A DNA stretch of 33,762 bases, taken from positions 1-33,762 of IMG/VR virus record IMGVR_UViG_3300037493_001486; one strand, given 5' to 3'. The stretch is from a virus. Each line of letters opens with the position of its first letter. Positions within the stretch are counted from its first letter, which is position 1. Made by a program: the position numbers and the translations under genes. A model generated the notes under the pieces. The model searched no databases, was not told the DNA's origin, and saw nothing but the letters and a program-made list of their open reading frames with translations. Below, piece after piece: positions 1 to 33,762 of this stretch.

Positions 1-109
1 TAACATGGTGAACATACGCTCATAGGTATCTCTTAAGTATTGCGTTTACAAAGTAACGAAAACAATCCAAGAAGTCAGCACGCTCGGATAAGATTCTTCT
101 GTTGCTCTT
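1..109. repeat. Terminal direct repeat, left copy (circular assembly overlap)
   Basis: These 109 bases are identical to the last 109 bases of the window. The large terminase gene ends inside the repeat, and the next gene starts inside it, in both copies. Reading continues smoothly from the right end into the left end, as expected of a circular or circularly permuted genome whose ends were not trimmed. A short physical terminal repeat is possible but less likely. Confidence 0.95.
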
Positions 110-1297
110 GATGATGCTGCCGTTGCTGTCGCACTGCACTTGCTTCGCATCGAATACAAAGCCCTTGCACTTGACTGAGTTGGCTCTGATATCCAACTTC
201 CTTAATGCTCCATTGCAATCGATGCGGCTGTTGTAGTGCGTTGGATTCGCCGGAATGATGATCTGCGAGTCGGATAGATGCAGCCGCCGTTTAATCTGCG
301 TGTACGCACTGGAGTTGTCTCGCTGTTGTACAGTGCCACCTTTGCCCATTGCATCGCCTGTGATGCGGAGCAAGCCCATTGGGATGCCCATGCGCTCGAT
401 GTAATCGCAGAAGGCATCAACGCTCCCCTTCTCAATCTTAATCTCATCAACCACCACGCAGCCTCTCGGTAGCTGTTGGATGACCAGTGCGCACAATGGG
501 TTGATGTTGAAATCGACTGAGATGAAGATGGGGATGTTGCGATTAAGTGCAACACTATCATCGATGTGCTTCTCGTCTTGCCACTCGTACAAGAACGGGT
601 TAGCAACGTCATCAAGTATATCCCAATCGCCCTCGACAAACCTTTGGTACTGCACAGGCGGCAACTCCTTCAAGCTCTCAAGGTATTCGAGTGGGATGTG
701 CGGATTGTCGGTGATCTTACTCGGTATGTAGCTCCATCGCTCAGGCAGTGTCTTGTCGCGGTAGCGGTCATAGATCACTGACTTCACCCAATTGTTCGCA
801 GGGTTGCAAGTGGCAAGGCAAACAATGGGCGGCTTGCCATGTGCTTTGTTCCAACTACCGATGCGCTCCTGCACCTTGTAGAAGGTTGGCTCTTGCAGCT
901 CGTTAACCTCGTCAAGCCCTGCGCCGTTTACTTCCAATCCTCTGAAGCGGTTGAGGTCCTTATCCTCGTCAAAGCTTTCCGCCATGAAGATAAGCTCACT
1001 GCCGTTGGTGAATGTCACAACATTGGTGTCTCTGTTCCAGGTCTTGATGTATGCGTTTAGTCCATCGCCAAGCAATCCATTGAAGCTTGGGAACGTGGTC
1101 CGCTTAAGATCAGGTAAGCTCTTACGAATGATCACCCATCGGCTGCCTGCATATTGAAGTGCGAGTTGGCTAATGGTGATAAGCAGCCAGTACGTTTTGC
1201 CGCCGCGAATTGCGCCTCCGAATACTATCACCCGCTTCTCTCCGCTGATGGCTTGGTCGAAGGCAACTGTCTGTGTCTCGGTCAGCGTGTAACTCAT
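20..1297 (-). CDS. terL: Terminase large subunit
   Basis: This 425-residue protein is the ATPase-nuclease motor that fills the prohead with DNA and cuts the concatemer. Seen in the sequence: Walker A GGAIRGGKT at residues 27-35 and Walker B with the acidic pair D129-E130 (GAGLDEVNE). The C-terminal RNase H-like nuclease has D262 (ISVDFN), D315 (ITGDA) and a late aspartate at D411 in DFLDCFRYF. The length is normal for a compact TerL. The start overlaps the stop of the upstream small subunit by four bases (ATGA). Its own stop overlaps the ATG of the next gene across the circular junction. The packaging type cannot be told from sequence alone. Confidence 0.95.
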   Translation of the reverse strand: MSYTLTETQTVAFDQAISGEKRVIVFGGAIRGGKTYWLLITISQLALQYAGSRWVIIRKSLPDLKRTTFPSFNGLLGDGLNAYIKTWNRDTNVVTFTNGSELIFMAESFDEDKDLNRFRGLEVNGAGLDEVNELQEPTFYKVQERIGSWNKAHGKPPIVCLATCNPANNWVKSVIYDRYRDKTLPERWSYIPSKITDNPHIPLEYLESLKELPPVQYQRFVEGDWDILDDVANPFLYEWQDEKHIDDSVALNRNIPIFISVDFNINPLCALVIQQLPRGCVVVDEIKIEKGSVDAFCDYIERMGIPMGLLRITGDAMGKGGTVQQRDNSSAYTQIKRRLHLSDSQIIIPANPTHYNSRIDCNGALRKLDIRANSVKCKGFVFDAKQVQCDSNGSIIKSNRRILSERADFLDCFRYFVNAILKRYL

Positions 1298-1599
1298 TCA
1301 GCCTTAGGCTCGGTGCGAATAATCACAAGCGGCTCAGTGGTCGTGATGTTGGTGTCGGTGGTTTGCTTCGGCTTGCCGTAGCCACGATCAAGCAGCATCT
1401 CTGCCGCCTTGATGTCACCTCGCAATGCCTTGGCTTCAATCGCCTTGAGGATGCGCTCAGCTGTGGTCAATCCGTTCTTCTCATCGCCAAGGATATCGGC
1501 CATGATCTTGTTAAGCTCTGGAAGCTTACGAGGTCTCCCATTGGGATTCCCTGTCTGCCCTTTCTTGAACTTATGCTTCTCAATGTCCTTGGCTGCCAT
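1294..1599 (-). CDS. terS: Putative terminase small subunit (DUF5681-like)
   Basis: This 101-residue protein lies directly upstream of the large terminase and overlaps it by four bases (ATGA). Its N-terminus carries the FKKGQTGNPNGRPRK signature (residues 11-25) of DUF5681-type proteins, which often sit beside TerL in phages. The rest is helical, with a segment around residues 40-75 (TTAERILKAIEAKALRGD and the following helix) that could form the DNA-binding or oligomerising part. The small-subunit role is inferred from position, size and the basic GRPRK motif; no structural match could be tested. Confidence 0.75.
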   Translation of the reverse strand: MAAKDIEKHKFKKGQTGNPNGRPRKLPELNKIMADILGDEKNGLTTAERILKAIEAKALRGDIKAAEMLLDRGYGKPKQTTDTNITTTEPLVIIRTEPKAE

Positions 1600-1619
1600 G
1601 GTGCTGTTTTTGTGCTGTA

Positions 1620-1934
1620 TTAATCGTACTCCACCAACTCCGCATCGGAGTCAGTGTTCTCCTTGATTTTGTTGTATTGTTCCTCGTTATTGTCGTAGTG
1701 CATCTCAATGCCCAATCGTCTTATCGTTCTCCACTTATCCTCGCCATTTGTGAAGTAAACTCTCAACCTCGGGATGCCAAGCTCTCGAGCAATTGCATAA
1801 ACTTCTGCCGCCATGCGCTCCTCGTTTCTTGCCGTAATGATATAAACACGATCACCATTGGCAATCTTTCTGCGAGCAAGAGCCATCCCTTGTTCAGTGT
1901 CAAGCACTCCATCAACATCGAAAGATATCTTCAT
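1620..1934 (-). CDS. Small HAD-superfamily phosphatase/nucleotidase-like protein
   Basis: This 104-residue protein begins with the HAD motif I FDVDGVLD (D6 nucleophile, D8 acid/base). Motif II is probably the threonine of IITAR (T34), K67 may be the motif III lysine, and HYDNN (D81) fits a degenerate motif IV. It resembles the short phage HAD proteins related to the phosphatase half of polynucleotide kinase or to 5'-nucleotidases. There is no kinase domain and no room for a large cap. Possible roles are repair of DNA ends or nucleotide turnover; the substrate is unknown. Its ATG overlaps the stop of the 43-residue gene upstream (ATGA). Confidence 0.75.
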   Translation of the reverse strand: MKISFDVDGVLDTEQGMALARRKIANGDRVYIITARNEERMAAEVYAIARELGIPRLRVYFTNGEDKWRTIRRLGIEMHYDNNEEQYNKIKENTDSDAELVEYD

Positions 1935-2062
1935 CGCTTCTTAAATTTAGCAGCTTCTGCATTAGCAATTGCCACCGCTTGCTGTGGTGAGTAGCCTTCA
2001 TCGATAAGCTTCTTGATGTTCATCTGAATGATGGCAGGCGAGTCTCCTTGGAATAGTGGCAT
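1931..2062 (-). CDS. Small conserved phage protein, 43 aa
   Basis: A 43-residue reading frame fills the space between its neighbours exactly. It starts with MPLFQGDSPAIIQMNIKKLI and ends in a lysine-rich tail (AAKFKKR). The pattern, SP(A/S)xIxxNIKKxxxxGxxxxQAVAIAxxxA, matches a short helical protein seen in many phages, where it is often the last small gene before the packaging genes. Its stop overlaps the HAD gene start (ATGA). It has no known function. Coding status rests on this pattern and on the operon-style overlap. Confidence 0.75.
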   Translation of the reverse strand: MPLFQGDSPAIIQMNIKKLIDEGYSPQQAVAIANAEAAKFKKR

Positions 2063-2066
2063 AACT

Positions 2067-2366
2067 TTACAAAGATAGTGTTTTGCTGCGTTTGATTTCG
2101 TCCTCTGTCAATTTCAATCTTACAACCTTGTTATAAATAATAACATCCGCAGTGAAGTAGCCTTCATCATTCTGCTTGAGTGATCCTATAAGATATTCAT
2201 TCGGAACTTCCATCTGAATGTTTTCCGATGCTTCCATTATCTTCTGCATTGCTTTCACCTTGAATGTCACCTCAACATCTTGCACTGATCCTATCGGAGT
2301 CAAGTACCCAGTGAAGGTGTCATCTTGGATGCGCATGTATCCACTTCGCCATCTGTTAGCAGCCAT
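2067..2366 (-). CDS. Hypothetical protein, 99 aa
   Basis: Not recognised. The protein is mixed alpha/beta with no membrane segment and ends in a basic helix (LTEDEIKRSKTL). The start chosen is the methionine of MAANRWRSGYM, 11 bases inside the previous gene. Two upstream ATGs in frame (2372, 2399) would give longer overlaps and cannot be excluded. The stop lies four bases before the 43-residue gene. It belongs to the run of small genes between the origin-like region and terminase. Confidence 0.65.
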   Translation of the reverse strand: MAANRWRSGYMRIQDDTFTGYLTPIGSVQDVEVTFKVKAMQKIMEASENIQMEVPNEYLIGSLKQNDEGYFTADVIIYNKVVRLKLTEDEIKRSKTLSL

Positions 2367-2550
2367 AGTCATCTGTGCGTTTTGATTTGTACTGCTCAAG
2401 CATTCTGTATATCATCTTCTTGATTTCGTCTTTTTTGCTTTTCGGCACTCGCAAAGTTATGTTGCAAGTGTCCTCGCCGTAGATATACTTCGGACCGGCT
2501 CCGGCACGTTTGCCTCCTCGCCTTTCAATCTTTTGTTCCATTGCCGCCAA
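2356..2550 (-). CDS. Small basic protein with GGKRxGAG motif
   Basis: This 64-residue basic protein has the segment RGGKRAGAGPKYIYGE near its N-terminus, followed by ITLRVPKSKKDEIKKMI. Proteins of this layout are widespread in Bacteroidota phages and mobile elements. The second part resembles a ribbon-helix-helix half (beta strand TLRVP, then helix), so DNA binding is plausible. Initiation could be at the first methionine or at M4 (2541). The start overlaps the previous gene by up to 26 bases. The function is unknown; DNA binding is an inference from composition and layout. Confidence 0.7.
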   Translation of the reverse strand: MAAMEQKIERRGGKRAGAGPKYIYGEDTCNITLRVPKSKKDEIKKMIYRMLEQYKSKRTDDYGC

Positions 2551-2779
2551 AGATAGGAATTAACTTTTGATTGTGCAATTTTAATATTTTAATCCATCGA
2601 GCACAGCGTGATAAGTAGTAAGTGTACACAATGCTTTCGGGGTTGGCATTGATCAAGTGCTGCCTGAAGCTCTCATGCGTGCGCTGTGTTGAATGATATG
2701 TCACGCAGCCATCTATTATCTTGCCCTCAATAGGGTAGTACTCGCACATGGTCTTGATTATCTTTTCTTCAATGGTCAT
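2525..2779 (-). CDS. Hypothetical protein, 84 aa
   Basis: Not recognised. The protein has a helical N-terminus (MTIEEKIIKTMCEYYP), a central histidine-rich part (TYHSTQRTHESFRQHL) and a Tyr/Arg-rich segment (YTYYLSRCARWIKILKL). No signal peptide or clear membrane helix is seen. It overlaps the end of the VRR-NUC gene by 11 bases and the next gene by 26 bases, fitting one compact operon. Confidence 0.65.
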   Translation of the reverse strand: MTIEEKIIKTMCEYYPIEGKIIDGCVTYHSTQRTHESFRQHLINANPESIVYTYYLSRCARWIKILKLHNQKLIPIFGGNGTKD

Positions 2780-3098
2780 GCTTGATGATTTTTAGGAATT
2801 CTTCCTCTGATCTTACAATGTGATACTCATGGCCCAGTGATCGGCAAAGCTTTTCGAAGGTAACTTGCTGAGGTGACTGCCTGCCGATGTCGGTCTTCCA
2901 TTCAATCCAACATGTCTTGCCTTCGGGCTTGAGGTAGCACATATCTGCAACTCCTGCAATGACTCCCATCGCTTTGTTCATGGCTCCCTTGATGCCGTTG
3001 ATGGAGTTGTTATTAATCGCAAATATCCTTCCCCTTAAGTCTGGGCGTGCGTTCCAAAGGTTTTGGAACGCTTTCGCTTGGGTTGCAACCTCACTCAT
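2769..3098 (-). CDS. VRR-NUC domain nuclease
   Basis: This 109-residue protein is a PD-(D/E)XK nuclease of the VRR-NUC type. The catalytic core is GVADMCYLKPEG (D52), then CWIEWKTD (E66, K68), then SPQQVTFEKL (Q77/Q78), ending in the usual YHIVRSEEEFLKII element. Stand-alone phage VRR-NUC proteins have this size; relatives fused to helicases include structure-specific nucleases. The frame is open to an ATG at 3155, but the extra residues are encoded by the repeat-rich non-coding segment. The start MSEVATQAKAFQ at 3098 fits the family better. A role in processing replication or recombination intermediates is inferred. Confidence 0.85.
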   Translation of the reverse strand: MSEVATQAKAFQNLWNARPDLRGRIFAINNNSINGIKGAMNKAMGVIAGVADMCYLKPEGKTCWIEWKTDIGRQSPQQVTFEKLCRSLGHEYHIVRSEEEFLKIIKHDH

Positions 3099-3222
3099 AA
3101 ATGTTGCCGCTTGTAAATGATGTAGCAACATTTTGGAAGGCGGCAACAGCCTCAAACCTTAGAGCATCTAAGTGTTGCGCTGATTGTTGCCACTTAGTGT
3201 CAAAAATTACCCACTTAGTACC

Positions 3223-3266
3223 TATGTGTGTGTGTGTGTGTGTGTGCATGTGTGTGTATATATATA
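3223..3266. repeat. 44-base alternating purine-pyrimidine tract (TG/TA microsatellite)
   Basis: From T3223 to A3266 pyrimidine and purine alternate without a break: eleven TG units (3225-3246), a CA step, further TG units, then TA repeats. Such tracts can adopt Z-DNA under negative supercoiling and melt easily at the TA end. The tract sits between the two halves of the iteron cluster. Dinucleotide runs of this length stand out in a compact phage genome. Confidence 0.9.
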
Positions 3267-3340
3267 AATCTCTAAATAGTTAAAAAATAAGTAGCAACAA
3301 GCAACAAATCGCTAAAAGCTTTGTGGCAGTAGTAAATAAA

Positions 3341-3372
3341 TGTTGCCACTTGCTTTTTATGAAGTGGCAACA
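3341..3372. repeat. Inverted repeat, 11-bp stem with 10-base loop
   Basis: TGTTGCCACTT (3341-3351) and AAGTGGCAACA (3362-3372) are perfect reverse complements separated by 10 bases. Both arms are copies of the regional 11-mer. A third direct copy (3372-3382) follows and reaches the primase stop codon region. No U-tract follows the stem on the minus strand, so it is not a typical intrinsic terminator. It is more likely a paired protein-binding site. Confidence 0.8.
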
Positions 3373-3383
3373 AGTAGCAACAT

Positions 3384-5516
3384 TTACGTTGGATTTCGGC
3401 TAACATAATAGTGAAGTATGACCGAATCGCCTCTGCGCTTTTTTTCTTTTGCGAATCCAAGTGCTGTGAGTAATGAACCGATTCTCTGATTGTTAAGATA
3501 ATTAATTTTAGTATCTGCCATCAAGTACTGTTGAATCTCAGTGAGTGACATCCACTCTCCATATCCAGTCGATGTACCAGGTGCAAGCTTCTTATGAATT
3601 AAATCTTCTTCAGGAGTTGAGAGCTTGAACATCTCTGTTGTTGCATTAAGTAGCTTAATGTCATCGCCAAGTATTTTATAGTTCGCACCCATCTGATACA
3701 TGCAGAATAGCTCGCGCCAAAGTCCAACCTTATCACAACCGTTATACATGTCATGATTAATATCTTCAACTAATACTCCTAATATTCTTCTGTTGCCTGT
3801 TGGATCGCTGAGTATCTGCGTTTCGTTTGATGTGCCACAAAATACTGCGAGTCTTTTTAGATCTGTTGAAACTCTGCCGTATGGCTCGCGCACGTTGATG
3901 AATTCTTTCGATGTTAGCTCCTTCAATCGCTTTTCTTCCTTCTTTGATTTACCACCGTACTCATCATCATTGATAATAAGCTTTCCGCACATGAGAATCT
4001 CGTCATCCTTTCCGGCATCCATCTTGGATTCAGCATATAGATATCTCAACTCTTTTGGAAGCAAATACCGAAACCAATGTGTTTTTCCAGTGCCTTGCTT
4101 TGGTCCACAGAAAACGAGCACCAATGGTGAGTGATGTCCGTATGCAGATGCGACAACTGAAAGCAGCCAAGTAAGTATGAAATACTCTGCATGCTCTTGG
4201 TTAGTAATAACGCTACTCATTAGCTTTCTAACATTTGGCCAGTTGTCATTATCATATTCAAATAAATCCTGCTCAAAGAACTCATGCAATGGATTATAAG
4301 ATGGTATGCGATTGGAGAATATAATTGATGTGACAAGATCCTTTGTTGATTCTTTGAAGACTCCTTTCGAATCGAGGAAGATGGAGTTGAGATCGGAGTC
4401 ATCGATTGCTTTGCCGTTAAGTTCAATCTTGCGAGTGATAAGATTTTTCTTAAGATCAAATGTTTTGACATAAGAAGCAATGTCTTCGGTTACGTTTTCC
4501 GATTTATACTTAATGTCTTTGCTGACAATCTGCTCAACGATTTCCTTGCTATCCTCTGCGCTTATTCCTCCATGCTTCTCCAGTGTTTCGATGATGGCAT
4601 CTGATGACAGCCCTGCCGCTCGTTGCGATGTCGCATGGCGCATGATGCTCTTGGTGTATTCGGAATACACATCTATTGCGTTTTGCTTTGCGTGGTAGTA
4701 GATTGTGCCTATTGTTGACTTCTTGCCTTTAGATTCGCTGTGATTCTTAAGGCATGCATCAAATTGCGCATCGCAATCGAGTGAATTATACTTGGAGGAG
4801 TGGGATGATAAGGTGTGGAAGTATTCTCGGCCTTGCTCTTGGAATTCGGAAACGAGCGCATAGCAGATTCGAATCCACTCGGAGTAATCCTCGCATAGGT
4901 TGAGCCCTTTCTTATCCATCTGATCAATGATGGCATCAAAGTCAGATTTTATTACAACTACTTTTGCCTGCTTGTATTCTTTCTTTTTTGGAAGATACTT
5001 CTTGAATATTGCTGACTTGGAGTTTTGGATTAGAAATGGATCATAGGAAATGAATCGAGCTCTAGATACATTCTTGCCGGATTGGTCCACGATCAGCTGA
5101 TACTCGTTGTATAGGTATGCAGCAATGCCGTTGAATGCATCGAGATGTCGAGTGCCGTCAATCTTGATAATTAAGCACAAACCTTTTCCGCTGATGGAAA
5201 TAAATGCAGCGTAGATATAGGAGTCTGCACTTATTCGCTCCTTTGTGGCGGCTGCATCATCAAGATTGTCGATGTCGATTGCTATATAGTTTGAATGCTT
5301 ACGAAGAGCATCATCTTTGCGAGCTGCGAATGATCCGCTGACTGTTACCAGTGGAGCCGTCTTTTTCTTGAGCTCTTTTATTTCTTTGTTTGGAGCATTG
5401 CGCACTTCGAGTGCGATGTCTTGCCATCTGCCTGAGCGAACTCCTTCGAGGAAGTTGTCAATTTCGATGTCCTTGTCTTGAGAATCATGGATGTTCTTGT
5501 ATAGTGAAATCAGCAT
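3384..5516 (-). CDS. Primase-helicase (BT4734/VirE_N primase, PriCT-2-like, VirE-type ATPase)
   Basis: This 710-residue replication protein is likely a primase fused to a helicase. The N-terminal part (about 50-175) matches the BT4734/VirE_N archaeo-eukaryotic primase group: IAIDIDNLDD (D81, D83), SISGKGLCLIIKID (109-120, with H124 after it) and SRARFISYD (151-159). Residues around 205-265 look like the PriCT-2 domain (DYSEWIRICYAL). The C-terminal part is a VirE/SF3-like P-loop ATPase with Walker A GPKQGTGKT (471-479), acidic LIINDDEY (513-520) and NRRI (575-578) as probable arginine finger. It overlaps the helicase gene by 32 bases. No DNA polymerase is encoded, so the host enzyme probably extends the primers. 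Confidence 0.9.
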   Translation of the reverse strand: MLISLYKNIHDSQDKDIEIDNFLEGVRSGRWQDIALEVRNAPNKEIKELKKKTAPLVTVSGSFAARKDDALRKHSNYIAIDIDNLDDAAATKERISADSYIYAAFISISGKGLCLIIKIDGTRHLDAFNGIAAYLYNEYQLIVDQSGKNVSRARFISYDPFLIQNSKSAIFKKYLPKKKEYKQAKVVVIKSDFDAIIDQMDKKGLNLCEDYSEWIRICYALVSEFQEQGREYFHTLSSHSSKYNSLDCDAQFDACLKNHSESKGKKSTIGTIYYHAKQNAIDVYSEYTKSIMRHATSQRAAGLSSDAIIETLEKHGGISAEDSKEIVEQIVSKDIKYKSENVTEDIASYVKTFDLKKNLITRKIELNGKAIDDSDLNSIFLDSKGVFKESTKDLVTSIIFSNRIPSYNPLHEFFEQDLFEYDNDNWPNVRKLMSSVITNQEHAEYFILTWLLSVVASAYGHHSPLVLVFCGPKQGTGKTHWFRYLLPKELRYLYAESKMDAGKDDEILMCGKLIINDDEYGGKSKKEEKRLKELTSKEFINVREPYGRVSTDLKRLAVFCGTSNETQILSDPTGNRRILGVLVEDINHDMYNGCDKVGLWRELFCMYQMGANYKILGDDIKLLNATTEMFKLSTPEEDLIHKKLAPGTSTGYGEWMSLTEIQQYLMADTKINYLNNQRIGSLLTALGFAKEKKRRGDSVILHYYVSRNPT

Positions 5517-6978
5517 TATATATGTTTTTTAGGGTTGATTTAAGTTTTTCGTCAACTAATTCCTTATGAAATCGGTTGAATCTTCTGTTGCGTTCACGAC
5601 ACCAGAGCCTTGCAATTTCGTGATTCTTTTTTTCAATATGTATGTAGTTCTCCGAATTTATTTTTTTGATGTTCCTTTTTGCAAGGAGAGCAAGATGTTC
5701 AACTGCTACGAATAGGGAACGGTATTCTTTGTGGTGCTCGTTCATTTTGATCAGCTTCTTGATGTCCACGCTGTCTGTCATTAGTATAAAATCCTCAATG
5801 CCTTGATCAAGCACAACCTTCTTGGGGAACTCGTATCCGCAATAGCACTCCATCTTGGAGGTGTGCAATAAGGCTGCACACTTGGGGCACTCTTTGACAG
5901 GAGCAACTCCTGCGCCTGGCTTCTTTGGATTGTGGAAGATATCCTCCCAATTACGGGAAGCAGCCCATGAGCCATGTGTGAGGCAGTTACCACCGAGGTC
6001 GATGATGGTGAACGCGAGCTTTATTGGATGCGGACGAGCACCTCTGCCGCACATCTGAAGCCATAATGGCATCGATGCTGTTGCCTTGTTTACGATGACT
6101 GTCTCGATATCGGGTTGGTCGAAGCCAGTTGTTGCGATTCCGATGTTGTTTAATATGGCATCTGGAGTGTTGGCAAACCACTCGAGGGTCTCTGCGCGAT
6201 CTGCTGAGGTAGCATCGAGATGCCGCGAGTTTAATCCTGCTTGGATGAAGGCGGCATTGACTGCTTGCGAGTGCTCTACATTGCAATTGAAGATTATTGT
6301 CTTGCGCCCGAGTGAATGCTTCTTGTATGCGTTCAAAGTGGTGTCGATATACTTGGGCTCTTTGTACATGGCTCCCATTTGCGCTTGATCGAAGTCTCCT
6401 GCTTTCATTTTTAGCTTTGCACGTTCCACAATGGATGATGATGAATAGGTCTGCTCAGGTGCGAGGAAGCCGTCCTCAATAAGCTCGGGGATATCAATGC
6501 CGCACACTATGTCATCGAAGTAGTTGCGCAGTGGGTTGGTCTTCTTTGCGGCAAGTGGTGTTGCAGTAAATCCGATGATGTACTGCTCTTTGAAGTGCTC
6601 AATCACCTTGGTAAAGTTCCCAATGTGACATTCGTCTACGATCACCATGCCGATGTTCTCGAATAGGTGCAGCCGCTTGTGAGCTGACTCCACCATTGCG
6701 ACATAGACTCTAGCAGGGGGTATGGTCTTCATTCCGGCAACAACTTTCTGCACTGGCAGGCGAATGGCTTTGCTCGCTTGTGTGAGCAGTTCTTCGCGGT
6801 GAACGAGTATTAATACATCTTGACTCGACTTAGCGCAGTAGCGGTCACATATCGCAGCGAAGCATACTGTCTTGCCTCCACCCGTTGCGAGCTGAGCAAC
6901 CACCTTGCGATGATTGGTCAGCTTCGCAGCGATGTTCTTGATGAAGCGTTCTTGGTATTCTCTTAGTTGCAGCATCAC
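5485..6978 (-). CDS. SF2 DEAD/DEAH-box helicase with C-terminal zinc-binding motif
   Basis: This 497-residue protein is a superfamily 2 helicase of the type seen in phage replication modules. Walker A ATGGGKT is at 31-37, the DEAH-type box DECH at 115-118, TAT at 138-140 (motif III) and QMCGRGARP at 308-316 (motif VI). After the second RecA domain there is a cysteine cluster, CPKC (C364, C367) and CYC (C378, C380), likely a small zinc ribbon. A basic helical tail follows, with IARLWCRERNRRFNRF. The start overlaps the 72-residue gene upstream (ATGA), and the end overlaps the primase start. DNA unwinding at forks or recombination intermediates is inferred. Confidence 0.92.
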   Translation of the reverse strand: MMLQLREYQERFIKNIAAKLTNHRKVVAQLATGGGKTVCFAAICDRYCAKSSQDVLILVHREELLTQASKAIRLPVQKVVAGMKTIPPARVYVAMVESAHKRLHLFENIGMVIVDECHIGNFTKVIEHFKEQYIIGFTATPLAAKKTNPLRNYFDDIVCGIDIPELIEDGFLAPEQTYSSSSIVERAKLKMKAGDFDQAQMGAMYKEPKYIDTTLNAYKKHSLGRKTIIFNCNVEHSQAVNAAFIQAGLNSRHLDATSADRAETLEWFANTPDAILNNIGIATTGFDQPDIETVIVNKATASMPLWLQMCGRGARPHPIKLAFTIIDLGGNCLTHGSWAASRNWEDIFHNPKKPGAGVAPVKECPKCAALLHTSKMECYCGYEFPKKVVLDQGIEDFILMTDSVDIKKLIKMNEHHKEYRSLFVAVEHLALLAKRNIKKINSENYIHIEKKNHEIARLWCRERNRRFNRFHKELVDEKLKSTLKNIYNADFTIQEHP

Positions 6979-7193
6979 TCGTAGGTTGAGGTGTAGTAGA
7001 TTGCAGAGCTGCGATTGTAGAACTTTGGAACTCGAGTCTGTTGGTCTGTTCTTCCTTCTCGATATGCTTCAACTATCTGCTCCTTTTCCATTGCTTTGGC
7101 TTGTTGGATTGCTAACTTTAAGATGCCATCTTTCAAATCGACATCATTAAAAATCTGCTCAATCAACCAATCGATTGCTGTTTGCTTTTTCAT
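6975..7193 (-). CDS. Small conserved protein, 72 aa (KKQTAIDWL family)
   Basis: The N-terminus MKKQTAIDWLIEQIFN and the centre QAKAMEKEQIVEAYREGRTD match a small helical protein often found in Bacteroidota phages, typically with an AYxxG and a late Tyr-Tyr motif (here AIYYTSTYE). Its function is unknown. Both ends overlap neighbours by four bases (ATGA), which indicates translational coupling with the gene before it and with the helicase. Confidence 0.8.
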   Translation of the reverse strand: MKKQTAIDWLIEQIFNDVDLKDGILKLAIQQAKAMEKEQIVEAYREGRTDQQTRVPKFYNRSSAIYYTSTYE

Positions 7194-7447
7194 GAGTACT
7201 TCTTTTTATATAACTGCTCACCAACGGACTTTCCGACGGCGATGTTGCCAAGCATCATATCCTTGGCGCATTCATTGCAGATGTCGATAAGCATCTGCTT
7301 TTCATTGGGTAGTTCATTCTCGCAGAATATTGCGATGTGTTCGTAAACCATTGCCATTGCCAGAGCGTATGGCTCAGTAGATTGGCGAAACTCTTGAGCT
7401 CCATCTTTGCAGAGCTTCTGTACTTTTTTCAAGGAAGTGGATGTCAT
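7190..7447 (-). CDS. Hypothetical protein, 85 aa
   Basis: Not recognised. It is a mostly helical protein with the stretch YALAMAMVYEHIAIFCENE, possibly a buried helix, and a basic C-terminus (GEQLYKKKYS). The start is uncertain. The ATG at 7447 (MTSTSLKKVQKL) gives a 74-base overlap with the previous gene; ATGs at 7357 or 7351 would remove the overlap but shorten the protein to about 55 residues. The stop is coupled to the 72-residue gene (ATGA). Confidence 0.55.
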   Translation of the reverse strand: MTSTSLKKVQKLCKDGAQEFRQSTEPYALAMAMVYEHIAIFCENELPNEKQMLIDICNECAKDMMLGNIAVGKSVGEQLYKKKYS

Positions 7448-7631
7448 AGATATTAGGGGATTTATATGTTGTTTTAATTCTTCCAGGTGTGCTCCATACA
7501 AACTCGACATACTTAGTGTCATCGGCAAGGGTGATGAACACCGTTGCATCATCGAAGTGATTGTACATCATCTTCAGATGTTTGAAATTTGTCTCGATAT
7601 ATATGAAGTCGCGATGCAGGAAGTAATACAT
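7374..7631 (-). CDS. Hypothetical protein, 85 aa
   Basis: Not recognised. The part starting at MYYFLHRDFIYIET is likely the real protein, with a beta-rich middle (DDATVFITLADDTKYVEFVW). The frame is open to an ATG at 7742, but that would overlap the nuclease gene by 89 bases. The ATG at 7631 leaves 22 bases after the nuclease stop. No catalytic motif is seen. Confidence 0.55.
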   Translation of the reverse strand: MYYFLHRDFIYIETNFKHLKMMYNHFDDATVFITLADDTKYVEFVWSTPGRIKTTYKSPNIYDIHFLEKSTEALQRWSSRVSPIY

Positions 7632-7653
7632 CACATTGGTGAAGGAGTAATTC

Positions 7654-8217
7654 TCAAAGCCCTCTGTGGACCAGGTACTCTTTGATAAGGGTTTTTGCTT
7701 GTTCAATTTCGTCAGCTGTATGTCGGTAAATAAAAAGTTCACCTTTGAACTTGTTGGGCACTCCTATGTAGTAGAAGTTTGCAGGATCATATCCAGTTAG
7801 GTACGAATACCAAACTGCTTGGATGTGGTTGTAGTGCTTGGTCATGTCGGCTGCGAAGCTTCGGAGGTTGGTGCAGGATGTTGTCTTGATATCTGCATTG
7901 ATGGAGTACATTGGGCAGTGCAAGTCAAGTATGCCCTTTGCTGCCACCATGCGCCCATCAATCTCAATCTCCTTGATGAAGGTGATTTCCTTGGCAGCCT
8001 TCTCGAATATTAAGCGGAGCATTGGATGTTTCATTATTGCCTCATAGATGCGAAGCGCATTGGGCGGCATATCGGATGGCTCTGTCTCAAGTAGGTTGCG
8101 ATGAAACTCCGCACCTCTTTCGAGAGCACCGGCAGCATATTGGATGCTGCCAGTGAAATGCCTCTTTATGCTTGATGCGTTGATGGCTTCGATGCTGTTG
8201 TAGATGTCGCGGCTCAT
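7654..8217 (-). CDS. PD-(D/E)XK nuclease, RecE/RecB-like
   Basis: This 187-residue protein has the order of motifs seen in exonuclease VIII/RecB-like phage nucleases: GAEFHRNLLE (H39), KGILDLHCP (D98), ADIKTT (D109, K111) and a C-terminal helix HIQAVWYSYL (Q133, Y137). It likely trims DNA ends during recombination-dependent replication. Its neighbours fit this: an SSB-like protein and a coiled-coil protein upstream in the same operon, a helicase downstream. No RecT/Beta-type annealing protein was recognised. The start overlaps the previous stop by four bases (ATGA). Confidence 0.85.
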   Translation of the reverse strand: MSRDIYNSIEAINASSIKRHFTGSIQYAAGALERGAEFHRNLLETEPSDMPPNALRIYEAIMKHPMLRLIFEKAAKEITFIKEIEIDGRMVAAKGILDLHCPMYSINADIKTTSCTNLRSFAADMTKHYNHIQAVWYSYLTGYDPANFYYIGVPNKFKGELFIYRHTADEIEQAKTLIKEYLVHRGL

Positions 8218-8429
8218 TTGGAAATCTGTCTTACATCGGCAGGAATGAATCCACTTCCACTACCAGAAACTACCTTGATGAAGTCAATTTCAACCTTTGC
8301 TGAGTTGACAATCACCTGGGCGATGTCTGCGATTGCTTTCGCCTTGTCGAGCTCCATGTCGTTTTCTTTGAGCATCTCGATTATCTCGAATAAGTGATCT
8401 CTTAGGTCTTCGATTTTATTGCGTGCCAT
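8214..8429 (-). CDS. Small conserved helical protein, 71 aa
   Basis: The sequence begins MARNKIEDLRDHLFEIIEML and continues with KAIADIAQVIVNSAKVEIDF. This resembles a small two-helix protein that recurs in Bacteroidota phages and prophages, often next to recombination or HNH genes. Its function is unknown. The end overlaps the nuclease start (ATGA), and the start overlaps the HNH gene by 28 bases. No cysteines or membrane segments are present. Confidence 0.75.
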   Translation of the reverse strand: MARNKIEDLRDHLFEIIEMLKENDMELDKAKAIADIAQVIVNSAKVEIDFIKVVSGSGSGFIPADVRQISK

Positions 8430-9007
8430 AATTTGTTAAGTGTTTTGATTGTGTCTTGAATTGGTTTAGGGTATTTAGTGATTCTGTTGCGCTCCATGTT
8501 TTCCACTTTCGTGATTGCTTCCAAGTTTTCTATCTCAAAATTTGAGATATTTTTATCTCGGAATATAACTATCATGTGCGGCTCAAGCTTGCCATGTTGC
8601 TGCTCGTAGATATGCCGATGCTTGAGGACCCATCGTGTATGCTCTGCAATCTTTATGTAGGTGTAGCCATCTTCATCGATGCGCTCTGATCCAACTTCTT
8701 TGTGGTTGGCAGGCTTATCTCCTTTCTTGAATCTTGTCTCCTTGCCTCCGATGTCAAGCCCTTTCATGCCTTTGTTCCAAGGTTTGTGGCCTTTCGGGAA
8801 CTGCGACTCGACTCTGCTTTTCTTAAGCCTGCCGCTTGCTTCTGTTGCGAGGTATTCGGGAGTCTTATGCAGTTGCAGCGCGAAGGCTTTGGCATAACAC
8901 TGGGCGATTGATTTCCCAGTGATGAATGCCACCTCTTTTGTGGACCGATGCGGATAGTACTCAATGAGCAATTCCGTTTCTTGCATGGTCCAGTTACAGC
9001 GATTCAT
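8402..9007 (-). CDS. HNH endonuclease with SANT/Myb-like and NUMOD-like segments
   Basis: This 201-residue protein starts with WTMQETELLIEYYPHRSTKE (residues 6-25), a Myb/SANT-like DNA-binding helix set. Then come two NUMOD-like pieces (QFPKGHKPWNKG at 69-80, RFKKGDKPANH at 92-102) and an HNH_3-like core at about 126-174 (WVLKHRHIYEQQHG, then DKNISNFEIENLE). The position that is usually histidine in the VHHxDxN motif is IFRDKN here. This variant is seen in many phage HNH proteins; nicking activity is not assured. The frame is open to 9166, but the extra N-terminus only shadows the 71-residue gene. No intron was seen, so it is probably a free-standing endonuclease. Confidence 0.8.
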   Translation of the reverse strand: MNRCNWTMQETELLIEYYPHRSTKEVAFITGKSIAQCYAKAFALQLHKTPEYLATEASGRLKKSRVESQFPKGHKPWNKGMKGLDIGGKETRFKKGDKPANHKEVGSERIDEDGYTYIKIAEHTRWVLKHRHIYEQQHGKLEPHMIVIFRDKNISNFEIENLEAITKVENMERNRITKYPKPIQDTIKTLNKLWHAIKSKT

Positions 9008-9209
9008 AATACTCGAGCCCTCCTTGCTCTCCTCCGTTTGGCGATGGCTTCGGAAGTCTGTCGGCCATTGCTTGTTGGCCGTCATGATAGCCGTTTGAAT
9101 AGGCTTGGATGATTGCTTCCTTAACCTTTGCTTGCAGTGTGTCATTGTCGGCTTCTCGCGGATCAATGATGGTGTCCAGGTACTTGGCGAATTGCTCTAA
9201 TGTGTTCAT
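8994..9209 (-). CDS. Small conserved protein, 71 aa
   Basis: This is a helical N-terminus (MNTLEQFAKYLDTIID) followed by AIIQAYSNGYHDGQQAM and a C-terminal EYYESL. The core AYxxGxxDxQQ and the late Tyr-Tyr recall the 72-residue protein at 6975-7193, so both may belong to one family of small phage proteins. Function unknown. The start overlaps the previous stop (ATGA). The end overlaps the HNH gene by 14 bases. Confidence 0.75.
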   Translation of the reverse strand: MNTLEQFAKYLDTIIDPREADNDTLQAKVKEAIIQAYSNGYHDGQQAMADRLPKPSPNGGEQGGLEYYESL

Positions 9210-9862
9210 CGGATTGCTTGTGTTTTATGTTCAACGATTTTGATTCCATTAATCTGCTCCATGTTGGTGATCTGCATCGCCTTTGGAAGCTTGCGCAATA
9301 TATCTTCCATGTCGAACATCTCTGCTCGCATAAGAGTCCAAAGCACTGTTGCCCAATCAACCTCGCCAACTATCTCCGCTTTTTTGGTGATGCGGATGTT
9401 TTTGGTGTGGTCAAGCTCGAGCGTGGTGGTTGTGGTCTTATCGGTGAATGTTGCCATGATGTTTGAAACATCGGTACTGCTTGCTGCAAGGAGTGCATCA
9501 TGTGCTTCCTGTGCAATCTTTGCATCGGCAATTGCCTTTTGTAGGTCAAGCCATTGGGAGTATGCAAGCATCATCAACTTACGATCTTCGATGTATTGCT
9601 TCAGCGGAGCAACAGCATCGCGCTCAACATCCATGATTGACTTTTTGTAGGCATCGAGCGGAGTAGTTACCATCTTGCGATTTGTTTCGATGTGCTTGAT
9701 GGCATCGTTAGCTGCCTTGATGGAAGCTGCGCTCATGTCGTATGTGAGCTTGTCTTCGATGGCTTGCGGAGCGGACTTAATCATGCTCTGCGCCTTAAGT
9801 ACTTCGGCTGAGTTTAAAGCCTTGTAGAACTCGGAAATATTTTCGATATTAGCTGCGTTCAT
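9206..9862 (-). CDS. Coiled-coil protein of the recombination/replication module
   Basis: This 218-residue, mostly helical protein has a strong coiled-coil region at about 45-125 (VTTPLDAYKKSIMDVERD, then a long charged helix). After it comes a threonine run (KTTTTTLELD) and a smaller C-terminal domain. Phages often place proteins of this layout between an SSB-like gene and a RecE-like or annealing gene. A role as recombination partner is inferred from position only. It is preceded by a 63-base gap with a hairpin (9894-9916). Confidence 0.7.
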   Translation of the reverse strand: MNAANIENISEFYKALNSAEVLKAQSMIKSAPQAIEDKLTYDMSAASIKAANDAIKHIETNRKMVTTPLDAYKKSIMDVERDAVAPLKQYIEDRKLMMLAYSQWLDLQKAIADAKIAQEAHDALLAASSTDVSNIMATFTDKTTTTTLELDHTKNIRITKKAEIVGEVDWATVLWTLMRAEMFDMEDILRKLPKAMQITNMEQINGIKIVEHKTQAIR

Positions 9863-9893
9863 AGTGAATTGATTTAGTGTATGTTTTTTAATG

Positions 9894-9916
9894 AAGGGCG
9901 GCTGATTACCGCCCTT
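9894..9916. other. Intergenic hairpin between SSB-like and coiled-coil genes
   Basis: AAGGGCGG (9894-9901) and CCGCCCTT (9909-9916) form a perfect 8-bp GC-rich stem with a 7-base loop, just after the stop of the SSB-like gene. On the minus strand the sequence after the stem is CATTAAAAAA, not a U-tract. It is therefore more likely an RNA-stabilising or processing element, or a weak attenuator, than a full intrinsic terminator. On the plus strand it is followed by TGTTATTT, which is also weak. Confidence 0.6.
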
Positions 9917-9925
9917 TGTTATTTA

Positions 9926-10567
9926 TTAGAATGGGAAACCGTCATCTTCAGTAGATTCAACATCAGCTTCAACCTCGGGAGCGAATGATGCCACCTTTGC
10001 AACTGGCTTGCTGATTCTTGCAATCCACTCGTCAGACATCTTGATTTTATCCTGGATAAACTCGGGAAGGAGATTGAATACTGCCTCGTCATGCTCCTCG
10101 GTGTTGTAGCAAATCGGCGCATTGAATGCCGGAGGGCAAACCATTCCTTTTGGGATCGGGCTCATGCCGATAATGTTGGCATAGGTGCTGTCTCCTTTTT
10201 CAACGTGCGTGATGTTCACTAAGCAAGCTTTTCCAAGCAGCGTGAATATGTCAAAGTCGGAAGCAATCTCGTTGCTCATCTTCTTGCCTGCCCAAGCTTC
10301 GATGTCTCTGCGAAGTACAGCCTTCTCGTTCATCGATAGGTTGTAGATGCTTCGAGCGTAGAACGGCTTAAGGCCATCGCCACGTTCAAATTCGTGCAGC
10401 TCTGTCGGCAGTTCAAAGATGAATTGCACTTTGCGTTTTTTGCCCGGAAATTGTCCTGTTTGCATCGTTGTTCCGAGATCAACAATTTGGTAACATCTTG
10501 CAACAAACGCTCCTTCTGGTGCGATTGCTCGGGAGGTGTTATTCCCTGAGGGTGCTTTTAAAGCCAT
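9926..10567 (-). CDS. Putative single-stranded DNA-binding protein
   Basis: This 213-residue protein has a beta-rich body (FVARCYQIVDLGTT, VQFIFELPTE, ACLVNITHVEKGDST, YANIIGMSPIP). It ends in a strongly acidic tail closing with EDDGFPF (from about residue 198). An acidic C-terminus ending in proline-phenylalanine is the hallmark by which SSB proteins recruit partners. The body matches a phage family placed in recombination or replication modules. No aligned OB-fold could be tested, so the function is a good but unproven inference. The gene starts two bases after the previous stop. Confidence 0.7.
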   Translation of the reverse strand: MALKAPSGNNTSRAIAPEGAFVARCYQIVDLGTTMQTGQFPGKKRKVQFIFELPTELHEFERGDGLKPFYARSIYNLSMNEKAVLRRDIEAWAGKKMSNEIASDFDIFTLLGKACLVNITHVEKGDSTYANIIGMSPIPKGMVCPPAFNAPICYNTEEHDEAVFNLLPEFIQDKIKMSDEWIARISKPVAKVASFAPEVEADVESTEDDGFPF

Positions 10568-10569
10568 AG

Positions 10570-10857
10570 TTAGAATTGATTTATTAATTGTTTAAAAGAT
10601 ACTTGAGTATTGTGCAGTGTCTTCTGATACATTCTGAAGAACTCGTTCACATCCGATGGATGATAAGTGCGAACTGATTCATCAAGCCCTTGAGTCATCT
10701 CCTTGGAGTACTGACGAACAAGAACAAGTGATGTCTTATCGCATCTTTGGAAGAGCCCTTGGTGGCAACCGTCTTGAACGATGGTTAGCATAATGCCTGA
10801 TAAATGATCGTAGTTGAAGAACTGCGTTGAGTCGTGTGATTTGAAAAAAGTGTTCAT
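10570..10857 (-). CDS. First gene of the early operon, hypothetical protein, 95 aa
   Basis: Not recognised. The protein starts MNTFFKSHDSTQFFNYDHL and has mixed secondary structure with histidines and aromatics but no clear motif. The frame is open to 10956, but the upstream codons would run through the promoter and repeat-filled leader, so the ATG at 10857 is preferred. It is the first gene after the early promoter, where phages often place host-takeover or anti-defence genes. This is context, not evidence of function. Confidence 0.65.
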   Translation of the reverse strand: MNTFFKSHDSTQFFNYDHLSGIMLTIVQDGCHQGLFQRCDKTSLVLVRQYSKEMTQGLDESVRTYHPSDVNEFFRMYQKTLHNTQVSFKQLINQF

Positions 10858-10895
10858 GATTAAATGATTTAAATGAGTAAATGATTGAATGATTG
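10855..10895. repeat. Five tandem octamers in the leader of the early operon
   Basis: Read on the plus strand, five octamers of consensus AATGATTN follow one another: 10855-10862 (CATGATTA), 10863-10870, 10872-10879 (variant AATGAGTA), 10880-10887 and 10888-10895, with one spare base at 10871. They fill the whole leader between the promoter and the start codon, and the ATG is part of the last unit. On the transcript the unit reads approximately YAATCATT. They could bind a repressor or an RNA-binding translational regulator. Confidence 0.8.
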
Positions 10896-10900
10896 TCCGA

Positions 10901-10927
10901 CAAAGATATATCTTATTTTGATATATC
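10901..10927 (-). promoter_or_regulatory. Early promoter (TATCTTTG) with twin GATATATC sites
   Basis: The minus strand has TATCTTTG at 10901-10908, matching the TAnnTTTG -7 element of Bacteroidota. Two copies of the palindrome GATATATC lie at 10905-10912 and 10920-10927, exactly 15 bases apart, one overlapping the -7 element, which suggests an operator. No clear TTTG element was found at the normal -33 distance, so activation by a bound protein is possible. Transcription would begin about 37-40 bases before the gene at 10857. The rest of the 128-base gap (10928-10985) shows no terminator. Confidence 0.65.
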
Positions 10928-10985
10928 ACTACACTATCAAAACTATTTAAACGCAATTATCCTAACTCGCTGACACACAAGCCAA

Positions 10986-11633
10986 TTATTTTGCACTCAC
11001 TCCCAAACCGAATCCAATGATTGCACCGACTCCCAACTTGAAGGCCGTTGTTTGGTGCCACTTCTTCTCTTCCTTGATGTAGATATTCTGCATGCCGGTG
11101 ATCTGCACATTGGGATTATCGACTCTCATGCGCACTACTGTATCGCTTTTCTTCAGTAATCGGTTAACGAAGCCAGTGCGCATGGTATCACCAACAGCAT
11201 AGGTGAACTTGGCAGGGATCACAAGCGAATCAATCTGCAACCACCCAAGGCGATTGATCATGCCGCCTATTGTGTACCACTCGGTCTCTTTAAGGAATGG
11301 CTTGCCTGTTCGAATCATTGGATAGTTGTTGACCATCACTGTGTCACCGACTTTGATTTGCGTTTTAATGACGGTCCTCGTTTCAATCTTCACCACCTCC
11401 AATGCGTTCTTTACTTTGACTTCTAACTCGGCAACTTGCTGTGCTTGTTTGGCTGCATCAGATGAGCTCTGTGCGATTACTTTGCGCTGTGAGGCGATAA
11501 CTATCGAGTCCTCATATATCGTGTGCTTAAGGCGATAATCGTTGCTCACGTTTTCGCCGCAAGATTTAAGCAGCAAAAATACAAGTACAATGATTGCAAT
11601 AAGATAAATCGTTTCAGTTCGTACAGATGCCAT
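10986..11633 (-). CDS. Spanin-like membrane protein, 215 aa
   Basis: This protein has an N-terminal hydrophobic segment (residues 9-22) ending in LLKSCGEN, where C25 could be a lipoprotein cysteine although the lipobox is weak. A helical, probably coiled-coil part follows at about 40-90, then a beta-rich domain and a C-terminal glycine-rich hydrophobic stretch (AFKLGVGAIIGFGLG, 197-211). It lies downstream of lysozyme and holin-like genes, where the spanin is expected. N-terminal lipid anchor plus C-terminal membrane segment would be a one-protein (u-spanin) design; an i-spanin-like protein is the alternative. Confidence 0.65.
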   Translation of the reverse strand: MASVRTETIYLIAIIVLVFLLLKSCGENVSNDYRLKHTIYEDSIVIASQRKVIAQSSSDAAKQAQQVAELEVKVKNALEVVKIETRTVIKTQIKVGDTVMVNNYPMIRTGKPFLKETEWYTIGGMINRLGWLQIDSLVIPAKFTYAVGDTMRTGFVNRLLKKSDTVVRMRVDNPNVQITGMQNIYIKEEKKWHQTTAFKLGVGAIIGFGLGVSAK

Positions 11634-11796
11634 CTTGAATGAGTTTTATAAGTTGTTTGGAAGATTCCCAAAATAATCTTTTATCCTTGAGCTCCGCTTG
11701 CAGTATTTGCAGTGCCACGCATACAGGCATACCACGTTCAATCACATACCAAGCGGCAACCTTAACGAGTCTCTGATCCGCTTCTTGCTCTGTCAT
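11614..11796 (-). CDS. Hypothetical protein, 60 aa
   Basis: Not recognised. This small helical protein begins MTEQEADQRLVKVAAWYVIE and has a central segment with one cysteine (PVCVALQILQAEL). The ATG overlaps the stop of the PAS/DHp gene (ATGA), and its end overlaps the spanin-like gene by 20 bases. It does not contain N, G1 or G2 boxes, so it is not the missing ATPase domain of the kinase fragment upstream. Confidence 0.7.
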   Translation of the reverse strand: MTEQEADQRLVKVAAWYVIERGMPVCVALQILQAELKDKRLFWESSKQLIKLIQDGICTN

Positions 11797-12359
11797 AACT
11801 CGCGAGCTGCTTTCTTGATAAGCACCTTGATTGCTTCATCAAGCTTATTGACTGATGTGTGAATCATCTTAAGAAGATCGCGCTTCTCGTTGTTATTTGC
11901 AACAGGATGCTCGAGCATCAACTGCACAAGCCCTGCGATGTTGGTCAGTGGTTGCCGGATCTCATGGCTAAGCATAAAGCGGAACTCCTCAAGAAGGATC
12001 CTTTGCCGCTCATAATCGTGCGAGCTGATTGAAGTCACATCGACAATCTGAATACCTACGAAATGCAATGTCTCGCCAATGGCAAAGCAGTTCCACACGT
12101 TGTATCTGTCGGATGTATTCTTCTGCCGAGTGCGAGCATAGACACGCGATGGCTCAGGCGCATGCTTTCGAGCTGACTCAATTGCTTTGATGAAATCTTC
12201 CTTATCACCTTCGATGCTTATCATGTCGGTGATTGTGGAGGGCTGTATATGGCTAACGTAATTCTTGAACAGCTCATTGTTGGTCACAATTTTGCCGTCT
12301 TGATTCGTCACCACATAGAAGAGGTCAATGGAGTTCTCTAAGATGAATAGCGAAGACAT
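11793..12359 (-). CDS. PAS plus histidine-kinase dimerisation (DHp) protein without ATPase domain
   Basis: This 188-residue protein contains a PAS-like domain (about 1-107: FYVVTNQDGKIVTNNELF, then VWNCFAIGETLHFVGIQIVD). Next comes a typical HisKA helix with the H-box FMLSHEIRQPLTNIAGLV, phospho-acceptor H132. The second helix of the hairpin follows (DLLKMIHTSVNKLDEAIKVL) and the protein stops there. No N, G1 or G2 box is present here or in the next genes, and there is no membrane segment. It may be phosphorylated by, or pair with, a host kinase. The start at 12359 is chosen over 12413 to limit overlap with the upstream gene. It lies inside the lysis cassette. Confidence 0.85.
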   Translation of the reverse strand: MSSLFILENSIDLFYVVTNQDGKIVTNNELFKNYVSHIQPSTITDMISIEGDKEDFIKAIESARKHAPEPSRVYARTRQKNTSDRYNVWNCFAIGETLHFVGIQIVDVTSISSHDYERQRILLEEFRFMLSHEIRQPLTNIAGLVQLMLEHPVANNNEKRDLLKMIHTSVNKLDEAIKVLIKKAAREL

Positions 12360-12820
12360 TGCTTGAGTTCGCTGTAAAGATTTGACCAAGCACCCATCGA
12401 GCTCCATGCCCATTGTGCTGTTAAGTAAATGGTGAATGTCAACAGCATGCCCATCACTGGAGCATCCATTGTCGGCTTATATTCGGTGAACTCAGTGCGA
12501 GGCTTGATGATAATCTTATGCTCGGGCTTTGGTGCAATCAAGAATGCAGAGTTGCTCGGTTGAATTGTATCGCTTGCGTAGGTGTGTTGCATCGTAGGTC
12601 GCAGTGGCATTGGCTCATCGGCAGCAATCTCGAAAGTTTGCCCCCATTGGTTAGTGCAATATTCTTTGCCAAAGATAGTGAAATTCTGCAAAGGTTGATA
12701 AACCACTTGCGGCTTAATCTCAATTCGTTGGTGATGCGTATGGACCTTGCAGCCAATACCCACCACGCACCCCTCATCGAGGGTTGTGATCACTTGTACT
12801 GAGTCTATTCCGTCATCCAT
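12338..12820 (-). CDS. Lysis-cassette membrane protein, 160 aa
   Basis: Not recognised by family. The N-terminal two thirds is soluble and beta-rich, with two cysteines (EGCVVGIGCKV). A C-terminal hydrophobic segment (about 121-140: PVMGMLLTFTIYLTAQWAWS) is followed by a short tail. The position directly after the holin-like gene (8-base overlap) and before the PAS/DHp gene suggests a part in lysis or membrane association. The ATG at 12820 (MDDGIDSVQV) is preferred to 12877, which lies deep in the holin gene. Confidence 0.6.
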   Translation of the reverse strand: MDDGIDSVQVITTLDEGCVVGIGCKVHTHHQRIEIKPQVVYQPLQNFTIFGKEYCTNQWGQTFEIAADEPMPLRPTMQHTYASDTIQPSNSAFLIAPKPEHKIIIKPRTEFTEYKPTMDAPVMGMLLTFTIYLTAQWAWSSMGAWSNLYSELKQCLRYSS

Positions 12821-13013
12821 TGTCGCTTGCTTTAGGTATGTATCCAGCTGCCACCATTGCGGCCACAATCGCTGCAAGTGTCTCAGTGTTTATCTGCTTG
12901 AAGATAAGCGCAAACACGCTCGACAGAATCACCAAACTGCCAATCGTTGGCCTCCAATACTTGAGTATTATGTCAAGCACTTGCCTTGGTTTGCTGACTC
13001 TTCTTGCCGCCAT
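12813..13013 (-). CDS. Putative holin
   Basis: This 66-residue protein has a basic N-terminus (MAARRVSKPRQ) and two hydrophobic helices (about 22-39 TIGSLVILSSVFALIF and 44-58 TLAAIVAAMVAAGYI), then a short polar tail. Small size, two membrane segments and a position six bases after the lysozyme gene fit a class II-type holin, which makes membrane lesions that release the endolysin. The function is inferred from layout and context. Confidence 0.75.
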   Translation of the reverse strand: MAARRVSKPRQVLDIILKYWRPTIGSLVILSSVFALIFKQINTETLAAIVAAMVAAGYIPKASDNG

Positions 13014-13019
13014 AGTCGA

Positions 13020-13475
13020 CTAAACGATTTTTGTGAAGTATAGTTGCGCTTCTTTCTTTCGCCTTCTTACAAGTCCGGTTGAAACCTCGCCGCCTGCTCT
13101 GTTCCACTTAGCGAACTCAGCTGCAATCTTCGGGTCGTTTGGATTTGCTTTGATGAATCTGAGCAGCTGCGACTTAGCAAGGTTGCCTGCGCCCAGGTTG
13201 AAGCAGAAACTTACAAGCGCATCGAACTGATTCTGATTCACCTTTGTTGCGTTAAGCAATCCAATCACACTGCCCTCGAACTCCTTAAGGTGATCCTTGA
13301 GCAATTGATTCGCCTGGTCTCGAGTGATGGTCTGCCCGAGCTTCACCTTGCTGCCATCTGCGTAGTATGTTGCGCCATATCCAATGGTCGGCACTCCTGC
13401 GCTGCATAGGTAGGAGGTAAGGCGCAAGCCTTCAAACTCCTGTATGAGTCGGATGCCGTTATCAGATAATTTCAT
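13020..13475 (-). CDS. Endolysin, GH24 phage lysozyme
   Basis: This 151-residue muramidase cleaves peptidoglycan at lysis. The N-terminal signature is LIQEFEGLRLTSYLCSAGVP followed by TIGYG. Catalytic residues are E15, C24 (the position held by Asp in T4 lysozyme; Cys is common in P21/RrrD relatives) and T30. The central NQFDALVSFCFNLGAG and C-terminal WNRAGGEVSTGLVRRRKKE are standard for the family. There is no signal peptide or anchor, so export depends on the holin. It overlaps the fibre gene upstream by 14 bases. Confidence 0.95.
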   Translation of the reverse strand: MKLSDNGIRLIQEFEGLRLTSYLCSAGVPTIGYGATYYADGSKVKLGQTITRDQANQLLKDHLKEFEGSVIGLLNATKVNQNQFDALVSFCFNLGAGNLAKSQLLRFIKANPNDPKIAAEFAKWNRAGGEVSTGLVRRRKKEAQLYFTKIV

Positions 13476-13956
13476 ACTGAAATTGAATGTTTAAGTATGA
13501 CATATTAAGCGCAGCCGTTGTAATTTCAAGACTAATAGCGCAAGTGTTGTTTGTTGTTTCGGCTGTAATTTCACCATTGACAAGTTCGCTCATTACTTTG
13601 TACTGCATCAATCCTGTGCATTGCTTAGGATTCGTAAAATTAGATGCCACTGGAAGCGATATTTCGAATGATCCTGTTGTCTCTCCAGTGTCAAGTGTCA
13701 CCTCCATTTGCGAAAAGCAAGTCACTAAACTTCCAATTTTTACAAATGTTGTGTTGTTAGGAGTCACCACAATGCCGTTGATTTCTGCGCTTATTGTCGG
13801 TGTATATGTTCCACTTGAAAACATATTGCCCACTTCAATCTGCTTGGATGTGCCTTGAGGGGATTGCGATGTGTCGCTCACATCTACGATATAAAGTAAG
13901 TCTGCATCAACCGCTGTGGTCAATGTGCCTAAGTCTGTAATTTTTACGCCTGCCAT
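13462..13956 (-). CDS. Putative tail fibre/tip protein, 164 aa
   Basis: The start MAGVKITDLGTLTTAVDADL and the following LLYIVDVSDTSQSPQGTSKQ are a short module found at the beginning of many phage fibre or tip proteins. The rest is beta-rich and Thr/Ser-rich, like a receptor-binding or capping domain. The ATG at 13956 is preferred over 14019, which falls inside the gene upstream. It overlaps both neighbours by 13-14 bases. It is the last gene before the lysozyme. Confidence 0.7.
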   Translation of the reverse strand: MAGVKITDLGTLTTAVDADLLYIVDVSDTSQSPQGTSKQIEVGNMFSSGTYTPTISAEINGIVVTPNNTTFVKIGSLVTCFSQMEVTLDTGETTGSFEISLPVASNFTNPKQCTGLMQYKVMSELVNGEITAETTNNTCAISLEITTAALNMSYLNIQFQYEII

Positions 13957-14150
13957 GATTCGATTATTATAGGTTTGTAAGTTATCAAAGGTAAAACTTT
14001 CACCCAATCTATTGAGCACTGGTTAACTTCTTCAATGCTGATTACGTGATTGCCGTCTGCATCCATAATTGGATTGAAATAATTGTCGGGCATAAACTGA
14101 ATACCAACAAGACTCTGAGCCTCTTCGTATGTGAGTAGGTGAACTTCCAT
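13944..14150 (-). CDS. Small conserved protein next to fibre genes, 68 aa
   Basis: The sequence contains QFMPDNYFNPIMDADGNHVI and ends KPIIIESWQA. Small proteins with this layout accompany fibre genes in Bacteroidota phages; the function is unknown, and a structural or chaperone part is possible. The start overlaps the stop of the 263-residue protein by one base (TAATG), which points to translational coupling. Confidence 0.65.
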   Translation of the reverse strand: MEVHLLTYEEAQSLVGIQFMPDNYFNPIMDADGNHVISIEEVNQCSIDWVKVLPLITYKPIIIESWQA

Positions 14151-14941
14151 TATACTTGTCTTGCTAAAGTGGTTTGCATTGCTTGTATGGATGTATAAAG
14201 TAATGCTGCTTCGCCATCAGTCAATCCGCTTCCGATAGTTGCAAATGCGCATTCCTTTCTTGAGTAGAATGCAGTTGCTCCATTATTATTCAAAGCACCA
14301 ATGTAATAGTTTAAGTTGACCAATGCACTTGATGCAGTTGTTCCAGTTGCAATCTTGGTGGAATTTTTCCACCCATTAATCACATTCGATGCAGTTCTAT
14401 TGGCAATATAAAATGCTCTTGAGTCTGCATCGGCAGCTGTAATATATGTAGTACCGGAATTAATTCTAAAATATGTAATATTAGATGTTCTTATCTCAAG
14501 CACAGAGCCTTGAGTTGTAGTAGCTCCACCCGACTCAACCTCTGTCAAATTAGAATTTGTCCTTGAGTAATAGCTTATGTGATGTGAATTCTGAGATCCG
14601 TTTAAACTTGGATTGAAAAAAGTATTAGCAAAGGTATTAGTACCGTTAGGCAATGCACCATTAGCTGAATGAGTCCAACCGCCTGTGAAGCTAAGACGGA
14701 AAGCAGCATTCGTGTCAAGTGGATTCTTAAGGTTGAACTTATGCGTGGTTGCTGTTCCACCTACCATCGGATAGATGGCACTCATTTTTGCCCACGTTCC
14801 ATCGGCTTTCATTGTTGTAACCAATGTACATATCGCCGATGTGATTGTTGCATCGGTGATGCCTGCCGCTGCAAGGAATGCAACCGCATCCGCATCAGCG
14901 CATGTAGGTGCAAACCAATATGGATTAACTAAGAAGCTCAT
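14150..14941 (-). CDS. Putative receptor-binding/tail fibre protein, 263 aa
   Basis: The N-terminal helix bundle (DADAVAFLAAAGITDATITS, then LVTTMKADGTWAKM) is followed by AIYPMVGGTATTHKFNLKNP and a beta-rich domain with many Asn, Ser and Thr. This order is seen in fibre-end proteins of Bacteroidota phages, and the second part looks like a concanavalin/laminin-G-type sandwich. Attachment to a surface glycan is inferred. It overlaps the large fibre gene by four bases (ATGA). Confidence 0.7.
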   Translation of the reverse strand: MSFLVNPYWFAPTCADADAVAFLAAAGITDATITSAICTLVTTMKADGTWAKMSAIYPMVGGTATTHKFNLKNPLDTNAAFRLSFTGGWTHSANGALPNGTNTFANTFFNPSLNGSQNSHHISYYSRTNSNLTEVESGGATTTQGSVLEIRTSNITYFRINSGTTYITAADADSRAFYIANRTASNVINGWKNSTKIATGTTASSALVNLNYYIGALNNNGATAFYSRKECAFATIGSGLTDGEAALLYTSIQAMQTTLARQV

Positions 14942-17037
14942 GCGTAAGTTCCTATTAACATTACTTTCAATCCTTTCGCTGTACCATTTCCAATCTGATC
15001 GATGTCGATTGTCATCTCTGCATCATCAGCAAGTGAAGTGTCGCTAATCACAGGAGGAGTCGCAGCCGTTGTGCTTGTCTTCTCGGTGTTGTCGATGGTT
15101 AGCTTAGTGCTCAATATACTTGTACCGCTTTCGTTGATGTCAACAGTGAAGATGCTGCCACTTGCCTGGGCTGTTGTGAGTGATGCTCTCACCGCAGTTA
15201 ATGTCACCGCTCTTGGCATTCGGAAAGTAATCTTCGCAGTTCCGGCACTTAGCGCAGTGCTCTCATCCGATGCCGCCACAACAAGCTCAAAAGGAGTGGC
15301 AAGATTGCCGCTTCCAAGGATTGAATTGTTGTTGATGGTCTTGATGTTTACTCCGCTCGACAATGCATCTTGCTTGGCTGCAAAGGTTGTGAAGTCTGTT
15401 GCTGCAAGATAGCCATCCACTGAAGCCGTTGCTTTGGCGATGGCAAGTGTTCTGTCTGCGCTTAAGTCACCTCCGCCACTTAATGGCGCAGTAGTGCCGA
15501 TGCTGCGTGTTGTTGCAACCTTGCCGTTTATCTGAGTTTGAATTGCAGAAGTTACTCCTTTGACATAGCTTAACTCAGTAAGACTTGGATAAGTAGCAAC
15601 TGGTAATGATGCTATGATTCTTGCAGCAGTAAAGTATGCAATCTCATTAATAGTTCCACTACCAGTTATTGCATCAACTGGTGTACCATCAAGATTTAAT
15701 ACCCAAGATGTATAAGTACCACTACCAGTATGAGACTTAATATCTACAACAAGCGCACCAGTAGCAGCATTATAACTTGTTACTTCACCGTGCATGTGAT
15801 TAGCAGGATCAAATACAACAAGTATTTCCTGCAATGGAATGTAGGATAGATTTAAGTCAACAGTGAAATTTTTAGAGCCGTTGCTTACGCTATTTGATGT
15901 AACTGAAGATGTCTTGTATCTATCAGCAAGCGAATTGATAATTGGCGCAGCAGGGTTGGTATTATCAACGCTGATGTTGATCCCTGAGTTAACCGATGTT
16001 ACTGTGCCGCTTGGAATGGCAGGGAATGGTGTCGGTGTGCCTAATCCGTCAAGGTAGTCTGTGACCAATCCCGTTGGCACATTGAACTTATTATTGAAGG
16101 TATCCCAATCAGTCTGACTTAAGTATCCATCTGTTGAGGTTGATGCTTGGCTTATGCTGATTGCAGGAGTAGCACCGCCGCTTGATGCAATTGGAGCTGT
16201 GCCGCTTACCGATGTCACACCGCCGCCGCCTCCCCCACCTGGCACATTTACCTCAACCACTCCAGGCGATGTAAGTGATGCTGTTACTCCGGCACCGGTG
16301 AAGTTTAATGTCGTTGCAATCGGTGTCACCTCAACTCCTTCATCCTCCACTGATATGGCACCACCTTCGCCGCCAACTGCCACCAATGGATCTTCCGCCG
16401 TTCCGTTTCCTGTGATGGTAACACCATCAACAGCAACTTCAGTCAAGCATGGCACACATGGCTGCAAGTCGGGAAGTGGAATGTCTCCTGTTGCGCATGT
16501 GTCATAGCAGCCGTCTTCAGAGGTTGTGATTACTTGCACATCCATGTCCACAGATACGCAAGCCCATTCATAGTTCGCTGTTAAGCTCTTGATTTCGTTT
16601 GCATATCCAGTCGGAACAACCTCGTAGTTGATGACTCCGATGCTCTGCTTAAATAGTGGATCTGTTCCGCTTGTCAGCTTGTAAACTCTTGAAGCAAGCC
16701 AATCCTGTGCATCCTCCGCATCGCAAGGAAGATGGCTCTTGCGCACGATAGCATAAGCAGTAAGCGGAAAGCTTGTTACATACAACTGCTTGCAGCCGCT
16801 CATCTTGTACGCATCAGTCTTGGCAACTGTTACCTTGCCGCGCTTGGCCCAAAACAATGTTCCGTTCTTTGCATCGAAGTTGGTGACAACCTCCGCTTGA
16901 CCATTGCCAATGTAATGCACCCATGCTTTCTCGTTTCCGTTTGCGTTAAGCTCGCAAAGTCCAAACTGCTTGTCGAAGATATTGGCAACCTCAACACGTT
17001 GATTGAGCCTTTCGATTATGGTCTTAAGTAGATTCAT
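14938..17037 (-). CDS. Large tail fibre protein with distinct N-terminal domain, 699 aa
   Basis: Residues 1-170 form a separate domain (MNLLKTIIERLNQRVEVANI at the start; four cysteines at 177-195) that probably docks to the tail. After a run of seven glycines (267-273) come fibre repeats such as TSVSGTAPIASSGG and STDGYLSQTDWDTFNNK, then SVDGYLAATDFTTFAAK. The last 110 residues are a widely conserved fibre-end module (ISDTSLADDAEMTIDIDQIG, then GTAKGLKV). It is therefore a shaft with a docking domain and a conserved tip. It overlaps both neighbours by four bases. Confidence 0.8.
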   Translation of the reverse strand: MNLLKTIIERLNQRVEVANIFDKQFGLCELNANGNEKAWVHYIGNGQAEVVTNFDAKNGTLFWAKRGKVTVAKTDAYKMSGCKQLYVTSFPLTAYAIVRKSHLPCDAEDAQDWLASRVYKLTSGTDPLFKQSIGVINYEVVPTGYANEIKSLTANYEWACVSVDMDVQVITTSEDGCYDTCATGDIPLPDLQPCVPCLTEVAVDGVTITGNGTAEDPLVAVGGEGGAISVEDEGVEVTPIATTLNFTGAGVTASLTSPGVVEVNVPGGGGGGGVTSVSGTAPIASSGGATPAISISQASTSTDGYLSQTDWDTFNNKFNVPTGLVTDYLDGLGTPTPFPAIPSGTVTSVNSGINISVDNTNPAAPIINSLADRYKTSSVTSNSVSNGSKNFTVDLNLSYIPLQEILVVFDPANHMHGEVTSYNAATGALVVDIKSHTGSGTYTSWVLNLDGTPVDAITGSGTINEIAYFTAARIIASLPVATYPSLTELSYVKGVTSAIQTQINGKVATTRSIGTTAPLSGGGDLSADRTLAIAKATASVDGYLAATDFTTFAAKQDALSSGVNIKTINNNSILGSGNLATPFELVVAASDESTALSAGTAKITFRMPRAVTLTAVRASLTTAQASGSIFTVDINESGTSILSTKLTIDNTEKTSTTAATPPVISDTSLADDAEMTIDIDQIGNGTAKGLKVMLIGTYA

Positions 17038-17495
17038 GGTTTGCTTATCTGATTTGAGATTTGCTCAACAAGTAAGTCAGCATGTAGCTGAAGCATTGCA
17101 TCTTGTTCTTCTTTTGTTGGTTGAAAGATTGGTCCATAAAGCTTTTGCAATCCTTCTGCTTTCCCTGCTTCATCCGCTTGGATATAAATCGCAGAGCCGA
17201 AGCCTTGATTAAAAACACTTGATTGGTCTGTTGCGAATGATCGCTTGAGGAATCCTGTGAGCTCTAATGGAGGTCTGCCGTTTGCTGCTTTAATCTTTGC
17301 GTATGCAGGAGTGTATGGCTTGGTCGGTAGCTTCTGCCCTGCTGTGTTACTCCCTCCGCTTGTGCCTGTTCCAAAGATGCGAATGTACATCTCGCGGCGC
17401 ATGTCAAGCACTGCCGTAAATAGCGGAGTAAAGCCTCCGCTCCACTCAGAGAACAGCGCATCAATCCTTCCACTTATCTCTTTCGGTGTAGCCAT
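17034..17495 (-). CDS. Putative tail completion/neck protein (HK97 gp10-like)
   Basis: This 153-residue protein has a helical start (MATPKEISGRIDALFSEW) and, around residues 85-95, RPPLELTGFLKRSF. That segment is the typical TGxLxxS pattern of HK97 gp10/virion-morphogenesis proteins that close the tail top. The chosen ATG at 17495 overlaps the previous stop by one base (TAATG); the frame is open further upstream but would overlap more. It sits after the head genes and before the fibres. Confidence 0.7.
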   Translation of the reverse strand: MATPKEISGRIDALFSEWSGGFTPLFTAVLDMRREMYIRIFGTGTSGGSNTAGQKLPTKPYTPAYAKIKAANGRPPLELTGFLKRSFATDQSSVFNQGFGSAIYIQADEAGKAEGLQKLYGPIFQPTKEEQDAMLQLHADLLVEQISNQISKP

Positions 17496-18541
17496 TATGG
17501 TAAGGCTGTCACATATTTCATATTTCTGCGGCAATCAAAGCAAGTATTATCGTCAGGTAGTCGCATGTTTTCCAACATGGCCTTAAGCTCTTCGCTGTAT
17601 CTCGTTGCTGCAATGTCTCGCCCTGCAATCATGCCATCGTTGGCATCGGCAGTTGCGAAAGGCTTGCTTCCAATGTTGATGCTCACCGTAGTGTTCACTC
17701 GTTGGTTAGGACTTACGCTTAGCCCGTAGTTATAAATCTCCACCGCTGTTGCGTAAGCAAGCGGCATCGCCATCAATCCACCTATGCTGCACAGCCAAGC
17801 TTCTCTATCGCAATTCACATTGTACACTAAGCTCATTCCCTGCGTGTACTTCTTTGCTTTCGATGAGAGCACATTGAAGCCGTCCGTTGTTAACTCAATG
17901 CCGATGGCATCCACAAATGGGCAAACGTGCACCGCTCTTAAGTGTCCTCCGCAATCAGTGCAACTTCCCTTTTTTGGAATCATCTTGGTTGTATCGTAAA
18001 GCGATTCATAAACAAAGGCAAGGTCCATCTTCCGGCGATTTGCCTTGAAGGTCTTGCCGATAAACTGCTCAACCGCTTCCGATTGGTAGAAGAAAGAATC
18101 AATAAGCTTCAATGTTGCCATGTCATACACAAATATCTCCACTGGCACCGCCATCGTGTAGATATCAATCTTGAAACTTGATAAATAAAAGTTTAAAAAG
18201 CTTGATGTGTTCGGGTCAATTGTAACTCTTATTCCTGTGTACTTGCCTGCACCGACTGCCAAATCCACATTGCTTGCGTTTGTCACCACTTGCCCAATGC
18301 GCTTGCTCTCAACAACCGTGTCCGCTTTCATCATTGGACTCAATCGGCTTAAGATATCGGTTGACATCTTGCGCCATGCGAATGCTCGCTTTGCTTCAAA
18401 GAGTTCAACTCCGCTGTTGTATTGGTCTGTGATTAGCTGCCCGAGTAATGTCTGATTGATGCCTAAGTCATCAATGTAAAGGCCAGTAGTTGGCTCTGGT
18501 CTATCGCAACCTTGTAAGCCGAGTAAAGATTCGTAGCACAT
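17495..18541 (-). CDS. Conserved structural protein, putative head-tail connector, 348 aa
   Basis: The sequence MCYESLLGLQGCDRP, then GLYIDDLGINQTLLGQL, belongs to a family conserved in Bacteroidota siphoviruses but with no known activity. The middle is beta-rich. Cysteines occur in zinc-like groupings (CTDCGG at 194-199, C207; CFDCRR close to the C-terminus). It follows the capsid gene and starts a new transcription unit with its own promoter. A connector, decoration or minor tail role is possible; the name is a guess from position. Confidence 0.6.
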   Translation of the reverse strand: MCYESLLGLQGCDRPEPTTGLYIDDLGINQTLLGQLITDQYNSGVELFEAKRAFAWRKMSTDILSRLSPMMKADTVVESKRIGQVVTNASNVDLAVGAGKYTGIRVTIDPNTSSFLNFYLSSFKIDIYTMAVPVEIFVYDMATLKLIDSFFYQSEAVEQFIGKTFKANRRKMDLAFVYESLYDTTKMIPKKGSCTDCGGHLRAVHVCPFVDAIGIELTTDGFNVLSSKAKKYTQGMSLVYNVNCDREAWLCSIGGLMAMPLAYATAVEIYNYGLSVSPNQRVNTTVSINIGSKPFATADANDGMIAGRDIAATRYSEELKAMLENMRLPDDNTCFDCRRNMKYVTALP

Positions 18542-18559
18542 TGGCTGTCTTATTTTTCA

Positions 18560-18567
18560 CAAAGATA
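18560..18567 (-). promoter_or_regulatory. Promoter -7 element TATCTTTG upstream of the 348-aa gene
   Basis: The minus strand reads TATCTTTG, matching TAnnTTTG, 19 bases before the ATG at 18541. It lies directly after the U-tract of the capsid terminator, so the -33 region falls in the terminator stem. Transcription would begin about 7 bases downstream, giving a very short leader. It drives the connector, tail completion, fibre and lysis genes. Confidence 0.7.
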
Positions 18568-18570
18568 AAT

Positions 18571-18600
18571 AAAAAAGGAGAGGCTTGCACCTCTCCCCAT
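18571..18600 (-). terminator. Intrinsic terminator after the major capsid gene
   Basis: On the minus strand GGAGAGG (18596-18590), a six-base loop, and CCTCTCC (18583-18577) form a 7-bp GC-rich stem, followed at once by TTTTTT (18576-18571). It lies about 25 bases after the capsid stop codon. This is a textbook rho-independent terminator. The next promoter begins three bases after its U-tract. Confidence 0.92.
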
Positions 18601-18622
18601 TTTTCATTGTTGCACTTATCGA

Positions 18623-19666
18623 TTAAGGATTAACGATAGATACACAGTTAACATAGTTAACGCCTGCATACTTATCAGCTGCCTCATAGATATCAGTTGG
18701 CAATGTTGCCACGATACCTGTTGCAGTTAACACTATTGACAAGTTACCACAATCATCCTTCATTGTCAAGTCAACAGGTACACCTGCTGGAGTGAACACC
18801 AAAGTCTTAGAGTAGTTGCTTCCTGCCGTTGGAGTGATGCCAGTGTTCCACTCTGCAAGGTTAAATGACAACCACTGGATTGCTCCTGCTGTTGTTATTA
18901 AAGCAGATGTTTGATCACCTTGTGCAGCAGCTAAACGAGCATCGTAAGCAAAGCCGAAACCGTTTTGCTGAGTGATTGCAAGTAAGTCGATACCATACTG
19001 AGTGCAGCATCCTGCTGCCATCGCGTTAGCGTAACGCTGCATCGCAGCACCACCGAATGCAATTGGAGCACCTGGGTAGTTAGCCATGCGTGTTGCTTGC
19101 TGAATGTCAGCGATAGCAAATGCGTTTGGCTCGTTAGTCCCAACCATTGTTGCAACCTCTAAGCAGTCACCTGTAACTGTGTAGAAACCTTCAACATCAG
19201 TTCCCCAAGCACCGATTGCAGCAACAGCTTGAACAGCTGCGGCAGATGCAACCTTGCGGTCGATAACATCCATTAAGCGCATGATTGACTCCAATACATA
19301 ACGGCTGTTCTCTTGGCAATGACGAGCGATTTCCGCTGCATCGATCAATTGAGAAGCAATGTATGTGTCAGTCGTTTCAACTGTGTAAGTTGTTGTTGAA
19401 TCGCCGTACGTGTTTTCAGAAGTACAAGTTAAGATGCTACCACCTTCTTCAACTTCCGTCTCAGGCAAACGCTGAATCCAACGAGCTTGAACTGTTTTTA
19501 ATTTTCCGTTTCCTGGAGCAACTTCTGTGCGAATTAACTTCGCGTTCTCAGGAGACAATAAGAATTCAAGAAAAGGAAGTTGTTCGCGTTGACCAACCTC
19601 TAAAAATAATTCGCCCAGTGACATTTGCACATTAGGGCATTCTGAAAGTATACGAGAAATAGACAT
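18623..19666 (-). CDS. Putative major capsid protein
   Basis: This 347-residue protein lies directly after a coiled-coil scaffold-like gene and is the only gene in its own transcription unit, with promoter, leader and terminators. That is how the most abundant virion protein is usually expressed. The N-terminus (MSISRILSECPNVQMSLGEL) and body mix alpha and beta; I do not recognise a clear HK97 signature. The helix EIARHCQENSRYVLESIMRL could be a long spine-type helix. Five or more cysteines are present. Assignment rests on position, size and expression signals. Confidence 0.75.
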   Translation of the reverse strand: MSISRILSECPNVQMSLGELFLEVGQREQLPFLEFLLSPENAKLIRTEVAPGNGKLKTVQARWIQRLPETEVEEGGSILTCTSENTYGDSTTTYTVETTDTYIASQLIDAAEIARHCQENSRYVLESIMRLMDVIDRKVASAAAVQAVAAIGAWGTDVEGFYTVTGDCLEVATMVGTNEPNAFAIADIQQATRMANYPGAPIAFGGAAMQRYANAMAAGCCTQYGIDLLAITQQNGFGFAYDARLAAAQGDQTSALITTAGAIQWLSFNLAEWNTGITPTAGSNYSKTLVFTPAGVPVDLTMKDDCGNLSIVLTATGIVATLPTDIYEAADKYAGVNYVNCVSIVNP

Positions 19667-19774
19667 GATGATAGTCGTTTGTAATTGTAGAATTGTTGCA
19701 TCGTATTCTGAAGGCTGATGCGCTGATGCCTACGTTTGCAGCTGAAAGTCCTGCCGACTACCATAGAGAGGTTA
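19667..19774 (-). promoter_or_regulatory. Capsid mRNA leader, A-rich near the start codon
   Basis: About 100 bases separate the promoter from the capsid ATG. The last 35 bases are A/C-rich and free of a Shine-Dalgarno sequence (CAACAATTCTACAATTACAA, then ACGACTATCATC before ATG). Such unstructured A-rich leaders favour high translation in Bacteroidota. The leader also has a tandem 8-base repeat, GCATCAGC twice on the minus strand (19729-19714). The 179-aa structural gene has a similar leader (CAACAATACAAACTC). Confidence 0.6.
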
Positions 19775-19782
19775 CAAAGGTA
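19775..19782 (-). promoter_or_regulatory. Promoter -7 element TACCTTTG of the capsid gene
   Basis: TACCTTTG on the minus strand matches TAnnTTTG and lies directly after the U-tract of the terminator that ends the head operon. The start would be about 100 bases before the capsid ATG. Terminator stem and -33 region overlap, the same arrangement as in front of the 348-aa gene. Confidence 0.75.
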
Positions 19783-19783
19783 T

Positions 19784-19815
19784 AAAAAAAAAGCCATGCC
19801 CCTAACAGCATGGCT
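19784..19815 (-). terminator. Intrinsic terminator at the end of the head operon
   Basis: AGCCATGC and GCATGGCT form a perfect 8-bp stem with an 8-base loop (19815-19808 and 19799-19792 on the minus strand), followed by nine T residues (19792-19784, the first being the stem's last base). It lies after the scaffold gene and just before the capsid promoter, so capsid expression is separated from the upstream genes. Confidence 0.92.
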
Positions 19816-19840
19816 CTTTAAAAAAAAAATCAACCCTTTG

Positions 19841-19848
19841 CAAAGATA
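19841..19848 (-). promoter_or_regulatory. TATCTTTG element between scaffold stop and terminator
   Basis: A second match to TAnnTTTG directly follows the scaffold stop codon, with the palindrome CTTTGCAAAG at 19836-19845. The terminator follows within about 25 bases of the expected start, so a transcript from here would be only about 50-60 bases long. It may be a tiny RNA, an upstream capsid promoter with partial read-through, or chance. Confidence 0.4.
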
Positions 19849-19849
19849 A

Positions 19850-20671
19850 TTATTTTGTGTAGAATCTCGGATTAATTCCCTTTAATTTTTTTTCAGAAGT
19901 ATTCTCAAGTTGAGGGATCAATGGATTGCGTGCAGGGAACTTGCTGCCTGCATGAGGATTCTTTTGGATGATCCCTGCCTCTGTTGCTTCCTTGATAAGC
20001 ACATCGGATACACTTAAGAATGAGCCTGCTTTTTCCTTGCTCTTCAATCGCTCGCCTGTTGCCTTATCCTTTACCACAAATGCGCCATCCTCTTCCAAGT
20101 CGATTGCATACTTATCTGTGACTGCCGACTTGAATCCGCGAATGGTGTACTCGTTAACACTTGGATCAAGCTTCAATGCAGATAGCTCCTTCTCGAATGA
20201 TGAGTTGATCTTGCTTGTCTTGATGTCGGTTGCAACTTGCACCTTGTAAGACTCGAACTGATTCATCACATCTTGGCGAGCAGAGTCGAGCTCATTGCTC
20301 TTGCGCTCAAGTGACTTATACTTTTTCTCCCACTCTTGCAGCAATGCCTCTGATCCGTTGCCCGATGCACGCTTCTCCCAATCTTCGCGCTGCTTTTCGA
20401 ATTCGCTCTTTGCTCTTTCCGATGCATTGCGGATTACCTCCTCAACCTTCTGACCTTTGAAGTCCTCATCGGTGAGCACGATGCCAAACGGCTCGAATGC
20501 TTTGCGAGTTACGTTGGCGATTGTGCCCGTAAGCTTTCCAATCTTGCCGCTTACTTCTTCCTGCTTAATCCAGTTTTCCTGAAACTTTTCTTTTGCGGCT
20601 TCGAGATCCGCTGCTTCTTCGAGGTTGAGGAACTTGATCAGCTCCAGTGCTTCCTCCTGTTTGATTGCCAT
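19850..20671 (-). CDS. Putative scaffolding protein
   Basis: This 273-residue, highly charged helical protein lies directly before the capsid gene, the usual place of the scaffold. A long coiled coil spans about 70-150 (EKQREDWEKRA, then QEWEKKYKSLERKSNELDSA). The N-terminus is acidic and helical, and the C-terminus is basic and ordered (KKLKGINPRFYTK), where scaffolds often bind the capsid protein. There is no protease motif; no separate prohead protease was found in the genome. Confidence 0.8.
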   Translation of the reverse strand: MAIKQEEALELIKFLNLEEAADLEAAKEKFQENWIKQEEVSGKIGKLTGTIANVTRKAFEPFGIVLTDEDFKGQKVEEVIRNASERAKSEFEKQREDWEKRASGNGSEALLQEWEKKYKSLERKSNELDSARQDVMNQFESYKVQVATDIKTSKINSSFEKELSALKLDPSVNEYTIRGFKSAVTDKYAIDLEEDGAFVVKDKATGERLKSKEKAGSFLSVSDVLIKEATEAGIIQKNPHAGSKFPARNPLIPQLENTSEKKLKGINPRFYTK

Positions 20672-20786
20672 AGTCTATTGTTATTGGTATTAGTTTCAAT
20701 TCTCTTGCTCCTCGCTTGATAAGTTCTTTCGCGAGTACATCTGAAGCACGCTTAATAGTGCCATCGCTCATGATGTAGTAAGTCAT
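20565..20786 (-). CDS. Hypothetical small protein overlapping the scaffold start, 73 aa
   Basis: The start MTYYIMSDGTIKRASDVLAK resembles small phage proteins that begin with a short beta hairpin and a helix. The gene lies between the minor head and scaffold genes. Its C-terminal third is basic, and over 107 bases it overlaps the scaffold gene in another frame (RRSSGSRSRKRKVSGKLD). That overlap is unusually long, so the real stop could only be this one, but function and expression are uncertain. The frame is also open to 20849. Confidence 0.5.
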   Translation of the reverse strand: MTYYIMSDGTIKRASDVLAKELIKRGARELKLIPITIDYGNQTGGSTGADQVPQPRRSSGSRSRKRKVSGKLD

Positions 20787-20811
20787 GAAGCAAAGATATA
20801 AAACTTTTTGA

Positions 20812-21720
20812 TTATGTAAAACCTTCTGCCTTAGCTCTTGCAATAACACTCGCAGGAACTTTCTGCTTGATCACTGGAACAAGGAAGTGGCGGCAGTTCC
20901 AACCACCAACAAACGTGAAGATGCTGCGTGAGTCAGTGCCATCTATGCGCCCATCCCATGTGCCGTTGCGAATGTCGTTGATGCCTGCGCTGTTCTTGCC
21001 ATCGCCCCATGCTTCAATCTCCTTGCGATGATAGATGGCTCCTTCACGATGCTCGCAGAATGGTCTTGTTGTAGGTATCTCGCCGCCCAGGTATTGGAAG
21101 TATTCAATGCCAAGCTCCTCATTGACCGCCGCTGAATAGCTTCTGTCTGCGATTGCTTGAGCAGTGTTTGCTGTTGTGCGCACGTTGGCAAGTAGCCTGC
21201 CGTCTGTTGTCTCTGTTCCTTCGATCACTCCTTGCAATGCTTTGACTGCTTGGTTAAGTGGAGCACGAGCTGCAACATTTGCCGTCAGCTGCTCAAGGAA
21301 TGGCTGTGTTACATTCTCTTTAAGCCCCGATCCGAAGAACGCATTGATGGCATTCTGCTTGGAGATGGCGAGTAGCTGCCTCTGAACATTGTCAGGTTTA
21401 AATGTACTGTCAATCTTCTTGGCAATGTCATCCGTCAACTGAACACCTTCATCGATGGAGCTCAAGAAGGATTGCACTGCATCTCTATATTCACCGCCTG
21501 CAAGTACCTTGTTGAGCTCATCTGTTATGAGTCCAATTCTGCGGATGTTGTCTTCTGTTTGTTCAATGTTTCCGTTCTCATCGACATCCATCTCGGCAAG
21601 CAAAGGACCGAGCTTGCGCCATGCATCTCTCTGTGCCTTCTCTGCCGCCGTAACAATAGTCTCCGGAACAGTCTCAAGCAGTTTGATTTTTTGCTTAACG
21701 AGTTCATCAAATGATGCCAT
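20812..21720 (-). CDS. Minor head protein, phage Mu gpF/SPP1 gp7-like
   Basis: The protein has 302 residues. The C-terminal domain has the family signature: TRPFCEHREG (218-227), then HRKEIEAWGDG, and the closing VGGWNCRHFLVPV (271-283). The N-terminal half is helical. Such proteins bind the portal, are packed in small number in the procapsid and may reach the cell with the DNA. The gene overlaps the portal gene by 14 bases, as usual for this pair. Confidence 0.88.
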   Translation of the reverse strand: MASFDELVKQKIKLLETVPETIVTAAEKAQRDAWRKLGPLLAEMDVDENGNIEQTEDNIRRIGLITDELNKVLAGGEYRDAVQSFLSSIDEGVQLTDDIAKKIDSTFKPDNVQRQLLAISKQNAINAFFGSGLKENVTQPFLEQLTANVAARAPLNQAVKALQGVIEGTETTDGRLLANVRTTANTAQAIADRSYSAAVNEELGIEYFQYLGGEIPTTRPFCEHREGAIYHRKEIEAWGDGKNSAGINDIRNGTWDGRIDGTDSRSIFTFVGGWNCRHFLVPVIKQKVPASVIARAKAEGFT

Positions 21721-23614
21721 TCAATAGAGTTTGTTGAGCTTGTTGAATCGGATCAAGTGTCACCGCAATCTTCTCAGCTGCCTTCGCTCTAAGCTGTGCA
21801 ATCTGCTCGCTCATTGGTAGGTCAAGGAATCTCTGTGAGCCCTCTGTTGGAATGAAGTCTCTGATGAGCTCCATGATTAACTGCGGCCCAGAGTTATGCA
21901 ATACATCTTGCCACTTCTCAACGCTTCCGCTTGCAAGTCGTGCAAGTATATCAGCGTTGCTCATAAGTAGCAACTCATCAGCGTTGATGATTAAGTCGTA
22001 CACTGCACTGGTCTCTTCATCGGTGTAGTGGATTGCTCTGATGTAATTGTAAACATTCGAGAACGTAATCGATGGCGGCACTCCTGCCTTTACCCCTTCG
22101 CTGATCACCGCAAGGTAATCGCTTGGAGTTGAGATGTCGAAGCTTGTTGGATAAACTAAGTTCACTCCGCCAAACAAATCGCCATAGCGCATCTTTCCAA
22201 TTGTCACCAAACTGAATTCATAAATGGTGAATAGCTGATCGCTGATTGGCTTAATAAAAGCATATAAGCTGCGCAGCTTGTTTAAGCTTCCTGTTGCAGT
22301 CGATGCCTCGCCGATAGTTCCACTTTCATCGCTTGATGGTAAGTGCAGGATACGTCTTGATTTAGCCATCTGCTGCTCAATCTCTGTGCGTAGGAAGTTC
22401 AATGTTTCCATCGGAGGACTGACGAATTTCAAGTACTCGCCGCTGAGTCCGCTGTCACCTTCGCTTAGTGATGTTCTTGGCTTGATAAGTAGCATACCCG
22501 TTGGACTGAAACGGCTCTTTACTCCGCTGCCTGAACAGCTGCCGCATGTGCGATAGCCGCCATTAACTGCATCGAATATCTGACCATCATTACACTTGTT
22601 ACCTTCGCGATCAATGAACTCGCATATCTCACCAAGTGCCACCATAAAAGGGAATGCACTTGTTGCCTTGCTCATCTGCAAGTAGGACTCATCGAGTACA
22701 ACCTGGTCCAATAGTGGAACGGCTGTGATGAATGGCGATTGGAATGCAATCTCATCATTGATCAGTTGAGGTGATCCCATCAGCTTGATGCATGGCACAT
22801 AGCCAAGATTATGCTGAAAGTAAAGCACTGGCTCACCGAATGTCATGTCGCTCTTCTTGCCTGTCTGCTCAATCTTATAGATGGCATCGGAGTCGTAAAG
22901 GAATAACACAATTCCGCTCTCTTCCATCTTGCTGCCGTTCTTCACGTAGCTGTGGTCATCGCTTATCACCAAGTAATACTCACCGAACTTCTGCCCGACA
23001 ATGTTCTTGCAGTTGTAGTATGTCGGCATTGGGCGAAGCAGCTCGTTGCCCATCACCGGCTCCTCAAATTCTTCCTCATCTAAGTATGGAATGTCATCGG
23101 GATAGATGGCGATTATACCATTGGCATCGACAAGCTTCAGCGTTGGAAGCATATTCTTAACGAACATCTCCAGTGATCCGAACTTCTCAATCTCGTTGTT
23201 CACGTATCGCTGAAAAGTCTCCTCACCGAAACGCTCATCCAACTCGGGCGAGTATCTGATGCTCCAGTTCTGATCCGCAAATGCTCTGCTTATCGTTGAT
23301 CGGAAGTCCTCAAACACGCTCAAGGTTGTTGCCTTGTAGTTCGCCTTGATGTACATCGCTTGCGCATCCGTTTGATTGGGAGCACGCACCGAAAGCAAGT
23401 GCTCAGGATAAACATCGGAGCGGCTATGCGGCAAGATGCTGTCATACATCTTGGCGGCATAATTGTAACCGCTCCAATATTCTGGATACTGGCTCGATGC
23501 TCGCTGCTTAGTGATAGGATTCAAGGGAGTAGATTGTGTCATCTGCTCCCAACCCTTTCGCTTCGCTGCAAATCGGTTTACAATCTTGTTAATATCCTCA
23601 GAGCTTAGTGCCAT
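21707..23614 (-). CDS. Portal protein
   Basis: This 635-residue protein forms the dodecameric DNA gate of the head. Position before the Mu gpF-like gene, size and the order of segments (YWSGYNYAAKMYDSILPHSR near the N-terminus, QMAKSRRILHLP in the crown/stem region, then a helical C-terminus) support this. A cysteine group in the middle (C331, C341, TCGSCSGSG with C357 and C360) looks like a zinc knuckle and is found in many Bacteroidota phage portals. There is a 54-base gap before it, with no promoter seen. Confidence 0.9.
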   Translation of the reverse strand: MALSSEDINKIVNRFAAKRKGWEQMTQSTPLNPITKQRASSQYPEYWSGYNYAAKMYDSILPHSRSDVYPEHLLSVRAPNQTDAQAMYIKANYKATTLSVFEDFRSTISRAFADQNWSIRYSPELDERFGEETFQRYVNNEIEKFGSLEMFVKNMLPTLKLVDANGIIAIYPDDIPYLDEEEFEEPVMGNELLRPMPTYYNCKNIVGQKFGEYYLVISDDHSYVKNGSKMEESGIVLFLYDSDAIYKIEQTGKKSDMTFGEPVLYFQHNLGYVPCIKLMGSPQLINDEIAFQSPFITAVPLLDQVVLDESYLQMSKATSAFPFMVALGEICEFIDREGNKCNDGQIFDAVNGGYRTCGSCSGSGVKSRFSPTGMLLIKPRTSLSEGDSGLSGEYLKFVSPPMETLNFLRTEIEQQMAKSRRILHLPSSDESGTIGEASTATGSLNKLRSLYAFIKPISDQLFTIYEFSLVTIGKMRYGDLFGGVNLVYPTSFDISTPSDYLAVISEGVKAGVPPSITFSNVYNYIRAIHYTDEETSAVYDLIINADELLLMSNADILARLASGSVEKWQDVLHNSGPQLIMELIRDFIPTEGSQRFLDLPMSEQIAQLRAKAAEKIAVTLDPIQQAQQTLLNGII

Positions 23615-23668
23615 TTGGTCTTTCCATTATGTTAGATCCACATGATTTTGAACGACAGTAGTTTGGTT

Positions 23669-24244
23669 TCATCGGTGTAGTATTGAGAGCCCTCTTCCTT
23701 CAGTGGTGTTGAGCGTGACATTGTTATAATTGAAACTTGATGCGTATTCGACAAGTTTGCGAGGGCCATCTAAGTGGATGGTGTCATGATAAACAATCAC
23801 GCCACCTCTTGCAACAAGTCCTTCAACAAGCTTAAACTCGGGAAGTATGGCAGCCCATGAGTGGTCCGCATCCACGAAGATAAGGTCAAAGTGATTTCTT
23901 GGAAGCTTGCCAAGTTCATCTAATGAATTGCCCAGTATGAAGTCAATCGACTTGCCGCCTGTGCTCATTGTTGCCTTGGTTAAATCTGTTCGATAGTCAT
24001 TGATGTCGATTCCAACATACTGCCCACCCTTTGGCAGAGCATTGATAAGATGCTGAGATGTTTCGCCCTCGAATACTCCAATCTCGAGCACCGTCATGTA
24101 CTTAGCCATCTTGATCATTGAAGCCATGAATAGGCCGCACTCATTCTCGGAGTTCCAATCGTGGCGAGCAACCTCGGTGAATGTTGCTGTTGTCACAATC
24201 TCTTTCTTTGGTCTTCCTCTTTTCTTAACGCTTTCCATCTGCAT
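23669..24244 (-). CDS. Class I SAM-dependent methyltransferase (Methyltransf_24-like)
   Basis: This 191-residue protein has the Rossmann pattern: motif I VLEIGVFEG (52-60), acidic end of strand 2 GIDIN (D80), and LIFVDADHSW (121-130). The last is typical of the Methyltransf_24 group that acts on sugars or small molecules rather than on DNA. The N-terminus carries KKRGRPKKE, an AT-hook-like basic motif. It overlaps the glycosyltransferase gene by 14-20 bases, depending on whether M1 or M3 is used. A joint role in glycan decoration is inferred. Confidence 0.85.
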   Translation of the reverse strand: MQMESVKKRGRPKKEIVTTATFTEVARHDWNSENECGLFMASMIKMAKYMTVLEIGVFEGETSQHLINALPKGGQYVGIDINDYRTDLTKATMSTGGKSIDFILGNSLDELGKLPRNHFDLIFVDADHSWAAILPEFKLVEGLVARGGVIVYHDTIHLDGPRKLVEYASSFNYNNVTLNTTEGRGLSILHR

Positions 24245-25178
24245 ATTTGTTTTGTGCTATTCTGCTTATAAGGTAGATATGTCTTTTGCCAATTGCCTTG
24301 AAGTCATTTGCTAACATCCTGTCAAGCCAATCGATGTAGAATCTTGGAGTGAATCCTGCGCCGCCATAGTAGCTTTGCAGATAATAGTTTTCGGTTATCT
24401 CTTGGTAACTCAATCCCCTGGTCATTGCGAAGTGGATCATGCCGCCTTCACTCATACCAATCTTTTCGTAGTGTTTCAGCGCAGGATCAATGCCATGAAT
24501 CGCAAGAGCGACATTCATGTACAACTCATCAGGCTGTCCACCGCCCCACTTCATGCGGAGGTCTTTAATCTCAATCGGATTGTTGAAGTACAAGTCTTTC
24601 GCTGTGCGATAGATTGCTTCTGCTTGTGAGCCCTTCACTATCCACTGCATCGAGCTGTTGATGGCAGGCATCACATACGACTCAAGCAAGTTGAAGTGCG
24701 CCCACATCTTATCCGCCCATGCCCACTGCATCTCTTTAAAGTCTCTGCCCTTGTCGATGGTGTGATACCCAACGCAATGGCTTATGTAATCTTTGCCGGA
24801 TTGAGCAAGCTCGTCAATCATCGGCTGAATGTCTTTAAGTGCAACAGCATCCACATCAAGGTAGAGGTTGCGCTCGTATGGCAAGTACTTGTATAAATTC
24901 ACTTTTACCTTGCCTGGATCAAGCTTCTTATTTGTGTAGATGTCTGCCGGATTGATATCGCCAAAGTGCTCAACATATTTCACAATGTCGGGGCAGTAGG
25001 AAATAGCCTTAAGCACATCATCAAAAAACACCGATATACTCACGCTTGGATTGTGCTTCTTAATGCTGAATGCAAGATTGAAAGCAGCCCAATAATATTG
25101 CGGCTTGCCGAATGCAAGAAGCACCACCCCTGTTGAAGGAGTGATGCTCTGAGTGGTAGATGTCAATTCCTCAGTCAT
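24225..25178 (-). CDS. Glycosyltransferase, GT-A fold
   Basis: This 317-residue enzyme has a GT-A layout: a nucleotide-binding start (GVVLLAFGKPQYYWAAFNLA), the metal-binding DxD in YLDVDAV (D108, D110), and the GGGQPDELYM acceptor/catalytic segment (212-221). It resembles GT8-type or related phage transferases. Its position between tail and head genes and beside a methyltransferase suggests modification of virion proteins or of a host surface glycan. The ATG overlaps the previous stop by one base (TAATG). The sugar and target are unknown. Confidence 0.85.
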   Translation of the reverse strand: MTEELTSTTQSITPSTGVVLLAFGKPQYYWAAFNLAFSIKKHNPSVSISVFFDDVLKAISYCPDIVKYVEHFGDINPADIYTNKKLDPGKVKVNLYKYLPYERNLYLDVDAVALKDIQPMIDELAQSGKDYISHCVGYHTIDKGRDFKEMQWAWADKMWAHFNLLESYVMPAINSSMQWIVKGSQAEAIYRTAKDLYFNNPIEIKDLRMKWGGGQPDELYMNVALAIHGIDPALKHYEKIGMSEGGMIHFAMTRGLSYQEITENYYLQSYYGGAGFTPRFYIDWLDRMLANDFKAIGKRHIYLISRIAQNKYADGKR

Positions 25179-25717
25179 TATGCGAAGACTCCGGCAGGAG
25201 CATCATATTGAGCAGGAATATCTTTGTTTCTCCAAGAGAATGTCACCTCATAACGCTGAAGCTCGTTGTTCTGCTCAGGCAAGATGAAGTTTGCAGATGT
25301 CGTGATTCCAACTGGAGCAGTGACATAAATCACTTTTCCGCTGTCGCACATGTACGCAAGTATCCAAGAGATACGGCGATTGTTTACATCGTTCCAAAAC
25401 GTGTTGTTTTCGTCAGTCACGTTAGCATCGTAAAGAGTCGCTGTGCGATCTTCGTTGATGCGGATTGATGTTCCACAACCGATTGGTGAATCAACAGTGA
25501 TAGGTGAGCCCGCAGGAAGTGCAAAGCGGATGTCGCTTATTAGCTTGGCAGTGCCAGCTGATAGCAAAGCATCAACCTCAACTGAGTCTGATGGGTCGGT
25601 GAGTTCTGTTCCGCACGCACCTACTATGATAGCGGAAACTCCGCCGAGTTTATATTCGTTGCAATTGACCAAGTTATGGTCAAGCAAGGATGTGTCGCAA
25701 TAAGATACACAGGCCAT
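25178..25717 (-). CDS. Putative major tail/structural protein, 179 aa
   Basis: Not recognised by family. The protein is beta-rich with five cysteines in the first 85 residues (MACVSYCDTSLLDHNLVNCN, then GACGTEL, later IGCGTS). It has its own promoter and a long A-rich leader, like the capsid gene, which suggests high expression. By exclusion it is the best candidate for the tail tube protein, although a tail-tip role next to the adhesin is possible. Confidence 0.55.
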   Translation of the reverse strand: MACVSYCDTSLLDHNLVNCNEYKLGGVSAIIVGACGTELTDPSDSVEVDALLSAGTAKLISDIRFALPAGSPITVDSPIGCGTSIRINEDRTATLYDANVTDENNTFWNDVNNRRISWILAYMCDSGKVIYVTAPVGITTSANFILPEQNNELQRYEVTFSWRNKDIPAQYDAPAGVFA

Positions 25718-25793
25718 TTGTAAAAAGAGTTTGTATTGTTGTTTCGCTGTTGGATAGGTCGCGGCAATACACCTACTTGGTCTCTATGTAATG

Positions 25794-25801
25794 CAAAGTT
25801 A
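25794..25801 (-). promoter_or_regulatory. Promoter -7 element TAACTTTG of the 179-aa gene
   Basis: TAACTTTG on the minus strand matches TAnnTTTG. Its TAA is also the stop codon of the 547-residue gene. The transcript would start about 70 bases before the ATG at 25717, and the leader ends in CAACAATACAAACTC. No terminator lies upstream, so read-through from the tail operon would add to it. Confidence 0.6.
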
Positions 25802-27442
25802 CAAAATTATTTCTTGATATAGATTAACAGAATTTTCAGTTGTCAATCTTTGCTCATCTTGCGCCAATAAGAACGGCTCATCTGCATTGTCCAAAATACT
25901 TGGCAAGCAATCAGCATCAGTGTTGCTGCATATCGTCTTGCGTACCTTCGATGACTTAAGAGCAAGGTCGATGCTCAATGCTCCAAGTTCATCGGCATCG
26001 TTGTACTCGATATCTGGAAACTCGCCATCGATGGCATAGTACAAATCGCCGTTGACATAGCAGCTATCATAGTAGAAGATAGTGCTCAAGAAGTCAAGCA
26101 CATACTCAGGCAATCTGCCGAAGGCGAATGTCCACTTCTTCTCGCGATCAACATAGGTGGTTTGATACTTGCCGGAAGCAAAGCGGAAGTTGTTCACCTC
26201 TGTCACATACTGCGCTCTGAACTTGCGCCCCTCCAATCGGATACCTGGCAAGAAGGAAGATCCACCGAAAGCAAGATTGAACTGATCCTCTGCGTTGCAG
26301 CCTTCAATCTGAAAGTACTTGCACTCGTCATTGTAATCGCCGATGCTTAGCACATCGCTGTACTGATCCCATTGGATGGAATCATTCTCGATGCTTATCT
26401 CAACAAGCTTGATGACGGCAGCGGCAGGAGCTCCACCGAATTCTGTAACAAGTATCTCAAGCGGATTGTTGCCATCGGCAGTGATGAGGACCGTCTGGTA
26501 TCCGGTGCCAGTGATTTGCACTTGGTTGCCTCCGATTACTGCATAGATGCGCACGTTGGTGCGGCTCTCGATAAACACGCTCACATAGTACTGCAAGCCA
26601 TCGCATAAGTCGTTGCTGATATTCTGCGTTATTGTTGCACTCTCACCGACAATGTTGAGGTTAAACTCTGCTTGCCCTTCAGTCAATGTCACTGTGCCTG
26701 TTCCGCCTGTGGTCCATCCACTCACTCCGCCTGCATCTCTGAATATGCCGTTGTACACATAGTTCTGCCCACATGTATTGGTGCAGAAGTCAGTGATGGC
26801 TAATCGGTAACAGCCCTCGCCAAGTGCAAGGTCAACCAAGTCGAATGCAGCTGTGATCTTGTTGTCCTTCACAGTATATAGCGGAGCAATCACATCAACC
26901 GTCTCCAATGTCACTGCATCCACAACGCCCACCTTCATCTGATTCGCTGATGCAAGGCCGTACACTTTGATGCCGTTAGTGCTTAAGCAGCCTATCCAAC
27001 TCTCGCTTGCAAAGCACATTGTCACGCTGTCATTGGTCATCGTTGGATTGGCGAAGTACAATGTGTAAGTGCCAGGTAGTGTCAGCTCATAAGTTGCTGA
27101 TCCATTCAATCCAACCGTCAAGCTTCCTTGGTCCAGTGTTAAGATGGTGAACTCAACTTGATACAGCTGATAGATGAAGTTAGTGCGAAGCAGTTGGCAG
27201 TAAAGCCCACTCACATTCAATTCAGTTGAGCATACTTGATTATCCACAGGAACACCCCAAGCAGATTCTATCGTGTCGTACTTATACAACAGCGATAGGT
27301 CGCAAGGTGTCGATTCCACTTGGAAGAACACTTGATCGTTGTAGTCAAGCAGTTGCTTATAATCTCCGCCGCATCCTGGGCAGTCAACAGCTGTGTTGCT
27401 CGTGAAGATAATAGGCTGATTCGGTATGGAAGTAAAGCTCAT
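25799..27442 (-). CDS. Tail tip/adhesin protein with carbohydrate-binding-like domain, 547 aa
   Basis: The N-terminus has CPGCGG (21-26). The middle (about 228-352) looks like a CBM4/9 or galactose-binding jelly roll: YVYNGIFRDAGGVSGWTTGG, then a series of beta strands with aromatic residues. The C-terminal third (GIRLEGRKFRAQYVTEVNNF onward) may dock to the tail. The protein follows the tape measure and hub genes, so it likely sits at the tail tip and binds a host glycan. The ATG overlaps the stop of the hub gene (ATGA). Confidence 0.7.
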   Translation of the reverse strand: MSFTSIPNQPIIFTSNTAVDCPGCGGDYKQLLDYNDQVFFQVESTPCDLSLLYKYDTIESAWGVPVDNQVCSTELNVSGLYCQLLRTNFIYQLYQVEFTILTLDQGSLTVGLNGSATYELTLPGTYTLYFANPTMTNDSVTMCFASESWIGCLSTNGIKVYGLASANQMKVGVVDAVTLETVDVIAPLYTVKDNKITAAFDLVDLALGEGCYRLAITDFCTNTCGQNYVYNGIFRDAGGVSGWTTGGTGTVTLTEGQAEFNLNIVGESATITQNISNDLCDGLQYYVSVFIESRTNVRIYAVIGGNQVQITGTGYQTVLITADGNNPLEILVTEFGGAPAAAVIKLVEISIENDSIQWDQYSDVLSIGDYNDECKYFQIEGCNAEDQFNLAFGGSSFLPGIRLEGRKFRAQYVTEVNNFRFASGKYQTTYVDREKKWTFAFGRLPEYVLDFLSTIFYYDSCYVNGDLYYAIDGEFPDIEYNDADELGALSIDLALKSSKVRKTICSNTDADCLPSILDNADEPFLLAQDEQRLTTENSVNLYQEIIL

Positions 27443-29442
27443 CGAAGTATCTTGTTTGATTTAAGTGTAATGGAAGCATCTTGCTTGATGATGCTCTTAA
27501 TGTCTACCTTGTTGATGTATCCCTCAATCACTCGCAGCGGATCATCGAACTGCCCGAACTTAATCGGTCGCGATGAATTATCAAGGATGTCCTCAATCTC
27601 CTCCATGCGCAGTGGTCGGTCGAATTTATAGATTAATCTTCTTATGTCGTTAGGATCAACCGGAACAAGCTCACTTCTTCCGAATGGTCTGCCCTCGCCT
27701 TGGAAGTGTGTTCTGCTTCCAAAGAAATCCCAAACCAATGGAATGGTGATGCTGTCACCGATGGTAGATATACCGAAGCAGTTTGTTCTTATGATGTCTC
27801 CTGCCACGCATACGAATGTTGCACTTGCAGTAAATGAAGTCAATGAGTTAATAGATACCAATGGAGTTGGAACACCTTGCTGACTCTGAATCAATGTTGT
27901 ATCATCGGTTGCATACCTTTCGATTTGTGCGAAATATATAGCTTGAATATTGTCAGGCAAAAAGGTGTATCCCTTTTGCACCTTCATACTGAATGTATAA
28001 ACCCCATCGAATGGCACAACATACTTGCCATCATTGTAGTTGTTGCCGTTGTCATATAACTCACGCGGATACTTAATCGGCATCCCATTGAATGCTTCAA
28101 AGTATTCTCCAGTAGTGCTGTTAATATCCCAATTCTGTGGATCATTGTTAACACTTATATCTAACTCAGCTCTGAATCGAGTTAAGTCAGGATCAAAGCC
28201 CTGCAAGTATTGATATAAGCTGTTCGGATATCCGCCAAGCCAATTCTCTGCAACTTGCTCATTGATGTATTCGTGATTGTAAACATGTCCACCGACTCCC
28301 AATGGATCACCTTGATTGGCGAAGATTGGATTCGCAAAGCCAAACCAATTGCTGTCGATTAATATAACATCATTGTCGTAATCCTCTGAAGCGAATCTGT
28401 AAACATTCTCAATCACATTGCTATCAAAGATAATGTCGCTCGATGAAAGATCCAATGTATTCGATGTGTTGCACTCACCAATTACACCGAAGGTCTCTTC
28501 TCGGAATCCTCTGAACGTAGTCTGTGGAAACGAACAACGCTCGGTATCATCACCGCATTCAAAGTCATTTAAAAAAGGATTGGAGCCAAAGTCAACCGAT
28601 GCATAAAGCTGAGTCGTATCGTAATTGAATTTGATATTCGGCTGATCATAGAAATTGACTTGAGCATTGAGCTGTTGAAAGTAGTCATAGTTCTCAATGC
28701 GGAGTAATGGCAAGCCGTTAGCCTGTCGCTCAACCACCATCCCCAATCTTATCTTCCTGTTAAGCGCATTGTAAAGCTTCTCGAATATTAAGTTCGTGTG
28801 CACCGCACTGTCTGTCCTTATTGAACGGCCATTGGTTACCATCAAGGTTGTGCCGTATCCATACTGATCAATCTGATTGCGGAAGAAGTCGCTTTCAAAT
28901 CCGACCAAGTTGTCACTCATGCATCCAACGAGATGTTTAAGTGCATCATATATTTTAATGAATCCAGTGTCGCTGCTTGTCTGATATTGGTTGTTTGCCG
29001 GATTGAATAAGTTCACATAGTAAACTGTTGGCGGATCAATCGGCTGCAAGTTCTTGGTGATGTTGGAATCACTGAAGAAGGGAATGCTCTTGTTGTTGTT
29101 TATCTTGGTGCTGAAGCTGTCATCATAAAGCTTGGTGCTAACGCTGCACTTATCAAGATCAAAGATGCATTCACTGACAATGATGTATCCATTGGTCAAT
29201 CGCTTCCAGGTTCCGGCGCATAAATACTGCACCTCAACTCTTATTAATGAACAGCCTCCTGTCTCAATGAGGTTGTTGTAGATGTACTCGTATGTGCCAC
29301 CATTGAAGACAAGACTATTATCAAATGACACAACACGCATGTTAATCTTGTCATCCTCAGTGATGGTCACCCCAAACTCTTCGGCATTGGTCGGCTGCCC
29401 TCTGTCAGCTCCATCGATTAGGAACTTGATATCTACTGCCAT
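27439..29442 (-). CDS. Putative tail hub/baseplate (Tal-like) protein, 667 aa
   Basis: This large protein directly follows the tape measure gene, where the tail-associated hub protein is normally encoded. It is rich in beta strands, Asn and aromatic residues. The first 110 residues (VDIKFLIDGADRGQP at the start) and the final 60 (RPLRMEEIEDILDN onward) look like separate docking parts. No lytic enzyme motif was seen. The assignment comes from position and size. It overlaps the tape measure by 10 bases. Confidence 0.7.
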   Translation of the reverse strand: MAVDIKFLIDGADRGQPTNAEEFGVTITEDDKINMRVVSFDNSLVFNGGTYEYIYNNLIETGGCSLIRVEVQYLCAGTWKRLTNGYIIVSECIFDLDKCSVSTKLYDDSFSTKINNNKSIPFFSDSNITKNLQPIDPPTVYYVNLFNPANNQYQTSSDTGFIKIYDALKHLVGCMSDNLVGFESDFFRNQIDQYGYGTTLMVTNGRSIRTDSAVHTNLIFEKLYNALNRKIRLGMVVERQANGLPLLRIENYDYFQQLNAQVNFYDQPNIKFNYDTTQLYASVDFGSNPFLNDFECGDDTERCSFPQTTFRGFREETFGVIGECNTSNTLDLSSSDIIFDSNVIENVYRFASEDYDNDVILIDSNWFGFANPIFANQGDPLGVGGHVYNHEYINEQVAENWLGGYPNSLYQYLQGFDPDLTRFRAELDISVNNDPQNWDINSTTGEYFEAFNGMPIKYPRELYDNGNNYNDGKYVVPFDGVYTFSMKVQKGYTFLPDNIQAIYFAQIERYATDDTTLIQSQQGVPTPLVSINSLTSFTASATFVCVAGDIIRTNCFGISTIGDSITIPLVWDFFGSRTHFQGEGRPFGRSELVPVDPNDIRRLIYKFDRPLRMEEIEDILDNSSRPIKFGQFDDPLRVIEGYINKVDIKSIIKQDASITLKSNKILR

Positions 29443-32189
29443 GTGTATCTCGAATCTTGTTGGTTGATGTTCACTATCACATTGCGCCCCTTGAGACTCT
29501 TGTTGATGGTGTCCAGTTTCTTCTCCATGCTCTTGCTGTTTAGCGATGCGTTGACAATCACCCCTTCCTTGCCTCGTCTTCCGGCAGAGTAACTCATCAG
29601 CGCAGGGCGCACATACTTCTCGTCAATCATTCTGCGGAATGCTTCAGTGGATGTGTTCATTGCATCAAGCTCGCGGCGATGTCTTGCGGTCTGCCGTCTG
29701 TTTACCATGTACTCACCTTGCTCCGCTTCAATCATTGTACCGCCTTGGCTGTGTAGCTTTCCGCCAATCAATCCACCTTGAGCAAACTTAGGAATAGGCT
29801 TGGCTATTACTGCCGCCAATTGTAGTGCTCCTGTTAATGCAGCAAATGCTGAGAATGGAAGCCCGAATGTTGTAGGCGATGCAGCAACTGATTTGGAGAT
29901 TGCCGTTGCAGTATTGATGGCGATGTCGAATATTGCAAGTGCTTTGTCAGCAATTGCTTGCTTGCGCTTCTCAGATGCAATGGCTAACGCTGTTCTTCTT
30001 TCCAGTGCAACTCTTTGCTTTGCCTTATCGCGTTCAAGTTGGTCCGAGTTGTTGATGGCTTGGAGCTCGGCTTCGCTTGATGTGTTAATATCATTGATCC
30101 TGTTCTCGGATGCTATCTTGCTTAAATCGTTGACTGCTTTGAAAGTTGATGTAACAGCTGCCGCATATTCCTCAGCAAGTGCAATTCGCTTTTTAATCTC
30201 TTCTTCATTTGTTGCAGTGATGGCTTGCTGTGTCTCCGCATTAATCAACTCGAGCTCGCTTGCCAACTGCGCTTGATCCTTTGTGCCATCCTTCGCCGCT
30301 TGCCTGCGCTTATCTGCTTCGATGTTGATCAATGCCACTCTTCGCTCAAGACTGCTACCCTCTTCAATCTCTAATGTCTTGAGCTCATTGATTTGCGTTT
30401 GCACTGCCGCCGCTGCAATGTCGGTCTTAACCTTGCCGATCTCCTTTGCATATCGTGTGGCAATCTCGAGCTCACTGAGTCCTAACTTATCTGCGAATGA
30501 AAGCTCGATTGCTTTCTGTTCCTCCAGTGCTGCAAGTTGCTGCTGTAATGTTGCGCCCTCAGCTGCCTTGGCTAAATCAAGCTTGTCCTTCAATAGCTTC
30601 TCATTGGCTGCCTTGTCAATCTCTGCCAACTGCGCTGCTTCATTTGTTCTGATAGCAGCAATGGCTGTGGCAAGTTGCTCGCGTGCCTTAATCTCTTCCT
30701 CGCTGCCTGCCTTGAATCTTGCCTCAACAAAAGTCTTCTCAAGCTCGATGACCTTATTGTTGTTGTCGTTTAATATCTTGCTTTGCGCATCAAGGCTTGC
30801 AACCAATGTCTCCTCCTCAAGCTTTGCCAATTGTGCGCGAGCATTGGCTTGATCCTCTGCCGCTTTCTTTGCTTCCTCAAGTGCTTTTGCATTAGCAGCC
30901 TTTTGTGCCTCTAATCGCTTTGCTTCTGCATCATTCTTAGCATCGGAGTTGATGATTTCAATATCAGTTTTGGCAGCATCAATACTTACTTTTTTCTTGG
31001 CTTCGATATCTGCAATAACCTTCTTAGTTAAATTTTGAGTAATTGCTAATTCATCCTTCGCAGATTGTAGCTTATCTTGAAATCTTTTTTTAACATTTTT
31101 ATCTTCAATGTTTGCTAATTTATCGAGATCTTTTTGCGCAAGAACTATTTGTTGCCTTTGTTTTTCTTCAAGTTGCTGTAATTTAACTTTTTCAAGATAT
31201 AGTGCCTTGGTGTCTTTTATGATAGCCTGTTGACCATCTCTGTTTATCTTATTAATCTCTGCTTGCTCTTTGCTCAGCTTACCCTGTGAAACTGCAAGCT
31301 TGTCGTTGAGGTCTTGTTGCGCAAGTGCTGCCTCACTTAGGAATCCTTTGGTCTTGGCAAGCTCCGCATTGGCTGACTTCTGCGCAGCCTCGAATGCCCT
31401 TGTTGCATCCGATGTTCCACTGAGCGCATCCTTGATCTTGTCGAAGTTCTCAATCAATGCAATCAGTCCAACAACAAGCAATCCGACTCCTGTCGCTGCC
31501 AGTGCCAAGCGGAATGCTTTCAATGCGCCTGTCGATGTACCAACCGCAAGATTGTATGCAGTAGTCGCAGCCGTTAGCACCACCGTCTTGATTGCGCTCT
31601 CCTCCTTGATCAATGTTGCTAATTGCTGAATTCCATTAGCCACCGCTGTTGCAGCTGTCACCTTTGCAATTACTTTCTGCAAGTCTTCTGACTCGCTGCC
31701 AAACAATGCAGCTGCGCCCTGGGCTAACTCGAAACCTGAAGCCAATGCCTGTGTCGCACCTACCGCAGCATCGAACTTAAACGTGTCAGATGCAAGGATT
31801 CGCACTCGGTCTCTTGTGTCGCCTATCTGATCCTCAAGCTTTGCCGCTGCAATTAGCAATTCATTAAATGCCTGCGTGCCATCTTGCCCTGCGATCTCCA
31901 ATGCGCTGAGCTCTGCCTTCAATCCTCGAAGCTGACCAGTTAAGCTCTTACCCGACTTGGTTACATTGTCAAGGGCCTTCGCCTGGTTGTCGATTGCCTT
32001 CTTCGCCTCGCCGCCGCTGAATGCCGCAGTGAAGGAATTCGCAATCCCCTCGAATGACTTCTTTACCTTGCTCGCTGATTGCTGAGCTCCCTCTACTACC
32101 TTGTCGTTGATTTGGTTGATCTCGTTGACTGTTGCCTTGAGACTCGATGTTTCCGCTTCATAAGCGACTTGAATAGTAGCTGTTGCCAT
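29433..32189 (-). CDS. Tape measure protein
   Basis: This 918-residue protein sets tail length. The N-terminus is helical (ATIQVAYEAETSSLKATVNE), there is a hydrophobic patch at about 225-247 (ALAATGVGLLVVGLIALI), and a long coiled-coil, Ala/Lys/Glu-rich part (about 300-730). A second hydrophobic region (about 750-800) and a basic C-terminal part follow. At the known 1.5 Angstrom per residue it predicts a tail of roughly 140 nm. It starts on the stop codon of the chaperone frameshift frame (TAATG). No peptidase domain was seen. Confidence 0.92.
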   Translation of the reverse strand: MATATIQVAYEAETSSLKATVNEINQINDKVVEGAQQSASKVKKSFEGIANSFTAAFSGGEAKKAIDNQAKALDNVTKSGKSLTGQLRGLKAELSALEIAGQDGTQAFNELLIAAAKLEDQIGDTRDRVRILASDTFKFDAAVGATQALASGFELAQGAAALFGSESEDLQKVIAKVTAATAVANGIQQLATLIKEESAIKTVVLTAATTAYNLAVGTSTGALKAFRLALAATGVGLLVVGLIALIENFDKIKDALSGTSDATRAFEAAQKSANAELAKTKGFLSEAALAQQDLNDKLAVSQGKLSKEQAEINKINRDGQQAIIKDTKALYLEKVKLQQLEEKQRQQIVLAQKDLDKLANIEDKNVKKRFQDKLQSAKDELAITQNLTKKVIADIEAKKKVSIDAAKTDIEIINSDAKNDAEAKRLEAQKAANAKALEEAKKAAEDQANARAQLAKLEEETLVASLDAQSKILNDNNNKVIELEKTFVEARFKAGSEEEIKAREQLATAIAAIRTNEAAQLAEIDKAANEKLLKDKLDLAKAAEGATLQQQLAALEEQKAIELSFADKLGLSELEIATRYAKEIGKVKTDIAAAAVQTQINELKTLEIEEGSSLERRVALINIEADKRRQAAKDGTKDQAQLASELELINAETQQAITATNEEEIKKRIALAEEYAAAVTSTFKAVNDLSKIASENRINDINTSSEAELQAINNSDQLERDKAKQRVALERRTALAIASEKRKQAIADKALAIFDIAINTATAISKSVAASPTTFGLPFSAFAALTGALQLAAVIAKPIPKFAQGGLIGGKLHSQGGTMIEAEQGEYMVNRRQTARHRRELDAMNTSTEAFRRMIDEKYVRPALMSYSAGRRGKEGVIVNASLNSKSMEKKLDTINKSLKGRNVIVNINQQDSRYTWQ

Positions 32190-32404
32190 TACTTCTGAGC
32201 TTTGATGTTGGCCTCAAATTTACGCAAATAAAAGTCAACATCACCATGCATCATCTCGTTATATTCAACAACGCTGCCGCCACTCAATATCATCACCTGC
32301 TCCCTCATGTAGTCGCTTGCTTTCTGCGCCCTTGCTCTCGGTGAGAATTCAGACGGAACAAGGACTCTTTGAGATTTCTTTGCTGCACCAGGTTGTACTC
32401 CCAT
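32189..32404 (-). CDS. Chaperone -1 frame (gpT-like part), made by frameshift
   Basis: An open frame of 93 codons runs from the slippery site at 32470 to the stop at 32189, in the -1 frame relative to the upstream gene. The first ATG in this frame is at 32404 and gives 71 residues (MGVQPGAAKKSQRVLVPSEF at the start). No stop interrupts the frame between 32470 and 32404, so the fusion is possible. Its end is coupled to the tape measure start (TAATG). It corresponds to the T part of the lambda G/GT chaperone pair and would be made mainly as a fusion of about 247 residues. Confidence 0.75.
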   Translation of the reverse strand: MGVQPGAAKKSQRVLVPSEFSPRARAQKASDYMREQVMILSGGSVVEYNEMMHGDVDFYLRKFEANIKAQK

Positions 32405-32931
32405 AATGTCTGAAAGTCTTCGGGAGACATAGTTAACAAGGGCATCAGCGGATCGATACCCAAGCCGGAGAAAAAATCTTTCGCACCTCCCTTGCTCAGC
32501 TGCTCGAATAACTCAAGCTTGTAGTTGTGGATGTCGCTGTTCACGATGTCGGGGTTCTCGTCATCGCGGACCAACCAAGTGGCTGCAATGTTCAGCAAGA
32601 TGTCGCGATGGATCACTGTGTCTTGCCGCTCGCGTATCACATGGATGTATGCGCCGATAAGTGCCGCGTTCTTTGGATTGCTTAAGCCTGCGCCAAGTGC
32701 TTTCTCCATCTCGCCAAGTATCAGCTCCATCTCTGCGCCGCTGACTCCTGAGCTCAATCGCTCAAGCAGACTCATGCTCATGCTGAAGCGTTCAAGTGGT
32801 AGGTTGACTTCCTTCGGGAAGCGATAGTAGGTGTGCCCTTCGTGAGTGAATACCTCAACGAGGTTGTGCGTTGTTTTCTTACTGCCCCATAAAGAGCGCA
32901 GTCGTCCTTTTAATTCTTTGATGTACTTCAT
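32305..32931 (-). CDS. Tail assembly chaperone (gpG-like), upstream of tape measure
   Basis: This 208-residue, mostly helical protein precedes the tape measure gene and overlaps a second frame that ends at its start, which is the classic layout of tail assembly chaperones. The slippery site lies at codons 152-154 (D-F-F). Without frameshift the product ends in HREQGRRKQATT; with it, the last 54 residues are replaced. No enzyme motif is present. It overlaps the 85-residue gene upstream by 53 bases. Confidence 0.75.
   Translation of the reverse strand: MKYIKELKGRLRSLWGSKKTTHNLVEVFTHEGHTYYRFPKEVNLPLERFSMSMSLLERLSSGVSGAEMELILGEMEKALGAGLSNPKNAALIGAYIHVIRERQDTVIHRDILLNIAATWLVRDDENPDIVNSDIHNYKLELFEQLSKGGAKDFFSGLGIDPLMPLLTMSPEDFQTLWEYNLVQQRNLKESLFRLNSHREQGRRKQATT
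32470..32476 (-). other. -1 ribosomal frameshift site TTTTTTC
   Basis: In the 0 frame the minus strand reads GAT TTT TTC TCC, so the heptamer T TTT TTC fits the X XXY YYZ rule for -1 slippage. The -1 frame has a TGA upstream of the site (in GCT TGA) and stays open downstream to 32189. The site thus lies in the only window where a shift can create the fusion. I found no strong stem-loop just after it by eye; a weak one is not excluded. Confidence 0.8.
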
Positions 32932-33136
32932 GTATTGATTCTTTTACAAATAGTTGGCTCCCGTTCTGCATCATGATCACTGTGTCCAACTTATCATCGA
33001 ACACATAGTTAATCTGATCAGTGTTCACCAAGATGTCGGTGTATCCAAGTTCTTCCGCAGTCAAGTCCTTGAGTTGTTCATCCTCTGTATCCATCACCTG
33101 GATCAACTTCGTTTGCACATGGATGAAGCCTGCCAT
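32879..33136 (-). CDS. Small FlbD-like protein, 85 aa
   Basis: The segment ILVNTDQINYVFDDKLDTVI followed by MMQNGSQLFVKESIHEV resembles the FlbD-type fold (NxDxIxxIxxxPDTVIxLxxGxxxxVxES), found in many small phage proteins of unknown role. The ATG at 33136 (MAGFIHVQTKLIQVMD) lies one base after the previous stop; the frame is open further upstream. The position before the tail chaperone does not reveal its function. Confidence 0.65.
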   Translation of the reverse strand: MAGFIHVQTKLIQVMDTEDEQLKDLTAEELGYTDILVNTDQINYVFDDKLDTVIMMQNGSQLFVKESIHEVHQRIKRTTALFMGQ

Positions 33137-33137
33137 G

Positions 33138-33344
33138 TCACCAGTATCCGAATGGGCACTCCGCATCTTCGACTCTGGTCTTCGCAGGCAAGAAGCAGCC
33201 ACATGCGTTGCATGAGTTGAGCACCTTGTCCTTATGTTGGCACAGAGCGCAGATGGCTGTGCGTGGCTTGCTCATCTCCGTCTTTGCCTTGTTGCTCGTT
33301 AGGTAGAACCACCACCCCTCGAATATTACTCCGATGCGTCTCAT
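33138..33344 (-). CDS. Small zinc-ribbon-like protein (DUF6171-like), 68 aa
   Basis: Residues from about 31 onward carry AICALCQ, NSCNACGCFLPAKTR and a closing ECPFGYW, a Cys pattern shared with small phage zinc-ribbon proteins (CxxC, CxxCGCxLxxK, CPxGxW). Such proteins bind one or two zinc ions; their role in tail or packaging regions is unknown. The ATG at 33344 overlaps the previous stop (ATGA), which is preferred over the open extension to 33461. Confidence 0.8.
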   Translation of the reverse strand: MRRIGVIFEGWWFYLTSNKAKTEMSKPRTAICALCQHKDKVLNSCNACGCFLPAKTRVEDAECPFGYW

Positions 33345-33676
33345 GGTATAACTACTGGACTTTGCCCAACCGAAACAGCCGAGAATGATAAGCACTTGTA
33401 AATATCGCCATCGACTGTGATGTCTTGCTGCACGTAGGAGTCTGCGCCGTCTGTAACCCATATCGTATATCCTTGAAGTGGATCGAGTTGAATGCCTTCG
33501 ATGGTTATGTAGCCATCGACATCACTCGTTGCAGTAAACTGCATTATCTTCTGCGTTGCATTGTGTTGCAGCCAGACAGTGAACTCGGTCTCTGCCTCGA
33601 CTATGCCGAAGCTGAATTCTGTTAGGCAAGCGTTGACATAACTGCCTGCATCATAACATGGTGAACATACGCTCAT
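33341..33676 (-). CDS. Small beta-rich structural protein, 111 aa
   Basis: This is the first gene after the large terminase when the ends are joined; its ATG (33676, equal to base 23) overlaps the terminase stop (ATGA). The protein begins MSVCSPCYDAGSYVNACLTE, with three cysteines, and continues as beta strands of an immunoglobulin or carboxypeptidase-regulatory type (TATSDVDGYITIEGIQLDPL). A tail or virion part is likely, but the family is not recognised. Confidence 0.7.
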   Translation of the reverse strand: MSVCSPCYDAGSYVNACLTEFSFGIVEAETEFTVWLQHNATQKIMQFTATSDVDGYITIEGIQLDPLQGYTIWVTDGADSYVQQDITVDGDIYKCLSFSAVSVGQSPVVIP

Positions 33677-33762
33677 AGGTATCTCTTAAGTATTGCGTTT
33701 ACAAAGTAACGAAAACAATCCAAGAAGTCAGCACGCTCGGATAAGATTCTTCTGTTGCTCTT
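33654..33762. repeat. Terminal direct repeat, right copy
   Basis: Exact second copy of bases 1-109. Removing it leaves about 33,653 unique bases. The gene that starts at 33676 begins inside this copy, and its start overlaps the terminase stop codon when the ends are joined. Confidence 0.95.

What the first reader, a model, noticed from the sequence alone, without database searches (positions are those of the whole stretch)
11793..12359. Phage-encoded PAS-DHp kinase fragment inside the lysis cassette
The protein has a PAS-like domain and a clear H-box (FMLSHEIRQPLTNI, H132) but ends after the DHp hairpin, and no neighbouring frame supplies N, G1 or G2 boxes. It sits between holin-like and spanin-like genes and has no membrane segment. 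Known biology: DHp domains pair with and are phosphorylated by kinase ATPase domains. Inference: it could form mixed dimers with a host kinase, drain phosphate, or sense a cell state to time lysis.
Basis: partly seen in the sequence, partly recalled or inferred. Interest (0 to 1): 0.75.

Follow-up and report, generated by a model that had tools for sequence, protein, structure and literature searches.

The report
ATPase-less kinase core in phage lysis genes
A large group of uncultured phages, probably infecting Bacteroidota, keeps a small sensor-plus-phosphate-acceptor protein (half of a bacterial histidine kinase, without the ATP-burning half) in the middle of its lysis genes, which suggests that the phage plugs into a signalling kinase of its host.

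Summary
On the minus strand, 12359-11793 encodes a 188-aa protein: a PAS fold followed by a HisKA DHp hairpin with His132. The frame ends there, with no ATPase domain. It is not decay. 93 distinct proteins from IMG/VR, in two clades about 61-64% identical, are all full length (186 or 188 aa). All keep H132, E133, R135, Q136 and P137, and all stop at the same point; dN/dS is about 0.09. Twelve long records of these phages contain exactly one HisKA match each, and no HATPase_c or response-regulator domain in six frames. The gene lies in endolysin / holin-like / C-terminally hydrophobic protein / PAS-DHp / 60-aa protein / spanin-like, with constant 22-nt and 4-nt overlaps. Wherever neighbours were used as probes and the contig reached far enough, it was present. 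Best explanation (inferred, about 0.45): a phospho-acceptor that uses a host kinase's ATPase domain in trans, in mixed dimers or by transient docking, and so diverts a host two-component pathway late in infection. E133 (needed only for phosphorylation in HisKA proteins) is invariant, while the phosphatase T/N position is invariantly Gln. HisKA proteins without HATPase are known in bacteria. A conserved phage lysis-cluster family of them was not found in the literature searched. Partner, signal and lysis role are untested.

The parts
11793..12359 (-). PAS-DHp protein, 188 aa plus stop; start ATG at 12359, stop codon 11793-11795
   Evidence: conserved start, length and stop in 93 distinct proteins
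12045..12329 (-). PAS-like domain, residues 11-105
   Evidence: AF2 model, PAS superpositions Z ~11, PhoR/PnpS model alignment
11796..12023 (-). DHp (HisKA) two-helix hairpin, residues 113-188
   Evidence: Pfam HisKA 7.7e-10; AF2 helices 113-150 and 156-186
11937..11984 (-). H-box core, residues 126-141 FRFMLSHEIRQPLTNI
   Evidence: F126 R127 F128 L130 S131 H132 E133 R135 Q136 P137 invariant in 93/93
11964..11966 (-). codon of the phospho-acceptor His132
   Evidence: read; invariant
12338..12820 (-). 160-aa protein with one C-terminal hydrophobic helix; its gene overlaps the PAS-DHp start by 22 nt (including its stop) in every relative checked
   Evidence: no homolog in the phage collection
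11614..11796 (-). 60-aa protein (MPVCVAL motif), ATGA 4-nt overlap with the PAS-DHp stop
12813..13013 (-). 66-aa holin-like protein with hydrophobic segment(s)
   Evidence: holin role by position and hydropathy only
13020..13475 (-). endolysin, phage lysozyme family
   Evidence: Pfam PF00959 2.5e-42; PHROG 7 endolysin 2.7e-57
10986..11633 (-). spanin-like 215-aa protein: N-terminal hydrophobic stretch ending in invariant Cys25, coiled middle, short C-terminal hydrophobic tail
   Evidence: Rz-like PHROG only E 0.28

Best explanation
It is a complete, selected, ATPase-less HisKA protein that works on a host two-component pathway. The PAS domain is a cytosolic input or dimerisation module. The DHp hairpin forms a homodimer, or a mixed dimer with a host HisKA kinase. 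His132 is phosphorylated in trans by the host kinase's ATPase domain. Because the phage protein has no ATPase of its own and replaces, or competes with, the host kinase's own DHp, it drains or redirects the phosphate flow (a dominant-negative or decoy kinase core) when the late lysis genes are expressed. Shown here: domain make-up, conservation, absence of any phage ATPase or receiver domain, constant place and overlaps in the lysis cluster. Inferred: dimer partner, trans-phosphorylation, which host pathway, benefit to the phage.
For: HisKA E 7.7e-10 and PAS plus DHp fold. H132, E133, R135, Q136, P137 invariant in 93 distinct proteins and dN/dS ~0.09. No HATPase_c or receiver domain, and a single HisKA, in 12 long records, with controls ringing. 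So any phosphate must come from the host. The residue after the histidine is required only for kinase activity, and a T/N at H+4 only for phosphatase activity; N375Q in CrdS abolished phosphatase but kept ~60% kinase activity (PMC3510030). This family keeps E and has Q. HisKA and HATPase parts of EnvZ can work as separate polypeptides (stated in PMC3591291). RetS blocks GacS autophosphorylation by a heteromeric DHp-DHp interface (PMC12148439), and GacS DHp and RetS are among the best sequence matches in the PDB.
Against: No host genome could be examined, so no partner kinase is identified. Conservation of H-box residues could partly reflect folding of the four-helix bundle. Some natural HisKA kinases of the FixL/DctB type carry H-E-x-N-Q-P (own knowledge), so Q at H+4 does not exclude phosphatase activity. 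A link to lysis rests on gene position only.
Confidence: 0.45

Rival explanations
1. Phosphatase or reverse phospho-sink: the DHp dimer docks a host response regulator and strips its phosphate, silencing a host stress response during late infection.
For: Isolated DHp domains can be phosphatases: EnvZ without its catalytic domain (Zhu et al. 2000, cited in PMC5727384) and HK853 DHp (PMC5727384). In split CheA3/CheA4 the free ATPase-less half is the main phosphatase (PMC3591291).
Against: The phosphatase residue T/N at H+4 is Gln in 93/93, and N to Q abolished phosphatase activity in CrdS. E133, needed only for kinase activity, is invariant. At the nine positions matching EnvZ regulator-specificity residues only two are conserved across both clades, although five are conserved within one clade.
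Confidence: 0.2
2. Lysis-timing sensor without phosphate chemistry: the PAS domain senses a cell state, the DHp hairpin is a dimer stem, and the protein controls the overlapping membrane protein (12338-12820), the holin or the spanin-like protein.
For: Constant position in the lysis cluster and constant 22-nt and 4-nt gene overlaps in both clades, which suggest coupled translation with the upstream hydrophobic protein. PAS is about as conserved as DHp.
Against: A pure dimer stem would not need the invariant H132/E133/R135/Q136/P137. No precedent found for a PAS-DHp lysis regulator.
Confidence: 0.2
3. Decayed fragment of a full-length phage or host kinase.
For: The protein ends at the natural PAS-DHp / ATPase domain boundary.
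Against: Same end point in 93 distinct proteins of two clades, dN/dS ~0.09, no HATPase_c remnant in any frame of 12 records.
Confidence: 0.02

Closest known systems
Split histidine kinases / HisKA proteins lacking HATPase (Amin, Porter and Soyer 2013, PMC3591291)
   Same: Phospho-acceptor HisKA domain on a protein without the ATPase domain; such proteins were 3.66% of HisKA proteins in SMART at that time.
   Different: Those are bacterial, and split pairs have a partner ATPase protein. Here the protein is a phage gene of the lysis cluster and no ATPase partner is encoded.
RetS-GacS type DHp-DHp antagonism (Pseudomonas)
   Same: DHp domain that could pair with another kinase's DHp; weak sequence matches to both.
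   Different: RetS is a large membrane hybrid kinase with its own HATPase-type domain (own knowledge). The phage protein has PAS plus DHp only and no membrane segment.
PhoR / PnpS type PAS-HisKA kinases
   Same: Best NCBIfam matches, E 5.7e-9 (PnpS) and 1.3e-8 (PhoR), across PAS plus DHp.
   Different: About 35 bits against cut-offs of 334-400; no membrane part, no ATPase. Not a member.
Spo0B / ChpT histidine phosphotransferases (own knowledge)
   Same: Dimeric DHp-like phospho-carriers that depend on another kinase.
   Different: They keep a degenerate ATPase-like C-terminal domain and lack a PAS domain. The phage protein ends at the hairpin.

Membership tests
HisKA-family (DHp) proteins | HisKA profile match over the curated cut-off with phospho-acceptor His | tested here: met
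   39.1 bits vs 26.9 in the window protein; over cut-off in 11 of 12 records, clade-2 L257 slightly under; H132 93/93
Orthodox sensor histidine kinase | HATPase_c (CA) domain in the same protein or locus | tested here: not met
   none in six frames of 12 records, controls positive
Orthodox two-component system | response regulator receiver domain encoded with it | tested here: not met
   no Response_reg in 12 records
PAS domain | PAS fold | tested here: met
   predicted model only: Z ~11 to ARNT PAS-B, LOV/FixL hits; no Pfam PAS hit
Bifunctional HisKA phosphatase motif H-E/D-x-x-T/N | T or N at H+4 | tested here: not met
   Gln in 93/93; motif from PMC3510030
Split histidine kinase | separate ATPase protein that phosphorylates it in trans | not testable with these tools
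   none in the phage; host unknown
PhoR/PnpS kinases | NCBIfam equivalog cut-off | tested here: not met
   35.5 vs 400 bits, 34.2 vs 334 bits

The most novel reading that the evidence does not exclude
These phages carry a decoy of one specific host kinase (for example a PhoR/PnpS-like PAS-DHp core) that captures the host's phosphate signal and, through the overlapping membrane protein of the lysis cluster, couples the timing of lysis to the phosphorylation state of a host two-component pathway.
Probability: 0.12. Interest if true: 0.88.

Novelty: new variant of a known kind. Interest (0 to 1): 0.62.

Why it matters
It shows that a phage group keeps half of a histidine kinase as an apparently core gene next to its lysis genes. 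If it engages host kinases, phages manipulate two-component signalling by a protein-protein route, and a single-residue test (H132) can decide it. It would also be a natural single-gene tool for silencing or rerouting a bacterial kinase.

Tried and rejected
Chance ORF or mis-framed gene: rejected (conserved start, length, stop, dN/dS). Decay: rejected. Hidden ATPase domain in neighbours: none by profile; the 160-aa neighbour folds poorly (pLDDT 52) with only a C-terminal helix, so a divergent domain there is not strictly excluded. Known defence or anti-defence proteins: no PADLOC match for PAS-DHp. Cellular relatives: two genome-contig scans found none, but these need short exact patterns and reach close relatives only. 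Plasmid tblastn gave only generic PAS kinases, best E 7e-3. Bacteroidota genomes could not be drawn as relatives because the record is viral. Isolate phages: only generic HisKA matches to PAS-DHp at E 0.9, and no homolog of capsid, portal, spanin-like or the 160-aa protein. Promoter and terminator scans: no better than shuffles. Literature: no phage DHp-only protein found, in an open-access library only. VIA-align rows are filled by the PAS domain, so they do not test the DHp part.

Full report
Observation. The window is itself a whole IMG/VR virus record of 33,762 bases, with all evident genes on the minus strand. The reported interval, read on the minus strand, is one open frame of 188 codons from ATG 12359 to the stop at 11793-11795. 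Pfam gives one family, HisKA, at 7.7e-10, above its curated cut-off. A six-frame search finds exactly one HisKA match in the record. The AlphaFold2 model from an 18-sequence alignment has mean pLDDT 70. It shows PAS-like strands and helices, then helix 113-150 containing H132 and helix 156-186, after which the protein ends. The PAS part superposes on solved PAS domains with Z about 11. Foldseek's best whole-model matches are LOV-histidine kinases. NCBIfam kinase models PnpS and PhoR align across PAS plus DHp and no further, at scores far below family cut-offs.

Relatives. The 80 closest places in IMG/VR are 79-89% identical, all exactly 188 aa with the same H-box. Further scans reached a second clade at about 61-64% identity, 186 aa, with a two-residue deletion in the turn of the hairpin. 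Together there are 109 distinct gene sequences and 93 distinct proteins. H132, E133, R135, Q136 and P137 are invariant in all 93, and every protein stops just after helix 2. Mean dN over mean dS is about 0.09 in both clades, many synonymous distances being near saturation. A degenerate pattern for the H-box, scanned over all IMG/VR, hit 107 stretches; all loci loaded from it belong to this family. No isolate phage encodes a convincing relative.

No kinase partner in the phage. HATPase_c and Response_reg were sought in six frames of 12 records of 33.8-37.5 kb from both clades. None matched, while all 14 control genomes rang. HisKA matched once per record. These records may be incomplete at their ends.

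Place. In clade 1 the order endolysin, holin-like 66-aa protein, 160-aa protein, PAS-DHp, 60-aa protein, spanin-like protein is the same in the relatives shown, with nearly fixed spacing (its output was cut in the middle). In clade 2 the four cassettes read in full show the same order. The 160-aa gene ends 22 nt inside the PAS-DHp gene in all 20 relatives listed, from both clades. The PAS-DHp stop overlaps the next start by 4 nt. When the spanin-like gene or a replication-side gene was used as probe, 64 of 66 loci carried PAS-DHp; the other two begin inside the probe gene at the edge of a contig. So it behaves as a core gene of this phage group. The endolysin is certain. The holin role is by hydropathy and position. 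The spanin role rests on an invariant cysteine after the N-terminal hydrophobic stretch and a C-terminal hydrophobic tail, with no significant spanin profile match.

Host. A Bacteroidota host is inferred from the BT4734-like/VapE primase, the near absence of Shine-Dalgarno-like motifs upstream of starts (3 of 33 by a crude count), and terminase similarity that includes Flavobacterium, Polaribacter and Bacteroides phages among many others. It is not proven.

Mechanism. Published work on HisKA proteins shows that the acidic residue after the histidine is needed for phosphorylation and not for phosphatase activity, and that the T/N at H+4 is needed for phosphatase and not for kinase activity. A Gln there in CrdS removed phosphatase but left about 60% of kinase activity (PMC3510030). 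This family keeps E and has Q at H+4 in every member. That pattern is expected of a domain that must still be phosphorylated by an ATPase domain, which here can only come from the host. Separately expressed EnvZ domains are active (PMC3591291). DHp-DHp mixed bundles between different kinases are established for RetS-GacS (PMC12148439). Across clades the H-box and the upper half of the hairpin are conserved (73% and 50% of sites), and the lower half, where regulators dock, is not (12-20%). Within clade 1, though, several of these sites are constant, so this is weak evidence against a fixed regulator partner. I therefore put about 0.45 on a host-kinase-dependent phospho-acceptor or mixed-dimer model, 0.2 on a phosphatase or sink acting on a host regulator, and 0.2 on a lysis-timing role without phosphate. 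The rest is unassigned. Natural kinases of the FixL type with Gln at H+4 (own knowledge) are the main caveat.

Known versus new. HisKA proteins without HATPase were 3.66% of HisKA proteins in one survey (PMC3591291), so the architecture is known in principle. A conserved family of them as a core gene in phage lysis clusters was not found in the open literature searched. Hence 'new variant of a known kind'.

Noticed in passing
window 12338-12820 (-): 160-aa protein, low-confidence N part and one C-terminal hydrophobic helix; invariant C18, G21, G23, C24, H27, T28, H29 cluster (GCKVHTHH) in both clades; no known family or isolate-phage homolog.
   Followed up: partly
window 10986-11633 (-): Spanin-like protein with invariant Cys25 at the end of the N-terminal hydrophobic stretch and a glycine-rich C-terminal hydrophobic tail, the layout of a one-protein (u-) spanin; weak BamJ and DUF6549 matches only.
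   Followed up: partly
window 11614-11796 (-): 60-aa protein of unknown function with invariant MPVCVAL segment, overlapping the genes on both sides.
   Followed up: partly
window 18623-19666 and 21707-23614 (-): Probable major capsid and portal proteins (roles inferred from gene order) have no match among 50,697 phage records: a phage group without cultured representative.
   Followed up: partly
window 23669-25178 (-): Methyltransferase gene followed upstream by a glycosyltransferase-like gene between portal and tail genes; possible virion or surface modification.
   Followed up: no
L165 (contig IMGVR_UViG_3300043465_000197): A 36-kb relative whose PAS-DHp gene is cut at the edge of the stored stretch; about 77% identical, may be an intermediate lineage within clade 1.
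   Followed up: no
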